DNA of 64,000 bases from an uncultured Mediterraneibacter sp. (GTDB taxonomy: Bacteria > Bacillota > Clostridia > Lachnospirales > Lachnospiraceae): contig CALWLJ010000012.1 in assembly GCA_944381495.1 (NCBI GenBank), positions 1 through 64,000 on the forward strand, in the 5' to 3' direction. Position numbers and translations under genes: made by a program. Of the stretch, positions 1-64,000 are shown in pieces. The notes below the pieces were generated by a model. That model was not told where the DNA came from, made no database searches, and saw only the letters and a list, made by a program, of their open reading frames with translations. Every line of letters starts with the position of its first letter. Position 1 is the stretch's first letter.

Positions 1-210
1 AGCACCCCTTTCTTATGGGTCAATGGTATAACGTTTACCTGATTTAATCAAGCAGATTAGCTGAAAAATATATTACTAAAACTTCCCACACCAATACGGT
101 GTGTTGAACCTTGAAAATTCAATATTTCAGCCAATAAAAAAGGCATAAACCTGTCCCGTTTGGTATAATGGAATTGACGAAAAACCATCTATACAAAGGA
201 GATTTATGCC

Positions 211-420
211 ATGTCCAGTATACCACAAAACTATTGCGATGAGAACGAGTTAATTGATTGTGTTCAGAGATTTTTTTCCAGGCATCATGTCGGCAAGCTT
301 CTCGCCAAATGCAATGGGATGAAAGAAAAAGGTGTTTCACCTGTTTCTCTGCTCCGCTACAAGCTCAGCAACATTTTTGTCGGAAGAAGCATGTATATGC
401 AGCAACGAACTGGCTCTTTT
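211..420 (+). pseudogene. Truncated IS transposase (N-terminal fragment, IS4-like DDE family)
   Basis: About 70 codons starting at ATG 211 (RBS-like AAAGGAG at 197-203) resemble the N-terminus of an IS4-like DDE transposase common in Lachnospiraceae (opening MSSIPQNYCDENEL, then a basic stretch ending MQQRTGSF). After about 420 the reading frame continues to 705 but is no longer transposase-like: it runs antisense through the MerR remnant. No catalytic DDE residues remain, so this is a dead end-fragment. Bases 1-210 are probably the left end and promoter of the same insertion sequence, whose terminal repeat I cannot place. Family assignment is from memory of related proteins and is moderately sure. 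Confidence 0.6.
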
Positions 421-876
421 GAAAGATATGCAGATGATGGAGTTGTGCATTGTAGAACCAAAGAAGAACTGCTGGACAGCCAGCCGGGCTACATGGCCCT
501 CATCGTCTCTGATCTTCTGGATAAACAGATCAAAGTTTTCTATGCTGCCCCAGTGTTTGATGACGGTTTCCGTCTGACTGGTCTTGAAGTTTTCCAGAGC
601 ATTGATGTAATCAGTCATATCAAATTCTTTAAAGCTCATATCTTGTTCTCCTTTCTCCAAACGGTCAAGAAGCTGGATAAGCCGGTCCATACGGCGGCGC
701 TTTAACAAGAATAGTTCCTTCTGCTTCCGGAATGCGGCGATTCGGTCGAAATCCGGATCTTTAAGAATTTCATCAATCTCCTTCAGTTGAAATCCCAGTT
801 CTTTGAAAAACAGGATCTGCTGCAGGGTCCGCAGCGCATCGTCATCATACAGGCGATATCCGGACTCGGTGAGTGC
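421..876 (-). pseudogene. MerR-family regulator remnant (TipAS-type), HTH lost
   Basis: Read on the minus strand, this encodes the second half of a MerR DNA-binding domain (LTESGYRLYDDDALRTLQQI, then FKELGFQLKEIDEIL), a linker helix and an effector-type region (MSFKEFDMTDYINAL...). The first ~30 residues that carry the helix-turn-helix are missing: upstream of LTESGYRLY the DNA becomes a piece of the dispersed palindromic repeat at 877-912. The C-terminal end runs into the transposase fragment near 421. Both ends are therefore broken and it cannot act as a normal MerR activator. An open frame persists across 337-924 only because both junctions happen to stay in frame. Confidence 0.75.
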
Positions 877-912
877 GCCGCGCTTTCGCTCGGAGCATAG
901 CTCAGCGGACAC
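877..912. repeat. Fragment of dispersed GC-rich repeat (copy 1)
   Basis: The 36 bases are nearly identical to 28867-28902 (three mismatches), the core of a 140-bp palindromic element. A third, shorter match ends at 14035. This copy sits exactly where the MerR remnant loses its N-terminus. Confidence 0.7.
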
Positions 913-1025
913 ATAAAGCTGCATTGAAAAACTGTGGAATACTGCCTATAATTGAAGAAAACCTGGTGGATTATTGACTGTAATGGTGGATAATGACAGC
1001 TGTTTTGGCTGAGGAGGTATGAAAC

Positions 1026-1577
1026 ATGATTGAAGTGGAAGTGAAGCTTACGGTTGCGGATATGGATGGGATTAAGGGGAAGCTCCTGAAAATGGGATTT
1101 ACAGAGAGTTGCTTTCTTCAGGAGAGAGATACGTATTTTGACAATGCGCATGGAGATATAAGGGCGAATGGGGAGGCCCTGCGGGTCCGGGAGACGAAGG
1201 ACATGGCAGCAGGGTGGAGCCGGGCGCAGATTAATTTCAAAGGGAAGAAGCTGGACAGGCAGACCATGACCAGGAAAGAACTGGAAACCGGAGTGGAGAA
1301 TGGAGAGATCTGTCGGAGTATTTTACAGGCTATTGGGTACGCTCCGGCGGAGCCGGAAGTGATCAAGGACAGGACCATGCTGAAGAAGGGTAGGATAACG
1401 GCTTGTCTGGATGATGTCCATGGACTTGGGACATTTCTGGAGGTGGAGATCCTGGTGGAACGGGATGAAGAGAAGGAGGATGCGCTCAGGCAGATTGAGC
1501 GCATCCTGAATGAGATTGGATATCAGATCTCTGACACGGTGCAGACATCTTATTTATCCATGCTTCAGAAAAAGTAA
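1026..1577 (+). CDS. CYTH domain protein (class IV adenylate cyclase / triphosphatase-like)
   Basis: A 183-residue protein with the CYTH signature ExExK at the very N-terminus (EVEVKL, residues 3-8), followed by the alternating charged strands of the triphosphate tunnel: RDTYFDN, ALRVRE, the basic FKGKKLDRQTMTRKE and, near the end, FLEVEILVE. CYTH proteins hydrolyse inorganic or nucleoside triphosphates or, in class IV cyclases (CyaB), make cAMP. Which activity applies here cannot be told from sequence. Start supported by GGAGGT at 1013-1018. The esterase follows after 21 bases and is probably cotranscribed. Full length for the family, soluble, cytoplasmic. Confidence 0.85.
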   Translation: MIEVEVKLTVADMDGIKGKLLKMGFTESCFLQERDTYFDNAHGDIRANGEALRVRETKDMAAGWSRAQINFKGKKLDRQTMTRKELETGVENGEICRSILQAIGYAPAEPEVIKDRTMLKKGRITACLDDVHGLGTFLEVEILVERDEEKEDALRQIERILNEIGYQISDTVQTSYLSMLQKK

Positions 1578-1598
1578 GGATTCGGAAGGAGAAGCGTT

Positions 1599-2288
1599 AT
1601 GGAGGAGCGAAATCTGGTTGAAGCAAAAGTGGCGGGAAAGAAATGTGATATCTGGCAGCAAGGATCCGGAGGGCCTGTGATCCTCTGGGGCATGTATCCA
1701 CATGAGGGAAATGAGCTGGCACATATGCAGGAATGTCTGGAGGAAATGTGTCCGGCCCAGAACTTTCTGCTGGCGGCCTTCCAGGCGGCGGACTGGAACC
1801 GGGACTTTTCGCCGTGGGAAGCGCCGGCTGCATTTGGGAAGGACGATTTTGCAGGCGGAGGGCCGGAGACGCTCTGCTGGCTGACAGAGGAATATGTGCC
1901 ATATCTCAGGGAGTGTTATGGAGCTGACCGGCCGCTGTTCCTGATCGGATATTCCCTGGCCGGGCTGTTCGCTCTATGGGCGGCATACCAGTTAGATCTG
2001 TTTTCCGGGATTGCGTGTTGTTCCGGTTCCCTGTGGTTTGAAGGCTGGGATGAATTCGTGACGGAAAATGAAGTCCGCTGTGAGTGCGCTGTTTACCTCA
2101 GTCTGGGCGGGAAGGAAGAGAAGACAGACAATCCGGTCATGGCTATGGTTGGGGACAGGACCAGAGAGCAGGAGCGGCGGCTCCGGAAGGAGCCCAGAGT
2201 ACGGAGTGTGACGCTGGAGTGGAACCGGGGAGGACATTTTGCCGATTCCTGCAGACGGCTGGCGAAAGGGGTGCAGTGGCTGCTGTGA
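1599..2288 (+). CDS. Alpha/beta-hydrolase, putative esterase
   Basis: A 229-residue protein with the nucleophile elbow GYSLAG (about residues 114-119, serine nucleophile) and a late histidine in GGHFAD (about residue 211) suited to complete the Ser-His-Asp triad. The fold resembles small alpha/beta-hydrolases of the putative esterase type related to siderophore or feruloyl esterases. The N-terminal VILWGMYPHEGNEL may build the oxyanion side. No signal peptide, so probably cytoplasmic. It lies 21 bases after the CYTH gene with an AAGGAGAAG RBS. The substrate is unknown. Ends before a hairpin at 2311-2363. Confidence 0.75.
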   Translation: MEERNLVEAKVAGKKCDIWQQGSGGPVILWGMYPHEGNELAHMQECLEEMCPAQNFLLAAFQAADWNRDFSPWEAPAAFGKDDFAGGGPETLCWLTEEYVPYLRECYGADRPLFLIGYSLAGLFALWAAYQLDLFSGIACCSGSLWFEGWDEFVTENEVRCECAVYLSLGGKEEKTDNPVMAMVGDRTREQERRLRKEPRVRSVTLEWNRGGHFADSCRRLAKGVQWLL

Positions 2289-2310
2289 GAAGAAAGAAGA
2301 TATTCTTTTC

Positions 2311-2363
2311 AAACCGTCAGGAATCAGTTAAAGGAACTATAGATCCTGATGCCTGACGGTTTG
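2311..2363. terminator. Hairpin between convergent genes
   Basis: AAACCGTCAGG (2311-2321) pairs with CCTGACGGTTT (2352-2362), and the stem extends through AATCAG/CTGAT. It separates the plus-strand esterase from the minus-strand permease and could terminate both. The T tract is weak. Confidence 0.55.
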
Positions 2364-2411
2364 TTAGAACTGATGATAGCTAAGTTGTTAGTGTTTTCTG
2401 ATATAAGATTC

Positions 2412-3251
2412 TTATCCTTTTACACTTCCGGAAGCAAGTCCTGCGACAAAGAATTTCTGGCAGAATATGAATACAAGAAGTATTGGGACGAGGCTGAATA
2501 CGGAAAGTGCAAATACATATCCCCACTGCGTAAACTGGTGCTGACCAAAAAAACCTGATATAGCGATTGGCAAAGTGCGTTTTAAATCATCGTTGATCAC
2601 TGTATTGGCCCATGGAAATTCCTCCCATGCGGTCAAAAAGTTGAATATTGATACGGATGCAATCCCCGGCTTGGCCAGAGGCAGGATCGCGTGTCTGAAT
2701 ACTGTAAATACACTGCCGCCATCCATATATATAGCTTCGTCAAGTTCCTTTGGGATATTCTCTACAAATCCTTTAATCATAAAAGTAGAATAGGCAATTG
2801 TCCAGGCTACATAAAATGGAATCAATGCGGCCAGACTGTTAATTGCATTGAGCTTAACAGCCAGTTCATACTGAGGCACAATCAGAGTCATTCCGGGCAC
2901 GATCATGGTAAGGACAATGAAGGCAAACAAAAACTTTTTCCCTGGAAAATTAAAGCGGGCAATGACAAAACCCATTGCAGAAGCAATAAGAGCTGTCAGA
3001 AGCACGGAACTGACTGATACGAAAATACTGTTTAAAAAGTTAATGTAAAACTTCTTCTGACTTAATATATACTGATAGTTTTCAAGCGTTATCTCATCCA
3101 GATCCGGGAAAAAGCGGGGCGGGAATTCGTAAAGTGCTCCGTTTGGCTTAAGGGAGGTGCTGATCATATACAGCATCGGAAGGACAACGACTATCAGACC
3201 TGCAATCAGCAGTATATGACATAATATCTGAGTCTTTATATTTTTCTTCAA
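2412..3251 (-). CDS. Carbohydrate ABC transporter permease (MalG type)
   Basis: A 279-residue integral membrane protein with six predicted transmembrane segments (first at about residues 12-31). It carries the permease EAA loop that docks the ATPase, visible as ELDEAIYMDGGS followed by FRHAILPLAKPG about residues 175-200. This is the inner-membrane partner of the MalF-type permease just upstream (12-base gap), and together they import the oligosaccharide bound by the lipoprotein at 4221-5492. The cluster has no ATP-binding subunit, so a shared MsmX-type ATPase encoded elsewhere is likely (inference from related systems). It is the last gene of the minus-strand operon led by the GH13 and LacI genes. 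Confidence 0.9.
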   Translation of the reverse strand: MKKNIKTQILCHILLIAGLIVVVLPMLYMISTSLKPNGALYEFPPRFFPDLDEITLENYQYILSQKKFYINFLNSIFVSVSSVLLTALIASAMGFVIARFNFPGKKFLFAFIVLTMIVPGMTLIVPQYELAVKLNAINSLAALIPFYVAWTIAYSTFMIKGFVENIPKELDEAIYMDGGSVFTVFRHAILPLAKPGIASVSIFNFLTAWEEFPWANTVINDDLKRTLPIAISGFFGQHQFTQWGYVFALSVFSLVPILLVFIFCQKFFVAGLASGSVKG

Positions 3252-3263
3252 ATTTACCGCCTC

Positions 3264-4151
3264 CTAATTATCTTTATTCTGCATTAAGCGGAACTGAATT
3301 ACTGCAAGTATGGCGAGTACGACAGCCGTAACAAATGAGAGAGCAGCAGAATAACCGAAGTCTCCAGTGTTAAATGCTTTATGATACATCCAGGTCAGTA
3401 TCATATCTGTCTGATGACCAGGTTCTCCGTTTGTTATCATCTTCACGGAAGTATACACATTGAATCCACCGATTGTAAGCATCACGAGAGCGAACAGGAT
3501 GTTTCCCTTTATACAGGGAAGCGTGACATGAAAGAATTTCTTTACGGAGGATGCTCCATCTATGGAGGCAGCTTCGTAATATTCTGTAGGTACGGTCTGG
3601 AGCGCGGCAAGAAATACAATCATATTCCAACCGATTCCCTTCCAGATACCCAAAAACATAGCTATGCAAAGCCCACCCCAACGTGTGTCCAGCCATCGGA
3701 TGTTTTCACTGGTAAGATGTATAATATCTGTTAAAAAGTAATTCAGCATGCCTTCTGTGTTAAACACATATTTAAAAATCAGAGATGCTACAACCCAGGA
3801 AGTAATTACCGGAAGATAGTAGAGGACACGGTATGTTACCTTAAGCCGGGTGACCTGATTTAATAACAGAGCAACGAGCAGTCCGAGAATCATCTGACCC
3901 GGTACAGTAACAAGTGTATATATAATAGTGTTTACGAAAGCAGTTCTGAAATATTCATCTGAAAATACATTAATATAATTTTGGAGTCCGATAAAATTCT
4001 GATCCAGTATACTGCCATAATTCCATTCAAAAAAACTCATGATGAACAATTTGATGATAGGATAACATGTAAAAATAGCAAATACCAGTATCCCCGGAAG
4101 CAGCAGTACTCCAATCTGAATTTTACGTTTTCCTGTTAATTTCATTGGCAA
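3264..4151 (-). CDS. Carbohydrate ABC transporter permease (MalF/UgpA type)
   Basis: A 295-residue permease. A first transmembrane helix (about residues 12-33, GVLLLPGILVFAIFTCYPII) is followed by a periplasm-facing loop with the family's FIGLQNYINVF, four further helices, and an EAA motif EAASIDGASS...FFHVTLP near residues 195-215. It pairs with the MalG-type permease downstream to form the membrane channel of a sugar importer. The start matches an AGGAG-like RBS (complement of 4152-4163). Context, between the binding protein and the second permease, indicates maltodextrin or a related alpha-glucan as substrate. Confidence 0.9.
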   Translation of the reverse strand: MPMKLTGKRKIQIGVLLLPGILVFAIFTCYPIIKLFIMSFFEWNYGSILDQNFIGLQNYINVFSDEYFRTAFVNTIIYTLVTVPGQMILGLLVALLLNQVTRLKVTYRVLYYLPVITSWVVASLIFKYVFNTEGMLNYFLTDIIHLTSENIRWLDTRWGGLCIAMFLGIWKGIGWNMIVFLAALQTVPTEYYEAASIDGASSVKKFFHVTLPCIKGNILFALVMLTIGGFNVYTSVKMITNGEPGHQTDMILTWMYHKAFNTGDFGYSAALSFVTAVVLAILAVIQFRLMQNKDN

Positions 4152-4220
4152 ATGCTCCTTTATTGCGAGTGCCGGACAGGGAAGGTCAAGTTCCCATATC
4201 CGGCATCAGAATCGTCAGGT

Positions 4221-5492
4221 TTATGACTGCAGCAGTTCATCAAATTGTGCGGCAAGTTCATCCATTGCTTCCTGTGCCGTTTTTTCTCCGTTCATTACAG
4301 CTGTGACTGCAACAGAAAGTTCACTGTCCATTTCACTCCAGCAGGAAACGGTGGGGCGCGACTGTGCCGTCTTTATAGCTTCCAGGAATGGCGCAAAAGG
4401 AGCGTTTTGTACAGTTTGACTGTCCAGAGCTTCTGTATTTACAGGGATTTGGCCGGCTTCCGCCATTTTTTCCTGGGCGTATGCCCCTGTCATGAATTTC
4501 ATGAACTCCCAAGCGGCCTCCTGCTGAGCACCTTTAAACATTGCAATGTCTTCACCACCTAAGACGGATACGGAACCGCCGCTGCCAGCGGGCATCTCAC
4601 ACATTTCGTATTCAAAATCTGGGTATGCTCCTTTCAGCTCTTCAATTTTCCAGGGACCTTCCAGAAGCATCATATAACGGCCTGTTCCGAAACCGTCTGT
4701 CATCGGAATATCGCCACTGTTCCAGCCCGTTATTGCGCCGGCATCATACAGCTGTTTCAGTGTTTCAATTGCCTGGATAGTTTCCGGGCTGTTGATATAT
4801 CCAGATGACTGAGTCTCATCTTCATTTGTAATAGAACCGCCCATGCTCCAGATAAACGGACAGAGATTCCATCCGCCTAAAGCGGGTTCGTTATAGCCCC
4901 ATACTGCCTGTCCATTTGCGTTTTCACCGGATAATGTTTCAGCAGCATTGATAAAGTCATCCATTGTCACTGGGGCATTGAGACCGGCGTCTTCGAAGGC
5001 TGCTTTATTGTAAAACAGGATTTTTGTATTTGTATTCAGGGCAAGTCCATATGTGTGATCCCCTATCGTTGCTGTATCCATAGCATTTTCTAGAAGTTGT
5101 CCGGATACATCTTCAAAATCAGTCATCTCCTGATCCAGGGGAACGAGAATGTCTGAGGTCTGAAATTCCGGAATCCACGCGATATCCAGTCTTGCAACAT
5201 CCGGAAGTGTATCTGACTGTGCGCTGATCAATATTTTCTGATGGAGATCTGCCCATTCATGTGAAACGGCATTCACCTTTATATTCGGATGTTCTTTCTC
5301 GAATTGTGGGATGAGATCATTTGTCAGTATCTCATTTTCAGCAGACTGTGCACTGTAATTATGCCAGAAATTAATCGTTACCTGTTTATCTTCTGAATTA
5401 TTGGATCCGTTTCCGGACTGGGCACAGCCTGAGATTACTGTTGTGCCTAATATCATTGAAATCAGAATTGCCTGTAATGCTCTCTTTTTCAT
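4221..5492 (-). CDS. Extracellular sugar-binding lipoprotein of ABC importer
   Basis: A 423-residue solute-binding protein (MalE-like, family 1). A lipoprotein signal peptide ends in VISGC with the lipidated cysteine at residue 23, followed by a Ser/Asn-rich linker and the typical TINFWHNYSAQ opening. LALNTNTKILFYNKAAFEDAG and MKFMTGAYAQEKMA are hallmark segments of the family. It captures the oligosaccharide outside the cell and delivers it to the two permeases downstream. Its start overlaps the stop of the GH13 gene by four bases (ATGA), which suggests translational coupling and links the transporter to alpha-glucan breakdown. Confidence 0.92.
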   Translation of the reverse strand: MKKRALQAILISMILGTTVISGCAQSGNGSNNSEDKQVTINFWHNYSAQSAENEILTNDLIPQFEKEHPNIKVNAVSHEWADLHQKILISAQSDTLPDVARLDIAWIPEFQTSDILVPLDQEMTDFEDVSGQLLENAMDTATIGDHTYGLALNTNTKILFYNKAAFEDAGLNAPVTMDDFINAAETLSGENANGQAVWGYNEPALGGWNLCPFIWSMGGSITNEDETQSSGYINSPETIQAIETLKQLYDAGAITGWNSGDIPMTDGFGTGRYMMLLEGPWKIEELKGAYPDFEYEMCEMPAGSGGSVSVLGGEDIAMFKGAQQEAAWEFMKFMTGAYAQEKMAEAGQIPVNTEALDSQTVQNAPFAPFLEAIKTAQSRPTVSCWSEMDSELSVAVTAVMNGEKTAQEAMDELAAQFDELLQS

Positions 5493-7288
5493 AAACTTTT
5501 CTCCTTTCTGACAAGTACTTTTACCGAATATGGCTCCATATTCAGCCTTATGGCAGCCGGATATTTCAGCTGGTCATTATTTCCTATATACTCTGAATCA
5601 GTCAACGGTTCACTGACATAATCTCTGCGGTCCAGAATCTCTGTAAATGTAACTTCTGATTCGGATACGAGACACGTGGTATCTATAGAATTGTTTCCTT
5701 TATGAATGATGACATAAATCCTTTCGTTTTCCAGTTCCCTTGTAAATTCCAGAATATTATCTGCATTATCTGTAAAAACAGTGAAATAAGCGCCTTTTTT
5801 TAAAGCGGGATATTGATTCCGCATTTGAATCAGGGTTTTGTACCATTCTTTTATACCCTGATCGGCTGTTTTGTCCCATAACATGCAGCGTCTGCAGTCG
5901 GGATCATTTCCACCGGTTATCCCGACTTCATCACCGTAAAAAATGGCGGGAGCGCCGATAAAGAGCATCTGATATGCTGCGGCAAGCTTAAATTTATCCT
6001 TGTTTCCCTGACAATAGTATAAGAAGCGTTCGGTGTCATGACTGTCCAGCAGATTATAAAGAATATGATTTTCTTCTTCTCTGTACAATGCCAGCATATG
6101 ATTGATCCGGTAATCAAAATCCTGTGTCGAAATTTTTTCATATCCGAAATAGTCTCTTACGGCATCGCGGAACATGTAATTCATAACGGAATCCAGATTC
6201 GCCTTATGGATGAGGGGTCCTCCGTACTGCCAGGTTTCGCCGATGAGAATGATATGGGGATATTTTTCTCTAAGATATAATCCGGCTTCCTGCCATACCG
6301 TTTTGTCTACTTCATCTGCAACGTCCAGACGCCAGCCATCGATCCCGTAATCTCTGATCCAGTATTCCATAACATGGATTATGAAATTTCGTACATCCCG
6401 GAGCGACGAATTCAGTTTTGGCATCCATTTATATGCGCCGACGCATTCATAGTCATGATGTGTGATGGAAACGGGATATCTGTCTGCCAGAAACCATTTT
6501 TTATAATCGGAGTCTTCCCCGTGTTTAATCAAATCCTGAAAAGGAGGAAAAGATACACCGGTATGGTTAAATACTCCGTCCAGGATGACGCGGATTCCGA
6601 TTTTATGATATGTATCTACCAGCTTCCGGAAGAGTTCGTTTGTTCCGAACTGGGGATCAATCTTATAGTAATTTGTCGTTGCGTACTTATGATTGAAATC
6701 ACCTTCAAATACAGGGTTGATATAAAGGCATTCTACTCCAAGCTGCTGCAGATAATCAGCTTTGTCAATAATCCCCTGCAGATCTCCGCCCATATAGTTC
6801 TCCCGGGTAGGAACTGTGCCCCACGGCTGACACTCAGGGGGATTATTATCTGTATCACCATCGCAGAAGCGTTCAGGGAAAATATGATAATATACAGTGC
6901 CGTCTGCCCACTCTGGAAATTGTACGATATCATTATTATTTGCATAAAGATATTCAAAATATCCGTCTTCAGGTTTTTGATCCGTGATACCTGTGGATGT
7001 AAAATAATATATCTGTCCTGTGTTGTCCTCGAGCATAAAATAGTATTTCTGATATCGGGCTACTTTGGAAAAAGTAAGGGCACCCTGAAAATAGTCAAAA
7101 AGTTCATCTCTGTTTTTCCAGACGAGTATCTCTTCTTTTTTCTGATCCGGATTTGTTCGGGACCAGTAGATGATCTTACACTGCGTGAAATCCCGGGCAG
7201 CTGTCCGCAGTCTGACAACGAGCCGGTTTCTTGACACGGGATAAATATATTCTTCCGTGTTAAGATGAAAGACAGCTTCCTTGTTCAA
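5489..7288 (-). CDS. GH13 alpha-amylase family enzyme (neopullulanase/cyclomaltodextrinase type)
   Basis: A 599-residue glycoside hydrolase without a signal peptide, so it probably acts in the cytoplasm on imported maltodextrins. An N-terminal beta domain (about residues 1-130, CBM34-like) precedes the TIM barrel, which starts at GTVYYHIFPERF. GH13 conserved regions are visible: DGVFNHTG (region I), DGWRLDVADE with the nucleophile Asp near residue 324, IGETW with the acid/base Glu near 350, and LLDSHDTERF with the third carboxylate near 417. Its end overlaps the start of the binding-protein gene. Neopullulanase, cyclomaltodextrinase and maltogenic amylase cannot be told apart from sequence alone. 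Confidence 0.9.
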   Translation of the reverse strand: MNKEAVFHLNTEEYIYPVSRNRLVVRLRTAARDFTQCKIIYWSRTNPDQKKEEILVWKNRDELFDYFQGALTFSKVARYQKYYFMLEDNTGQIYYFTSTGITDQKPEDGYFEYLYANNNDIVQFPEWADGTVYYHIFPERFCDGDTDNNPPECQPWGTVPTRENYMGGDLQGIIDKADYLQQLGVECLYINPVFEGDFNHKYATTNYYKIDPQFGTNELFRKLVDTYHKIGIRVILDGVFNHTGVSFPPFQDLIKHGEDSDYKKWFLADRYPVSITHHDYECVGAYKWMPKLNSSLRDVRNFIIHVMEYWIRDYGIDGWRLDVADEVDKTVWQEAGLYLREKYPHIILIGETWQYGGPLIHKANLDSVMNYMFRDAVRDYFGYEKISTQDFDYRINHMLALYREEENHILYNLLDSHDTERFLYYCQGNKDKFKLAAAYQMLFIGAPAIFYGDEVGITGGNDPDCRRCMLWDKTADQGIKEWYKTLIQMRNQYPALKKGAYFTVFTDNADNILEFTRELENERIYVIIHKGNNSIDTTCLVSESEVTFTEILDRRDYVSEPLTDSEYIGNNDQLKYPAAIRLNMEPYSVKVLVRKEKSL

Positions 7289-7305
7289 ATAAATTCTCCT
7301 TTCCT

Positions 7306-8313
7306 TTATGTAGACATACGAGGAATAATCCGGGTTGGAATGAGCGTATTTTTATAACTGCTCTTTTTGTTTTTGATTTTTTCAAACAGCATCAGGGCGG
7401 CCTGTTCTCCCAGCTTATAGGTGTCTACATCGACTACCGTCAGAGGCGGATCCATGTATTCTGCCAGCGGATAATTGTCAAATGTAATGATTCCTACATC
7501 GTCGGGCAGTCTCTTGTTTCTTTTTTTGAGTTCACATAATACGTGGTAGGCGACAAAATTGTTTGTGCATATGATGCTGTCCCAGCTTTTTTCTGAATTC
7601 ATAAGTGCATGGATGCTGGACAAAGCAGAGGACTTATCTGAACCACACTCTATAATGTCGGTCTGGTCTGATGAAATATGCTGCTCCGCCATCCCTTTTT
7701 TAAATCCCTGAATTCTCCGCTGTTCAAATACATTTTTTCTTTCACCGACAAACATGACTGGATGAGAGTATCCACGTTCTACAAGGTGCCTGACCGCCAG
7801 CCTGCCCCCCTGTTCATTATCCATATCTACCCATAAGGTGTCTGGGGTTGGATTTTCAAATTCCCCCATTACAATAAAAGGAAAATGATTGGAGGTCAGC
7901 AGATCTGTGAGATCGTCCGTAATGCTTGCGGCCGGAAGGATTATACCGTCCACTTTATGACCGAGTACCAGATCTTTTACCATGTTTTTGTCATTGCGCT
8001 GTGTGCCGCTTGTGATCAGAACATTATAGCCCTGTTTTTCAGCGGCAATTTCGATTGCGGTTACACTTTGAATAAAATAAGTATTGGAAAAGGCATCCTG
8101 ATTTTCTGCATTAATAACCAAGCCAATAGTAAATGTACTGCCATTGACAAGGCTTCTTCCCATTATGTTCGGGTGATAGTCAAGCTCTTCCATTGCTTTT
8201 AGAATTTTCCTCTTTGTTTCCTCGGAAATACTTGCATTTCCATTGATTACTCTTGATACGGTAGATGGATTGACCCCTACCTTTTTTGCGATATCTTTAA
8301 TTGTAACGGCCAT
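7306..8313 (-). CDS. LacI-family transcriptional regulator of the maltodextrin operon
   Basis: 335 residues. The LacI helix-turn-helix is VTIKDIAKKVGVNPSTVSRVING, with the hinge helix NIMGRSL, followed by a periplasmic-binding-protein-like sensor domain (FTIGLVINAENQ onward). I place the start at 8313 (MAVTIKD) because AAAGGAG lies just before it; an upstream in-frame ATG at 8334 has no RBS and overlaps an operator. It is the first gene of the operon, 17 bases ahead of the GH13 gene, and two LacI-type palindromes (8331-8342, 8367-8378) precede it. Autoregulated repression relieved by a maltodextrin is the likely mode (inference). Confidence 0.92.
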   Translation of the reverse strand: MAVTIKDIAKKVGVNPSTVSRVINGNASISEETKRKILKAMEELDYHPNIMGRSLVNGSTFTIGLVINAENQDAFSNTYFIQSVTAIEIAAEKQGYNVLITSGTQRNDKNMVKDLVLGHKVDGIILPAASITDDLTDLLTSNHFPFIVMGEFENPTPDTLWVDMDNEQGGRLAVRHLVERGYSHPVMFVGERKNVFEQRRIQGFKKGMAEQHISSDQTDIIECGSDKSSALSSIHALMNSEKSWDSIICTNNFVAYHVLCELKKRNKRLPDDVGIITFDNYPLAEYMDPPLTVVDVDTYKLGEQAALMLFEKIKNKKSSYKNTLIPTRIIPRMST

Positions 8314-8330
8314 TACATACTCCTTTCTAT

Positions 8331-8378
8331 GCAATCGTTTGCGTTAAAGGGAATTTTTTAAGGGACGCAAACGTTTGC
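8331..8378 (-). promoter_or_regulatory. Pair of LacI-type operators
   Basis: GCAAACGTTTGC at 8367-8378 is a perfect 12-bp palindrome with the central CG typical of LacI/CcpA family sites. GCAATCGTTTGC at 8331-8342 is a second copy with one mismatch in symmetry. Their centres are 36 bp apart, and both lie between the promoter and the lacI-type start codon, so bound repressor would block the whole operon. A CcpA (cre) role for one of them is possible. Confidence 0.8.
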
Positions 8379-8392
8379 ATTCCCTGTAAATT

Positions 8393-8421
8393 ACACTACA
8401 CTCATTTTACGTATATGTCAA
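8393..8421 (-). promoter_or_regulatory. Sigma-A promoter of the maltodextrin operon
   Basis: On the minus strand, TTGACA (complement of 8416-8421), a 17-bp spacer and TAGTGT (complement of 8393-8398). The predicted start point near 8386 is next to the operator at 8367-8378. Confidence 0.6.
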
Positions 8422-8599
8422 GTTGGGAAAATCACATAAATAAAATATTAATTTTTGTGAAAAACAGCTAAATATATCAGCTGGAGATAGCTATCGCCAT
8501 GGATATTGATTTGCTGCTTATCATCTGTAGAGGTGGTGGTCACCTTCCATCTGATATACATATATTATACAGAACGATATTTTAAGGTTGTGTATAAGA

Positions 8600-9101
8600 A
8601 TGGATCAATATATTAAAACATCTTTAGAAACACATTTATTTTTCGGAAGGATCATGAAGGAGCATGCGCTGTTCCTTCAGGCAGATTTCCCGGTGGGAGA
8701 GACTGCGGGCGGGCTGTGCCCAGTGTATGAATGAGAGGATGACAGACCGGATGGCATGGCAGATCCGGCAGCTGAATCAGCGGGTGCTATATCTGCTGAG
8801 TGGTCTGATCATGTTTAAAAAACAGATATTGCAGGAGGTGACCGTCTGCAGGCTGTACACGGCGAATTATCCGCTGTTGATCGAGCATATCATTCGGGAG
8901 GCGGAGTTATATTAGCGGATCATAACAACGCTGAAAGACAGGACACTGGAAACGACAAAGCGGTATCGTGATTTTAAAGAGGCGGGGACAAAGGGAATCA
9001 CCGGATGTGAGATACGTTCCATTATCCTGCCGCTGCTGGCGGATCATGTACTCCGGGAAGCGAACCACTATCTTCGGATTCTGAAACAGGAGGGGGAGTA
9101 A
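8600..9101 (+). pseudogene. DUF2935 family protein, decayed
   Basis: ATG 8600 opens a frame whose product (MDQYIKTSLETHLFFGRIMK, then EHALFLQADF) matches the N-terminus of DUF2935 proteins, a helical ferritin-like family with repeated metal-ligand-like His/Glu. It stops at a TGA at about 8731. Further downstream in other frames come family-like segments: FKKQILQEVTVCRLYTANYP, LLIEHIIREAE, then LKDRTLETTKRYRDFKEAGT and IILPLLADHVLREANHYLR ending at 9101. A full-length member is roughly 260 residues; here about a third is missing and at least two frame breaks or stops occur. It ends 3 bases before the multicopper oxidase, suggesting a former two-gene operon. Confidence 0.8.
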
Positions 9102-9104
9102 ATC

Positions 9105-10847
9105 ATGCAGTTATGCCAGTATCCCAGCCAAAGCAGGATCCGTCGTTTTACACTGGAAGCAATACAGATCCCAATCGTATATAATCAGTATGGCGACTAC
9201 GATCCGGACGGACTTTTATACGTTCTGGAGCAGGATTCCCAGAGAATACAAAGGGAGGCGCTCCGAAGATTTCAGCAGACGCCGCCCCAGCCTTATGAAG
9301 AAGTACAGCCGCTGGTGCTTCGGGTAAATCTCGGCGACACTGTGAAAATATGTTTCCGCAATCAGCTGGACCGCAGGCTTTCGATCCATGTACAGGGGCT
9401 TGCATATGATGTTGCCACTTCCGACGGGACCAGTGCCGGATTCAACCGGGACAGTACGACGGACGGTGAAATAGAATACACCTGGTATGCAGATACGGAA
9501 GGTGTGTTTCTGTTCCATGACATGGCGGATCCAAGAAGCAGCGAGGAGGCTACGAATGTTCACGGACTGTTTGGCGCGGTGATCGTAGAGCCGCCCGGTG
9601 CGGAGTGGTTCCACCCGGAGACCGGGGAGGAAATAGAAAGCGGGCTGATGGCCGACATTTATCAGCCGGGCAAACCGGCCTTTCGGGAATATACGGTGTT
9701 CTTCCATGATGAACTGGAGATTCTGGATAAGGATGGGAACCCGCCCGTTGACCACCGGACGGGGATGCCCTCATCTACAACCGCCATCAGCTATCGTTCG
9801 GAACCCATGCGGAACCGGATGCCGCTGTCCCATGATCCGGCAGATTCGGGAGAGGATATCTCCATGAGCTCATGGGTGTACGGAAATCCGGCGCCGCCCA
9901 TCCTCAGGGCATATGTGGGAGACCCGGCGAAGATCCGTCTGGTCCACGGCGGGATCAAGGAAACTCATGTGTTTCATCTCCACAATCATCAGTGGAGGCT
10001 GGAGGCGGATAATCCAGTTTCTACCATCATCGATTCCATTACAATCAGTCCTCAGGAGTGCTATACGCTGGATATCCTGTATGGTACAGGCAGCAGGAAC
10101 CGTGTGATCGGTGACGTGATCTTCCACTGTCATCTGTATCCCCATTTCCATGAAGGGATGTGGACGTTATGGAGGATCTACGACCGGCTGGAGGATGGAA
10201 CCGGGAAACTGCCGGACGGAACACCGATACCGGCGCTTCTGCCGCTGAAGGACCGGGAGCGTCCGCCTAAAAAGGATAAAATGCATCCGGGATACCCGAA
10301 CTTTATCTGTGGAGAAGTGGGGAAAACGCCTCGGCAGCCTCCATGCGGAGTTCTGGATGCGGAAGGAAACCCGGTAGTATGCCCGACTCCTCTGGAGGAA
10401 GCGAATTTCGTGGAAAATGCAGCGCCGTGGGCTCTGTATACAGATACCTGTCCCTGCCACACAACAGGGGAATGTTCCAGGTGCGGCGGCCGCGGAAAGT
10501 GTTGTGAGTCAGAGGAGAAGCATGAAGCCAGCGAACCGAGTCCTGAGCCAGATGAGAAGTGCGGCGACTGTGAACCGTATCACGAGATAGATGAGAAGTG
10601 CAGTAGCTGTGAACCATGTACCGAGCCGGATGAGAAATGCGGTAGCTGCGGACCGTGTTCTGAGACAGATAAAACATGCGGCGATTGCAGAAAATGTCGA
10701 AAAATAGAGAAAAAGTGCGAAAATGTCAAGGCCTTCGAGATTGCCCTCGTTCAGGCGAAGCTCACGTACAACCGGTATGGCTGGCATGATCCGGAGGGGC
10801 GTTTCTTTGTCTTAAAGGAAGAGCTGGAGCGCTGCGGTGGTCTGTAA
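9105..10847 (+). CDS. MnxG-like multicopper oxidase, N-terminal part (ends at in-frame TAA)
   Basis: 580 residues up to a TAA at 10845-10847. It contains the first two-cupredoxin unit: IPIVYNQYGDYDPDG opener, VFLFHDM (~134), NVHGLFGAVIVEP, HVFHLHNHQW (~288) and HCHLYPHFHEGMW (~341), the classic type 1/2/3 copper motif of multicopper oxidases. A cysteine-rich linker (~450-538) follows, then the opener of a second unit (VQAKLTYNRYGWHDPEG). The same reading frame resumes right after the stop and encodes the rest of the family's usual architecture, so the stop looks like a nonsense mutation in a gene of about 1300 codons. No signal peptide. The RBS GGAGGGGGAG at 9089-9098 overlaps the end of the DUF2935 remnant. 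Manganese or metal oxidation is inferred from similarity only. Confidence 0.85.
   Translation: MQLCQYPSQSRIRRFTLEAIQIPIVYNQYGDYDPDGLLYVLEQDSQRIQREALRRFQQTPPQPYEEVQPLVLRVNLGDTVKICFRNQLDRRLSIHVQGLAYDVATSDGTSAGFNRDSTTDGEIEYTWYADTEGVFLFHDMADPRSSEEATNVHGLFGAVIVEPPGAEWFHPETGEEIESGLMADIYQPGKPAFREYTVFFHDELEILDKDGNPPVDHRTGMPSSTTAISYRSEPMRNRMPLSHDPADSGEDISMSSWVYGNPAPPILRAYVGDPAKIRLVHGGIKETHVFHLHNHQWRLEADNPVSTIIDSITISPQECYTLDILYGTGSRNRVIGDVIFHCHLYPHFHEGMWTLWRIYDRLEDGTGKLPDGTPIPALLPLKDRERPPKKDKMHPGYPNFICGEVGKTPRQPPCGVLDAEGNPVVCPTPLEEANFVENAAPWALYTDTCPCHTTGECSRCGGRGKCCESEEKHEASEPSPEPDEKCGDCEPYHEIDEKCSSCEPCTEPDEKCGSCGPCSETDKTCGDCRKCRKIEKKCENVKAFEIALVQAKLTYNRYGWHDPEGRFFVLKEELERCGGL
10551..10706 (+). repeat. 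Four tandem 39-bp (13-residue) cysteine-rich repeats in the oxidase linker
   Basis: Units begin at 10551, 10590, 10629 and 10668, each coding D-E/K-K/T-C-x-x-C-x-x-(C/Y) followed by an acidic spacer (for example DEKCGSCGPCSET). Further CxxC and CC pairs flank them (10468-10505, 10691-10720). The block could bind copper or another thiophilic metal. The period is clear at protein level and partly at DNA level. Confidence 0.85.
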
Positions 10848-10862
10848 TCCTATATCCGTCTG

Positions 10863-13004
10863 GTGGAGGAAGAGAAGATACGGGTGGAACCACTGGTGAT
10901 ACGTGCCAATGCAGGAGACTGCATTGAGCTGCGAACGACCAATCTGCTTCCGGAATACCTGGAAGCAAATGCATTTCAGCTCAGGACCAGAACAGATATA
11001 GTAGGACATCATGTGCATCTGGTGAAATTTGATACGATTATCTCCGACGGGGCGGCGAACGGCTGGAACAATATTGCGGGAGCAAGAAAATATGAAACGC
11101 TGGTAGAGCGTTTCTTCGCAGATGAAGAACTGCGGACCGTATTTTTCCACGATCATCTGTTTGCAAATGCCCATCAGTTCCACGGTGTGTTCGGCGCGCT
11201 GGTGATCGAGGAGGCGGGAGCTACTTTCCATGATATACGCACGGGAGAAGAGCTGCGGTCCGGGACGAAGGCTGTGATCCGGAGGAGAGACGGAACATCA
11301 TTCCGGGAGTTTGCCCTCTTTGTCCATGACTTTGCAAATCTGTTCGACAGGGACGGAAAGCCGCTGAATCCTCCGGCTGTTCCGGGAGGACATGATGATC
11401 CCGGAGTCATGGGAATCAATTACCGCTCGGAGCCGATAAGGGAAAGGTTGAAAAGGCATGAAGATCCGGCCTATATTTTCAGCTCTTATGTGCATGGAGA
11501 TCCGGCCACGCCTGTTCTCGAAACCTATCCGGGTGATGAACTGATGATCCGCCTGATCGACGGGGCCCATGAGGAACAGCATGTGTTCAATATAACAGGA
11601 ATGTCATGGCACAAAGAGCTGGCAGATGAACGGTCGCCCCTGGCTGCTTCCCAGACAACCGGCATTTCAGAGGCATTCAATCTGAATATCAAAGAGCCTT
11701 ATCAGCCCGGAGATTACCTGTATTATTTCGGCGGGATTGACGATGCGTGGCTGGGGCTCTGGGGGATTATCCGGGCATATGACAGATATCAGAAGTGCCT
11801 GAAGCCTCTCTGTAAAGGAAAGGACATGATCATGCCCCTGCCGCCCTGTCCGGGAAAGGACGACGTGGTGAGACGGTATGAAGTGGCGGCGATCCAGACA
11901 AAGCTTGTGTATAACCGCTATGGAGATCACGATCCGGACGGACTGATTTTTGTTCCTTTGGAGGATGTGGATCTTGCGCTTGCAGGGAAATATACGCCAA
12001 GGCCTCTGATTCTGCGTGCGAATGTGGGAGAATGGCTGGAGGTCACACTGCATAATCTCCTGGATCCGGACCGTCCGATCCCGTATTTTGATTATCCGAC
12101 AGTACCTCTTGAACTAAAGCACAGGCCGTCAACCAGGGTTTCTCTGAATCCTCAGTTCCTGCAATATGATCCGGTCAGCGATTCGGGGATCAACGTGGGA
12201 TACAATGCAAAAGAACAGACGGTAGGGATCGGCGAGAGCAAACGGTATTGCTGGAAGGCAGACCGGGAATACGGAACCTGTATTCTGCAGTCCTTTGGAG
12301 ATATGAGAAATCACAGATACCACGGACTATTCGGAGCGGTCATCGTTGAACCGGCAGGGGCCCAGTGGTACGAGAACTTTACGAAAAAGAAGAATCCATT
12401 TGCAGAACAGGCGGTGATAACAGCCCCGGGAACAGAAACGTTCCGGGAATATGTGCTGTTTATTCAGAACGGAATCCGCCTTCTGGATGCGCAGGGCAAT
12501 CTGATCCAGACCGCGGCGGAGAATGGAGAGCCGGTAGAAGCGGAGGATACAGGCGAAAAGGGCTACAATTACCGGTCAGAACGGTTTGCCAACCGGCTCT
12601 CCAGGGATGACAGAGTGTGGAAAGTATTCAGCAGCAGAGTCCATGGAGACCCGGCCACTCCGGTATACAAGGCGTACTCAGGCGACCGTGTGATCTTCCG
12701 GACGATGATGCCGGCGGATAAGCCCAGAAATGTATCCTTGACTATTCACGGCCATTTGTGGCGGGAGCAGCCGAAAGATGACCTGTCTCGGGTGATCCCC
12801 ATTCAGGGCGGAATCAGTGTTGGAAACAGGTTTGACATGGAGCTGAAGAGCGGCGCCGCCTGCCCGGGAGATTATCTGTATCGCTCCGGGAGCTTCAGAT
12901 GGGACGTTGAATCAGGAATGTGGGGGATATTCCGTGTGATGAAACAGTCGATCCGGTGCAGGTGTAAGGAAGTGTGCGGAAGGATATTTAAAGGCAGAAA
13001 ATAA
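10863..13004 (+). CDS. MnxG-like multicopper oxidase, C-terminal part (downstream of nonsense codon)
   Basis: Same frame as 9105-10847; the open frame actually continues from 10848 (SYIRLVEEEK...), and ATG/GTG starts near 10863 lack a convincing RBS. It holds the remainder of unit two (VFFHDHLFANAHQFHGVFGA, HVFNITGMSWH) and a third unit opening with IQTKLVYNRYGDHDPDG near 11893 and containing HRYHGLFGAVIVEPAGAQW and LTIHGHLW. The HCHxxxHxxxGMW motif is not repeated, so these units look structural or partly copper-free. The C-terminus is basic and cysteine-containing (RCRCKEVCGR). It could be translated as a separate product by reinitiation, but more likely this is the silent half of a broken gene. 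Confidence 0.75.
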   Translation: MEEEKIRVEPLVIRANAGDCIELRTTNLLPEYLEANAFQLRTRTDIVGHHVHLVKFDTIISDGAANGWNNIAGARKYETLVERFFADEELRTVFFHDHLFANAHQFHGVFGALVIEEAGATFHDIRTGEELRSGTKAVIRRRDGTSFREFALFVHDFANLFDRDGKPLNPPAVPGGHDDPGVMGINYRSEPIRERLKRHEDPAYIFSSYVHGDPATPVLETYPGDELMIRLIDGAHEEQHVFNITGMSWHKELADERSPLAASQTTGISEAFNLNIKEPYQPGDYLYYFGGIDDAWLGLWGIIRAYDRYQKCLKPLCKGKDMIMPLPPCPGKDDVVRRYEVAAIQTKLVYNRYGDHDPDGLIFVPLEDVDLALAGKYTPRPLILRANVGEWLEVTLHNLLDPDRPIPYFDYPTVPLELKHRPSTRVSLNPQFLQYDPVSDSGINVGYNAKEQTVGIGESKRYCWKADREYGTCILQSFGDMRNHRYHGLFGAVIVEPAGAQWYENFTKKKNPFAEQAVITAPGTETFREYVLFIQNGIRLLDAQGNLIQTAAENGEPVEAEDTGEKGYNYRSERFANRLSRDDRVWKVFSSRVHGDPATPVYKAYSGDRVIFRTMMPADKPRNVSLTIHGHLWREQPKDDLSRVIPIQGGISVGNRFDMELKSGAACPGDYLYRSGSFRWDVESGMWGIFRVMKQSIRCRCKEVCGRIFKGRK

Positions 13005-13061
13005 GCAGCGTTCTGTTCAGATTTGACTCAGGATAGAGACGGGGAGGAAACGAAATGGCCT

Positions 13062-13083
13062 GGAGGACGCATTTGCGTCCTCC
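13062..13083. terminator. Short hairpin after the oxidase
   Basis: GGAGGACGC (13062-13070) pairs perfectly with GCGTCCTCC (13075-13083) around ATTT. No T tract follows directly, so a terminator role is tentative. It also sits upstream of the XRE gene at 13178. Confidence 0.35.
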
Positions 13084-13177
13084 CCGGGTGTGTTTCCGGA
13101 CTCCACTATCCGTAGGGTGCTTTTTTGGCTTACAGATGCTATACTCTTCTCACAGAGATAGGAGAGGAGGTGCCTCG

Positions 13178-13867
13178 ATGGTAAATCTGGAAGAAACGGG
13201 AAAGTTTATTTCGAAATGCCGGAGAGAAAAGGGCCTTACGCAGAAAGAGCTGGGCGAGAGACTGAATGTGACGGACCGGGCAGTGTCCAAGTGGGAGACA
13301 GGCCGGGGATTTCCGGATGTTAATATTATGGAGGATCTGTGCCGGGAGCTGGATATCAATGTCAGTGAACTGCTGGCAGGCAGACGGATCGAGCCGGAAC
13401 AGTATCAGGAGGAAACGGAAAAGATGCTTGCCGCCACGGTGAACAGCGGGCAGCTGTACGGGCTTCAGATCATCTTTTATATATTGGAATTTGCGGCGAT
13501 AACGGTATTGTTTATTCCTTTCATCGTGGAGCAGGAGACCCTTCTTCCATCGCTCAAGTCATGGAATGTTCTCTGTTGGATCTGCGGCGCCGTCATATTG
13601 ATTAGTATTATTATCATGGATAAACAGATCCCGGGCAGAGAGTTCAGAATGTCTAATGCATGGATCGAAGGGATTGCCGGAGGCGTATACTTTCTCCTCC
13701 TCATGGCTATTAACTTTGTGAATGCCGGTGGAATCGAAGGTATGAATGACGGAACGGGTCTGGCGGAGAAGCTGACGGTTCTGTTGATTTTTCTAGTATG
13801 CTTTGTGATAACGATCGCGGTAAGGGTGAAACGGGCGAGGGACAGAAGGCGGGAGCTGGAGGAGTGA
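13178..13867 (+). CDS. XRE-family regulator with C-terminal membrane segments
   Basis: 229 residues from the ATG at 13178, which follows GGAGAGGAGG (13161-13170); an upstream in-frame start at 13055 has no comparable site. Residues ~8-60 form a Cro/C1-type helix-turn-helix (CRREKGLTQKELGERLNVTD, then RAVSKWETGRGFPDV). Residues ~95-220 contain four hydrophobic segments (YGLQIIFYILEFAAITVLFI, WICGAVILISIIIM, GGVYFLLLMAINFV, LTVLLIFLVCFVITIAV), so it is anchored in the membrane. This architecture is common in Clostridia. Its target and signal are unknown. Confidence 0.85.
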   Translation: MVNLEETGKFISKCRREKGLTQKELGERLNVTDRAVSKWETGRGFPDVNIMEDLCRELDINVSELLAGRRIEPEQYQEETEKMLAATVNSGQLYGLQIIFYILEFAAITVLFIPFIVEQETLLPSLKSWNVLCWICGAVILISIIIMDKQIPGREFRMSNAWIEGIAGGVYFLLLMAINFVNAGGIEGMNDGTGLAEKLTVLLIFLVCFVITIAVRVKRARDRRRELEE

Positions 13868-13983
13868 TGGCTGTTTTGTTCAATAGCGTTTTCGCAGAAA
13901 GCATCCGGAAGCGGGGCGGATTTATTGGATAATCGTATTCTTAGAGCGGGGATATGTGGGGCTTGGTCACTTGTTTCTGGGTG

Positions 13984-14035
13984 TCCGCTATTAAGGCACT
14001 GTGTTGCCCCGGCGGCCGCGCTCTCGCTCGGAGCC
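13984..14035. repeat. Fragment of dispersed GC-rich repeat (copy 2)
   Basis: About 52 bases matching 28836-28887, including the shared segment TGTTGCCCCGGCGGCCGCGC. Only the left half of the 140-bp element is present here. Confidence 0.7.
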
Positions 14036-14074
14036 AATGTCATTAAGTTAAGAATAATATATGCATTTTTTCAT

Positions 14075-14106
14075 GGGGCTGTCGCATCATTTAGTGCGAC
14101 AGCCCC
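14075..14106. terminator. Perfect 12-bp hairpin downstream of the YhgE gene
   Basis: GGGGCTGTCGCA pairs with TGCGACAGCCCC around an 8-base loop. It lies 5 bases past the stop of the minus-strand gene ending at 14112 and also follows the plus-strand XRE region, so it can serve convergent transcripts. Only a broken T tract follows on the plus strand. Confidence 0.65.
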
Positions 14107-14111
14107 TTGTT

Positions 14112-17100
14112 TTATGCCAGTCCTTTTTCTTCCAGCCAGTCGATCAGAAGTTTTTGTCCTCTTTGGCGCCGGCGTGCCATGCGGCAGAACTGCAGGATCG
14201 TCAGACCTGTGAACAGAATTGTCAGTATGATAAGCAGGAGAACAGAAGTTCCGATGCTTTCCCCGCCGCTGATGGTGCTGCGGAAGGCGTTTACTGTGTA
14301 AGTGAATGGCAGAAAGGCGTGAATTTTTTCTACAAAGGCCGGCGAGATTTCAACCGGATAAGTTCCGGCGGAACCGGACAGCTGTACGACCATAAATATC
14401 AGCATCAGGAAACTGCCGACCTTTCCCAGGGTAATGTTAAAGTAATACATGATCGAGGTAAAGGCTGCTGCGGTCAGGCAGGAAAAGAGAATTGTTTTTG
14501 TCATTTCCGCCGGGCTGAATCCATCAATTATATGGAGAAGTAGGATCAGCAAGATGCCCTGCAGCAGGGCTACCGGATAAAGGACGGAGGCTTTGCTGGC
14601 CCACCAGGCGAATCCTGATTTTAATTTTCCGTTGTACTTTGTAAGTGGATACATGAGACAGAAAGCCAGGCATCCTACCCACAGGCCGACAGACATCATG
14701 TATGGGGCCATGGCGTGGCCGTTATTTTCTACCTTGGTCATCATCGTTTCATCGGCTGTTACCGGGGAAGCGAACATGCGGATCGTATTATCTGTGGCTT
14801 TTACCTCTCCAATCTCCTTTGAGCCTTTTTCAAGACTGGACGCCAGCCTATTTGCACCCGATCTAAGCTGTTCCATTCCAAGGTCCAGATTTTCCGATCC
14901 TTCTGCAAGGAGGGAGGCTCCGTTATGTATCTTTGCGGCCCCTTGTGTCAGCTGAGAAGCTCCTGTATTCAGGGCGCTGCTGTTGGATGCAAGGGCAGAT
15001 GTCCCGTCAGAAAGAGATGCTGTCCCCTCAGAAAGCTGAGCTGCGCCGGCTTTTAATGTATCTGCACCGTCAGAAAGCTGTGATGTCCCGTCAGTCAGGG
15101 AGCTGCTGTTTTTATCCAGGAGCGAGACGGCGTCGGTATAGGAGTTGATTCCTTCTTTCAGAGTGGAGAGGCCGTCCGCAAGCTCCTTTCCTCCAGCGGT
15201 TATGCTGGTGATTCCAGAGATCATGTCTGTACCGGCTGCCTTTAGACTGTCAGCTCCGGCGCTCAGAGCCTGATTCCTGGAGATGAGGGATTCAAAACCA
15301 GTGTTTAGTGACTGTATCCCGGCGGCTGCCTCGGGAAAATGTTCGGATGACTTTTCCAGAATGTCGAGGGAAGCAGATACTTCAGCAGTGCCGGCTGACA
15401 GCTGCTGTGCGGCTGAATAAAGCTGTCCGGCGGTTTCTGTCAGAGTGGAGATGCTGTTTTCCGGCAGGGCCGGAATCGATGCTGCAGTATAGTCCGTCTG
15501 TTTGCAAGAAGTTTCCAGCTGTCTGGATATACGGTTCATATGTTCTGTTTTGTCGGACAGATCTTCAGCTTTATCAGCAAGGCTGTCCGCAGCCTGGTTT
15601 AATTGTTGAGAAGTATTGTTAAGTGATTTACTTAGTGCATCCAGATCTTCGGAAGTGTTCTCGGCTATATCCCGTGCACGGCTTGTATAAGCGTCAGAAT
15701 TTATACCAGATATATCCTGCGTGTTTTCTGCCGAGCTGTTCAGAGTGTTGATCACATCCTGCATAGAGCGAAGCGTTTCTTCCGAAACGGAATCGTTTTC
15801 TGAAAGCTGTCGGTATATTTCTTCGAGAGAGGAGGCGGAATTAGTCATAACTTCCCTTGAGTGATGGATCTGCTCATCGGCAGAGCTGATCTGTTTGTCT
15901 GCCTCCTCTGCACATTCCTCTGTGACCTGGGAAATATCATCAGCTGCATCGGAGAGTACGGCTTTGGCTTTTGGCAGTCGGGAGGCTGTATCGGATATAC
16001 TGTCTTGGACAGAACGTACATCAACGGTGGCCTCCGTTATTTCGTCTACTGTTTGAGTCGTTATATCAGCAGCCTGTGTCATTACAGCGCCGGTGGTTTT
16101 TATTTCTTTTTCGGCAGAGGCCAGAGTTTCTGAGAGAGACTGTATCTGCCGGTCAGTTGAACTGCCTTCAAGATTTTGCAGCTGAGCATAGAGACTGCCA
16201 AGACCGGATTCCAGCTGCTCAGCACTGTGTTCCAGAGATGCGTCTCCATCTGAGACGGAAGTGTGAAGACTTGCGATCCCGGAGGAAATCTGTCCCAGAT
16301 CCTCAAGTGGAGACAGCTTTGCAGCTCCTGCTGCAAGTTTTTCGGTTCCCTGTGTATATAAGACTGTATTTTCAGCAAAGGTATTGACGGCACTGATATA
16401 CTTATCTGAACCGGACTGCAGAGAATTCAGACCGGAGGAGAGGCTGCCTGCTCCTGTTTCCAGATTCAGGATTCCGGAGGAAATCCGGGGAGAGACACTG
16501 TTCAGCGCAGCAATGCCGCCGGTATATTGTTTTACCCCGTTATCTAATGTCTGTAACCCTTTTGTCAGCTCAGGAAGCTTTGCAGTCAGCTTGGCGGTAC
16601 CGCTGTCAAGCTGCTTTGCACCGCTGTTGATCTTGCTGACGCCATCTGTATATTCCTTCAAGCCTTTGGTAAGTGTTTCCGCACCGTCAGAAAAGGTAAG
16701 TGTGCTGCCGGCAAGCTTTTCCAGGTTGCCGGTAATGGTTCGGCTGCCTTCCGCGGCATCGGAAATACCTTCGGAAAGTTCAAGAGAGCCGTCAGCCGCC
16801 TTGCATAGTCCGCTGCCTGCATCGGCAATCCGGTCAAAAAGGATTTCGGTATAGGTTTCTGTAACCTGGGACGCTATTTCATCCCGTATTTTTGTGAGCG
16901 CTGTTTCGCTCATTTTTGAGGCGATATAGTTGGTTCCGGGATTGGTTTCATACTGCAGCTCCATTTTCTGCGGAGTTTCATCCATGAGAGTAGCTGCATT
17001 TTCTGAAAAATGTTCCGGTATGGTGATTACCATATACCAGGTCCCGTTGGCCAGACCTTCATCCGCTTTGGCTTTGTCCATAAAATGAAAATCCAGAGAG

Positions 17101-17336
17101 TCGTTGTCTTTCAGGGCCTGGACCAGATCTGTTCCTATGTTTAGGGTTTTACCTTCATATTTCACCGGCTGGTCTTCGTTTACTACTGCGACAGGAAGTT
17201 TATCCAGGCTGCCGTATGGATCCCACATGGATTTCAGGAACAGTCCTGCATAAATAAATGGAATCGCAATAATTGCTATAATAACAATGAACAAGATTTG
17301 GTTTTTCAGCAGACTGCTCCATTCTTTTTTGATCAT
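14112..17336 (-). CDS. YhgE/Pip family membrane protein
   Basis: A 1074-residue protein. One N-terminal transmembrane helix (about residues 12-35) is followed by the conserved YhgE domain (LPVAVVNEDQPVKYEG, WYMVITIPEHFSE). A ~650-residue extracytoplasmic stalk carries many LxxGxxxL and LSxGTxxLS repeats. The C-terminal ABC-2-like region has about five helices (PYMMSVGLWVGCLAFCLMYP, ALLQGILLILLLHIIDG, FLMLIFMVVQLSGSAGTYPV, SVLLLIILTILFTGL). The family includes phage infection protein Pip of Lactococcus and components linked to type VII secretion or membrane export; the exact role is unsettled. The TetR gene just upstream on the same strand probably controls it. Its RBS AAAGAAGGA precedes 17336. 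Confidence 0.88.
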   Translation of the reverse strand: MIKKEWSSLLKNQILFIVIIAIIAIPFIYAGLFLKSMWDPYGSLDKLPVAVVNEDQPVKYEGKTLNIGTDLVQALKDNDSLDFHFMDKAKADEGLANGTWYMVITIPEHFSENAATLMDETPQKMELQYETNPGTNYIASKMSETALTKIRDEIASQVTETYTEILFDRIADAGSGLCKAADGSLELSEGISDAAEGSRTITGNLEKLAGSTLTFSDGAETLTKGLKEYTDGVSKINSGAKQLDSGTAKLTAKLPELTKGLQTLDNGVKQYTGGIAALNSVSPRISSGILNLETGAGSLSSGLNSLQSGSDKYISAVNTFAENTVLYTQGTEKLAAGAAKLSPLEDLGQISSGIASLHTSVSDGDASLEHSAEQLESGLGSLYAQLQNLEGSSTDRQIQSLSETLASAEKEIKTTGAVMTQAADITTQTVDEITEATVDVRSVQDSISDTASRLPKAKAVLSDAADDISQVTEECAEEADKQISSADEQIHHSREVMTNSASSLEEIYRQLSENDSVSEETLRSMQDVINTLNSSAENTQDISGINSDAYTSRARDIAENTSEDLDALSKSLNNTSQQLNQAADSLADKAEDLSDKTEHMNRISRQLETSCKQTDYTAASIPALPENSISTLTETAGQLYSAAQQLSAGTAEVSASLDILEKSSEHFPEAAAGIQSLNTGFESLISRNQALSAGADSLKAAGTDMISGITSITAGGKELADGLSTLKEGINSYTDAVSLLDKNSSSLTDGTSQLSDGADTLKAGAAQLSEGTASLSDGTSALASNSSALNTGASQLTQGAAKIHNGASLLAEGSENLDLGMEQLRSGANRLASSLEKGSKEIGEVKATDNTIRMFASPVTADETMMTKVENNGHAMAPYMMSVGLWVGCLAFCLMYPLTKYNGKLKSGFAWWASKASVLYPVALLQGILLILLLHIIDGFSPAEMTKTILFSCLTAAAFTSIMYYFNITLGKVGSFLMLIFMVVQLSGSAGTYPVEISPAFVEKIHAFLPFTYTVNAFRSTISGGESIGTSVLLLIILTILFTGLTILQFCRMARRRQRGQKLLIDWLEEKGLA

Positions 17337-17407
17337 ATAAGTCCTTCTTTCTATTGATTTTTATCTATAGAAAGATAACATGACGGAAGAAAATCGAATA
17401 CAGACAT

Positions 17408-17445
17408 TATAAGTCCCGTGCCTGAAAATCAGACACGGGACTTAT
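17408..17445. terminator. Hairpin between the TetR and YhgE genes
   Basis: ATAAGTCCCGTG pairs with CACGGGACTTAT around a 14-base centre that extends the stem through CTGA/TCAG. It lies between the TetR stop and the YhgE start on the minus strand. It may end the tetR transcript so that the YhgE gene has its own promoter. Confidence 0.5.
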
Positions 17446-17527
17446 AATGTCAGAAAAGCTGAAAGGATTTATTCCCGGGGATTATGGATCTGGCGAGTAT
17501 GCCGGCATATCCGTTCTGCGGATTCTG

Positions 17528-18091
17528 TCAGGAATCTGACATTTCAAATCGACGGATCAGTTCTTCTACAGTTCCTTTTTTCAGATCATATATGCGGCGG
17601 AAGAAGATTTGTATGTCATCCTTCAGACCGGACTGCAGCCACCCGGATATGATGCCGAAGCTGAGAGATTTCAGATATTGGACGATGATGTGGCGGTCTT
17701 CTCCGCTGATCTGCCGGTTGTTGAGTACTGAGTCTACATAAAGAATTACAATGCGCTCGCAGACTTGCCACAGATACTGTTCAAAAATCTCACGGTTTAC
17801 GGAATGATATATATGGAGAAAAAGAGTTTTCCGCTCTAACATATAAGTGATAACACTTTCCATAAAATCCTGTATCGTGTCAGCGGAAGGATATTTCTGT
17901 ATGATGTATTCAGCTTCTTCCATTATGATGTCTTCAATCAGAGATGGAATATCATGAAAATAGTAATAAAATGTATTTCGGTTGACTCCGCAGTCGTTTA
18001 CGATATCCTTTACGGTTATCTGTGACAGCGGACGGTCATTTAAAAGTTTCATAAAGGATGATTTTATTGCGTTGCGTGTAAAATTTGCCAT
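17528..18091 (-). CDS. TetR/AcrR-family transcriptional regulator
   Basis: 187 residues. The N-terminal HTH is ITVKDIVNDCGVNRNTFYYYF (residues ~23-44), and the C-terminal ligand-binding domain is of the TetR_C_7 / DhaS-like type (LFLHIYHSVNREIFEQYL, KSLSFGIISGWL). Regulators of this subtype often sit beside YhgE/Pip or efflux genes, which fits the gene downstream. The region before 17336 has short inverted repeats (TTCTAT...ATAGAA around 17350-17373) that could be its operator, but this is weak. RBS GGAGGT lies before the start (complement of 18099-18104). Confidence 0.88.
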   Translation of the reverse strand: MANFTRNAIKSSFMKLLNDRPLSQITVKDIVNDCGVNRNTFYYYFHDIPSLIEDIIMEEAEYIIQKYPSADTIQDFMESVITYMLERKTLFLHIYHSVNREIFEQYLWQVCERIVILYVDSVLNNRQISGEDRHIIVQYLKSLSFGIISGWLQSGLKDDIQIFFRRIYDLKKGTVEELIRRFEMSDS

Positions 18092-18241
18092 GGTTGATTA
18101 CCTCCTGAAGCTAAAAGTATCATATCATTTATCGGGAAATAAGGAAAGCTCCGGATTTGGACAGGACTGAAGATATCAAGGCAGGAGCTGGAGGAGGAAG
18201 AACGATATAGGAAATAGCAAGAATCAGTGATCTCATAAAAA

Positions 18242-18316
18242 GCCAAGAAAACTTGGCGAAATCCATTGACAAGTTTTCTTGGCGGTGGTATCTTTAAGAT
18301 GCAAAGTAAACTTGGC
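18242..18316 (+). promoter_or_regulatory. Promoter with three CAAG/CTTGG operator copies
   Basis: TTGACA (18266-18271), 17-bp spacer, TATCTT (18289-18294). Three related sites surround it: GCCAAG-AAAA-CTTGGC at 18242-18257, CAAG-TTTT-CTTGGC at 18270-18283 inside the spacer, and GCAAAG-TAAA-CTTGGC at 18301-18316 just after the start point. Repression by the XRE protein encoded at 18728-18937 is the simplest reading. Confidence 0.75.
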
Positions 18317-18390
18317 GTGAACGAGACAGAAGTAGGGACCGGAACCAGAACCTGTGGCGGTTCATGAATGCATCGGAAGGAGACGATACC

Positions 18391-18711
18391 ATGAATAAAG
18401 ATGAGATATTAAAGCGGAGCAGAAATGAAAATAAAGGTCAGGATGAGATGGAGCGCGATGTGGACGCAAAAGCCGGCAGACAGGCGGCTTCCATCGGACT
18501 GCTGGTGTGTATGCTTTTGAATTTGGCAGAACTGCTGATAAAAGGCCAGGCTAATCTTAGCGCGTGGATTGTATGGAGCGTGATCATGGGTACGATGGAA
18601 CTGTTGAGATTCTCAAAGCTCAGAAAAAAGGCGGACCTGATCAGCGCGGTAATCTTGCTGGCATGCGGAGTGGCGTTTGTGGCTTTCTATATTATAGAAC
18701 TGTTGAAGTAA
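18391..18711 (+). CDS. DUF6442 family small membrane protein
   Basis: 106 residues starting at ATG 18391 after GGAAGGAG (18375-18382). The N-terminus (MNKDEILKRSRNENKGQDEM) is typical of DUF6442, a family of small Firmicute membrane proteins nearly always paired with a short XRE regulator. Three hydrophobic segments follow (SIGLLVCMLLNLAELLI, LSAWIVWSVIMGTMELL, LISAVILLACGVAFVAFYII). It forms an operon with the XRE gene 16 bases downstream, under the operator-rich promoter at 18242-18316. Function unknown. Confidence 0.85.
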   Translation: MNKDEILKRSRNENKGQDEMERDVDAKAGRQAASIGLLVCMLLNLAELLIKGQANLSAWIVWSVIMGTMELLRFSKLRKKADLISAVILLACGVAFVAFYIIELLK

Positions 18712-18727
18712 CGGGGGAGTGCGGACT

Positions 18728-18937
18728 ATGGATGACAAGCTGATCTTACGGAATCATTTGAAAGAGGCCCGGACGGAAAAAGGCCTGTCTCAGGCGGCCC
18801 TTGCGGAGATGGTGGGAGTGTCAAGGAACACCATAAGCTCCATCGAGACCGGACAGTTCAACCCCACGGCCAAGCTGGCGCTGATCCTGTGCATCGCCCT
18901 GGACAGGAAATTTGAAGAGCTGTTTTATTTTGAATAG
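18728..18937 (+). CDS. Short XRE-family transcriptional regulator
   Basis: 69 residues, almost entirely one helix-turn-helix domain (LKEARTEKGLSQAALAEMVG, then VSRNTISSIETGQFNPTAKL), of the YozG/DUF6442-linked type. The ATG at 18728 has GGGGGA (18713-18718) at good spacing; a GTG at 18719 is possible but too close to it. It probably represses the promoter at 18242-18316 and acts in partnership with the DUF6442 membrane protein (inference from gene pairing). Confidence 0.9.
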   Translation: MDDKLILRNHLKEARTEKGLSQAALAEMVGVSRNTISSIETGQFNPTAKLALILCIALDRKFEELFYFE

Positions 18938-19086
18938 GGAACAAGTTACGCCGCTTCTGCCATATCGGTACGGAGCGGCGGTCTTGTTGTATAACAGAAA
19001 AATAATATTCTGGACCGAACCTTTTGACTGTGTTTTACGACTATATGAGTGAAACCGGCTTTAGTACAAAACAAGGAGATGACGAT

Positions 19087-20370
19087 ATGGATCAGTTTGA
19101 AAAATTGCTTTGTGAGCACAAGAGTGCTGTCGAACGCTTTGTAAAGTTCAAACTGCCGTCAAGTTTCGATGCCGATGATATATTGCAGGAAGTATACATG
19201 GCTGCGATTCGTAATTTTGATAAATTGAGCGATGAATCCAACTTCAAGGCATGGATTATTGGTATTGCCCGTAATAAGTGCAACGACTATTATCGCTTCC
19301 ATGCAAGATCAATGGAAATTCCCCTTGAAGAGGTCAGTGAAACAGAGCTTTCTCGCGGACGGATGGGAATAACGGAAATAAACTGTGTTCAAGACACTTT
19401 GGATTGTCTTTCTGAAAAGGATAAAGAAGTGCTGCACTTATATTTTTTCTGTGATGTACCGCAGGCTGAGATCGCAAAGAAGCTTCATATACCGCTTGGA
19501 ACGGTCAAAAGCCGTTTATATACCGCAAAACAGAATTTCAAAGAGAAATATCCATATCCGCCTAAAACGAAAGGAGAGGTTATTATGAAAAAGCTGCCTC
19601 GGTTCATGCTTGAATATGTAATATCAAAATCGGAAAACCAACCGTTTTCTGTCATTTGTGAAGAACTCATGGGCTGGTTTCTTATACCAAAGCCTGGAGA
19701 AAAGCTTTCATGGGGAGTATATGGCATGCCTGAAAGAAAGCTGGCAGAATCGAACGAAATGGAAGTCATCGGCAAGGCAGAAGTTCATGGAATTGAGGGC
19801 GTCGAAATTACAGTGAAAACGAGTAATCCGATGGAATATAATTCTGAAGGCGGTCAAAAGAACGTATCAAGAACATTTGTGGCGCAGCTGACGGATACGC
19901 ATTGCCGCTATCTGGCAGAAAGCCATATGAAAGACGGCGTGAAACATCTTTATACCTTTCTTGATGGCGACAGCTTTCTTGGGAACTGGGGGTTCGGGGA
20001 GAATAATTGCGGAAACGAAATACATATTTCTTCCAAAGGTGACATTATACGCGAGGAAAGCGTGATTACAACTGTAAATAAGCCGTTTCTGCTCGACATT
20101 GCAGGACGTTTTTATGTGACAATTGGCGGGAAAGAATATGATACAGTATGTGTAATGGATATCGAAACCTATAACCCAGGTGTAGTCAGCGAGCAATACA
20201 TTGATCAAAACGGACGCACGATTCTCTGGCGCCGTTTCAACCGTGATGATTGGGCGTATAACCACTATAAGGAGAAATGGAGCGAAAAGCTTCCATACAA
20301 CGAGCGCATTACTGTAAATGGCGAAATCTATGTCCATTGGTATGATTGTATAACAGATTATATTTTGTAA
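19087..20370 (+). CDS. ECF-like sigma-70 factor fused to a C-terminal domain of unknown function
   Basis: 428 residues from ATG 19087 (RBS AAGGAG 19073-19078). Residues ~1-160 are an ECF sigma factor: region 2 (FDADDILQEVYMAAIRNF, FKAWIIGIARNKCNDYYR) and region 4 (LSEKDKEVLHLYFF, AEIAKKLHIPLGTVKSRLYT). A ~260-residue soluble domain follows, starting MKKLPRFMLEYVISKSE, rich in beta strands and ending VHWYDCITDYIL. I do not recognise it. The junction contains an internal ATG at 19585 preceded by AAAGGAGAGG, an ideal RBS, so the C-terminal domain may also be made on its own. Large C-terminal extensions in ECF factors often sense a signal. No anti-sigma gene is visible nearby. Confidence 0.8.
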   Translation: MDQFEKLLCEHKSAVERFVKFKLPSSFDADDILQEVYMAAIRNFDKLSDESNFKAWIIGIARNKCNDYYRFHARSMEIPLEEVSETELSRGRMGITEINCVQDTLDCLSEKDKEVLHLYFFCDVPQAEIAKKLHIPLGTVKSRLYTAKQNFKEKYPYPPKTKGEVIMKKLPRFMLEYVISKSENQPFSVICEELMGWFLIPKPGEKLSWGVYGMPERKLAESNEMEVIGKAEVHGIEGVEITVKTSNPMEYNSEGGQKNVSRTFVAQLTDTHCRYLAESHMKDGVKHLYTFLDGDSFLGNWGFGENNCGNEIHISSKGDIIREESVITTVNKPFLLDIAGRFYVTIGGKEYDTVCVMDIETYNPGVVSEQYIDQNGRTILWRRFNRDDWAYNHYKEKWSEKLPYNERITVNGEIYVHWYDCITDYIL

Positions 20371-20431
20371 ATTTTTATCTGCCCGGATTTAGGAAGCGGT
20401 GGCGCCGGAAACCTGAGAACAAACTCCCCTC

Positions 20432-20460
20432 TTTACATCCCGCCGCCCATCCCTTATACT
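20432..20460 (+). promoter_or_regulatory. Promoter of the jetABCD operon
   Basis: TTTACA (20432-20437), 17-bp spacer, TATACT (20455-20460), placing the start point near 20467 and a ~30-base leader before jetA. No operator-like palindrome is evident. Confidence 0.65.
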
Positions 20461-20496
20461 GCTTTTATAGGCGATCAGCCAATGGAGGGCAGAAGG

Positions 20497-21987
20497 ATGC
20501 AGGTGACGGAGAAACTTACAAGGCCTCTTACAGAAGCAAAGTATTTAAATGCGGATAATGCGGACCGATACCGGAGCATTATGCGCATTTTTTATGAAAA
20601 TTATGAAAAACTGCGATACTGGATGTATCAGGAGGAAGTCTACGCGGAGATGACGGCGGATCCTTATTTCGCTGATTACCGGATGGAGCAGTGCCAGCAG
20701 GATCTTGCCATGCTCACAGAATGGAAGAATCTGAACACCATCCAGGACACCCGCCGGGTTTCTTCCATTGAGGAGTTCAAGAATAAGAAGTTCCGGTATC
20801 AGATGTCAGAGTACAGCGTAGAGATCGAACGTCTTGTGATCCGGCTGGAGAATCTTTTCGTGGAGGGAGCGTCTCTGGAACCTGCTCTCTTGGAGCGGAT
20901 CCGGATCAATGTGGAGAAATTCCCGGCAATGGACGGGAAGGATCCTGAGACAGTGTACGGCTGGTGGAATGACCTGAACAATGATTTCATCCGCCTGAAC
21001 CAGAATTACCAGGACTATATCCGGGATCTGAACAGCGTGAAAGCGGAGGAAATGATGCGGACCCGCCAGTTCCTTGTGTTCAAGGACAAGCTGGTAGAGT
21101 ATCTGAGGAACTTTATCAAAGGACTCCAGAAGAATGTGGGAGTGATCGAGGAGACGCTCCGGATGCTGGATCCGGAGCTGCAGATGCGGGTGCTTGACCT
21201 GGTAAATGACTATGAGATGTCTATCCCCAGGATGGATGTGGAAGTTTCCCGGGAGATGATTGAAGAGAAGACGAGAGGGAGATTTGACAGCATCAGAAAG
21301 TGGTTCGTCTCGGAAGGCGGTCAGGAGAATGAAGCAGGCCGGCTCTTTGACGCCACCAACGAGATCATACGGAGGATCACCCGGTATGCGGCCCAGCTGA
21401 GTGAGAAGAACGCTCTTGGGGCCAATCGGCGGGAAGAATACAGAAAAGTGGCGGAGATATTTCTGAAATGCAGGGATATGGATGAGGCGCACCGTATGGC
21501 GGCCATGGTGTTCGGACTGGAGCGGCCTTTTCATCTGAAGATGACTGCTGACCGGATCACGGACAGCATGAACCAGAGCGTCTATGAGGAACCGGCTGCG
21601 GAGATGACACTGAAGCCAAGGGTACGGACTTACCGGGAGAAGTCAGGAAGGACCTCGATCCATGATTCTTCCGTGGAGAAACAGCGCGCAAGGCAGCAGG
21701 CGGTGGAACAGATGAAGAGAGACTGGGAGAAACTGGCTCGGCTTGAGCAGGACGGCAGGATCGATTTCCAGAGTCTCCCCGTGATCGAGCCGAGAGTCCG
21801 CGAGATCCTGCTGAAATGGCTGTCGGATGCTTTGGAAGACGCAGATCATTCTGCAAGGACAGAGGATGGACGGGAGTTTGTCCTGGATATGTCCCGTGCT
21901 GATGAGCAGTGTGTGGTACACTGCGAGGACGGGAACTTTACCATGCCGAAGATGAGTATTGTATTTCAGGAAGGAGAAGGGCGATGA
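20497..21987 (+). CDS. jetA: Wadjet type II JetA (TIGR02677 / DUF2397-like)
   Basis: 496 residues from ATG 20497, which has GGAGGG at 20484-20489; an ATG at 20482 lacks an RBS. The sequence fits TIGR02677: the opener TEAKYLNADNADRYRSIMRI, winged-helix-like stretches (YRMEQCQQDLAMLTEWKNL, RRVSSIEEFKNKKFRYQM) and a helical middle. In SMC-type complexes this is the kleisin-like subunit that bridges the JetC heads (role inferred from Wadjet and MukF/MksF homology). The stop overlaps the jetB start by four bases (ATGA). It is first in a four-gene set whose order, TIGR02677-02678-02680-02679, is canonical for type II Wadjet. Confidence 0.88.
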   Translation: MQVTEKLTRPLTEAKYLNADNADRYRSIMRIFYENYEKLRYWMYQEEVYAEMTADPYFADYRMEQCQQDLAMLTEWKNLNTIQDTRRVSSIEEFKNKKFRYQMSEYSVEIERLVIRLENLFVEGASLEPALLERIRINVEKFPAMDGKDPETVYGWWNDLNNDFIRLNQNYQDYIRDLNSVKAEEMMRTRQFLVFKDKLVEYLRNFIKGLQKNVGVIEETLRMLDPELQMRVLDLVNDYEMSIPRMDVEVSREMIEEKTRGRFDSIRKWFVSEGGQENEAGRLFDATNEIIRRITRYAAQLSEKNALGANRREEYRKVAEIFLKCRDMDEAHRMAAMVFGLERPFHLKMTADRITDSMNQSVYEEPAAEMTLKPRVRTYREKSGRTSIHDSSVEKQRARQQAVEQMKRDWEKLARLEQDGRIDFQSLPVIEPRVREILLKWLSDALEDADHSARTEDGREFVLDMSRADEQCVVHCEDGNFTMPKMSIVFQEGEGR

Positions 21988-23138
21988 GAGAGCTGGAGAC
22001 ATTGCTTGACCGGAGATGGGTTCTGAAATCCGAGGACAGGGAGCTCTACTATAGGATCAGAGACTCTATCGGTGAGATCCGGAAGTTTGCCACAGAGAAA
22101 ATGGGCTGCCAGGTGATCGAAAATGCGCTTCTGGTAAAGATGGAGAAGATCCCGGCTCTGCCGGAGAGCTTTATGGGGATCGATGTCTTTACATCGAAGG
22201 AGGAATATGCCTATCTCTGCATCCTTCTTATGTTCCTGGAGGACCGGGATGCCCAGGGGCAGTTTATCCTCTCCCAGCTTACGGAGTATATTGCCGCAAA
22301 TATGCCTTCCGGGGAAACGGACTGGACACTGTACACCAACAGAAGGCGGCTTGTGAAGGTCCTGCGGTACGCCGTGGATCAGGGGATCATACGGGTGACG
22401 GACGGAAGCGATGATGCTTTTATGGATCAGGAGACAGGAGAAGTGCTTTATGAAAATACAGGGGCGTCACGGTATTTTATGAGAAATTTCAGCCGGGATA
22501 TCATGGAGTTTACCGCTCCGGAGGACTTTCAGGAGAGCGACTGGTTCGCCATGGACGAAGACCGGGGGATCGCGAGGCGGCACCGTGTGTATAAGAGGCT
22601 TCTTTTTTCTGTTGGTATGTACCGCGGCGAAGGTGCGGAGGAAGATTTTGAATATCTGAAATATTACGGAAGAAGGCTGGCGGATGATCTGGAACAGAAT
22701 TTCCAGTGCCAGCTCCACATCCACAGGGGAAGCGCATTCCTGATGCAGGGGGAGGACTGCCGGATCGGAGAGACATTTCCGGGAAATACCGGGATGTCGG
22801 ATATCCTTCTGCTCTGCTGCGGAAAGATCCGCGAGAAGGTGGAAAAGGGAGAATGGACGCCGGAGAAGGATGATACGATTCATGTCCAGAGTCTGGAATT
22901 CCAGCAGATGCTGCGCCAGGTAAAAGAGGAGCATGGAGCCGGATTTATCAAGGGCTATCGTGAGATGCCGGAGGGAGAGTTTGTCCGGGAAGTGGAGTCG
23001 GAGATGGAGCGTTGGACGCTGATCCGCAGGAATATGCAGGAACAGACGGTGATCGTATATCCGTCAGCGGGGAAACTGACAGGACGTTATCCGGACGACT
23101 ATGACGGGAGCAGCGGAACGCGGACAGGAAAAGCATAA
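21984..23138 (+). CDS. jetB: Wadjet type II JetB (TIGR02678 / DUF2398-like)
   Basis: 384 residues from ATG 21984 (RBS AAGGAGAAGG 21971-21980), translationally coupled to jetA. Family-like segments: LLDRRWVLKSEDRELYYRIR, YAYLCILLMFLEDRDAQGQF, RRLVKVLRYAVDQGIIRVTD and EVLYENTGASRYFMRNFSRD. The expected role is the KITE-type (winged-helix, MukE/MksE-like) subunit of the SMC complex. The C-terminal ~40 residues are polar and low in complexity. The product is soluble and cytoplasmic. An 83-base gap separates it from jetC. Confidence 0.88.
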   Translation: MRELETLLDRRWVLKSEDRELYYRIRDSIGEIRKFATEKMGCQVIENALLVKMEKIPALPESFMGIDVFTSKEEYAYLCILLMFLEDRDAQGQFILSQLTEYIAANMPSGETDWTLYTNRRRLVKVLRYAVDQGIIRVTDGSDDAFMDQETGEVLYENTGASRYFMRNFSRDIMEFTAPEDFQESDWFAMDEDRGIARRHRVYKRLLFSVGMYRGEGAEEDFEYLKYYGRRLADDLEQNFQCQLHIHRGSAFLMQGEDCRIGETFPGNTGMSDILLLCCGKIREKVEKGEWTPEKDDTIHVQSLEFQQMLRQVKEEHGAGFIKGYREMPEGEFVREVESEMERWTLIRRNMQEQTVIVYPSAGKLTGRYPDDYDGSSGTRTGKA

Positions 23139-23221
23139 GGCAGTGCTGACGGCAGCTTTCCAGAGAAATATAAGATTTTCGAGAATATAAGAGAAAATAA
23201 GCGGAGGAGAATACACAAAAG

Positions 23222-26200
23222 ATGAACAGCAGATGGCAGGCGAGCAAGATCGGATTGATCAATTTCTGGTATTATGATGAGCAGGAATTTCCTTTTGTAA
23301 AGGGGAGAATGCTGCTGAGAGGCTCCAACGGTTCCGGAAAATCCGTTACCATGCAGAGCGTGATCCCTCTTCTTCTGGACGGGAACATGAGCCCGGAGCG
23401 TCTGGATCCCTTCGGGTCCCGGGACAGGAAGATGAGCAGTTATCTTCTGGAGGAGGACGACGGCAGGGAGGAGCGGACCGGATATCTGTATCTGGAGTTC
23501 AAGCGGGAGGAGAGCGATACCTGGCTGACCATAGGGATGGGGATCCGTGCCCGGCGGGGAAAACCTCTGGACAAGTGGTACTTCAGTCTGTCGGACGGCA
23601 GGAGGATCGGGAAGGATTTCCAGCTTTATAAGAAGACGGATGAGAAGGTGACCTTGTCTAAGAAGGAACTGGAGAACCGGATCGCCGGAGGTGGGCAGGT
23701 ATTCGACCGCCAGGCCGACTATATGGAATATGTGAACCGGCAGATTTTCGGCTTTGAGACAGTGGAAGAGTACAAGGAGATGATCGATCTGCTCATCCAG
23801 CTGAGGACGCCCAAGCTGTCCAAGGACTTCAAGCCTTCTGTGGTCAATGATATCCTCAGCGATTCTCTCCAGCCTCTTTCAGACGAAGACTTAAGGCCCA
23901 TGTCCGAGGCTATTGAAAACATGGATACCATGAACATGAATCTGAAGACACGGGAAGCCGGACTTCAGGCGGCGGAAAAGATCCAGAAGGTCCTTGGCCG
24001 GTATGACCGTCTTGTCCTTTTTGAAAAGGCAGACCGGTGCGTGGAGAACGGGGAAAAACTGTCCGCTGCGGAGAAGGAAGCCGGCGAGCAGGAGGCTGAG
24101 ATCCGGAACTGTACCGAGAGGGTGCAGGCGCTGGAGCAGGAAAGGGCAGACCTTGACGCCCGGAAGGAAGCTATGGAGAAGGAGAGGGACTCCCTCAGCA
24201 AGAGCGATGCGGTAGAGCTGAAGAGCCGGGAGATAGATCTGAAAAACCGCATCAGAGACAGGGAATCTCTTCTGGAGGAAAAGACCCGCCAGCTTGAGGC
24301 GAAGCAGGAACAGTACGTGGAGACAGAAGACCGGAGGAAGAAGGATCAGGACCGGGAGTATGAGAAGGAGAAGGAACTGGATGAGATCCTGGAGGACATG
24401 CAGTCAGAAGCGGAAGATATGGCGTTTGACGAGCATGCATTTTTCCAGACGGAGCTGAAAGAACATTTCGCGGAAGAGTATTCCTGGGATACGCACCAGT
24501 CTCAGTTTGAGAAGACAAGGGACGGGATAAGCCGGGGACTGGAGCTGCTCCGGGAAGCGGAGTCCCGCCAGAGAGAGGCGGACGATCTCCTGAAGAAGCG
24601 GGAAAAACAGCAGAGGGAGACAGACGGGGCACAGCGCCGGGAGAACGAACTGGAGGCGGTCCTGGTCCAGGTGGAAAATGAATGGAAGGAAGCAGTCTAC
24701 AGCTGGAACGGGAATAATACAGAGCTGAAATTCACTCCGGAGCAGATGCGGGTTCTGTCGCAGTTCGCGGATGAGTACGGGGAGGACTCGGATTTTGCCC
24801 TGGTGAGACAGATGGCGGCGGACCTCTGGATTGGTAAGAGCGGCAGCATCCATGTGCAGATCCAGGAGAGGCAGAAGGAGCTGCGGGAACGGGAAGACGA
24901 GCATGAAAATATCCTCGCGGAGCTGAAAGAATGGGAGGACCACAGGGAGCCGGAACCGTCGAGAAGCGAGGCTGTGGTGAAGAACAGAGAGCGACTGCGG
25001 GAAAAAGGGATCCCGTTTGAGGAGTTCTATAAGTCGGTGGAATTCGGGAAAGGACTGGATAAAGAAAGTTGTGACAGGCTGGAGGAGGCGCTTCTGGAAA
25101 TGGGGATTCTGGACGCTCTTGTTGTGGAAGAGCAGTACCGGGACAGAGTGCTGGAAGCAGATCCCGGCTGCGCGGACAGGTATCTCTTTGTCCGGCCGGG
25201 GCATGTGAAAGAGAGCCTGCTGGATGTGCTGGATCTGAATGATTCTGTAAACGACATTTTCTTTAACCAGCGGATCACAGGAATCCTTGGCAATATTGGC
25301 TGGATACAGGGAAATAGCGATGAAGGCTCCGCTGCCACGGCGGTCTACAGGGACGGTTCTTATCAGATCGGGGCTGTCAGCGGTACGTTGTCCGGAGAAT
25401 ATGAAGCAGGCTTTATCGGCGTCCGTGCCAGAGAGCAGAACCGTCAGGCGAAGATCGCTGCCTGCCGGGAGGCGTTGGCGGAAAATGAAAGCCGCCAGGC
25501 GGTCCTTCATGACGAGATCCGGGAGCTGGAAAGCCGTACTGCCAGACTCCGGGAGGAATACGAAGCTCTGCCGGCGGATACGGATATGCGGGAAGCCTGG
25601 AGGATGCTCTCGGATATCAGACGGACAGTAGAGCGGATGCGGGAAGAATGTGCGAAGCTGGAGCAGGAGCTGAGAGAAGTCAGCGAGTCGCTGAAGGAAC
25701 TGAGAAGGCAGGCCGCAGAGATTGCCCAGGGGCTGTATCTGACATGCAGCTATGAGGTTTTTCTCAGGGCGGATCAGGCTGCCAGAGACTATGGACAGCA
25801 TTATTACCAGTTGAAGTCCGGCCATGAGCTTTATCTGCAGATCCATGCTCATCTGGCTGAACTTGGGGAGAGGCTGGAAGTCCTGGACGGGGAAATGGAT
25901 CAGATCCGGTATGAGGCGGGCAACGCGGAGCGCGAGCTGAAAAAGGAGCAGGAGGAATACCAGTCTGTACAGAAGCAGCTGGAACTGACAGACTATGAGC
26001 AGATCCGCCAGAGGCTGGATGAGTGTATGGAATGGCTGCAGTCCTATCCCCGGCGGCTTCAGGAGTGTGTGGAAGAGAAAACGCAGAAGCAGGAACGGGT
26101 ACGCGCCCTCAGAGAGCTGACCGCGCGGAACGAAGAGCGGATCGCGGAGCTGCGTCGCAGGGAAACATGGCTTGACAGATGCTTTGAGGCGGAGCGGGAA

Positions 26201-27337
26201 CTGAAATATGTGGAACTCCCGGAAGAGATATCCGAAGCTGCCGCTTCTGTACGGAACTATCTTGCAGCGGACTGCCGTGAGCTGGACAAAGAGCAGATCA
26301 TCCGGAATCTGAACCAGGTCTACTTTGAAAACAGGGGATTCCTGACGGATTATCAGATCATGCAGACCGAGCTGTTCAGTGATCTGGATCAGGACGCACA
26401 GAGAGGCGATCCGCCGGCAAAGCGTCTGGACATCGCCGCCCGGTACCAGGGCGTGCGGATACCGTTTGGCAGTCTCCTGGTTCATCTGAAAGAAGAAATC
26501 GAAGAACTGAAGGATCTGATCCGGGACGGAGACAGAGAGCTTTTCGAGGATATACTGGCCAACACAGTGAGCAGGAAGATCCGGGGGAAGATCAACAGCT
26601 CCAATGCCTGGGTGGAGAAGATGAATTCTCTGATGGGAGCCATGAATACATCCAGCGGGCTGAAGCTGAACCTGCGCTGGAGGAGCCGGACCGCGGAGAC
26701 GGAGGACCAGCTTGATACGAAGGAACTGGTGGAACTCCTGAAAAAGGACTACCGGCTTATGCGGGAGGATGAGGCGGCGAAGCTGTCTGCCCATTTCCGG
26801 TCAAAAGTAGAAGAGGCGAGAAGACACGCCAGAGACAGCGGCGGTATGATCTCCTTCTATCAAGTGATGAAAGAAACGCTGGATTACAGGAAATGGTTTG
26901 AGTTCCAGCTGTTCTTCCAGAAAGGCGGCGAGAAAGTGCGGGAGCTGACAAACAGCGTCTTCGGAACATTCAGCGGTGGAGAGAAGGCTATGGCCATGTA
27001 CGTTCCCCTCTTTTCCGCCGTAGTAGCGAAATATGCGGCCGCCCGCCCGGATGCGCCCCGCCTGATCTCCCTGGATGAGGCGTTTGCCGGAGTGGACAAC
27101 CGGAATATCCGGGATATGTTCCGTCTGATGACGGAGTTCCGATTTGACTTTATCATCAACTCACAGGTACTCTGGGGCGACTGCGACACGCTGGACGCGC
27201 TGGCAATCTATCAGCTGATCCGTCCGGAGAACGCGAAGTTTGTGACTGTTATGCCCTATCTGTGGAACGGACATTCCCGAGTCATGCTGGAGGATGAGGC
27301 TGAGATGGAGGAGCGAGCTGCCGAGACGGCTTCGTAA
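23222..27337 (+). CDS. jetC: Wadjet type II JetC, SMC/SbcC-like ATPase (TIGR02680)
   Basis: 1371 residues. The opening RWQASKIGLINFWYYDEQEF and Walker A LRGSNGSGKSVT (~30-42) are textbook TIGR02680. PERLDPFGSRDRKMSSYLL follows. Long coiled coils occupy ~260-500 and ~730-1000, separated by a hinge-like globular region (~590-730). The C-terminal head has the ABC signature FSGGEKA (~1250) and Walker B LISLDEAFAGVDN (~1281). This motor is expected to extrude plasmid DNA loops for recognition of small circular DNA. RBS GGAGGAG lies at 23202-23208. Full length for the family, with no frame breaks, so it looks functional. Confidence 0.93.
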   Translation: MNSRWQASKIGLINFWYYDEQEFPFVKGRMLLRGSNGSGKSVTMQSVIPLLLDGNMSPERLDPFGSRDRKMSSYLLEEDDGREERTGYLYLEFKREESDTWLTIGMGIRARRGKPLDKWYFSLSDGRRIGKDFQLYKKTDEKVTLSKKELENRIAGGGQVFDRQADYMEYVNRQIFGFETVEEYKEMIDLLIQLRTPKLSKDFKPSVVNDILSDSLQPLSDEDLRPMSEAIENMDTMNMNLKTREAGLQAAEKIQKVLGRYDRLVLFEKADRCVENGEKLSAAEKEAGEQEAEIRNCTERVQALEQERADLDARKEAMEKERDSLSKSDAVELKSREIDLKNRIRDRESLLEEKTRQLEAKQEQYVETEDRRKKDQDREYEKEKELDEILEDMQSEAEDMAFDEHAFFQTELKEHFAEEYSWDTHQSQFEKTRDGISRGLELLREAESRQREADDLLKKREKQQRETDGAQRRENELEAVLVQVENEWKEAVYSWNGNNTELKFTPEQMRVLSQFADEYGEDSDFALVRQMAADLWIGKSGSIHVQIQERQKELREREDEHENILAELKEWEDHREPEPSRSEAVVKNRERLREKGIPFEEFYKSVEFGKGLDKESCDRLEEALLEMGILDALVVEEQYRDRVLEADPGCADRYLFVRPGHVKESLLDVLDLNDSVNDIFFNQRITGILGNIGWIQGNSDEGSAATAVYRDGSYQIGAVSGTLSGEYEAGFIGVRAREQNRQAKIAACREALAENESRQAVLHDEIRELESRTARLREEYEALPADTDMREAWRMLSDIRRTVERMREECAKLEQELREVSESLKELRRQAAEIAQGLYLTCSYEVFLRADQAARDYGQHYYQLKSGHELYLQIHAHLAELGERLEVLDGEMDQIRYEAGNAERELKKEQEEYQSVQKQLELTDYEQIRQRLDECMEWLQSYPRRLQECVEEKTQKQERVRALRELTARNEERIAELRRRETWLDRCFEAERELKYVELPEEISEAAASVRNYLAADCRELDKEQIIRNLNQVYFENRGFLTDYQIMQTELFSDLDQDAQRGDPPAKRLDIAARYQGVRIPFGSLLVHLKEEIEELKDLIRDGDRELFEDILANTVSRKIRGKINSSNAWVEKMNSLMGAMNTSSGLKLNLRWRSRTAETEDQLDTKELVELLKKDYRLMREDEAAKLSAHFRSKVEEARRHARDSGGMISFYQVMKETLDYRKWFEFQLFFQKGGEKVRELTNSVFGTFSGGEKAMAMYVPLFSAVVAKYAAARPDAPRLISLDEAFAGVDNRNIRDMFRLMTEFRFDFIINSQVLWGDCDTLDALAIYQLIRPENAKFVTVMPYLWNGHSRVMLEDEAEMEERAAETAS

Positions 27338-27411
27338 AATGATGTTGGAAGCAAAGCCACAACTATGAACCGCAAAAGAGATGATAATTTTTCAGGAAAG
27401 GAGCGGACTCA

Positions 27412-28818
27412 TTGACAGATGAAATGCTGAAAAAAGAGTGTCTGGAATATTTCCGGGCTCACCCGGTCTTCCGGCGGCTGCTGGAGGGATTCCGGGAAAA
27501 GTATGCTTCTTATGGAAGATTCGCGGGAACCGTGGTGCTGAAAAGTCTGACAGAAGAGGAGCGGGATGATCTGGAAGGATTCCTGAACAGGAATTATCAC
27601 GGGAAAAAGTCTGCTTCTGTCTCGGCTGAGCGGTTCGAAAAAGCGCTGTCAGAAAGCCGGTTCGCGGGGATCAGCGGAAGAGATGTGCTGGAATTATATT
27701 TCCATGCAGCCCCGGAGGGCAGACAGGAACGCAGGCAGCGGGAGGCAGAACAGTGGAAGGAGATGCTCCGGCGGGCGGAAGAAGCCGCGGAGCGGATGGA
27801 AGGAGAGAAAGCTGATCGGGAAGATGTGGACCTGATAGAGACAGCCGGAAATACGGGACTGGAGCAGCAGACGTCTTCCCTGCCCCGGCTGTGGCTGCAG
27901 GAGATAGATGGTTTCCTGCCCTATCTGAGGAAACGCTGCCGGGAAGCAGGCGGTGATCTGAATGAAGTACAGCGTCTTCTCCTTCTGGGAGTGAAGCTCC
28001 TGAACGCGCTCCCCGCCGATGCGAAATATCTGGCTGTGTTCGCTGCTGAGGTGACCGGTAATCCCCATGCTTTTGATGCCGGCACAAAGGATGGAAAGTA
28101 CCTGGAGCTGCTGGTTAGATGGTATTCAGAAAAAGAAACAATAGAAGGAAAAATAGAAGGAACATCTGAGCAGGCAGCTGACAGAGACGGCAGGGCATTT
28201 CCGCTCATAGAAAAGCAGAGGATGTATCTCAATGCAGGCATCCTCCGGGACGATGTGTCAAACTATGCCCTGGCAGCAGGTATCCGTGCGTGGAAAAAGG
28301 ACGGCAGCCTTCATGAGGGGATGGAAGGCTTTTTCAGGGCCGGGGAACCGGTTCAGATCCCTCTTTCCGTGATCGCCGGATGGAAATCCATATCCTGTCC
28401 GGGAAAACGGATCTATATTGTGGAAAACCCTTCTGTTTACGCCATACTCTGTGGAAAATGGAAGAAATACTGCGGGTTGATGTGCATGAACGGCCAGCCC
28501 CGGCTGAGCTCTCTGCTCATACTTGATCTCTTGGCAGAGGCCGGCACAGAAGTGTGGTACGCGGGAGACCTTGATCCCGAAGGTCTGCTGATCGCCCAGA
28601 AACTCAGGCAATATTACAGAGGAGACTTCCATTACTGGCACATGTCGGCAGAAGACTACAGGAAAAGCATCTCCGCAGAACAAATATCTGATAGACGTCT
28701 CAAGATGCTGGAAAAGATCACAGATCCCGATCTGACAGAGACAGCGGCCGCAGTAGCCGGGAAAAAACTGGCCGGATATCAGGAGAACATATGGCAGGAG
28801 TATCTCGGAGCTGTTTAG
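27412..28818 (+). CDS. jetD: Wadjet type II JetD, toprim nuclease subunit (TIGR02679 / DUF2399)
   Basis: 468 residues. The best start is TTG at 27412, eight bases after AAAGGAG (27397-27403); the next ATG (27424) is too far from that site. The N-terminal half matches the DUF3323-like region. The C-terminal half is DUF2399 with toprim-fold motifs: IVENPSVYAIL (~338, catalytic Glu) and WYAGDLDPEGLLIAQKL (~382, the DxD equivalent). In Wadjet this subunit is related to topoisomerase VI A and cleaves the DNA trapped by the SMC complex (known for type I; inferred here). The last gene of the operon, it is followed 20 bases later by a palindromic element that may also end transcription. Confidence 0.88.
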   Translation: MTDEMLKKECLEYFRAHPVFRRLLEGFREKYASYGRFAGTVVLKSLTEEERDDLEGFLNRNYHGKKSASVSAERFEKALSESRFAGISGRDVLELYFHAAPEGRQERRQREAEQWKEMLRRAEEAAERMEGEKADREDVDLIETAGNTGLEQQTSSLPRLWLQEIDGFLPYLRKRCREAGGDLNEVQRLLLLGVKLLNALPADAKYLAVFAAEVTGNPHAFDAGTKDGKYLELLVRWYSEKETIEGKIEGTSEQAADRDGRAFPLIEKQRMYLNAGILRDDVSNYALAAGIRAWKKDGSLHEGMEGFFRAGEPVQIPLSVIAGWKSISCPGKRIYIVENPSVYAILCGKWKKYCGLMCMNGQPRLSSLLILDLLAEAGTEVWYAGDLDPEGLLIAQKLRQYYRGDFHYWHMSAEDYRKSISAEQISDRRLKMLEKITDPDLTETAAAVAGKKLAGYQENIWQEYLGAV

Positions 28819-28838
28819 TTCAGTTGTTTTCGTAGGCC

Positions 28839-28978
28839 GCTGTCAAGGCGCTATGTTGCCCCGGCGGCCGCGCTCTCGCTCGGAGCATAGCGCAGCGGAT
28901 ACGTAAGGCCGCAAAGGACGCGGCCAAAGTGCCGGCGCTCTGCTACGGGCCTTCGTGACAACACAGCGCCTTGACAGC
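28839..28978. repeat. 140-bp palindromic intergenic element (full copy of dispersed GC-rich repeat)
   Basis: Ends are 20-bp inverted repeats with one mismatch: GCTGTCAAGGCGCTATGTTG (28839-28858) against 28959-28978. The interior is very GC-rich with further self-complementary stretches, and no ORF. Partial copies occur at 877-912 and 13984-14035. It looks like a REP- or MITE-type element that needs a transposase in trans. It lies directly behind jetD. Confidence 0.75.
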
Positions 28979-29081
28979 TGGATACCGAGAGACGGCTGAA
29001 CAGTCCCGTAAATTGGCGCAGCTTGGAGATCTTACCATTTGGAAGACTTCCCGGTTGCGCCTTTGTTTTCCTGACTGTATG

Positions 29082-29410
29082 GCCACTGACTTCCGCCCTG
29101 AACAGACCAGAAAACAGAGCTGATCTCGAAAACTTTTCTGCGGGGGTAGAGATGGCATACGGGTGACTTCGGAAGGGTATTAGTTAATCTTAGAGTTCCG
29201 GGGACAGACGTTAGGGCTGGCGGTGAAATTGTCTGAGCCGAAGGCGAGTTGTTCACCGCCAGTCCTTGCATTTAGTCTGTCCCCGGAACTCTTAATTTAA
29301 CTTATATCCCTGGAGCGGAACCCGTATGCCATCTCTACCCCCGCAGAATACGGTTTGGAACAGTTCTGTTTTCGGATGTTTAATCACTGAAGTTAGTGCG
29401 CTAAACAGCC
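29082..29410. repeat. ~330-bp nested palindromic element (copy 1)
   Basis: This stretch is homologous, in opposite orientation, to 58207-58531. It is itself a nested hairpin: a perfect 27-bp arm (29137-29163 with 29321-29347), a perfect 18-bp arm (29192-29209 with 29275-29292) and an inner CTGGCGGTGAA/TTCACCGCCAG arm (29217-29227 with 29252-29262). Short antisense ORFs in it are by-products of the repeat. The remaining bases from 28979 to 29081 and 29411 to 29500 show nothing else except a weak AT-rich promoter region before the GH3 gene. Confidence 0.85.
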
Positions 29411-29500
29411 AGACAGCGGACCTTCGAGAATAATATCGTAATTCCTTTTGTATTGTGCTAAAATAGAGTCAGATTTCAGTCAGACCGGAGGAACGGAATT

Positions 29501-32014
29501 ATGAAAATGAAAATCAGGAACAAGACAGCATTTACAGACGCAGAGACTACACTTGAGAGAGTAAACCGCCAGGTGTCCTATGAAGCGGCACTGGAGGGAA
29601 TCGTACTTCTGGAGAATGACGGGACGCTGCCCATCGAGCCGGGCAAAGTGGCCTTATACGGAGCCGGCGCGGCGATGACGATCAAAGGCGGCAGCGGATC
29701 TGGCGAAGTGAACGAACGACATGCGGCATCCATCCTGGAAGGACTGGAAAAAGCCGGTTTTACAGTGACAACCAGACATTGGATCGACGCATATGCCGAG
29801 GAGTTCAGAAAGGGCGAAGAGGAGTTTGCCAGAGAATTCCGGCGTAGAATGAAGAATGTCAGCAAGCTGGATATTGTCAATATTATGAGTGAACAGTACA
29901 AATATCCATTTGGCCCTCATGTGACTCTGGAAGATGTGAACGGATCAGATACGGATATCTGTATCTATGTAGTGGCGAGACAGGCAGGCGAGGGAGCTGA
30001 CCGGAGACTGGACAGGCATGATTTCACACTGTCAAATATTGAAAAAGCCAATCTTGCCATGTGTGCGGCCAATTATGAAAAGCTGATCGTGGTCATCAAC
30101 GTAGGCGGAGTATTCGATATGAGCTTTGTAGATGAGATACAGGGAATCAGTGCAGTGGTATTTTTCGGCCAGCAGGGAATGATGGGCGGCCAGGCTTTTG
30201 CGGATCTGATCAGTGGAAAAGTAACGCCGTCAGGCAAGACAGTGGATACCTGGCCGGAAAGATATGAGGATATTCCTTTTGCAAAGGAATTCAGCTATAT
30301 CAACGGCAGCCTTTCCCAGGAGTATTACCGGGAAGGAATCTATGTGGGCTACCGATATTTTGACAGCTACGGAGTACAGCCCCGGTATCCCTTTGGATAC
30401 GGACTGTCCTATACGACATTTTCTCTGGATAAAGAGTCGGTCAGTGTCAGCGGATCAGCAGTGGCTGTCCGTGTAAAGGTGACTAATACGGGCAATCTTT
30501 ATTCAGGAAAGGAAACGGTTCAGTTGTATGTGAGTTGCCCGGGAACCGAGATGGCGAAGGAATATCAGAGCCTGGCGGCATTTGTCAAGACTGGGATGCT
30601 GGGACCGGGTGAGAGTGAAGAGGTGACTCTCGGATTCGATATGCGGGACCTGGCTTCCTTCCGGGAGGAGGATGCTTCCTTTGTGCTGGAGGCGGGAAAA
30701 TATGTCCTGAGGCTGGGGACATCCAGCAGAGATACAGAAGCTGCAGCGGTGCTTGTGCTTGACCGGGAAGCAGTGACAGAGATATGTGATCACGTTTGTG
30801 CACCTGCGGTGAAGGTGACGGAGATGGAGCCGCCGATTCTGCAGGATCCTGCAGAGCACGAAGACGAAGACCTGGAACAGATTCCGGTACGCGCAGCGGA
30901 TATGGAGACAGTTATTCACGATTACAAGGAGCCCGAGACGTATTCCTCTCCGCTGGTGGAAGAGCTTCTGGATCCTCTGTCTGTCGCAGAACTGATCGAG
31001 ATCCTGGTGGGAGCGGGCAACATGGGCGGCGACCGTTTCTTTGAGGCTCCCGGATGCGCAGGATATACGACAGGTGCTCTTATAGAAAAGGGAATACCAA
31101 ATGTGTGTCTGGCGGATGGTCCGGCAGGGCTCCGGCTGCAGCGGACTTCTGCAGTGACAAGAAGTGGAAAGCTGAAACCGGTGGATCCTCAGATATCAGT
31201 CATGAAATATCTTCCCGGTGTAGTGTCGAAGATTGTTCTGGGGAATCCGGAGAGACAGCCCTGTGTGTATCAGTTTGCAACTTCATTTCCCACAGGGCTT
31301 GCTCTGGCACAGTCCTGGAATACGGTACTGGTGGAAAAGGTGGGAAATGCTGTTGGAAAAGAGATGGAAACCTACGGAATTACATACTGGCTGGCGCCAG
31401 GTATGAACATTCACCGGAATCCGCTGTGCGGCCGGAACTTTGAATATTTCTCGGAAGATCCATTGCTGTCCGGGAAGATGGCGGCAGCTATGAGCCGGGG
31501 CGTTCAGTCCAGACGAGGATGCTTTGCCACAGTGAAGCATTTTTGCTGCAATAATCAGGAAGACAACAGGAATCATGTCAGCGCCAATGTGAATGAACGG
31601 GCGCTCCGGGAGATCTACCTGAAGGGATTTGAGATCGCTGTAAAGGAGGGCAGGCCTGGCGCGGTCATGTCCAGTTATAACAGAGTGAACGGCGAATACG
31701 TGAACAACAGCTATGACCTGCTGACAAAAGTCCTGAGAAACGAATGGGGATTCGGCGGTCTGGTTATGACGGACTGGTATGCGACGGGAAAAGGTGTGGG
31801 AGATCACTGTAAAGCTATCCTGGCGGGAAATGATCTGATCATGCCCGGCGGCAGAAGCGCTGTACGAGAGCTTCAGAAGAAGACGAAAACTGGAGAAGTT
31901 GATGTGTTTGCTCTCAGACGATGTGCGGCAAATGTGGTACATGGCATTGTAGAATCCAGGATCTATCAGGCATACCGGAAGAAATATGCGGAACGGACAG
32001 GAACAAAAGCGTAA
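29501..32014 (+). CDS. GH3 beta-glucosidase, domain-permuted, cytoplasmic
   Basis: 837 residues with no signal peptide. The domain order is swapped relative to classical GH3: the C-terminal alpha/beta sandwich comes first (EGIVLLENDGTLPI ... GKVTPSGKTVDTWPERY, REGIYVGYRYFD, PFGYGLSYT). A fibronectin III-like domain follows (~310-425, KETVQLYVSCPG). The TIM-barrel domain comes last (~500-837) with RNPLCGRNFEYFSEDP, VKHFCCNNQEDNR and the nucleophile Asp in LVMTDWYA (~757). Permuted GH3 enzymes are known in Ruminococcus and Butyrivibrio. Likely substrates are beta-glucosides or cellodextrins taken up intact. RBS GGAGGAACGG precedes the start. A single gene, with a different promoter from its neighbours. 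Confidence 0.92.
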   Translation: MKMKIRNKTAFTDAETTLERVNRQVSYEAALEGIVLLENDGTLPIEPGKVALYGAGAAMTIKGGSGSGEVNERHAASILEGLEKAGFTVTTRHWIDAYAEEFRKGEEEFAREFRRRMKNVSKLDIVNIMSEQYKYPFGPHVTLEDVNGSDTDICIYVVARQAGEGADRRLDRHDFTLSNIEKANLAMCAANYEKLIVVINVGGVFDMSFVDEIQGISAVVFFGQQGMMGGQAFADLISGKVTPSGKTVDTWPERYEDIPFAKEFSYINGSLSQEYYREGIYVGYRYFDSYGVQPRYPFGYGLSYTTFSLDKESVSVSGSAVAVRVKVTNTGNLYSGKETVQLYVSCPGTEMAKEYQSLAAFVKTGMLGPGESEEVTLGFDMRDLASFREEDASFVLEAGKYVLRLGTSSRDTEAAAVLVLDREAVTEICDHVCAPAVKVTEMEPPILQDPAEHEDEDLEQIPVRAADMETVIHDYKEPETYSSPLVEELLDPLSVAELIEILVGAGNMGGDRFFEAPGCAGYTTGALIEKGIPNVCLADGPAGLRLQRTSAVTRSGKLKPVDPQISVMKYLPGVVSKIVLGNPERQPCVYQFATSFPTGLALAQSWNTVLVEKVGNAVGKEMETYGITYWLAPGMNIHRNPLCGRNFEYFSEDPLLSGKMAAAMSRGVQSRRGCFATVKHFCCNNQEDNRNHVSANVNERALREIYLKGFEIAVKEGRPGAVMSSYNRVNGEYVNNSYDLLTKVLRNEWGFGGLVMTDWYATGKGVGDHCKAILAGNDLIMPGGRSAVRELQKKTKTGEVDVFALRRCAANVVHGIVESRIYQAYRKKYAERTGTKA

Positions 32015-32136
32015 ACGGAACCGGTGCTTTTTCTCTGCAATCGTGGTATGATAGAATTAGCATTGATAGAGCAGAGACAGTACAATGCATGGATTCCTGA
32101 ATAATATGTTCAGATATGGAAAGGAAGGTCTTTATT

Positions 32137-32496
32137 ATGAAGAAAGAAGTACTGGATTATGTTGTTGAAAAAACAAATGAACTGACCGCTGCGTTTTCCT
32201 GCAGCAAAGAGGCAAAAGAGGCGGCAGAGGCATGGCTTGCCGCTGTGGGAACAGCGAATGAAGCGGAGCAGACAAAGAAGTATATCGCTGAGCTTGAGGA
32301 AGATATCATGCCCCTGGACAATCTGATCGTATTCGCCGAGTCTGAGGGCGGTGCAAAGGTATTCGGCGACAATGCGCCGAATGTTGCGGCACACGCAAAA
32401 GAGATCAAGGCAGCAGGCGCGAAGTACTGCGACTGCCCGGCATGTGCTGCTGTAGAAGCAATCCTGGCGAAAAAAGATGAGATGCTGCAGGCATAA
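32137..32496 (+). CDS. Small conserved protein with CxCxxC motif
   Basis: 119 residues from ATG 32137 (RBS AAGGAAGG 32120-32127; an ATG at 32116 is upstream of that site and less likely). Acidic, helical, soluble. The C-terminal CDCPACAAVEAIL could bind a metal or form a redox pair. Close relatives in Lachnospiraceae are sometimes labelled molecular chaperone Hsp90, but I see no Hsp90 domain, so treat it as hypothetical. It is monocistronic, with a promoter-like TATGAT near 32047 and a strong terminator after it. Confidence 0.8.
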   Translation: MKKEVLDYVVEKTNELTAAFSCSKEAKEAAEAWLAAVGTANEAEQTKKYIAELEEDIMPLDNLIVFAESEGGAKVFGDNAPNVAAHAKEIKAAGAKYCDCPACAAVEAILAKKDEMLQA

Positions 32497-32514
32497 GAAA
32501 AAATTGTCATATGA

Positions 32515-32558
32515 GAAATCCCCTGTGCCAGATATCAGGCGTCAGGGGATTTCTTTTT
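32515..32558. terminator. Bidirectional terminator
   Basis: GAAATCCCCTG (32515-32525) pairs with CAGGGGATTTC (32543-32553), with T-rich tails on both strands. It separates the convergent genes ending at 32496 and 32572. Confidence 0.85.
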
Positions 32559-32571
32559 GGAGCAATTGAAG

Positions 32572-33855
32572 TTAGTGAACAGCCAGCATATCCCGGATGA
32601 TCTTCTGTACTGCCTCCTCACCGATGCTGGTATCCAGCGTCAGGTCGTAATTCTCAGAATGCCCCCAAATCCGCCGGGTATAATAGTGATAGTTGTCGGA
32701 ACGCCGGCGGTCCATGCGGCGGATCTTCTGCAGAGCATCGGTTTCGGAAAGATTTTCCCGCTCCATGATTCGTTTGATCCGGTAGCTCTCTGGTGCGTGG
32801 AGATAGACCTTCAGGCAGTTCGGCCGGTCGCGGAGAACATAGTCGGCACAGCGGCCAAGGATCACACAGTTTCCCTGATCTGCCAGATCACGGATTACTT
32901 TGGATTCCGACTCGAAGATTTCATCCCGGGGAGCGTCGTGGACGTCAGAATATATGTACATCTGACTGACCAGATCGTAGAGGAGACTGTTGGTCATATT
33001 TTCTTCCCACTCTTTGATAAACTGAGGCGTATACCCGGTGGAGCCGGCGGCCATCTGTATGATCTCATTGTCGTAGAAGGCAAGGCCAAGATTTTTGGCA
33101 AGCATTTCTCCGATATCGTGTCCGCCGCTTCCGTACTGGCGTCCGATCACAATCACAGTGGAGTTGTCAGAAGCAACTGCATCAGAATCGGTTTCTTTAT
33201 CTGATTTTTTTGCAGCAGACTGCGGAAAGAGGAGCGGTTCGGCAAAGGCCAGAGCACGCCCGAAAAGTCTGGCAATAAATCCTACGAGGAGAGCGGCTAT
33301 GATAGTACCTTCCCGGACTCCATCCAGCCGGTGGGCAAAGAACAGGGAAAGCAGCCCTGCAATTACTGTCAGAGAGACATCGAAAGCTACTTTTGTAGAG
33401 CCAAATTCAGTGTGCCAGGTTGAGGATACCGCCCGTACAAAGGACTCGCCCGGAAGCATGGCCACATTTGCCAGTACCTCGATATAGACGCCGAAACCAA
33501 GAATCACGCATCCGATAAGCAGATAGATGATTTTAAAAATATAGGCTTCCGGATCCACAAATCCCAGCATGATCATTGTCAGATCGATAAAGTACCCGAA
33601 CAGAATAGAGATGGGGATCTGCAGCAGGTGCTCGGCTTTAAAATTCCTCCGCAGGATGATCAGCTGTATCAGAATCAGCAGAATGCTGAAAAAAATAGTG
33701 AACTGTCCCAGGGTCATGGGAAAATTAAGACTTAGTACATAGGGAATTGAGGAAATCGGTGAAGTCCCCAGATCGGCTTTTGTGATCAGGCTGACGCCAA
33801 GTGAATTGATGAACAGTCCGATCAGAAATATAATGTATCGTTTCAGTTTTTCCAT
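32572..33855 (-). CDS. Fusion of YczE-like membrane protein and cytidylate-kinase-like domain
   Basis: 427 residues. Residues 1-210 are a YczE/YitT-type membrane domain with about six helices (RYIIFLIGLFINSLGVSLI, GTSPISSIPYVLSL, IIYLLIGCVILGFGVYIEV). A polar linker (~215-228) leads to a soluble nucleotide-kinase domain of the cytidylate-kinase-like family (PF13189 type) with P-loop VIGRQYGSGG (~233) and basic lid residues RRMDRRRSDNYHYYTR (~380). Both parts occur as separate proteins in many Firmicutes. The fused form suggests the membrane part senses or transports something coupled to phosphorylation. The substrate is unknown. Confidence 0.88.
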   Translation of the reverse strand: MEKLKRYIIFLIGLFINSLGVSLITKADLGTSPISSIPYVLSLNFPMTLGQFTIFFSILLILIQLIILRRNFKAEHLLQIPISILFGYFIDLTMIMLGFVDPEAYIFKIIYLLIGCVILGFGVYIEVLANVAMLPGESFVRAVSSTWHTEFGSTKVAFDVSLTVIAGLLSLFFAHRLDGVREGTIIAALLVGFIARLFGRALAFAEPLLFPQSAAKKSDKETDSDAVASDNSTVIVIGRQYGSGGHDIGEMLAKNLGLAFYDNEIIQMAAGSTGYTPQFIKEWEENMTNSLLYDLVSQMYIYSDVHDAPRDEIFESESKVIRDLADQGNCVILGRCADYVLRDRPNCLKVYLHAPESYRIKRIMERENLSETDALQKIRRMDRRRSDNYHYYTRRIWGHSENYDLTLDTSIGEEAVQKIIRDMLAVH

Positions 33856-33939
33856 ATTAAGATCATGCCTCCCTCGATGTTGTTGCCGGTATAATAACTG
33901 TATCCTTACAAGCCGCAGAAGTACACGGCAGATCAGGGT

Positions 33940-34371
33940 TCAGTCTGTAATCCGGCAGTTTCTCATATTTTCATAAATCTGGAAAAAAAGATCCATAAAT
34001 TTTATCCGGTCTTCAACGGGAATACCCAGAAAGGCTTCTTCTTCAAGTCCTTTGAAAGTTTCAGTTACAATGTTCAGAAGCTGTTTTCCTTTTTCGGTCA
34101 TAAAGATATGATAACTGCGTCTGTTGCCGTTAAGTATCCTTCGTTCAACGAGACCGCTCTCCTCCATGCGGTTCAGCAGAGACGTCAGGGTGCCTGCCTC
34201 GATGTGACATCCGGCGGCGATATCTTTCTGGCTGGCGCCGTCGTGGTCCTGTAGATAGTCCAGGACCTTGGGCTGACCGATCGTAAGTCCGGTGCCTCTG
34301 AGCCGGGATAACAGTTCTTTCTGCAGAGTGGAATGTTCTGCCATCAGCAGATAATGAAATGAGTATTTCAT
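33940..34371 (-). CDS. MarR-family transcriptional regulator
   Basis: 143 residues with the MarR winged helix: LTIGQPKVLDYLQDHDGASQ, KDIAAGCHIEAGTLTSLLNR and the wing LVERRILNGNRRSYHIFMTE. It is 84 bases upstream of the YczE/kinase fusion on the same strand and may control it. A perfect 12-bp inverted repeat (34403-34414 / 34426-34437) lies just before the start and is a good autoregulatory operator. RBS AGGAGG is the complement of 34379-34384. Confidence 0.9.
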   Translation of the reverse strand: MKYSFHYLLMAEHSTLQKELLSRLRGTGLTIGQPKVLDYLQDHDGASQKDIAAGCHIEAGTLTSLLNRMEESGLVERRILNGNRRSYHIFMTEKGKQLLNIVTETFKGLEEEAFLGIPVEDRIKFMDLFFQIYENMRNCRITD

Positions 34372-34402
34372 GGAAATTCCTCCTTTCGACCGGAATAAAG
34401 AT

Positions 34403-34437
34403 ATAATTTGAATTAAAATAGTTAGAATTCAAATTAT
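34403..34437. promoter_or_regulatory. Probable MarR operator
   Basis: ATAATTTGAATT (34403-34414) and its exact inverse AATTCAAATTAT (34426-34437), separated by 11 bp, lie 32-66 bases upstream of the marR-type start codon. AT-rich inverted repeats of this kind are typical MarR sites. Confidence 0.7.
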
Positions 34438-35056
34438 GTGCGATGATTATTATAGGATTCATAAAGATAAATGTCAAGAGCGTAATGGGAATGGATAAAG
34501 GATGGAGTGGGGGGACAGAATCTGAAATCGTATGATGCATGATATGGAGCAGGAGTGAAGAAAATGAAACAAAGCCGGCCTGAATTTCGTGCATGGTCTT
34601 GAAAATGACATATTATGATAACTCAGGTAACGAAAAGTACCGGGACATGAAAAAATCCACTGTATCAATCTGTTTTCGTACAGTGGATTTTTATCTTATT
34701 ACATCCATGGGACTTACCTCCTTATTTAGTTGATATCTATCTGAAACTATTTTTCAAATAGTGTTTTTCATTTTAAAATTACCTTCCCATTGGACTATAC
34801 CTCTTTTCTTTAATATTTCCGGGTTTTAAATTAAGTTTTTGGTGGTCTGTCCTCCTTTTCTTTTGATGACTATATAATAACTCTCAAATTGAAAAATGTC
34901 AATATAAAATCTGATAAAAATATAAAAGGAAATAAAATAACTGAATATTCAGATAAAAAGAGTGGGTTGAATTTTAAATTCAATGACAAAGTGTGTAATA
35001 TAAGATATAATTATGCCAACAAGAGAAGACGTAAAACAGTATCAGGAGGTGGTCTT
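34438..35056. other. AT-rich gene-free stretch with one terminator-like hairpin
   Basis: No credible gene. A hairpin at 34651-34692 (AAAAATCCACTGTA with TACAGTGGATTTTT) is flanked by T runs and looks like a stand-alone terminator with no evident gene before it. From about 34730 to 35030 the DNA is much more AT-rich than its neighbours, which may mark acquired or decayed DNA. Confidence 0.6.
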
Positions 35057-35374
35057 ATGGCAGTGTTTCCGGCAATTGATATGAAGAAAACAGGAGAAAG
35101 GATCCAGTTTTTTATGGATCTTCATCAGATGACACCGGCGGATGTCAGACGATATCTCGATCTGAACTGTGTTCAGACAGTGTACCGCTGGCTGAATGGT
35201 GTCAATGTTCCTAATGTTGACAATCTTTATGCTTTAAGTGAGCTTTTTCAGGTTGGGATAGATGAGATGATTGTCGGCAGCAGGAAACTTAATACGGGAA
35301 AAAATGGTATGAGGGAAGAAAGAAAACGACTGATCCTTTATCATGACAGAGTGGAGAAGTGTGGCAGAGCTTAG
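35057..35374 (+). CDS. XRE-type helix-turn-helix regulator
   Basis: 105 residues from ATG 35057, right after AGGAGGT (35044-35050). The open frame extends upstream to 34889 but through AT-rich DNA without an RBS. The HTH core is MTPADVRRYLDLNCVQTVYR followed by WLNGVNVPNVDNLYALSELF, and EMIVG closes the domain, as in a common Lachnospiraceae regulator family. A basic tail follows. It ends before a terminator at 35415-35463 and appears monocistronic. Target unknown. Confidence 0.82.
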   Translation: MAVFPAIDMKKTGERIQFFMDLHQMTPADVRRYLDLNCVQTVYRWLNGVNVPNVDNLYALSELFQVGIDEMIVGSRKLNTGKNGMREERKRLILYHDRVEKCGRA

Positions 35375-35414
35375 AAAGGATCAGATGGGATATTCAGACA
35401 AGCAGACAGGATTC

Positions 35415-35463
35415 AGAAGTACCGTCATGGAGAGAGGCAACTCTTTCAGCGGTACTTCTTTTG
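35415..35463 (+). terminator. Rho-independent terminator
   Basis: AGAAGTACCG (35415-35424) pairs with CGGTACTTCT (35450-35459), with an inner GAGAG/CTCTT stem, followed by TTTTG. It terminates the XRE gene. Confidence 0.8.
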
Positions 35464-35601
35464 TATAGTTTCAGCAGAAAACTTTCATCCTTATGAATGA
35501 CATGATAGAATAGTAAAGCCGAACTTCAGAATAGTGCAGGATTGGAGAATAAGGCAATACAAACTACGATGATTTGGAAAGGATGGAAAAGCTGAACGAT
35601 T

Positions 35602-36081
35602 ATGGAGATGCGCAGAAAAATATTTTTAATCCTTATGGTGGCATGGATGACTATGATTTTCCTGTTTTCCGCACGCTCCGGCGATTTGTCTGCCGAGGAC
35701 AGCGCACATGCGGGGATGATGGTAGGCAGAATATTTGTGCCTGGTTTTGAGCAATGGAGTGAACAAGAGAAGCTGGAATTTGCAGAAAAGATCGATCATC
35801 CTGTGCGGAAGACTGCCCATGCCTCGGAATATGCAGTACTTGCGCTGCTGGCTGCCGGCGCGGTGATTGGAAAGAAAACGACACTGAGAGCGGGAATATT
35901 GGTCCCGCTGGCTGTTGCAGCAGCATATGCTGCCACGGATGAGATACATCAGCTGTTTGTTGATGGCAGGAGCGGCCAGATTTCGGATGTTCTTCTGGAC
36001 AGCGCCGGCGCTTTGACGGGCCTTCTGCTTCTGGCAGGAATCAGAATATGGCTGAGACGGAGAAAAACATACAGAGAATGA
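35602..36081 (+). CDS. VanZ-family membrane protein
   Basis: 159 residues. The VanZ-like pattern is visible: an N-terminal helix ending FLFSARSGDLSAEDS, a cytoplasmic HPVRKTAHASEYAVLALLAAG, and AAAYAATDEIHQLFVDGRSG then QISDVLLDSAGALTGLLLL. VanZ proteins are small four-helix membrane proteins; some give low-level teicoplanin resistance, but most have no assigned function. The start at 35602 or 35608 is uncertain because the Shine-Dalgarno GGAAAGGATGG lies ~15-20 bases upstream. It precedes a two-component system with its own promoter region. Confidence 0.85.
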   Translation: MEMRRKIFLILMVAWMTMIFLFSARSGDLSAEDSAHAGMMVGRIFVPGFEQWSEQEKLEFAEKIDHPVRKTAHASEYAVLALLAAGAVIGKKTTLRAGILVPLAVAAAYAATDEIHQLFVDGRSGQISDVLLDSAGALTGLLLLAGIRIWLRRRKTYRE

Positions 36082-36215
36082 AGAGTGTTTCAGCTGCGTC
36101 GGATCAGGCGGTATATTACGCAATCTTGCTGTAGATTAATAAAATCATAAGATTTTCTCTTTCTTCTTTTAAAAATTTATATATATCATGTATACTGAGA
36201 GTGAGGTGATAAGAA

Positions 36216-36911
36216 ATGTATAATATACTGGTCTGTGATGATGATAAGGAAATTGTAGAAGCAATCGAGATATATCTGGTTCAGGAAGGATATAATGTGC
36301 TGAAGGCATATGACGGGATGGAGGCGTTAAAGATCATTGAGAAAGAGGATGTGAATCTCCTTATTCTTGATGTAATGATGCCCAGGCTTGACGGGATCCG
36401 TGCAACTTTAAAAATTCGGGAGAACAACAGTATTCCGATCATTATTCTGTCTGCAAAGTCGGAGGATGCGGATAAGATTCTGGGACTGAACGTCGGGGCG
36501 GACGATTATGTGACGAAGCCCTTTAATCCTCTGGAGCTGGTGGCACGGGTAAAGTCTCAGCTGCGCAGATACAATCAGCTTGGCGGTTCTGCCGGCGGTC
36601 AGCAGGATAAGATATATGAGGTGGGGGGCCTGAAGATCAATGATGATCTGAAAGAAGTGACTGTAGACGGTGAGCCGGTGAAGCTTACCCCTATTGAATA
36701 TAATATCCTCCTTCTTCTCATGAAAAATCAGGGGAGGGTCTTTTCAATAAATCAGATTTATGAATCAATCTGGAATGAGGAGGCTATAGGAGCAGATAAT
36801 ACGGTTGCAGTCCACATCCGACACATCCGAGAAAAAATAGAGATTAATCCGAAGGATCCGCGGTATCTGAAAGTGGTCTGGGGAGTAGGTTACAAGATTG
36901 AAAAGATGTAA
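36216..36911 (+). CDS. OmpR/PhoB-family response regulator
   Basis: 231 residues. The receiver domain has acidic DDD at 8-10, the phosphoacceptor Asp in LLILDVMMPRLDG (~53) and the conserved Lys in DDYVTKPFNP (~103). The winged-helix DNA-binding domain spans ~130-231 (LTPIEYNILLLLMKNQGRVF, DNTVAVHIRHIREKIE, YLKVVWGVGYKIEK). It resembles VanR/PhoP regulators. A 45-base gap separates it from the histidine kinase gene downstream, its likely partner. RBS GAGGTG at 36202-36207. Confidence 0.93.
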   Translation: MYNILVCDDDKEIVEAIEIYLVQEGYNVLKAYDGMEALKIIEKEDVNLLILDVMMPRLDGIRATLKIRENNSIPIIILSAKSEDADKILGLNVGADDYVTKPFNPLELVARVKSQLRRYNQLGGSAGGQQDKIYEVGGLKINDDLKEVTVDGEPVKLTPIEYNILLLLMKNQGRVFSINQIYESIWNEEAIGADNTVAVHIRHIREKIEINPKDPRYLKVVWGVGYKIEKM

Positions 36912-36956
36912 CATTTCCAGGCTGAGGCGGAACCGTCGAAATAGAAAGGGAATATT

Positions 36957-39569
36957 ATGAAACGATGGTACAGAAAAACTGTGACAAAGGTAATCCTTGT
37001 TATTCTTGCGGTTCTCTGCGGAGCGGCGTGTGTCACAGGCCTTGCTTCTTCCATGTCTCTTGCCGGTACGGCCAACCCTTCTGAAATCTGGAAGATGACA
37101 AAGCAGGCGTATGAAGAGTCACAGGATTTTAACGGTGCAGTGGAGAATTCTGTAATGGAGATCATGAACAGAATCCGCCTGGAAAATCTGTTCGAGACGG
37201 ATGGCGCCTATAATCCCAATAAATTGGTGGATATCATGGAGTATTCCAGAAATGGAACGATCAGCGGGTCCAACAGTTCCGGAGTGGCTTATACTCTTGA
37301 GGAACTTGAAAACTGGAGCGAGGACTTTCAGACAAATGAAGGGGACATTTACGATGATAATAGTGTCGTAGTCTGTGAAAAGCCGGACGGTACATATTAT
37401 TACTATTATCTTAATGATTTTATTCAGATGTTTGAAAACGGGGAGTTCAGCATGCAGTTCGACCAGGATTCTCAACAGCGGCAGAGTGAATTCCTGAACG
37501 AACTGGAATTGGGGCATATGACCTCATCGGGATCTTATGATTTCTGGATTGCTGATTCTGAAGGTAACGTCTGTTATACGGACTGCTGGAATTTCGGATC
37601 TTCGCTGAAAGAGAAGTACGCACCTGATGGGGCGAACAATCTTTTGCAGGTTGTAAACGAAAATTCTCGCCTGAATGGTAAACTGTCTATCATATACGAT
37701 GATATTACTTCCGTCCTGAACAGTCTCTTCAATGATATGCAGACTTATCAGGGAGGCTGGGATTATCTGGAGGAAGGCAATACAAATCTTACTTATCTGT
37801 ATATAAATGAAGATACGAAAAAAGTTGTTACCAACAAAAGTGCCTATGCAAAATATGAAGATGCATGGCAGAATATAAAAGAAATGGCACAGGCGGATTC
37901 TGTACGATATATGATCGTTTATCCCCAGCTGAAAGATTTTGAAACGAATATGAACATATCGGCTTCAGGGGAATGGGAACTGGTCAGATCATATGTGAAC
38001 GAAAGGACGTTCAACAGGACGCTGGCTATCTCGGTGGACACGGAGTATCCTATCCAGGATCAGTTTTATGAAGAAAATGAGATATATAAGGAAAATGTGC
38101 CTATACTCAGAAACTCCATGATTTTGGCGCTGGTCACAGGAGTTGTTTTTCTGATGGCAATCGTATGGCTTACGGTGACGGCAGGAAGAAGAGAAGGGGA
38201 TAATGAGTTATATCTGAGTCCCTTTGACCACTGGAAGACAGAGGCAGCGGCTTTGACAGTTATTCTGATATTCTTCATCGGCTCGCTGATCTTCGCAATT
38301 CCTGACACATTTAATTTTGAAGGGTGGAGTAATGTACCCTATACGGAGAGTCTGTATAATTACGGGGGCACAGTAGGATATGCCAGGCTGCCATATATGA
38401 TCACTGCTTTTACGAGAGCATTCAGCATGATGGAACTGCTTGCTTTGTATGCGTGGATGGTTTTTGCGTTTGGATGCTTTTTTGCGGGCTATCTCAGTCT
38501 GGTTAAGAGGATTAAGGCTAAGACACTGTGGAATAACAGCATCCTGAAGATGGTGTTTGTCTTCTTCAGGGAGATATTCAATGAGCGGTCTGTTACAACG
38601 AAGGCGGTAGTGTTGACATGTTGCTTTATGGTCATAGAGTGGATGGCTGTCACGACTGCCAATCTGTTTCTTGTTTTTCTGATGCTGGTCATGGATATTG
38701 CCGTCATCTATGTAGTGATGAGCAGTGCCGTTGCGAAAAGCCGTCTGAAAAAGGGAATAGAAGAGATTGCGTCAGGCAATATGTCTTATCAGATTCCGCT
38801 GAAGGGACTGAGAGGATCGAACCGTAATCTGGCTGAGAAGGTGAACGATATTGGAGAAGGACTGAATCGGGCTGTCGAAGAGGGAATGAAAAATGAACGT
38901 CTGAAAACGGATCTGATTACCAATGTATCTCACGACATTAAGACTCCGCTGACTTCTATTATCAACTATGTGGATATTCTGAAGAGGTCCGGGATTGATG
39001 ATCCCAAAATTCAGGGATATCTGGATATTCTGGAGTCAAAGGCACAGAGACTGAAGACGCTTACGGAGGATGTGGTTGAGGCATCCAAGGTCAGCAGCGG
39101 GAATATTACCCTGGAATGTATGGATATGAATCTTACAGAGCTGGTGCAGCAGACGGAAGGAGAATTCGCTGAGAAATTTGAGGCAAGAGGTCTTACAATG
39201 GTGGTAAATCTTCCGGAGGAGCCTGCTGTCGTTCATGTTGATGGGCGCAGGATGTGGCGTGTATTGGAAAATATCTTCGGCAACGCCGCTAAATATGCCA
39301 TGCCTGGTACTAGAGTATATGCAGATCTGACGGTAAGTGGAAATCATGTTAATTTCTCTTTGAAAAATGTATCGGAACAGCAGCTGAATATTTCAGCGGA
39401 TGAATTGACCGAAAGATTTATACGGGGAGATCTTTCAAGAAGTACGGAAGGAAGCGGTCTGGGACTGTCTATTGCGAAAAGTCTGACGGAGATGCAGGGA
39501 GGGCGGTTTGAGCTGTATCTGGATGGAGATCTTTTCCGTGTGAATATATGTTTTGAGCGGGTCAGATAG
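36957..39569 (+). CDS. Sensor histidine kinase with large extracellular and multi-helix membrane region
   Basis: 870 residues. The first helix (~8-30) leads to a long extracytoplasmic sensor (~35-380). About five further helices follow (ILALVTGVVFLMAIVWLTV, ALTVILIFFIGSLIFAI, MELLALYAWMVFAFGCFFA, VLTCCFMVIEWMAVTTANLF, FLMLVMDIAVIYVV). The kinase core contains the H-box VSHDIKTPLTSIINYV (~660), N-box ENIFGNAAKYAM (~770) and G-box EGSGLGLSIAKSL (~832). It is unusually large for a VanS-type kinase. It pairs with the response regulator upstream. The AraC gene begins 34 bases after its end, and a target role for AraC is possible. Confidence 0.92.
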   Translation: MKRWYRKTVTKVILVILAVLCGAACVTGLASSMSLAGTANPSEIWKMTKQAYEESQDFNGAVENSVMEIMNRIRLENLFETDGAYNPNKLVDIMEYSRNGTISGSNSSGVAYTLEELENWSEDFQTNEGDIYDDNSVVVCEKPDGTYYYYYLNDFIQMFENGEFSMQFDQDSQQRQSEFLNELELGHMTSSGSYDFWIADSEGNVCYTDCWNFGSSLKEKYAPDGANNLLQVVNENSRLNGKLSIIYDDITSVLNSLFNDMQTYQGGWDYLEEGNTNLTYLYINEDTKKVVTNKSAYAKYEDAWQNIKEMAQADSVRYMIVYPQLKDFETNMNISASGEWELVRSYVNERTFNRTLAISVDTEYPIQDQFYEENEIYKENVPILRNSMILALVTGVVFLMAIVWLTVTAGRREGDNELYLSPFDHWKTEAAALTVILIFFIGSLIFAIPDTFNFEGWSNVPYTESLYNYGGTVGYARLPYMITAFTRAFSMMELLALYAWMVFAFGCFFAGYLSLVKRIKAKTLWNNSILKMVFVFFREIFNERSVTTKAVVLTCCFMVIEWMAVTTANLFLVFLMLVMDIAVIYVVMSSAVAKSRLKKGIEEIASGNMSYQIPLKGLRGSNRNLAEKVNDIGEGLNRAVEEGMKNERLKTDLITNVSHDIKTPLTSIINYVDILKRSGIDDPKIQGYLDILESKAQRLKTLTEDVVEASKVSSGNITLECMDMNLTELVQQTEGEFAEKFEARGLTMVVNLPEEPAVVHVDGRRMWRVLENIFGNAAKYAMPGTRVYADLTVSGNHVNFSLKNVSEQQLNISADELTERFIRGDLSRSTEGSGLGLSIAKSLTEMQGGRFELYLDGDLFRVNICFERVR

Positions 39570-39603
39570 GGGGGAATTATTCGATACAAAGGAGACAGGC
39601 GGG

Positions 39604-40497
39604 ATGAGACAGAATCTGCAGACGAAATTCAGTACAAGACAGTATATGCTGTCCAAGGATTTTGAGATATACTATTATAAGGATTATTATCTTTCAAAAG
39701 TAGACAGCCATGTACATAATTACTACGAGTTCTACTTTTTCCTGGAAGGTGATGTGCTGATGGAAATAGACGGACAGCTTTATCCTTTGAAATACGGGGA
39801 TATTGTTCTTGTTCCGCCGGGAATATCCCACCATGCGGTTATAAAGGACCGGGAGACTCCTTATCGGCGGTTCGTTTTTTGGATCAGCAGGGAATATTGT
39901 GATCAGCTCCTTCAGGTATCACAGGCGTATGGATATGTGATGCAGCACGTACAGATCAACAGAGAGTATATTTTTCACATGGACCGGATTACGTTTAATA
40001 CGATCCAGTCGAAGGTGCTGCGGCTGATCGAGGAGACGCATGGCAGCAGATTCGGCAAGGAGGCGGAAGTTTCTATATGTGTCAGCGATCTTGTTCTGCA
40101 TATAAACCGTATCGTGTATGAGAAGAGACATCCGAAGACGCGGAGAGAAGGCCAGAATCTTTACCAGGAACTGACGGATTATATAGAGGGGCATTTGAGC
40201 GAGGATCTGTCACTCGATAAACTGGCGGGAGAGTTTTATGTAAGCAAATTTTATATTGCACATGTGTTTAAAGATAATATCGGCATGTCGGTTCATCAGT
40301 ATATCGTTAAAAAACGGGTAGCCGCCTGCCGGGAGGCGATCCTTTCGGGAGAGAAGATCAGCGAAGTATATGAAATGTTCGGGTTTACGGACTATTCCAG
40401 TTTTTTTCGTGCATTTAAAAAGGAATACGGAATGTCACCCAAGGAATACAGAGAACTGGAAATAACATATGGTTCGTCAGATACACGTGAAAACTGA
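39604..40497 (+). CDS. AraC-family transcriptional regulator
   Basis: 297 residues from ATG 39604 with AAAGGAG (39588-39594); an upstream frame opening at 39553 overlaps the kinase gene and lacks an RBS. The N-terminal cupin sensor has VDSHVHNYYEFYFFLEGDVL and YPLKYGDIVLVPPGISHHAV. The C-terminal AraC tandem HTH has LSLDKLAGEFYVSKFYIAHV and FGFTDYSSFFRAFKKEYGMS followed by PKEYR. Such regulators usually control sugar-utilisation genes nearby. The closest downstream genes are CapA and the discoidin-like protein, so the target is not obvious. Confidence 0.9.
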   Translation: MRQNLQTKFSTRQYMLSKDFEIYYYKDYYLSKVDSHVHNYYEFYFFLEGDVLMEIDGQLYPLKYGDIVLVPPGISHHAVIKDRETPYRRFVFWISREYCDQLLQVSQAYGYVMQHVQINREYIFHMDRITFNTIQSKVLRLIEETHGSRFGKEAEVSICVSDLVLHINRIVYEKRHPKTRREGQNLYQELTDYIEGHLSEDLSLDKLAGEFYVSKFYIAHVFKDNIGMSVHQYIVKKRVAACREAILSGEKISEVYEMFGFTDYSSFFRAFKKEYGMSPKEYRELEITYGSSDTREN

Positions 40498-40510
40498 TAA
40501 TGAATCCTAA

Positions 40511-41818
40511 ATGAATGAAAGGAAACGAGAGAGAAAGATGGGGGATATACCAGAGAAACAGCAGATGCAAAAGGACCGGGACGGCTTGGCGGAAAGCGGA
40601 CGACAGAACCGGATTCGTGAGAAAAGGGAGCGCATTCGAAAGCAGAGAAAGAGAGAAAGGGCGGCCTTGATCTTCTCGGAGGTACTGGTTGTGGGCTGTC
40701 TGGCGGGGATTGGCATCCTGTCGGCGTCGGAAAATCTGTCCGGCAGTCAGAACGCACAGAGAGGAAACAACACGGACAAGGCGGCACAGGCAGATCCGAA
40801 GGGAGCGGAGACGGATACTCAGCAGATGGATATGCAGGACCAGAATCAGGAAAAAAAGGACCGGGATGACGGCTCTCATAACGAGGATGGAAGTCAGGCG
40901 CAGAATGCGGTGCCTGTGCAGATTACTGTGAGTGCAGCGGGAGACTGTACACTGGGAACGGATGTGAATTTTGACCAGAGCAAGAGCTTTAATGCATATT
41001 ATAATGAACATGGAGCCGCGTATTTTCTGGAGAATGTAAAGTCTGTTTTCAGTGCCGATGATCTGACTATCGTAAATATGGAAGGGACACTGACGGAATC
41101 TTCTGACCGGCAGGATAAGACATTTGCATTTAAGGGGGAACCTGGTTATACGGCCGTTTTGACAGACGGCAGTGTGGAAGCGGCAAATCTTGCCAATAAC
41201 CACAGCAAAGATTATGGCGCTGACAGTTATACGGATACTATACGGTATATGGAAGATGCGGGAATTACAACTTTCGGCTATGACAGGACGGCGTTAATGG
41301 AAATAAAAGGAGTAAAGATTGGTCTGACCGGGATTTACGAACTTGCGGAAGGAATGGGATGCGAAGATCTGTTGATCAAGAATATCGATGCTCTTGAGGA
41401 GCAGGGAGCACAGATTATCATTGTCAGTTTCCACTGGGGAACAGAAAAGGAAAACTATCCGGACGATATTCAGAAGAGCCTTGCACATTCCGCCATAGAC
41501 CATGGCGCGGATCTTGTGCTTGGACATCACCCGCATGTACTGCAGGGCATAGAAAAATATAACGGCAAAAACATCGTATACAGTCTTGGAAATTTCTGCT
41601 TTGGCGGAAACAGCAATCCATCTGATAAAGATACGATGATCTTTCAGCAGACATTTACAATACAGAACGGAGTGATTGCCGAGGACGATGTGACCAATAT
41701 CATCCCCTGTTCGCTTTCGTCTGTATCCGACCGAAACGACTATCAGCCGACGCCGCTGGAGGGCAGTGAAAAGGACCGGGTCATGGATAAGATTCAGAAG
41801 TTCAGCAGCGGTCTGTAA
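40511..41818 (+). CDS. CapA/PgsA-family membrane-anchored protein
   Basis: 435 residues (426 if started at ATG 40538, which follows a purine-rich GAGAGAGAAAG). The N-terminus is very basic and cytoplasmic, with one transmembrane anchor (~57-75, ALIFSEVLVVGCLAGIGIL) and a Gln/Asp-rich spacer. The metallophosphatase-like CapA domain follows: SAAGDCTLGTD, IVNMEGTLT, NLANNHSKDYG, VSFHWGTEKE, VLGHHPHVLQG and YSLGNFCFGG. The family name comes from poly-gamma-glutamate capsule synthesis, but isolated CapA proteins without capBC, as here, have no proven role. Confidence 0.88.
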   Translation: MNERKRERKMGDIPEKQQMQKDRDGLAESGRQNRIREKRERIRKQRKRERAALIFSEVLVVGCLAGIGILSASENLSGSQNAQRGNNTDKAAQADPKGAETDTQQMDMQDQNQEKKDRDDGSHNEDGSQAQNAVPVQITVSAAGDCTLGTDVNFDQSKSFNAYYNEHGAAYFLENVKSVFSADDLTIVNMEGTLTESSDRQDKTFAFKGEPGYTAVLTDGSVEAANLANNHSKDYGADSYTDTIRYMEDAGITTFGYDRTALMEIKGVKIGLTGIYELAEGMGCEDLLIKNIDALEEQGAQIIIVSFHWGTEKENYPDDIQKSLAHSAIDHGADLVLGHHPHVLQGIEKYNGKNIVYSLGNFCFGGNSNPSDKDTMIFQQTFTIQNGVIAEDDVTNIIPCSLSSVSDRNDYQPTPLEGSEKDRVMDKIQKFSSGL

Positions 41819-41918
41819 GCCAGGAACAATATAGATGGCTGCTGTGTAGGACTGTTTAGCGGAATATTGCAGATACTATTATTAATATTGAAAAAAATAT
41901 CCTCTTTTTTTGATCAGA

Positions 41919-41948
41919 TTGACGAGAATGATAATCCTGTTCTATGAT
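41919..41948 (+). promoter_or_regulatory. Promoter upstream of the discoidin-like gene
   Basis: TTGACG (41919-41924), 18-bp spacer, TATGAT (41943-41948), about 40 bases before the start codon at 41987. Confidence 0.55.
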
Positions 41949-41986
41949 ACAGCCAGTTTGATTATTGAAGTAGGAGGATTTATCTG

Positions 41987-42817
41987 ATGAAGATGGAATT
42001 TGAGGATCGTTCAGTGGAGGCAAAGAATATGAAGAATAAGATTCAGATTATTAGCCGGGATGGAGAAATCAAGGCAGAAGGACGCGCGGACGGTCAGGTG
42101 GTCCTTGCCTGGAAGGGAGAATACGAAGAAGGAGATAAAATCCTTTTTTGTGTGGAAAAGACAAATGCATTTTATATGATCCGTGTAGATGACACAATGG
42201 ATGAGTCTTTTGTATATCTTACCGGAAATGAGATCGTTTTTGATGTCCCCTTTGAGGAGAAAAAGTTCAGCTATAATCCAAAGTCTTTTACTGGAGAGAG
42301 ACATTATCTTTCAATGCGCCCTGCAAAAGAGTATGAGACAGCTGCATATAGAAATCTGGCTGTAAATCCGATGGATCAGCATGGAGATACAGGATGCTGG
42401 CCTCATGCATCAGCAAATGTGGAAACCAGGGGAGAGTCGGTTTTTGCTGCAAGAAATGCGATCGATGGTGTACTGGCAAATGATTCGCATGGAAAGTGGC
42501 CCTATGAATCCTGGGGGATTAATATGCAGGATGATGCGGAAATGACGCTGGAGTTTGGTAGAAAAGTAGATTTTGATCAGATTGTACTGTATACCCGGGC
42601 AGATTTCCCTCATGATAACTGGTGGACAAGTGTTACATTCACATTTTCAGATGGCACAGAGGAAACGGTAAGTCTGAAAAAAAGTACGGAACCGCATATT
42701 ATACCTGTTGCGCGCAAGGGAATTGAATGGCTGAAGTTCGGAAGACTGATCAAAGCGGATGATCCATCGCCGTTTCCTGCTCTTACACAGATAGAAGTGT
42801 ATGGAACGGAAGCCTGA
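41987..42817 (+). CDS. Discoidin/F5-8C-like carbohydrate-binding protein
   Basis: 276 residues without a signal peptide. The N-terminal ~110 residues form a beta-rich domain (GEYEEGDKILFCVEKTNAFY). The C-terminal ~150 residues look like a discoidin/CBM32-type jelly roll: NLAVNPMDQ, ASANVETRGESVFAARNAID, GVLANDSHGKWPYESWG, MTLEFGRKVDFDQIVLYTRA, WWTSVTFTFSDGTEE and FPALTQIEVYG. A cytoplasmic location is odd for a sugar-binding domain and suggests handling of imported or cytoplasmic glycans (inference). RBS AGGAGG is at 41972-41977. It has its own promoter at 41919-41948. Confidence 0.75.
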   Translation: MKMEFEDRSVEAKNMKNKIQIISRDGEIKAEGRADGQVVLAWKGEYEEGDKILFCVEKTNAFYMIRVDDTMDESFVYLTGNEIVFDVPFEEKKFSYNPKSFTGERHYLSMRPAKEYETAAYRNLAVNPMDQHGDTGCWPHASANVETRGESVFAARNAIDGVLANDSHGKWPYESWGINMQDDAEMTLEFGRKVDFDQIVLYTRADFPHDNWWTSVTFTFSDGTEETVSLKKSTEPHIIPVARKGIEWLKFGRLIKADDPSPFPALTQIEVYGTEA

Positions 42818-43390
42818 AGACGGCGGATCGTGATACGGTATCCTTGTTCCTTTTCCATACCGGTTCGTATAGAATTCCTGGGTGAGATTAAATAGTTTTA
42901 AACGGTTGGATTAAAAATGAACGGAATCAAGAGGATATACATATTATTTCTTGAATTTCCAGACATTATATGTTACGATACCCAATGTATGGAAAGCAGA
43001 TATTTGGAAGTTCTCCATGCAAATATTTTACGCGGCGGTTAGCTGCATTATTGATTGAGTTAGGAGCTCAAATTTTATAAGTTGGTTACTTTATAACCGG
43101 TGTGCATGAACGCATACACAACTTGTGAAACGGTCAATAAGAGTAGTAAAAGTAAAAATATTTGCTATATAGACTCTAACCAAAATATCTGTTTATCTAA
43201 GAAATACCAGAAGAATGATTTTCAATGATATTGAGATATCCTATGACACAGACACAGGCTGGGCGCCATGCTCCCGGACCTGTGTTTTTGTTTGCTCCGG
43301 GAAATCTTATTCCCTATGAAACAAAATGCTTTGCAGTATGCGGAAGCAGCGCGGATCCGGATAAGAATTCATTAGATTCCGAGGTGCAAT
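42818..43390. other. Long leader/intergenic region before the polyamine genes
   Basis: No credible gene; the short frame opening at 43225 overlaps the hairpin and the speA start and lacks an RBS. The region is AT-rich to about 43240. I do not recognise a known riboswitch in it. The only clear structure is the hairpin at 43252-43289. Confidence 0.6.
43252..43289 (+). terminator. Terminator-like hairpin in the speA leader
   Basis: ACACAGG (43252-43258) pairs with CCTGTGT (43279-43285), extended by an inner GGG/CCC, and TTTTT follows. It stands ~100 bases before the speA start and ~435 bases after the previous gene, a position suited to attenuation. Confidence 0.6.
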
Positions 43391-44875
43391 ATGGAAAGAT
43401 CAAAACAGACAAGAGCGCCGATCTACGAGGCGTTGGAAAATTTTCGAAGGAACCGGGTCGTACCTTTTGATGTGCCCGGCCACAAGCACGGGAGAGGAAA
43501 TCCGGAGCTTGTACAGCTTCTTGGGGAACGGTGCGTCAGTATAGACGTGAATTCCATGAAGCCTCTTGACAATCTCTGCCATCCGGTATCTGTCATTAAA
43601 GAAGCGGAAGAACTTGCGGCGGACGCATTTGGAGCAGATCATGCGTTCCTCATGGTGGGAGGGACGACTTCTGCGGTGCAGTCTATGATCCTGTCCTGCT
43701 GTAAAAAGGGCGACAAGATCATTATGCCGAGAAATGTTCACCGCAGCGCGATTAATGCCCTGGTGCTCTGCGGGGCAAAGCCCATATATGTTAATCCGGA
43801 TGTGGATCAGAAGCTGGGGATCGCTCTTGGAATGAAGCGGGAAGACGTGATACGGGCTATGGAACAGAATCCGGACGCCGTGGCGGTTCTGGTCAATAAT
43901 CCTACATATTATGGAATATGCTCGGATCTTAGGGCGATCGTGAAGGCTGCCCACGATAAGGGAATGCTGGTGCTGGCGGATGAGGCACATGGTACACATT
44001 TTTATTTCGGAAAGGATCTTCCTGTGTCTGCTATGGCGGCGGGAGCGGATATTGCATCGGTGAGCATGCACAAGTCCGGCGGAAGCCTGACCCAGAGCTC
44101 TTTCCTGCTCACGGGAAAGGGCGTTCATCCCGGCCATATCCGGCAGATCATTAATCTGACCCAGACGACAAGCGGATCATATCTGCTGCTCTCAAGTCTG
44201 GATATATCAAGGAGAAATCTTGCGCTGCGGGGAGAGGAGTCTTTCCGTGCGGTGACGGCACTGGCGGAGTATGCCCGTGACGAGATCAACAAGATCGGGG
44301 ATTATTATGCGTTTGGCCGAGAGATGATCAATGGCGACAGTATTTATGACTTTGACCCGACGAAACTTTCTATCCATACCCTTGATATCGGGCTTGCAGG
44401 GATTGAAGTTTACGATATTCTGAGGGACGAGTATGATATTCAGATTGAATTTGGAGATCTGGGAAATATCCTGGCCTATCTGTCTATCGGCGACCGGATC
44501 CGGGAGGTGGAGCGCCTGGTGACGGCGCTGGCTGATCTGAAGCGCAGATATAAGAAGGACAAGACCGGTATGCTGTCCCAGGAGTATATCGCTCCCAAAG
44601 TAGTCATGACGCCTCAGGATTCCTTCTATGCTGCGAAAGAGTCTCTGCCTCTTGAGGAGACAGCGGGCAGGGTGTGCAGTGAGTTTGTCATGTGTTATCC
44701 TCCGGGGATCCCGGTGCTGGCGCCGGGCGAGGAGATTACGGATGAGATTATTAATTATATTGTCTACGCAAAGGAAAAAGGCTGTTCCATGACAGGACCG
44801 GAAGATGAACGGATCCAGCGGCTGAATGTACTGAAGAATTGTGAGGTGAAAGAGTATGGAAATGTGGTTTTCTGA
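43391..44875 (+). CDS. speA: Arginine decarboxylase (Orn/Lys/Arg decarboxylase, PLP-dependent)
   Basis: 494 residues. The fold-I decarboxylase is recognised from VPFDVPGHKHGRGNPEL near the N-terminus, LMVGGTTSAVQSMI (~100), DEAHGTHFYFG, and the PLP-lysine motif SVSMHKSGGSLTQSS (~225, Lys in MHKSGG). Bacillus-type SpeA enzymes of this length make agmatine from arginine. The agmatinase gene two positions downstream supports arginine rather than lysine or ornithine as substrate. First gene of the polyamine cluster, it overlaps speE by 20 bases. The start follows GAGGTG (43380-43385). Confidence 0.9.
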   Translation: MERSKQTRAPIYEALENFRRNRVVPFDVPGHKHGRGNPELVQLLGERCVSIDVNSMKPLDNLCHPVSVIKEAEELAADAFGADHAFLMVGGTTSAVQSMILSCCKKGDKIIMPRNVHRSAINALVLCGAKPIYVNPDVDQKLGIALGMKREDVIRAMEQNPDAVAVLVNNPTYYGICSDLRAIVKAAHDKGMLVLADEAHGTHFYFGKDLPVSAMAAGADIASVSMHKSGGSLTQSSFLLTGKGVHPGHIRQIINLTQTTSGSYLLLSSLDISRRNLALRGEESFRAVTALAEYARDEINKIGDYYAFGREMINGDSIYDFDPTKLSIHTLDIGLAGIEVYDILRDEYDIQIEFGDLGNILAYLSIGDRIREVERLVTALADLKRRYKKDKTGMLSQEYIAPKVVMTPQDSFYAAKESLPLEETAGRVCSEFVMCYPPGIPVLAPGEEITDEIINYIVYAKEKGCSMTGPEDERIQRLNVLKNCEVKEYGNVVF

Positions 44876-45716
44876 TATCCACACAGACGGTGTGAAGCTG
44901 TCCATCCGCATTGAAGAGCAGCTGTTCAGCTCTCAGAGCCAGGTACAGCGGATCGACGTGCTGGAGTCACGGGATTTCGGAAAGATACTTGTGGTTGATG
45001 GAGATTTGATGCTGACAGAACGGGACGAGTTTATTTATCATGAGATGATCACTCATGTGCCCATGGCCGTACATCCGGATGTGAAGGAAGTGCTTGTGAT
45101 GGGCGGAGGAGACGGCGGCGTGGTACGTGAGCTGATCAAATACGATACGATTGAGCAGATAGATGTTGTGGAGCCGGATCCTCTGCTGGTTGAGGTGTGC
45201 AGAAAGTATATCCCGGAGATCGCCAACAGTCTGACAGACAGCAGGGTGAATATCTATCATGAGGATGGTCTGAGATTTATTCGCTCTAAGGGGGATGCAT
45301 ATGATCTGATCATTATTGATTCCCCCAATCCGTTCGGAGCCGGCGAGGGACTTTTTACCAAGGAGTTTTACGGAAACTGCTATAATGCTCTTCATGAGGA
45401 CGGGATCATGATCAATCAGAATGAAAGCCCGTTCTATACAGAAGAAGCATTTCAGTGTCAGAGGATGCATAAACGGATCCTGGAGACGTTTCCGATCTGC
45501 AGGGTCTATCAGGCGCATATCCCTTCTTATCCGTCGGGACACTGGCTCTTTGGCTTCGCTTCAAAGAAATATCACCCGCTGAACGATTTGGATAAGGTGG
45601 GATGGAAACTGCGGGGGATTCATACGAGATACTATGAGCCGAGGCTGCATGCAGGTGTGTTTGCCCTTCCTGTTTATGTGGAGGCGTTGCTGAGAGATGT
45701 GGAGAATATTGAGTGA
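44856..45716 (+). CDS. speE: Spermidine synthase
   Basis: 286 residues. The aminopropyltransferase motifs are clear: RIDVLESRDFGKILVVDGDL, the AdoMet-binding VLVMGGGDGGVVREL (~75), DVVEPDPLLVEVC, and the polyamine-site IIIDSPNPFGAGEGLF (~150). It transfers an aminopropyl group from decarboxylated S-adenosylmethionine to putrescine. No speD is present in the window, so the donor must come from a gene elsewhere if the enzyme works in this route. It overlaps speA at its start, indicating coupled translation. Confidence 0.93.
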   Translation: MEMWFSDIHTDGVKLSIRIEEQLFSSQSQVQRIDVLESRDFGKILVVDGDLMLTERDEFIYHEMITHVPMAVHPDVKEVLVMGGGDGGVVRELIKYDTIEQIDVVEPDPLLVEVCRKYIPEIANSLTDSRVNIYHEDGLRFIRSKGDAYDLIIIDSPNPFGAGEGLFTKEFYGNCYNALHEDGIMINQNESPFYTEEAFQCQRMHKRILETFPICRVYQAHIPSYPSGHWLFGFASKKYHPLNDLDKVGWKLRGIHTRYYEPRLHAGVFALPVYVEALLRDVENIE

Positions 45717-45768
45717 GCCTGTGTTGTTTTTCTGGCAGGACAGGTATGGATCAGACAGAGGAGCAGAC

Positions 45769-46627
45769 TATGTATAAGAATTTAGTGAATTTTATTGGAT
45801 GTGACGGAGAGTATGAAGACGCCGGAATTGTTCTGTTCGGCGCGCCATTTGACTCGACTACGTCATTCAGGCCAGGGACCAGATTTGCCGGACAGTCGGT
45901 AAGAAATGATTCCTATGGCCTTGAGATATACAGTCCGTATCAGGATAAAGAGCTTCCGGAAAATGTTGTTTATGACTGCGGGGATCTGGAACTTGCCATT
46001 GGAAGTTCTGAGGCTGTATTAGGCCAGATTGCAGAATGTGCGCGACAGATTCTGGGAGACGGCAAGCTGCCGTTTATGATCGGAGGGGAACATCTGGTGA
46101 CGCTGGGAAGCGTAAGGGCTGCGGCGGAGAAATATCCGGATCTGCACATTATTCATTTTGATGCGCATACAGATCTGCGGCAGGATTACCTGGGCGTTGA
46201 ACTTTCCCATGCCTGTGTGATACGGCGGTGCTGGGAAATCCTGGGAGATGGAAGGATCCATCAGTTCGGAATCCGTTCCGGCGAGCGTGAGGAATTTCAA
46301 TGGGCAAGGAGCGGACATACGGATTTTCATCCATTTAGACTGGACGGTCTGGAGGAGACGCTGAAAGAAATCGGAAATGCACCGGTGTATTTCACCGTAG
46401 ATCTGGATGTGCTGGATCCTTCTGTATTTCCGGGGACTGGTACGCCTGAGCCAGGCGGAGTGGATTTCCTTACGCTGATGAATGCGGTCATCCTTGTGTG
46501 CTGTCGGGCTCATCTTATCGGATGCGACGTCAATGAGCTGTGTCCGCCCTGTGATCCTACAGGGGCATCGACAGCTGTGGCATGCAAGATCATTCGGGAG
46601 ATGCTGATTGCTTTGACAGTCCGGTAA
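45769..46627 (+). CDS. speB: Agmatinase (ureohydrolase)
   Basis: 285 residues from ATG 45769 with GAGGAG at 45757-45762; earlier in-frame starts (45713, 45745) lack a good RBS. The binuclear manganese ligands of the arginase/agmatinase family are visible: IGGEHLVT, IIHFDAHTDLR and FTVDLDVLDPSVFPGTGTPE. It hydrolyses agmatine to putrescine and urea, completing the step after SpeA. GLDV-like and NELCPPCDPTGAS segments near the end are typical. It lies 52 bases after speE. Confidence 0.92.
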
Positions 46628-46693
46628 GGGCAGACATGTTGGAATATGTGAATCGGGAAATCTGGATAAGATACAGTGTATATTAATAAAAAA

Positions 46694-46724
46694 TTGTGCC
46701 ATACAGGAAAATATTGACTATAAT
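46694..46724 (+). promoter_or_regulatory. Possible promoter before the carboxyspermidine genes
   Basis: TTGTGC (46694-46699) and TATAAT (46719-46724) with a long 19-bp spacer. The -10 is perfect and the -35 weak. The 138-base gap after speB would fit a second transcription start. Confidence 0.4.
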
Positions 46725-46765
46725 AGGATAAAGAGAAGATAAGTACTACGAAAAGGAGAAGAAAA

Positions 46766-47968
46766 ATGGGAAAGATTATGATCATTGGCTGTGGCGGAGT
46801 AGGTAGTGTGGCGGTACATAAATGCTGTCAAAACAGTGATGCATTTTCAGAGGTGGTAATCGCCAGCAGAACCGGCTCCAAGTGTGAAGCTTTAAAAGAA
46901 AAACTGCAGGATACAACAAAGACAAAGATCATCGCAGCTCAGGTGGATGCGGACGATACGGCGGTCCTGACAGAACTGATCCGAAAGGAAAAACCGGACG
47001 TAGTCCTGAATCTGGCTCTTCCCTATCAGGATCTGCTGATCATGGAAGCTTGTCTGGCAGCAGGGGTACATTATGTTGATACTGCGAATTATGAGCCGGA
47101 GGATACGGCAAAGTTTGAGTATAAATGGCAGTGGGAGTACGATGACCGCTTTAAGAAGGCAGGGCTTACAGCTCTGCTCGGAAGCGGATTCGATCCGGGA
47201 GTTACAGGCGTATTTACTGCATATGCCCTGAAACATTATTTTGATGAAATAAATTATATTGATATCCTTGACTGCAATGCAGGAGAGAACGGATATCCAT
47301 TTGCTACGAATTTCAATCCGGAGATCAATATCCGCGAGGTTTCTGCAAACGGATCCTACTGGGCGGACGGACGCTGGGTGGAGACAAAGCCAATGGAGAT
47401 CAAGAGGACCTATAATTTCCCGGAAATCGGGGAAAAGGACATGTATCTTCTTCACCACGAGGAAATTGAATCTCTGGCAAAGAATGTGCCCGGGATCAAG
47501 AGGATCCGTTTCTTTATGACATTCAGCGAGAGCTATCTTACCCATCTGAAATGTCTTGAAGATGTGGGAATGACATCAATCGAGCCGGTGATGTACAATG
47601 ATCAGGAGATTATTCCGCTTCAGTTCCTGAAAACTCTGCTTCCGGATCCGGCTTCACTGGGAGCGAGAACAAAGGGAAAGACCAATATCGGATGCATTTT
47701 TATCGGGAAGAAGGATGGAAAAGAGAAGAAACTCTATATTTATAATGTCTGCGATCATCAGGAGTGTTATAAAGAAGTGGGATCTCAGGCTGTAGCGTAT
47801 ACCACAGGCGTACCTGCGATGATCGGCGCAATGCTGGTGATGAACGGAACATGGCAGAAGCCGGGAGTGTTCAACGTAGAAGAGTTTGATCCGGATCCGT
47901 TTATGGATGCTCTGAATAAATGGGGGCTGCCGTGGAAAGTATGCGAGGATCCGGAACTGGTTGACTAG
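46766..47968 (+). CDS. Carboxy(nor)spermidine dehydrogenase (saccharopine dehydrogenase family)
   Basis: 400 residues. The N-terminal Rossmann motif is IMIIGCGGVGSVAVHKC. DVVLNLALPYQDLLIMEACL, VHYVDTANYEPEDTAKF and ALLGSGFDPGVTGVF are characteristic of carboxynorspermidine/carboxyspermidine synthase rather than lysine-pathway saccharopine dehydrogenase. The enzyme condenses aspartate semialdehyde with putrescine (or diaminopropane) using NADPH to give carboxyspermidine. The decarboxylase for its product is the next gene. RBS AAAGGAGAAG at 46752-46761. Confidence 0.92.
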   Translation: MGKIMIIGCGGVGSVAVHKCCQNSDAFSEVVIASRTGSKCEALKEKLQDTTKTKIIAAQVDADDTAVLTELIRKEKPDVVLNLALPYQDLLIMEACLAAGVHYVDTANYEPEDTAKFEYKWQWEYDDRFKKAGLTALLGSGFDPGVTGVFTAYALKHYFDEINYIDILDCNAGENGYPFATNFNPEINIREVSANGSYWADGRWVETKPMEIKRTYNFPEIGEKDMYLLHHEEIESLAKNVPGIKRIRFFMTFSESYLTHLKCLEDVGMTSIEPVMYNDQEIIPLQFLKTLLPDPASLGARTKGKTNIGCIFIGKKDGKEKKLYIYNVCDHQECYKEVGSQAVAYTTGVPAMIGAMLVMNGTWQKPGVFNVEEFDPDPFMDALNKWGLPWKVCEDPELVD

Positions 47969-48092
47969 AAGAGGGAAAGTTTTTTATAAAACTGCTGATT
48001 TTCCTGGATTCTGACAGCTATTCTGAGAATTTGTTTAGAGAGATACAATGTATGCTTTGCGGTGAAACAGGATGGAGAAGAGGAGAAAACGG

Positions 48093-49247
48093 ATGAGGAG
48101 AGACGACCTGCATACACCCTGCTATATAGTGCAGACGGAAAGGATTCGGGAGAATCTTGAAATCTTAAGAGATATCTGTGAGGAGACAGGCTGCCGGATC
48201 CTTCTGGCCCAGAAAGCATTTTCTATGTTTTCACTGTATCCTCTGATCGGAGAGTATCTGAACGGGGCGACGGCCAGCGGGCTTTACGAAGCAAGGCTCG
48301 GATATGAGGAGATGGGCAGGGAGAACCATATTTTTTCCCCGGCATACCGGGAAGAAGAAATGGAAGAAATTCTGAGATATTGTGATCATATTATTTTTAA
48401 TTCACCTGCTCAGTTCAAAAAGTACAGAACAGCGGTAAAAAAGGCAGGGCGCAGCATGGGGATGCGCATTAATCCGGAATGTTCCACCCAGGAGGGACAT
48501 GCAATCTATGATCCCTGTGCTCCTTTCTCCAGGCTGGGTACTACTCTGGAAAAATTTTCAGAAGAAATGAGCCCCGAAGAAATTGCCGAGCTGGACGGTC
48601 TGCATTTTCATACTCTGTGTGAGCAGGATGCCGGCGCTCTTGCGGAGACGCTTGATGCGGTAGAATCAAAGTTCGGCAGATACCTGCCGGGGATGAAATG
48701 GCTGAATTTCGGAGGAGGACATCATATTACCCGGAGGGATTATGACCGTGAACTGCTGAAAAAATGTATCCGGAGTGTGAAGGAAAAATATGGCGTCGAA
48801 GTTTATCTGGAACCCGGAGAAGCGGTGGCGCTGAATGCAGGAGTCCTTCTTACAGAAGTACTTGAGATCGTTGAGAACGGCATGAAGATTGCAATCCTGG
48901 ATGCGTCGGCTGCATGCCATATGCCGGATGTGCTGGAGATGCCATATCGACCGCCGCTGAAAGGCGCAGGAGACCCTGCTGATCCGGCAGAAAGGGAGGA
49001 AAAACCGTATGTGTATCGACTGGCAGGACCTACATGTCTGGCAGGCGATGTGATTGGAGACTTTGCCTTCGAAAAACCACTGCAGAGCGGTGACAGACTT
49101 GAATTTCAGGACATGGCCATCTATACAATGGTAAAGAATAATACCTTTAATGGAATGAAATTGCCGGATATCGTGCTGGAAGACGAAAACGGCGAATGTA
49201 AGATTGTGAGACAGTTCGGATACGAAGACTTTAAAATGCGGCTGTGA
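48093..49247 (+). CDS. nspC: Carboxy(nor)spermidine decarboxylase
   Basis: 384 residues from ATG 48093 with GAGGAG upstream (48080-48085); ATG 48072 lacks an RBS. It is a fold-III PLP decarboxylase: TPCYIVQTERIRENL, the PLP-lysine in ILLAQKAFSMFSLYP (~40), LHFHTLCEQDAGAL, LNFGGGHHITRRDYD, VYLEPGEAVALNAG and AGPTCLAGDVIGDF. It removes CO2 from carboxyspermidine to give spermidine. Its stop precedes the T-box promoter by only about 12 bases. Confidence 0.93.
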   Translation: MRRDDLHTPCYIVQTERIRENLEILRDICEETGCRILLAQKAFSMFSLYPLIGEYLNGATASGLYEARLGYEEMGRENHIFSPAYREEEMEEILRYCDHIIFNSPAQFKKYRTAVKKAGRSMGMRINPECSTQEGHAIYDPCAPFSRLGTTLEKFSEEMSPEEIAELDGLHFHTLCEQDAGALAETLDAVESKFGRYLPGMKWLNFGGGHHITRRDYDRELLKKCIRSVKEKYGVEVYLEPGEAVALNAGVLLTEVLEIVENGMKIAILDASAACHMPDVLEMPYRPPLKGAGDPADPAEREEKPYVYRLAGPTCLAGDVIGDFAFEKPLQSGDRLEFQDMAIYTMVKNNTFNGMKLPDIVLEDENGECKIVRQFGYEDFKMRL

Positions 49248-49258
49248 CAGGGAACAGC

Positions 49259-49287
49259 TTGACAATCCCGCATTCCTGTGCTAACCT
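49259..49287 (+). promoter_or_regulatory. Promoter of the metG T-box transcript
   Basis: TTGACA (49259-49264), 17-bp spacer, TAACCT (49282-49287). The start point is near 49294, directly ahead of the T-box stem I. Confidence 0.6.
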
Positions 49288-49293
49288 TTTTTA

Positions 49294-49597
49294 CAGACCA
49301 GATATTGATATCGATAAAAGCAGTGACGAAGAGAGTACTTTGCCGGAAATTTTACAGAGAAGTTCCGTGGGACTGGAAGAGTCCCGTGCTGAGAGGAACA
49401 GGTGGAACGCAGAGGAAAATGGCTTCTGAGCAGCGCACCGAACTGCAACAGGCAGTAAGGCTGCGATGGGTCCGCCCGTTATAGCGGAGGAGTGCTTGAC
49501 GGCACTTGCTGAGATCCTTTTCGCGAGGAAAGGATGAAGAGAAGTGGTAACACGGATATTATCCCGTCTTCTTAAGTAAGAAGACGGGATTTTTTTG
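49294..49597 (+). ncRNA. T-box leader riboswitch (methionine)
   Basis: Canonical elements are present in order: GAAGAGAGTA near the 5' end of stem I (49329-49338), a specifier region AAATGGCTTCTGAGC with ATG at 49419-49421 (methionine codon, matching the downstream gene), the T-box core AAGTGGTAACACGG at about 49542-49555, and an intrinsic terminator 49562-49589 followed by seven T. Uncharged initiator or elongator tRNA-Met would stabilise the antiterminator and allow metG expression. Confidence 0.9.
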
Positions 49598-49609
49598 TGA
49601 TTCGGGACA

Positions 49610-49869
49610 GGGTGAAGTTCAAAAAGGGACAGGGCAAATCTCGATTTGGGACACCCCGAATCTTATTTGGGGACGTAGCAAACTTCAGTTTGACTACGTC
49701 CCGGAACAAGAAAATTGAGTGCATTTCTGCATTTATCGGTATTAACAGCTAATATGAAGTATAGATCAGAACAGGGAAAATGGTCGAAAAGGGACACAGT
49801 GAAATGCAAAAAGGGACACAGTAAACTTCAATCGGGGACGTAGCCAAACCGAAGTTTACTACGTCCCCG
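49610..49869. repeat. REP-like palindromic block between the T-box terminator and metG
   Basis: Two related hairpins, GGGGACGTAGCAAACTTCAG with its partner (about 49670-49704) and GGGGACGTAGCCAAACCGAA with its partner (about 49836-49869). Between and before them are repeated GGGACAG / AAAGGGACACAGT motifs (49606, 49640, 49789, 49810). This ~260-bp block is part of the metG leader. The last hairpin runs directly into the metG RBS (GGAGG at 49872-49876). No transposase is present in it. Confidence 0.75.
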
Positions 49870-49881
49870 AAGGAGGTAAAG

Positions 49882-51789
49882 ATGAAACCAAAGTATTACA
49901 TTACAACAGCCATCGCCTACACATCCGGAAAGCCGCACATCGGCAATACTTATGAAATCGTGCTGGCGGACGCGATTGCGCGTTACAAAAGAAGTCAGGG
50001 ATATGATGTGTTTTTCCAGACAGGAACGGACGAGCACGGACAGAAGATTGAGTTGAAAGCGGAAGAGGCAGGGGTCACGCCGAAGGAGTTTGTGGACAAT
50101 GTTTCTGCTGAGATCAAGAGAATCTGGGATCTGATGGATACGTCTTATGACAAGTTTATCCGTACGACGGATGCGGATCATGAGAAGCAGGTGCAGAAGA
50201 TTTTCAAGAAGCTGTATGACCAGGGGGATATCTATAAGGGATATTATGAAGGAATGTACTGTACTCCCTGTGAGTCTTTCTTTACGGAGTCGCAGCTGGT
50301 TGACGGTAAATGTCCGGACTGCGGGCGTGAGGTTCAGCCGGCAAAAGAGGAGGCATATTTCTTCAGAATGAGCAAATATGCGGATCGTCTGATCGAGTAT
50401 ATCAACACGCATCCGGAGTTTATCCAGCCGGTATCCAGGAAAAATGAAATGATGAACAACTTCCTTCTTCCGGGCCTGCAGGATCTGTGCGTATCCAGAA
50501 CATCTTTTAAGTGGGGAATCCCGGTTGATTTTGACGACAAGCATGTGGTTTATGTATGGCTTGATGCTCTGACAAACTATATCACAGGAATTGGCTATGA
50601 CGCGGATGGAAACAGCACGGAGCAGTTTGAAAAGCTGTGGCCGGCGGACCTGCATCTGATTGGAAAGGACATTATCCGTTTCCATACGATCTACTGGCCT
50701 ATTTTCCTGATGGCTCTGGGACTTCCGCTGCCCAAGCAGGTATTCGGACATCCGTGGCTTCTTCAGGGGGACGGCAAGATGAGCAAGTCCAAGGGAAATG
50801 TACTCTATGCGGATGAGCTGGTTGATTTCTTCGGAGTGGATGCAGTGCGTTATTTCGTGCTTCACGAGATGCCATTTGAAAATGACGGCGTGATTACATG
50901 GGAGCTGATGGTAGAGCGACTGAACTCTGATCTGGCAAATACGCTTGGCAACCTGGTAAACCGGACCGTTTCCATGACAAATAAATATTTCGGCGGAACT
51001 GTGACGGATAAAGGCGTGGCAGAAGATGTGGATGCGGATCTGAAAGCGGTTATGGAGCATACTCCGAAAGCGGTAGATGAGAAGATGGCTGGACTGAGAG
51101 TTGCAGATGCGATCACGGAAATCTTCAATCTGTTCAAACGCTGCAACAAATACATCGATGAAACTATGCCCTGGGTTCTGGCGAAGGACGAGGCGAAGAA
51201 AGACCGTCTGGAGACTGTTCTCTGGAATCTGATCCAGGGAATTTCCACAGGTGCGCAGCTGCTTGAGCCATATATGCCTTTAACCAGTAAAAAGATCCTG
51301 GAGCAGCTTGGCGGCGGACATGTGACAGACAAGCCGGAGATCCTGTTCCAGAGACTGGATCTTGAAGAAGTTATGAAGAAAGTCGAGGAGCTTCACCCGC
51401 ATAAAGAAGAGGCGGCAGACAGCACTGAAAAGGAAGAAGCAGTCATTGATATCGAACCGAAGGATGAGATCACCTTTGATCAGTTCGGCACGATGCAGTT
51501 CCAGGTGGGTGAGATCATTGCCTGTGAAGAAGTGAAGAAGTCGAAAAAGCTTCTCTGCTCCCAGGTGAAGATTGGAAGCCAGGTAAAACAGATCGTATCC
51601 GGAATTAAAGCGCACTATACACCGGAAGAGATGGTAGGCAAGAAGGTAATGGTCCTTGTAAACCTGAAGCCCGCCAAGCTGGCAGGAGTGCTTTCCGAAG
51701 GTATGCTGCTCTGCGCTGAGGATGCAGATGGAAATCTGTCCCTGATGGTGCCTGAGAAGGATATGCCGGCAGGAGCGGAAATCTGTTAA
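49882..51789 (+). CDS. metG: Methionine-tRNA ligase
   Basis: 635 residues. Class I synthetase with the HIGH-equivalent HIGN (~19-22 in KPHIGNTYEIVLADA), a zinc knuckle (CTPCESFF...CPDCGR, ~127-150), WLDALTNYITG and the KMSKS loop DGKMSKSKGN (~302). The C-terminal extension (~530-635, FDQFGTMQFQVGEI...) is a tRNA-binding EMAP/Trbp111-like domain that dimerises the enzyme. It charges tRNA-Met for translation and is controlled by the T-box leader with a methionine specifier. Full length and intact. Confidence 0.96.
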   Translation: MKPKYYITTAIAYTSGKPHIGNTYEIVLADAIARYKRSQGYDVFFQTGTDEHGQKIELKAEEAGVTPKEFVDNVSAEIKRIWDLMDTSYDKFIRTTDADHEKQVQKIFKKLYDQGDIYKGYYEGMYCTPCESFFTESQLVDGKCPDCGREVQPAKEEAYFFRMSKYADRLIEYINTHPEFIQPVSRKNEMMNNFLLPGLQDLCVSRTSFKWGIPVDFDDKHVVYVWLDALTNYITGIGYDADGNSTEQFEKLWPADLHLIGKDIIRFHTIYWPIFLMALGLPLPKQVFGHPWLLQGDGKMSKSKGNVLYADELVDFFGVDAVRYFVLHEMPFENDGVITWELMVERLNSDLANTLGNLVNRTVSMTNKYFGGTVTDKGVAEDVDADLKAVMEHTPKAVDEKMAGLRVADAITEIFNLFKRCNKYIDETMPWVLAKDEAKKDRLETVLWNLIQGISTGAQLLEPYMPLTSKKILEQLGGGHVTDKPEILFQRLDLEEVMKKVEELHPHKEEAADSTEKEEAVIDIEPKDEITFDQFGTMQFQVGEIIACEEVKKSKKLLCSQVKIGSQVKQIVSGIKAHYTPEEMVGKKVMVLVNLKPAKLAGVLSEGMLLCAEDADGNLSLMVPEKDMPAGAEIC

Positions 51790-51809
51790 AATGAATAAAA
51801 TGTAAAAGT

Positions 51810-51880
51810 GTAAGCCCCTGCGGCGGGGATATCCATTGAAATGTCTGATGGAACATCTCGGCCGCAGGGGCTTGCCATAT
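51810..51880 (+). terminator. Rho-independent terminator of metG
   Basis: GTAAGCCCCTGCGGC (51810-51824) pairs with GCCGCAGGGGCTTGC (51861-51875), with one G-T pair. The 36-base loop carries a smaller hairpin, and a T-rich tail follows. Confidence 0.8.
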
Positions 51881-51998
51881 TTTCTGTTTTGTTACTAAAC
51901 AGTGAAGACGTTGCATCATGCTTCAGCGCAGAAAGGAAAGATGCTCTGCCTGAATGAGATATCCATAAATGGATAAAACAGACATAATAATGATAAAA

Positions 51999-52047
51999 TA
52001 TGGAAATATTTATTGACATATAGACGATTAGATAATATATTTCCATA
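51999..52047 (+). promoter_or_regulatory. Promoter flanked by an 11-bp inverted repeat
   Basis: TTGACA (52013-52018), 17-bp spacer, TATATT (52036-52041). TATGGAAATAT (51999-52009) and its exact inverse ATATTTCCATA (52037-52047) bracket the core promoter, a layout suited to repression by the HTH protein encoded just downstream. Confidence 0.7.
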
Positions 52048-52089
52048 AAAGGAAGAAACTTGGGTGCTATGGCAGAGAGGAGTGCGGAT

Positions 52090-52878
52090 ATGGATATTTC
52101 TGATCTGAAGAAAAAGAAGAAAGAGGCAGGTATGACCAACGCAGGGATTGCGGAACTGGCCGGGATACCGGTCAGCACAGTTAATAAGGTCTTCTCCGGT
52201 GCCACGAAGAATCCCAGGTATGCCACCCTTCTTGCCATTGAGCAGGTGCTGGAAGAAAAGGAGAAGCTCCCATTTACTTATGATCCTGTATCGGAAGAGC
52301 CGGTGATGTTGAGGGAGGAGACGGCGCCCTATGCCTATTCGGCCAGAAACTATGACGGGGAAGATATTGCAGGACTTTCAGAGGGGACAAGGGCAGAGCT
52401 GATCGACGGGCAACTTTACATGCTTTCCGCACCGAACAGACTTCATCAATATCTGGTGACAGAGCTGGTCTATGAGCTCAAAAGCCATATACGCAGAAAG
52501 AAAGGGAACTGCCAGGTCTATACAGCTCCCTTTGATGTGCGGCTTTTTGGAGACGACTCGACGATCGTGCAGCCTGATATAGCGGTGATATGCAGACATG
52601 ATATCCTGACTGATCTAGGGTGCTGCGGCGCGCCGGACTGGGTGATCGAGATCGTCTCTGAAAGTAATTCCGCCCACGTTTATGTGCGGAAAATGATCCA
52701 GTACCAGAAGGCAGGGGTCAGAGAGTACTGGATTATTGATCCGCTGCAGAGGCTCGTATCAGTTTTCAATTTTGAAGATGCCCGGAAAAGCGCTCAGTAC
52801 ACATATGAAGACACTGTACCCTCCGGAGTCCTGGAAGGGCTTGAGATCCGGTTCCGGGAGCTGGTGAAAGGGTATTAG
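52090..52878 (+). CDS. HTH (XRE-like) and Uma2-family nuclease-like fusion protein
   Basis: 263 residues from ATG 52090 (RBS GAGAGGAG 52076-52083). Residues ~1-60 form a helix-turn-helix (MTNAGIAELAGIPVSTVNKV, SGATKNPRYATLLAIEQVL). Residues ~95-255 are a Uma2/DUF820 restriction-fold domain with the PD-(D/E)xK-like signature VQPDIAVICRHD and WVIEIVSESNS, then YVRKMIQYQKAGVREYWIID. Uma2 proteins are widespread with unproven function. Here the HTH could repress its own promoter via the inverted repeat at 51999-52047. A toxin-like or plasmid/phage-related function is speculative. Confidence 0.85.
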   Translation: MDISDLKKKKKEAGMTNAGIAELAGIPVSTVNKVFSGATKNPRYATLLAIEQVLEEKEKLPFTYDPVSEEPVMLREETAPYAYSARNYDGEDIAGLSEGTRAELIDGQLYMLSAPNRLHQYLVTELVYELKSHIRRKKGNCQVYTAPFDVRLFGDDSTIVQPDIAVICRHDILTDLGCCGAPDWVIEIVSESNSAHVYVRKMIQYQKAGVREYWIIDPLQRLVSVFNFEDARKSAQYTYEDTVPSGVLEGLEIRFRELVKGY

Positions 52879-52930
52879 TGCGGGCTCCTTACATCTCCTT
52901 ACAGCCTCTTTGCAGCCCCTTACAGCCTTC

Positions 52931-54034
52931 TTACAGCTTGCACAGCACCTGCAGCAGCCGGCTGTTATCCTCCGGCATCATGGTGCAGAAACGGATATAT
53001 TCCCCGTCCAGGCACTGGAAGGAGGAGCAGTCACGGATCATCAGCCCTGCACGGATGCAGCGTTCGAATACATCGGCGGAGGTAATCCCATCCTTCATGA
53101 TCCGAACCAGCTGAAAGTTGGCGTAAGGCCGGTATACTTTGCATGACGGCTGTGCCGAGAGTGCATGGTACATCCGTTCCCGCTCTGACAGGATGAGACG
53201 GCGGGTTTCTGCGATATATTCCGTATCCCGGAACATGAGCTCGCCGGCATAGGCGCCGATGCTGTTCAGCGACCAGGGAATCTGTTTCTCCTTCATCCTT
53301 TTGAGAAAATCCAGATTCCCCGTAATACCGTATCCCAGCCGCATTCCAGGCGCGGCGAAGAACTTGGATACGCCCCGCAGGACCATCAGGTTTGCAAACT
53401 CTTTTGTCAGAGGGACTGCGGTGACGGCGTCGATATCAGGAGCAAACTCCACATATGTCTCGTCGATCATGACAAAGATATCCCTTTCCAGGCAGAAGGC
53501 GAGGAGGCGCCCCATGTCCTCCTGCAGGATGGCTGAGGAGGTGGGATTGTTGGGATTGCACAGGATAAGAAAATCGTAATTCCCTTTATCCAGTGTACGG
53601 CACAGATCATCCATATCCAGCTGGAAGTCCATCTCTTCTCTTAGGTGGTAATATTCCTGGGTGCTTCCGGAGAAGGACAGTTCCCGGGAATACTCGGAGT
53701 AGGTGGGGCCGAGTATGAGCGTATGCTTTGGAGCGCGGGCCTCGATCAGCAGAGAGATCAGTTCACTGGATCCGTTGCCCGGCAGGATATGATCCGCCGG
53801 GATATGGCAGTACCCGGATATGGTTTCCCTCAGAGAGGTGTACTCCCGGTCCGGGTAGGAGGAGAGCAGATCGAGATGGGACGCCAGAGCGGTCTTCACG
53901 CTTTCGGACAGGCCAAGAGGATTTACATTGGCGCCGAAGTTGACGATCTCATCTTTCTTCAGGTGATAATACTCACAGATTTTTTCTATATCGCTTCCGT
54001 GAAAAACAGGCTTTGTATTCAAGAGCAGACACAT
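52931..54034 (-). CDS. PLP-dependent aminotransferase (HisC/CobD-like)
   Basis: About 368 residues. Fold-I aminotransferase motifs: NFGANVNPLGL, ILPGNGSSELISLL, FLILCNPNNPTSSA, MIDETYVEF and the PLP-lysine GVSKFFAAPGMRLGYG (~235). It resembles histidinol-phosphate aminotransferase and threonine-phosphate decarboxylase (CobD); no his or cob genes are nearby to decide. The ATG at 54034 has GAAAGG immediately adjacent, which is too close; TTG twelve bases later (LNTKPVF) would have better spacing, so the exact start is uncertain. Upstream in-frame codons to 54157 do not look coding. It is divergent from the siderophore operon. Confidence 0.8.
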   Translation of the reverse strand: MCLLLNTKPVFHGSDIEKICEYYHLKKDEIVNFGANVNPLGLSESVKTALASHLDLLSSYPDREYTSLRETISGYCHIPADHILPGNGSSELISLLIEARAPKHTLILGPTYSEYSRELSFSGSTQEYYHLREEMDFQLDMDDLCRTLDKGNYDFLILCNPNNPTSSAILQEDMGRLLAFCLERDIFVMIDETYVEFAPDIDAVTAVPLTKEFANLMVLRGVSKFFAAPGMRLGYGITGNLDFLKRMKEKQIPWSLNSIGAYAGELMFRDTEYIAETRRLILSERERMYHALSAQPSCKVYRPYANFQLVRIMKDGITSADVFERCIRAGLMIRDCSSFQCLDGEYIRFCTMMPEDNSRLLQVLCKL

Positions 54035-54120
54035 CCTTTCTATTGTTTCTATGAACCAGTATAGCATGCCCTGGCAGAAGAAAATGATAATTTTTCGCCA
54101 TTTTCTTATAAAAATATGAC

Positions 54121-54174
54121 TTGCATTTTTCAAATAGGATATGATATACTGGCGCAAAGTTAGTGGTAGCTAAC
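54121..54174 (+). promoter_or_regulatory. Promoter and operator 1 of the siderophore-uptake operon
   Basis: TTGCAT (54121-54126), 18-bp spacer, TATACT (54145-54150). The near-palindrome GTTAGTGGTAGCTAAC (54159-54174) sits at the start point. The TTAG/CTAA half-sites resemble DtxR/IdeR-family metal-repressor sites, but the regulator is not in the window. Confidence 0.6.
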
Positions 54175-54191
54175 CTGGCGCGCGTGTTGTC

Positions 54192-54238
54192 CGGCCAGAC
54201 ATACTCCGTATCTGCTGTATGCCTGGCCGTTTTATTTT
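54192..54238 (+). terminator. Leader terminator of the siderophore-uptake operon
   Basis: CGGCCAG-CATAC (54192 onward) pairs with GTATG-CTGGCCG (to 54229) and TTTTATTTT follows. It lies between the promoter and the first gene, so it could attenuate the operon. Confidence 0.7.
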
Positions 54239-54241
54239 GCT

Positions 54242-54263
54242 TTAGTTAGATGAAACTAACTAA
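54242..54263 (+). promoter_or_regulatory. Operator-like palindrome 2 before the siderophore permease
   Basis: TTAGTTA-8 bp-TAACTAA (54242-54263), a 7-bp perfect inverted repeat, related in sequence to operator 1 at 54159-54174 and located just before the RBS. Confidence 0.6.
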
Positions 54264-54298
54264 ACGGAAGGGAGGAAACATCCATTAAAGGAAGAATA

Positions 54299-55327
54299 TT
54301 GACCCTGATCCTGGCGGTCAGCCTTGTTCTGTTGGCAGGCCTGTCGCTGTTCGTGGGTGTTATAGATATTGACCTTTCATCCCTGCTGAGCGGGGACGCG
54401 GAGCAGTGGGAGATCTTCATACTCTCACGGCTTCCCCGGCTGCTTGCCATCCTGTGCACGGGAGTCGGCATGAGTGTTGCCGGGCTGATCATGCAGCAGC
54501 TCTGCATGAATAAATTTGTCTCCCCTACTACGGGGGCGACGATCTCTTCCGCCCAGTTCGGGATCCTGCTGGGACTTCTGTTCATGCCAGGGTCCACTCT
54601 GTGGGGAAGAGCTATATTTGCCTTTGTCAGCGCAATACTTGGCACATGGATCTTCGTGTGGTTTATCCAGCGGATCCAGTTCAAGGATGTGGTGATGGTC
54701 CCTCTGGTGGGCATTATGTTTGGAAATGTGATCGGAGGAGTGACGAATTATCTGGCCTACAAATACGAGATGACACAGGCTCTGTCCACCTGGCTTGTAG
54801 GACACTTCTCTATGGTAATCCGGGGAAGGTATGAGATTGTATGGATGGTAGTGCCGCTGGTGATCCTGGCATTTATATTTGCCAATCATTTCAATATCGT
54901 AGGCATGGGGAGAGATTTCTCAAAAAACCTGGGAGTCCACTATAACCTGGTGCTGATCATGGGACTTACTATTGCTGCCATGATCACGGCCTCCATTGTA
55001 GTCGTGGTAGGATCGATCTCGTATATCGGGCTGATCGTGCCTAATGTGGTGGCTATGTTCAAGGGAGACAAGATCCGGGGAACACTGGTGGATACGGCCC
55101 TTTTCGGAGCTATCTTTGTACTGGTGTGCGATATGATCGGCCGGGTGGTCATTGCTCCTTACGAGCTGCCCATTGAGCTGATCATCGGAATCCTAGGAAA
55201 TATCATTTTCATTGCACTGCTGCTCTACCGGCTGCAGCACGGCAGAAAGGCGGTCCGCCTGGGCAGTGCCGGGAACTCGGGATGCGCAGCAGCTGTTTCC
55301 CATGTGAGCGGAGGTGACGGCAGATGA
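54299..55327 (+). CDS. Ferric-siderophore ABC permease 1 (FecCD family, YclN-like)
   Basis: 342 residues from TTG 54299 (AAAGGA at 54287-54292). An alternative ATT start at 54284 sits at ideal distance from GGGAGG (54269-54274) and would add KGRI-type residues typical of these proteins. About nine hydrophobic helices are present with the BtuC/FecCD signatures RLPRLLAILCTGVGMSVAGL, MNKFVSPTTGATISSAQFGI and ISYIGLIVPNVVAM. It forms the inner-membrane channel with the second permease, whose start overlaps its end by four bases. The order of this operon equals Bacillus yclNOPQ (petrobactin uptake), but the true ligand is unknown. Confidence 0.9.
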   Translation: MTLILAVSLVLLAGLSLFVGVIDIDLSSLLSGDAEQWEIFILSRLPRLLAILCTGVGMSVAGLIMQQLCMNKFVSPTTGATISSAQFGILLGLLFMPGSTLWGRAIFAFVSAILGTWIFVWFIQRIQFKDVVMVPLVGIMFGNVIGGVTNYLAYKYEMTQALSTWLVGHFSMVIRGRYEIVWMVVPLVILAFIFANHFNIVGMGRDFSKNLGVHYNLVLIMGLTIAAMITASIVVVVGSISYIGLIVPNVVAMFKGDKIRGTLVDTALFGAIFVLVCDMIGRVVIAPYELPIELIIGILGNIIFIALLLYRLQHGRKAVRLGSAGNSGCAAAVSHVSGGDGR

Positions 55328-56301
55328 GGACGGCGGCTTACAGAGTCAACATAAGAAAGCTGTGCATCCTGGCTGTTATCGTTGTTCTTGTGGCGGCGGC
55401 GTACATGTTTGTGGATGTGAAGTTTGAGAATGAAAAGCTCTTTGCTTATGCCATGAAGATCCGCACGCCGAAGCTGATCGTCATGCTGATCACGGCCTTT
55501 GCCATCGGCGGAGCTTCCCTGGTGTTCCAGTCGATCATCAACAACACCATTGTAACGCCCTGCCTGCTGGGAATGAATTCCCTGTATACGCTGATCCATA
55601 CGGCGGTTGTGTTTGCTGCGGGGACGGGAAGTATATTTGCCGCCAATTCAAATGCGGCCTTTGCCATGGACCTGGTCCTGATGGGGATCACGGCTACGGT
55701 GATATACAGTTATCTGTTTAAAAAGACAAAACATAACGTACTCTATGTCCTTTTGATCGGTACAGTACTGACATCTTTCTTTTCCAGTATCCAGACCACG
55801 CTGACGAGAGTCATGGATCCAAATGAGTACGACACGCTTTTAAATACGCTGGTGGCAAGCTTCAGCAATATCAATTCGGAGATCATCCTTTTCTCCGTGA
55901 TCGTGCTGGCGGTACTGGTCTTTGCACTGAGAAAGGACCTGGCGCTGCTGAATGTGATTACTCTTGGGAAGGATCAGGCCATCAATCTGGGTGTGGATTA
56001 TGATAACTGCATCCGGCGGCTTCTGCTGGGAGTCACGCTCTGTATCGCGGTTGCCACAGCTATGGTGGGACCGATCTCTTTCCTGGGACTGATCATCGCC
56101 AACCTGGCGCGGCAGTTGCTGAAAACCTACCGCCACGGACAGCTGATCCTTGGATCGGCCCTGTTCGGGATGATCGTGCTGATAGGGGGACAGCTTCTGG
56201 TGGAGCATGTGTTCTCCTATACGATACCGGTCAGCGTATTTATCACAGTGGGAGGAGGAATCTATTTCCTGTACCTTCTGCTGACAAACAGGAGGGTATA
56301 G
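55324..56301 (+). CDS. Ferric-siderophore ABC permease 2 (FecCD family, YclO-like)
   Basis: 325 residues. FecCD-type permease with RTPKLIVMLITAFAIGGASL, FQSIINNTIVTPCLLGMNSL, and near the C-terminus MVGPISFLGLIIANLARQLL. About nine transmembrane helices. Its ATG overlaps the stop of permease 1 (ATGA), and the ATPase gene starts three bases after its end, so expression is coupled. It should heterodimerise with the first permease to move ferric-siderophore into the cytoplasm. Confidence 0.92.
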   Translation: MRTAAYRVNIRKLCILAVIVVLVAAAYMFVDVKFENEKLFAYAMKIRTPKLIVMLITAFAIGGASLVFQSIINNTIVTPCLLGMNSLYTLIHTAVVFAAGTGSIFAANSNAAFAMDLVLMGITATVIYSYLFKKTKHNVLYVLLIGTVLTSFFSSIQTTLTRVMDPNEYDTLLNTLVASFSNINSEIILFSVIVLAVLVFALRKDLALLNVITLGKDQAINLGVDYDNCIRRLLLGVTLCIAVATAMVGPISFLGLIIANLARQLLKTYRHGQLILGSALFGMIVLIGGQLLVEHVFSYTIPVSVFITVGGGIYFLYLLLTNRRV

Positions 56302-56304
56302 AGA

Positions 56305-57057
56305 ATGTTTGTAGAGAGACTGACCAAGAAATACGACGGAAAAGCAGTAGTGGATTCTGTTTCCTTTGAGATACCGAAGGGGAAGGTGCTCTCCCTGATC
56401 GGTCCCAACGGAGCGGGAAAATCCACAGTTATGGGGATCATTTCCCGGCTGATCGCCCAGGATGCGGGGCTGGTGAACTTCGACGGGAAGGACATTTTCA
56501 AATGGAAGAGCAAGGAGCTGGCGAAACGGCTGGCAATCCTGACACAGACAAATAATATCCAGATGAAGCTGACGGTCCGGGAGCTGGTGGCTTTCGGCAG
56601 ATTTCCCTATTCTGGGGGAAGGCTGAATGAAGAGGACGAGGAGCTGGTCGACAAGGCCATCCATTACATGGAACTGGAGGAGTTTGAAGATCGTTTTATA
56701 GACGAGCTCTCCGGAGGCCAGAGGCAGAGAGCCTACATTGCCATGGTCATTGCACAGGACACGGAGTATGTGCTCCTGGATGAACCCACCAACAATCTGG
56801 ATATCTACCACGCCACTAATATGATGAAAATCGTGCGACGGCTCTGCGACGAGCTGGGCAAGACAGTGGTGCTGGTACTTCACGAGATCAACTACGCGGC
56901 CTTCTATTCCGACTATATCTGCGCATTTGTAGATGGGAAGATCGCGAAGTTCGGAACTGTAAAAGAAGTCATGACAAAGGAAAATCTGTCAGAGATCTAT
57001 CGTGTGGATTTTGAAATACAGGAGATCCAGGGAAAACCTTTGTCCATATATTATTGA
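56305..57057 (+). CDS. Ferric-siderophore ABC ATP-binding protein (YclP-like)
   Basis: 250 residues. Walker A LIGPNGAGKST (~34-44), Q-loop ILTQTNN, signature LSGGQRQRAYIAM (~137), Walker B YVLLDEPTNNLD (~154) and the switch His in LVLHEINYA (~193). It energises the two FecCD permeases. RFPYSGGRLN is typical of siderophore-type ATPases of this family. RBS GGAGGG overlaps the end of the previous gene. Confidence 0.95.
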   Translation: MFVERLTKKYDGKAVVDSVSFEIPKGKVLSLIGPNGAGKSTVMGIISRLIAQDAGLVNFDGKDIFKWKSKELAKRLAILTQTNNIQMKLTVRELVAFGRFPYSGGRLNEEDEELVDKAIHYMELEEFEDRFIDELSGGQRQRAYIAMVIAQDTEYVLLDEPTNNLDIYHATNMMKIVRRLCDELGKTVVLVLHEINYAAFYSDYICAFVDGKIAKFGTVKEVMTKENLSEIYRVDFEIQEIQGKPLSIYY

Positions 57058-57164
57058 CAATTACTAAAAGGATGCCCGGACAGAATGCTGTTCTGCCCTG
57101 AAAACACAAAATGAGGCAGGGGGATCCTGAAAACATAAAATGCAAAATCGGAGGATTATATTTC

Positions 57165-58181
57165 ATGAAAAAAAGAATTTTAACACTGATGTTATCTGCA
57201 GCTATGGTATTATCACTTGCCGCGTGCGGCAGTACATCCGGCAGCTCCTCAGCGGACAGCGGTCAGGAGGCTGAGAGCGGAACCGGTGAAGACAGCGGGG
57301 AAGCAACTCCGGAGACAGTGACCATCCAGAGCAGAAATGCAGAGGGAGAACTGACAGATGTGGAAGTTCCCTATGATCCGGAGCGTATCGCTATCCTTGA
57401 CATGGCGTGCCTGGATATCCTGGACAATCTTGGAGTGGGAGACCGGGTAGTCGGATCTGCGTCCACTTCTCTGGAGTATCTCCAGGATTATGTGACTAAT
57501 GAGGAGATCGTGAACCTGGGAACCATCAAGGAGGCGGATATGGAAGCCGTGATGGAGTGTGAGCCAGATATCATTTTTATCGGCGGACGCCTCTCATCCT
57601 CTTTTGATGACCTCAATGAGATCGCTCCTGTTGTGTATCTGAGTACAGATATGGAAGCAGGACTTGTGGAAAGTGTGCGCACCAATGCATCTACTATTGC
57701 GTCTATCTTTGGACTGGAGGATAAGGTAGATGCTCTGATGGCTGACTTTGACAGCCGGATTGAGACACTTGCTCAGTTCGCGGAAGGGAAGACTGCGATC
57801 ATCGGTATGTGTACCAGTGGCAGCTTTAATGTTCTGGGCAACGACGGCCGCTGCTCATTGATCGGAAATGAGATTGGATTTGAAAATATCGGTGTGGATG
57901 CAGATGTGGATACAGCGACTCATGGAAACGAAGCATCCTTTGAGTTCATCGTTGACAAGAATCCTGAGTACATCTTTGTCATGGACAGAGACGCTGCCAT
58001 CGGTACGGACGGCGCACAGCTGGCCCAGGAGATCATGGAGAACGAACTGGTCATGGGAACAGACGCTTATAAGAATGGAAATATCGTATATCTCGCTCAT
58101 CCGGCAGTTTGGTATACAGCTGAGGGCGGCGTGACTGCTCTGGATGTGATGCTTCAGGATTTGGAGAGCGAGCTGCTGTAA
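57165..58181 (+). CDS. Ferric-siderophore-binding lipoprotein (YclQ-like)
   Basis: 338 residues from ATG 57165 (RBS GGAGG 57151-57155). A lipoprotein signal peptide ends SLAAC with Cys 21. A Ser/Gly/Glu linker follows, then a class III substrate-binding protein (FepB/CeuE family): VEVPYDPERIAILDMACLDI, DNLGVGDRVVGSAS, EPDIIFIGGRLSSSFDDL and NPEYIFVMDRDAAIGTDG. It captures ferric-siderophore outside the cell for the permease pair. It closes the operon 107 bases after the ATPase gene. Confidence 0.93.
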   Translation: MKKRILTLMLSAAMVLSLAACGSTSGSSSADSGQEAESGTGEDSGEATPETVTIQSRNAEGELTDVEVPYDPERIAILDMACLDILDNLGVGDRVVGSASTSLEYLQDYVTNEEIVNLGTIKEADMEAVMECEPDIIFIGGRLSSSFDDLNEIAPVVYLSTDMEAGLVESVRTNASTIASIFGLEDKVDALMADFDSRIETLAQFAEGKTAIIGMCTSGSFNVLGNDGRCSLIGNEIGFENIGVDADVDTATHGNEASFEFIVDKNPEYIFVMDRDAAIGTDGAQLAQEIMENELVMGTDAYKNGNIVYLAHPAVWYTAEGGVTALDVMLQDLESELL

Positions 58182-58206
58182 CAGGCCGGAATATAGTGAA
58201 CTGTAC

Positions 58207-58531
58207 GGCTGTTTAAATCACTAACTTCAATGATTGAATATCCGAAAACGGAGGATTTCTAAAACGTATTCTGCGGGGATGGAGATGGCGTACGGGCTCC
58301 GCTCCAGGGTATAAGTTAAAACTAAGAGTTCCGGGGACAGACTAAATGCAAGGACTGTCGGTGAACAACTCGCCTTCGGCTCAGATAATTTCACCGCCAG
58401 CCCTAACGTCTGTCCCCGGAACTCCAAGTTTAACTAATACCCTTCCGAAGTCACCCGCCCACCATCTCCATCCCCGCAGAAAGGTTTTCGAGATCAGCTC
58501 TGTTTTCTCGTCTGTTCGGGAAGTCAGTGGC
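58207..58531. repeat. ~330-bp nested palindromic element (copy 2, inverted relative to copy 1)
   Basis: Matches 29082-29410 in reverse orientation with scattered differences. The inner arm AGAGTTCCGGGGACAGAC (from 58324) pairs with GTCTGTCCCCGGAACT (from 58409). The outer arm (about 58267-58293 with 58456-58484) is less perfect than in copy 1. Its far edge coincides with the last codons of the degV-type gene on the minus strand. The ORF running rightward through it is a by-product. Confidence 0.85.
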
Positions 58532-59403
58532 TATTTAGTCTCAAACAATATCCCAAGCGTATTCGGTCCGCAGTGGCAGGAGATTGTGCAGCTGGCTTTC
58601 GTGATATGGATCTCTTTAAAGTGCAGAGTCTCATCTACGGTTTTCTTTACCAGATCGATATATTTCTGCGGAATGCCGGAGTGCGTGATAAAGAGCAGAT
58701 CTGTATTGATATTCTCATATTTGCTCAGTTCATCTTTTACATATTTCTCAAGCACTTTGTCCAGCGCGCCTCTGTATTTCTTCCCCAGACCCATGCTGCC
58801 GTCATGATTGTCCACCTGGATGCAGGGCTTGATCTTCAGAATATTTGCTCCCAGAGCGGCGAGGGAAGAGCAGCGTCCGCCGGCGCTTAAAAAGGTAAGT
58901 GTATCGAGAATAAAGCTTGCATGACACTTTCCGGTATGCTCCCGAAGGGCTTTGGCAATAGAATCCGCGTCCATGCCCTGTCGGATCATCCTTCCTGCGG
59001 CGATGACCATAAGCCCCATTCCGGTAGAGAGGTTGCAGCTGTCCACTACATGAACATGTCCCAGCTCCTTTGCTGCGATGCAGCAGTTCTGGTAAGAGCT
59101 GGAAAGAGCACTTCCGAGATTAATGTGGATGACCTCATATCCGTCCTCCACCCAGGGACGGAAGTGGTCGATGTATTCCTGGGCGTTAACAGCGGCGGTC
59201 TTGGGCAGGACTTTGTGGGCGTAGTATTCCTGATAGACTTCTTCCGGCGTGATGTCCACATTGTCCCGGTATTCTTTGCCGTTCAGGATAATGTGCAGCG
59301 GAAAGTAGTTTACGTGATATCGTTCTTTTAAGTCTGTGTCCAGATCACAGGTGCTGTCGGCGCTCAGGATGATCTTCTGTGTATTCTGTATTTCTAATGG
59401 CAT
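58531..59403 (-). CDS. DegV family fatty-acid-binding protein
   Basis: 290 residues from the ATG at 59403, which has GGAGG (complement of 59411-59415) at good spacing; an upstream frame to 59511 lacks an RBS. DegV hallmarks are IILSADSTCDLDTDL at the N-terminus, FPLHIILNGKEYRDNVDITP, TAAVNAQEYIDHF, INLGSALSSSYQNC and VVDSCNLSTGMGLMV. DegV/FakB proteins bind a fatty acid for phosphorylation by FakA. No fakA is present. The last codons lie at the edge of the palindromic element, but the C-terminus looks complete. Confidence 0.92.
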   Translation of the reverse strand: MPLEIQNTQKIILSADSTCDLDTDLKERYHVNYFPLHIILNGKEYRDNVDITPEEVYQEYYAHKVLPKTAAVNAQEYIDHFRPWVEDGYEVIHINLGSALSSSYQNCCIAAKELGHVHVVDSCNLSTGMGLMVIAAGRMIRQGMDADSIAKALREHTGKCHASFILDTLTFLSAGGRCSSLAALGANILKIKPCIQVDNHDGSMGLGKKYRGALDKVLEKYVKDELSKYENINTDLLFITHSGIPQKYIDLVKKTVDETLHFKEIHITKASCTISCHCGPNTLGILFETK

Positions 59404-59646
59404 GATATTCCTCCTGTGAATCGAAAAATCTGTCGGTATAGTACATGGACTGTTATGTAGGGTACCCACGCGGTAATTATAACATGAAAAACAGGAGAAA
59501 AATCTGCACAAAATCTCAAATGTGTAAAGCAGAGAAAAACCTGATCCCTGAAATCATCAGAGTTCTTGTTTCCTTTGATATTATGAGAAACTGCTATGAT
59601 CCGCGCAGCAGAAGAATGCCTCTGTCTTACAGTAAAAGTCGTATCT

Positions 59647-60093
59647 TCAAGCCGGATCCTCTTTTTGCTCCCCGGCAATTTCAGCGATGATGTCTTCCTC
59701 CATCTTCAGTTCAGCAGCAATCTGTGAGACTGTCCTGCCGTTGGACAGCATAGTGTGTATGATTTGATGCAGCATATCTGCTCTGCCATCCTTATAGCTG
59801 TCTTCCCGCTCCATCTCGATGTGTTTCCGGGCATCATATTCATAGATACTCACCTTCATCGCCTCCGCTCTGTTCTTTTTCAGAAAATCTTCAAGTATCC
59901 CTTCCCGGATGCATTCGGTAATGGCCTGCTCCACCGCTTCCCTCAGCGGCATATCCGGATCTATATAGCTGGTCCCGCTGATGGTATTGTACAATTCCAG
60001 CAGCTTTGTCTTGTCCCGGAAGAGCATGGCGAAGATACTTGATTTGTATTCGCGGTTGACGGTGTTCTCGGCGGGTGTTGCTTTTTTCGGCAT
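59647..60093 (-). pseudogene. Rpn-family recombination-promoting nuclease with internal in-frame deletion
   Basis: 148 residues from ATG 60093 (RBS GGAGG, complement of 60101-60105). The N-terminus (MPKKATPAENTVNREYKSSI, FAMLFRDKTKLLELYNTISG) and C-terminus (MPLREAVEQAITECIREGIL, KKNRAEAMKVSIYEYDARKH, then a C-terminal helix) match Rpn/PD-(D/E)XK transposase-family proteins of about 290-330 residues. The segment normally linking TSYIDP to MPLREAV, which carries the nuclease core, is absent without a frame break. The product may be stable but should lack catalysis. Alternatively it could act as a small regulator, since short C-terminal Rpn products are known. Confidence 0.75.
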
Positions 60094-60716
60094 AGGTAAA
60101 CCTCCTTTTTCTGTAGTGCAGGAGATCTCACTTTTCAACCGAAAACGTATTCTTTTTGGTTGCGCTCTGTATCAGCTCTCTTGTTCCAGGCTTTCTGTGG
60201 CTGTCAGAAGCCAGTTCGGCGTATCCGCTGATTTTAAAGGAAATCTCTCTGCTGTTGTAATGGGATCCAAAGCATTGAGATTTCTGTTTGACGCCGGATC
60301 GATCAAAATCTCTCCGACAAATAAATGTTCAGGTTTAGATATCAGAACTGACTGTCTGTATGACATATAGAAAAATAATGCTTTCCGTTATTATAGTACG
60401 AAAAATATGCGAGTGCAAGAGAAATGAATGTTTCGTATGTGTCAAGTAATCGTCGGCGCTTTTTGAATTTGGGAATGATTCCTATTTTGATAATAATAAT
60501 AATTACACACTAACAATCTCAAATGTGTTAAAATGAAAAACAAGGACTGCGTTTCAAAGCATACTTGCTTTCAAGAATGAGATAAAGATGCCAATGACTG
60601 TTCCATCACACGTTTAACAGAGAAGTTAAAACAATTCTTACTGTACGGTCTAGTAGAGCCACTTATTTGTGTTTGAAAGAAGGAACTTACACTGATTACT
60701 ATGGAGGAGCCGGACA
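60094..60716. other. Gene-free stretch between the Rpn remnant and the LytTR system
   Basis: I see no supported gene. A 64-codon minus-strand frame (60172-60366) lacks an RBS and any recognisable domain. From about 60380 the sequence is AT-rich and probably holds the promoter of the downstream regulator, though no strong -35/-10 pair stands out. Confidence 0.5.
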
Positions 60717-61418
60717 ATGATACATATTGCGATCGTGGAGGATGAAAAAGAATTTGCACAGACGCTTCAGGAATACATACAACGGTATATGGCGGAAACA
60801 CATACTGCGATCCAGACAGACACATTTCATGACGGGATGAGCTTTCTAGATGAGTATTCCGGAAAATATCAGATTGTGTTTATGGATATCGCCATGCCTC
60901 ACATGAATGGAATGGATACAGCGGAACGGCTGCGGAAGGTGGATTCGAATGTGTGCCTGATCTTTATTACCAGTCTGGCTCAGTACGCGATCAGAGGATA
61001 TGAGGTAGAAGCGCTGGACTTCATTGTGAAACCGGTTGCCTATGATCTTTTTAAAATACGGCTGGAGAAAGCCATATCGCGTATTCGGACGGCAGATTAC
61101 TATACGATAAAGACAGCAAACGGACTCAGGAAGATCAGGCTCTCTGACCTGATCTATATTGAGAGCAATAAGCATTATCTTTATTTTCATACGACCACGG
61201 AAACGAGCCGGATGCGGGGGACTATGAGGGATCTGGAGGGAGCGTTTGAACAGAAAGGATTTGCCCTTATCAGCGGCTCCCTCCTTGTAAATCTGTCGTA
61301 TGTGGAAGAAATAGAGGGGAATTCTGTGACGGCGGGAGGAGAGATGCTTGCGGTGGCAAGGGCTTACAAGACAAAATTCCGGGAAAGGCTGACTGAATAT
61401 ATGGGAGGAATGATCTAG
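60717..61418 (+). CDS. LytTR-family response regulator
   Basis: 233 residues. The receiver domain has EDE at 8-10, the phosphoacceptor Asp in VFMDIAMPHMNGMD (~56) and Lys in DFIVKPVAYD (~104). The C-terminal LytTR DNA-binding domain spans ~130-230 (IRLSDLIYIESNKHYLYFHT, FALISGSLLVNLSYVEEIEG). This AgrA/LytR type works with the GHKL kinase that follows, whose GTG start shares one base with this stop codon. No agrB/agrD-like peptide genes are visible nearby. RBS GGAGG at 60702-60706. Confidence 0.93.
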   Translation: MIHIAIVEDEKEFAQTLQEYIQRYMAETHTAIQTDTFHDGMSFLDEYSGKYQIVFMDIAMPHMNGMDTAERLRKVDSNVCLIFITSLAQYAIRGYEVEALDFIVKPVAYDLFKIRLEKAISRIRTADYYTIKTANGLRKIRLSDLIYIESNKHYLYFHTTTETSRMRGTMRDLEGAFEQKGFALISGSLLVNLSYVEEIEGNSVTAGGEMLAVARAYKTKFRERLTEYMGGMI

Positions 61419-62722
61419 TGGAATGGAAGGAGCTTTTTCGCATCAGTATTTATCACGGATATATTTTTCAGATCCTGCTGGCGGAAGTGCTGTTTACGCT
61501 TACTTTAAGAAGAAGAAAGCATTTCTACGCCCGGGCGATCTGCGGAGTGATGATTTACTGTCTGTTATCGCTGGTCATTCCGAATTTTATTGCTCAATAT
61601 GTCTCTGGATTTTTTTCTCTGTCTATCTTTCTGTTGTCTGTCGGACTGTGCGCGTTTTGTTTTGAAAGCAGTTTTCAGGATATTTTGTTTTGTTGTGTGG
61701 GCGCTCAGTTGACGCAGAACTTGTCATATAATGTTGAGAATCTTATTTATCAGCCTTTTTCAGAACAGATTTCTTATCAGGGGTGGTTCCTGCTTTCGGC
61801 AGTTACGACAGTGGTGGTATATACAGCATGTTATCAGCTTTTTGCGAAAAGACTGCACAGCGTTCATTCTGTCTGGGTAAACCGGATCGGGGTCTATCTC
61901 TTTTCTCTGATAGCGGCTTTGTTTGTATATGTAATGCAGTATCTGTTTCAGAGCTATGGGATTGATACTCTCTGGGTTACCCGCCCTCCGCTTATTCTCT
62001 GCTGTATTTTCGGTCTGTGTGTACAGTTTGAATGGATCGCGCTGGCCGGGAGAAGAGAAGAAAATCTTTTTCTAGAGCGTATGTTAGAGAAAGAGAACCG
62101 TCAGTATGAGATCACAAAGTCGAGTATGGATCTTATCAATATGAAAGCCCATGATCTGAAGCATCAGATCACAAGAATCCGGAATCTGAAAAATGCCCAG
62201 GATCCGGAACTGGATGAGATCGAATCAGTGATCGGGCAGTACGAACTGAACAACGTTACAGGCAATAAGACGCTGGATGTGATTCTTGCAGAAAAGCAGC
62301 TGGTATGCAGGGAAAACGGGATTCAGATGACTGTGATGGCGGATGGAAAGGCATTGTCTCTGTTCCGGACGGCTGATATAGCCGCCATGTTTGGAAACGC
62401 GTTGGACAACGCCATTGAATGTGAGCGAAAGGTGGAAGAAAAAGGGAAAAGGTGCATATCGCTGGATGTACATACAAAAGGCAATATGTTGTGTATCCGG
62501 GTGGAAAATTATTGCCCGGACGCTCCGGAATTTGTAGAGGGATTTCCTGTGACATCGAAAGAAGACAGAGATAATCACGGATTCGGGTTAAGAAGTATCC
62601 GGTATATCGCGAAGAAATATGACGGGACTGTGCAGGCGGGAGTCCGGAATGACCTTTTTATCCTGTCCATGCTCTTTCAGGTACCGAAAGCAGCACAGCG
62701 ACAGGATTTGCCAGAATCATAA
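61418..62722 (+). CDS. GHKL-domain sensor histidine kinase
   Basis: 434 residues from GTG 61418 (RBS GGGAGGA 61403-61409). The N-terminal ~210 residues contain six hydrophobic helices (LLAEVLFTLTL, GVMIYCLLSLVIPNFI, FFSLSIFLLSVGLCAF, WFLLSAVTTVVVYTACY, IGVYLFSLIAALFVYVMQY). A cytoplasmic helix with the phosphoacceptor-like INMKAHDLKHQITRI (~245) and a GHKL ATPase with MFGNALDNAIECERKV (~325) and HGFGLRSIRYIAKKYDG (~385) follow. This AgrC-like layout suggests sensing a peptide or other extracellular cue. It ends 78 bases before the secreted GH3 gene, which may be its target. Confidence 0.92.
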   Translation: MEWKELFRISIYHGYIFQILLAEVLFTLTLRRRKHFYARAICGVMIYCLLSLVIPNFIAQYVSGFFSLSIFLLSVGLCAFCFESSFQDILFCCVGAQLTQNLSYNVENLIYQPFSEQISYQGWFLLSAVTTVVVYTACYQLFAKRLHSVHSVWVNRIGVYLFSLIAALFVYVMQYLFQSYGIDTLWVTRPPLILCCIFGLCVQFEWIALAGRREENLFLERMLEKENRQYEITKSSMDLINMKAHDLKHQITRIRNLKNAQDPELDEIESVIGQYELNNVTGNKTLDVILAEKQLVCRENGIQMTVMADGKALSLFRTADIAAMFGNALDNAIECERKVEEKGKRCISLDVHTKGNMLCIRVENYCPDAPEFVEGFPVTSKEDRDNHGFGLRSIRYIAKKYDGTVQAGVRNDLFILSMLFQVPKAAQRQDLPES

Positions 62723-62800
62723 CGATATTTGCCGGAAAAAAATAATTGGCTCCTTTTACGTTAAGATGAAGAAAAATTAAAGTGAAGGGAGAGGAAAGTC

Positions 62801-64000
62801 ATGAAAGACAGAAAACACACAGGAAGATGGCAGCGAAGCGCAATCGCGGTATGCAGTGTCCTGCTGGCTGCCTGCACCGGTGTAACGGCCGGCGCCGTTT
62901 CGTACAAGTCTCTGATCTGTTCGGCAATTGGAGGAGACATGTATAAGACAGTGGATAAGGAAGGATCTGATCCGATCACACCTTATCCGACAAATGGGAT
63001 GAGTCTGGAGGAATGGAAACAGGAAGCAGACAATCTTGTGGAAGAGGTGGAAGCAGAAGGGATTGTCCTGTTAAAAAATGAAGGAGAAACGCTGCCTCTT
63101 TCCGAAGGATCAAAAATTTCTCTGTTCAGCCGCTCGTCGGTTGACCTGGTGCTGGGCGGCACAGGAGCCGGAGGGATCGATGCTTCCAAAGCAGTGGATC
63201 TTAAGACTGCACTGGAAGAAGACGGAGCCTTTGAGGTAAACAGTACGCTCTGGGATTTCTACAAATCTTATGACGGAAAAGATGGATATATCCGGAGCAA
63301 CGGAACATACAATGGAGCGCTTCCGGAGGATATCTATGTTGCAGAAGTTCCTCAGAGTGAGTATACCGACGAGGTAAAAGCATCTTATGCGGATTATAAT
63401 GATGCGGCAGTAGTTGTTATCTCCAGAGTAGGCGGAGAAGGATCTGATATGCCGACCGGAGATTTCGGGGACGGAACAAAATATCTTGCCCTTCAGGATC
63501 AGGAAAAAGAACTGCTTACCGCAATTCAGGAAAGTGGTCAGTTTGATAAAACAATTGTTCTGATCAATGCATCTAACGCAATGGAACTTGGATGGATGGA
63601 TCAGCAGGAATACGGTGTGGACGCGTGCCTCTGGATCGGCGGTGTAGGGCAGAGCGGCGCCCGTGCTGTCGCTGATGTTCTGGATGGAAAAGTGAATCCT
63701 TCCGGACATAAAGAAGATTTTGCTTCCTACGATTACCAGACGGAAAAGACATATGTTCTGGACAGCGGGGATTACTATTTTGCCATCGGAAACAGTTCCC
63801 ATGACGCTCTGAATAATATTCTGGCGGCACAGGGCATGACAACGGCAGACGGTATGGATTACAACGGAAATGCCGCACTGGTCTACCAGTGGAATAACGG
63901 GGAGAAAGAGCTGCTGTCCACTTCATTCAGTGGAAATGAAATTACAAATCAGTTTGATAATGCAGCTCTTGAGTATTACGGACAAGAGACTGGATACCTG
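62801..64000 (+). CDS. Membrane-anchored GH3-family protein, permuted, partial at window end and internally deleted
   Basis: At least 400 codons, open to the window edge. ATG 62801 follows GGGAGAGG (62787-62794). A signal/anchor helix is at ~13-35. The GH3 alpha/beta domain is recognisable: EAEGIVLLKNEGETLPL, AAVVVISRVGGEGSDMP, ACLWIGGVGQSGARAVADVL and DGKVNPSGH. It then jumps straight to KEDFASYDYQTEKTYVLDSG and DYYFAIGNSSHDALNNIL. In the intact permuted GH3 at 29501-32014 these two motifs are separated by ~140 residues (including REGIYVGYRYFD, PFGYGLSYT and most of the FnIII domain). The frame is preserved across the loss. The catalytic TIM-barrel domain should lie beyond 64000. Confidence 0.85.
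   Translation, partial: MKDRKHTGRWQRSAIAVCSVLLAACTGVTAGAVSYKSLICSAIGGDMYKTVDKEGSDPITPYPTNGMSLEEWKQEADNLVEEVEAEGIVLLKNEGETLPLSEGSKISLFSRSSVDLVLGGTGAGGIDASKAVDLKTALEEDGAFEVNSTLWDFYKSYDGKDGYIRSNGTYNGALPEDIYVAEVPQSEYTDEVKASYADYNDAAVVVISRVGGEGSDMPTGDFGDGTKYLALQDQEKELLTAIQESGQFDKTIVLINASNAMELGWMDQQEYGVDACLWIGGVGQSGARAVADVLDGKVNPSGHKEDFASYDYQTEKTYVLDSGDYYFAIGNSSHDALNNILAAQGMTTADGMDYNGNAALVYQWNNGEKELLSTSFSGNEITNQFDNAALEYYGQETGYL

Follow-up and report, generated by a model that had tools for sequence, protein, structure and literature searches.

A predicted chromosomal type II Wadjet (JetABCD) operon in an uncultured Mediterraneibacter, with a repeat at the 3' end of its nuclease gene

Introduction

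Is a four-gene operon of an uncultured Mediterraneibacter an intact anti-plasmid system, and against which DNA would it act? The operon lies in a stretch of 64,000 nucleotides (contig CALWLJ010000012.1 of assembly GCA_944381495.1), hereafter the window, in which a first, sequence-only reading recognised a complete type II Wadjet (JetABCD) locus. In Wadjet systems, JetABC dimers are reported to extrude circular DNA, which JetD cuts after extrusion completes (PMC12647877, PMC10586767), by a mechanism that senses shape and not sequence (PMC10586767). The same reading described type II as far less studied, a description that is partly out of date now that JetABC structures of Wadjet-II (PDB 9qe0 and 9qe1) and in vitro cleavage by the Neobacillus vireti LMG 21834 system (nvJET) have been published (PMC12647877). 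The N. vireti complex, reconstituted as (JetC2JetB1JetA1)2, is reported to cleave naked circular DNA and to cut tethered circles only at the anchor (PMC12647877). Among clostridia, deletion of jetABCD in C. cellulovorans is reported to raise conjugation by about five orders of magnitude, in a study that compares this system with that of B. cereus Q1 and whose text contains neither 'Wadjet type' nor 'Wadjet-II' (PMC12287153).

Results

Operon structure and family assignment

The four genes (20482-28818, + strand) follow one another in the order jetA-jetB-jetC-jetD on a single strand, all four frames being open (Table 1). In NCBIfam profile searches, each product exceeded the curated cut-off of its expected family: JetA for TIGR02677 (341.4 bits, cut-off 165.85), JetB for TIGR02678 (182.2 bits, cut-off 124.65), JetC for TIGR02680 (829.6 bits, cut-off 462.85) and JetD for TIGR02679 (202.2 bits, cut-off 196, hence a margin of 6 bits only). 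The canonical succession of TIGR families that had been proposed was thereby recovered. The top PADLOC models were JetA2 (686.9 bits), JetB2 (477.7 bits), JetC2 (1553.5 bits) and JetD2 (411.6 bits). All seven PADLOC models matched by JetA were JetA2 and all five matched by JetB were JetB2; at E <= 0.001, neither protein matched any model of type I or type III. For the other two subunits, type I scored at best 98.5 bits (JetC1) and 27.7 bits (JetD1). The expected families were found in both collections, with type II ahead by wide margins. Pfam domains were DUF2397 in JetA, DUF2398 in JetB, SbcC_Walker_B in JetC and DUF3323 plus DUF2399 in JetD, and JetA, JetB and JetC all matched the N. vireti Wadjet-II complex (PDB 9qe0). 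Type I Wadjet (E. coli GF4-3, P. aeruginosa PA14 JetD 7til, C. glutamicum MksG 8b7f) has in common with this operon the four-subunit logic and the JetD/topoisomerase VI-A-like fold, whereas the sequence match of the operon to type I models is weak or nil.

Table 1. Positions of the operon, its motifs and the adjoining repeat in the window.
Feature	Position	Strand	Remarks
Sigma-70-type promoter TTTACA-17-TATACT upstream of jetA	20432..20460	+	10/12 consensus; kept in sister G201
jetA, kleisin-like subunit (DUF2397, TIGR02677)	20497..21987	+	probable start; ORF opens 20482
jetB, KITE-like subunit (DUF2398, TIGR02678)	21984..23138	+	4-bp overlap with jetA
jetC, SMC ATPase (TIGR02680), 1371 aa	23222..27337	+	TIGR, PADLOC, Pfam and 9qe0 match
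JetC Walker A GSNGSGKS, residues 34-41	23321..23344	+	identical octapeptide in 48/67 JetC
JetC hinge region	24914..25486	+	predicted fold closest to Wadjet-II hinge of 9qe0
JetC ABC signature SGGE, residue 1251	26972..26983	+	in 67/67 JetC
JetC Walker B region LDEAF, residue 1284	27071..27085	+	searched pattern in 60/67 JetC
jetD, CAP/DUF3323 + Toprim (DUF2399) nuclease	27412..28818	+	TTG start; stop codon inside end of inserted repeat
JetD Toprim Glu E338 (VEN motif)	28423..28425	+	65/65 aligned JetD
JetD Toprim DxD, D386 + D388 (GDxDP motif)	28567..28575	+	65/65 aligned JetD
Repeat module 1, ~150-nt covarying structured element directly 3' of jetD	28816..29004	+	separate from Wadjet machinery
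Repeat module 2, ~400-nt long imperfect palindrome	29007..29412	.	many genome copies; separate from Wadjet machinery

The clear promoter announced by the sequence-only reading is the top-scoring of 14 promoter-like sites in 20300-29500 (shuffled sequences averaging 5.3, sd 2.4), and the sister genome keeps it although the DNA further upstream differs. Translation of jetA probably begins at ATG 20497, because an SD-like GGAGGG (20484-20489) precedes this codon, the JetA of 9 of 18 relatives aligns from exactly residue 6, and GTG replaces the first ATG in the sister. The predicted jetA/jetB overlap consists of an ATGA common to the jetB ATG (21984) and the jetA TGA (21985-21987); gaps of 83 bp and 74 bp separate jetB from jetC and jetC from jetD.

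The JetC motor and the JetD nuclease

The three ATPase motifs of JetC (Walker A, signature and Walker B) are all present, in agreement with the intact SMC ATPase first proposed. By its predicted fold, the JetC hinge is of the Wadjet-II kind, with about 32% identity to that of N. vireti Wadjet-II (9qe0, 9qe1). This N. vireti hinge is reported as channel-less, unlike the E. coli type I hinge (PMC12647877).

The Toprim motif of JetD, likewise described as intact, retains E338, G361, D386 and D388, which are invariant across the 65 aligned JetD, so that no loss of these residues was seen on alignment. The predicted JetD fold resembles topoisomerase VI A, Spo11 and type I JetD in Foldseek searches of the model, with modest TM-scores of 0.22-0.41 over the query (8 matches at E <= 0.001). 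With regard to the topoisomerase catalytic tyrosine, a scan at the level of alignment columns showed no invariant Tyr column between JetD residues 155 and 335 (best 47/65). Searching PDB sequences with phmmer returned no relative of JetD, the lone match (E 0.81) being unrelated, and a second PDB sequence search gave a weak Spo11 match (E 0.039) and otherwise helical or unrelated proteins. Because no related PDB sequence, and hence no JetD-II structure, was found in this way, the nuclease is known here from its predicted model only. The JetD linker is hypervariable and can hold long, charged inserts of low complexity (e.g. L027:9345-11345); whole JetD proteins span 410-666 aa when those under 400 aa are set aside.

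Relatives, distribution and selection

The host genome comprises 3.19 Mb in 39 contigs. The operon of the nearest relative, the sister Candidatus Mediterraneibacter stercoripullorum CHK195-1396 (L050/L119; G201), is 89.2% identical in DNA across 8,410 bp, its proteins being 96% (JetA), 96% (JetB), 93% (JetC) and 88% (JetD) identical to ours. Between the two operons, dN/dS (NG86) amounts to 0.048 for jetA, 0.043 for jetB, 0.070 for jetC and 0.130 for jetD, and these low values indicate that the operon is under purifying selection.

JetC exceeded its cut-off in 12 of the 58 genus genomes, our own included, and sub-threshold JetC pieces of 82-352 bits occurred in four more (G156, G158, G172, G199). 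Of 150 family genomes, 13 (our own included) have a JetD match at E <= 0.001, four of them above cut-off. All four genes stand in order at 62 of 74 named loci, some of these being partial, and the remaining 12 loci reach contig ends. JetC identities among 10 congeners were 76.6-79.5% in seven, in addition to the 93% of the sister and to 46% (L049) and 41% (L058); outside the genus, the JetC of Catenibacillus scindens is 76% identical. These identities, together with changing neighbourhoods, make the distribution of the operon fit horizontal spread, a reading drawn from sequence comparison. Decayed Wadjet-II loci also occur among the relatives, with jetB and jetC fused in one frame after an apparent deletion (L058:8872-12582) or jetC split into two ORFs (L021:3057-7124), and two JetD-like fragments (L026:14365-14913 and L028:10291-10749) lie in stretches of about 19 kb that hold no jetABC.

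Among the 72,556 records of PLSDB, 11 carry a JetC relative at E <= 1e-30, all of at least 148,985 bp, a size to which a bias of long operons toward large plasmids may contribute; nine of the 11 matches are partial (17-66% of JetC) and eight are from Streptomyces. Streptomyces plasmids may be linear. The smallest carrier, a circular plasmid of Alicyclobacillus dauci (L223, NZ_CP104065.1, 149 kb), has the four TIGR families in order; its operon adjoins a gene for a PemK/MazF toxin and a cas12b whose annotation comprises two CDS. The large size of JetC-bearing plasmids agrees, weakly and as one independent line, with small-circle targeting. The plasmid-replication gene Rep_1 (PF01446) was found in 0 of 58 genus genomes, in a search where no control matched either.

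Neighbouring genes

The sister operon lies between the same flanks, an ABC exporter-TetR-DUF6442 group and a GH3 gene, with a jetD-GH3 gap of 48 bp. An ECF sigma gene (19024-20370) precedes our operon; it was rejected as a regulator and as part of the system because it is absent beside the otherwise syntenic sister operon. Its position there is occupied by a Uma2-family gene (L050:4965-5528, PADLOC candidate PDC-S03), accompanied by a module-1 repeat (see below). Clustering the flanking genes of the 74 loci (63 with an upstream and 60 with a downstream gene; 14 largest clusters considered) revealed no widely recurring fifth accessory gene. The largest cluster, ABC ATPase-like by eye (4 of 13 members viewed), covers 12 loci at scattered positions on both sides and strands, and beyond it nothing recurs in more than four loci among the Lachnospiraceae flanks of these 14 clusters. 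A cluster of 10 loci, restricted to Anoxybacillus/Geobacillus, places an opposite-strand gene upstream of jetA (L167-L171, L180, L181, L185, L187, L190); the two sequences viewed look coiled-coil and differ in repeat number. PADLOC on 10 neighbouring genes of congeners and Pfam on 8 of this sort returned TelA, VWA, SEC-C, AraC and the like, and no linked system, with the exception of the Uma2-type protein, a defence candidate, next to the operon of the sister.

The GH3 gene is present in 33 of 58 genus genomes at E <= 1e-100 (our own and paralogues included) and the DUF6442 gene in six of 58 (our own included). Among the 11 GH3 loci examined, neighbours vary, a homologue of the window gene at 32116 lies just upstream of GH3 in six, and the DUF6442 gene is in none, so that no clean empty site for the operon was found in this set.

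A repeat at the 3' end of jetD

A composite of two repeat modules overlaps the jetD 3' end and supplies its stop codon, while the sister has no such repeat after jetD. The JetD tail, longer in the sister, is altered here by this insertion; the altered part lies beyond the last invariant residue, E458, and replaces no invariant residue. Searched by blastn in its own genome, the composite gave 60 matches, query and inverted self-matches included, and nearly the whole of it, with modules in the same order, occurs at six places. A further copy of module 2 lies in the window at 58201-58540 (-). Just upstream of the jetA promoter, positions 20396-20429 are likely the remnant edge of a module-1 copy, and the sister has a full copy there; the repeat would thus have reached the operon at either end.

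Of 36 distinct module-1 copies, 27 went into a model (R1). Scoring 150 of 627 candidates with it yielded at least 60 matches in the genome, at least 28 of them strong full-length copies at E <= 2.4e-25; among the weaker matches, many repeat a place already matched on the opposite strand. Module 1 was found in 39 of 58 genus genomes (blastn) and 45 of 120 family genomes (R1), our own included in both counts, with other copies at L050:5753-5903, L061-L079 and L194-L212. Its consensus fold shows compensatory double changes at 34 of 50 pairs, in an alignment of related copies without shuffled control; inner loops are conserved, and the outer stem is rewritten by these changes. Exchange of inverted-repeat arms, without RNA function, could also lie behind the compensatory changes. 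As both strands of the window copy fold strongly (z -5.0 for +, z -6.4 for -), folding energy does not settle the strand. Of 17 copies examined in the genome, 8 have a 151-nt core that begins no more than 40 bp beyond the stop codon of an ORF on the same strand, the others lying elsewhere, some near 5' ends; in this set, L073 and L074, with their equal flank distances, may represent a single place that was duplicated. Module 2, folded as a single 406-nt strand, reaches -236.5 kcal/mol (z -19.9). Neither module attained a gathering score in Rfam 15, and the matches, which are to animal miRNA models, fall without exception within module 2 and score well short of this threshold; they were rejected as chance since this module is a long hairpin. 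A narrow literature search found no named family of such elements in Lachnospiraceae. Tentatively, the jetD 3' end may host a family of structured mobile elements, undescribed and spread across the Lachnospiraceae (a hairpin core of ~150 nt with loops kept and outer stem rewritten by paired changes), acting as transferable 3'-UTR/stop modules that would set the mRNA end and perhaps its stability, a proposal we hold as possible and rather doubtful.

Discussion

Family models, gene order, motifs, purifying selection, homology of JetABC to a solved Wadjet-II complex and the predicted JetD fold together uphold the completeness of the type II Wadjet operon claimed at the outset. As a new member of a known family the operon is ordinary and, from its sequence and predicted structures, we consider it highly probable (roughly 0.93) that the locus represents a chromosomal anti-plasmid system of the type II Wadjet (JetABCD) kind.

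In such a system, a JetC dimer, a single JetA (kleisin) and a single JetB (KITE-like) would make up a motor, two motors would pair, and the paired JetABC complex would load on DNA without sequence specificity and reel loops using ATP. If the DNA is a small circle, the motors would use it up and meet; the stalled complex would free the JetD dimer, until then autoinhibited, and the Toprim metal site of this nuclease (E338, D386 and D388) would hydrolyse both strands. Cleavage would spare linear DNA and the large chromosome. The operon holds every part for such an N. vireti-type cycle; we infer the cycle itself from homologues, as well as motor activity, size sensing and cleavage, and total extrusion of a small circle followed by JetD cleavage is its likely course. 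From its type II hinge fold, the complex is predicted to be unable to step past a large DNA-tethered obstacle, like N. vireti JET.

Three other explanations have to be weighed. In the one that survives best, although unlikely, the SMC nuclease would be aimed mainly at circular DNAs other than plasmids (circular replication forms of phages, integrative elements after excision), by a mechanism overlapping that of plasmid restriction and differing only in target. The sensing of shape instead of sequence (PMC10586767) speaks for this reading, as does the status of the reported plasmid range as a laboratory readout, but published Wadjet phenotypes are of plasmid restriction, as in the C. cellulovorans deletion (PMC12287153). 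It is more improbable still that the operon is complete and not working, either unexpressed or with a JetD impaired by its changed tail: the repeat inserted at the jetD 3' end and the broken Jet loci of relatives (the L058 fusion and the L021 split) would favour such a decay, against which stand four open frames, invariant catalytic residues, dN/dS of 0.04-0.13, a conserved promoter and a replaced tail that holds no invariant residue. Least probable is a MukBEF-like housekeeping condensin organising the chromosome, with JetD for repair or decatenation and not defence, which would suit JetABC being an SMC complex and the reported contribution of an MksBEF relative to chromosome organisation (PMC10586767), but conflicts with the patchy presence of JetC and JetD across genus and family, neighbours differing from locus to locus, a second SMC-like ORF (1138 aa) on another contig of the genome and a JetC score of 25.1 bits against the housekeeping model SMC_prok_B, far under its cut-off of 567.35.

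Read as a type II Wadjet system, the operon contributes an intact gut-Lachnospiraceae example that has relatives in isolates bearing names (Mediterraneibacter catenae, M. glycyrrhizinilyticus and Catenibacillus scindens). It makes two questions testable, namely whether bypass-incompetence is general among type II hinges and whether activation is tuned by the widely differing lengths of JetD linkers. If the proposal on the repeat is true, its modules would set the end, and perhaps the stability, of mRNAs including that of a Wadjet nuclease gene. For the hosts themselves, by comparison with the reported clostridial Wadjet (PMC12287153), such an operon could explain poor plasmid uptake in some strains.
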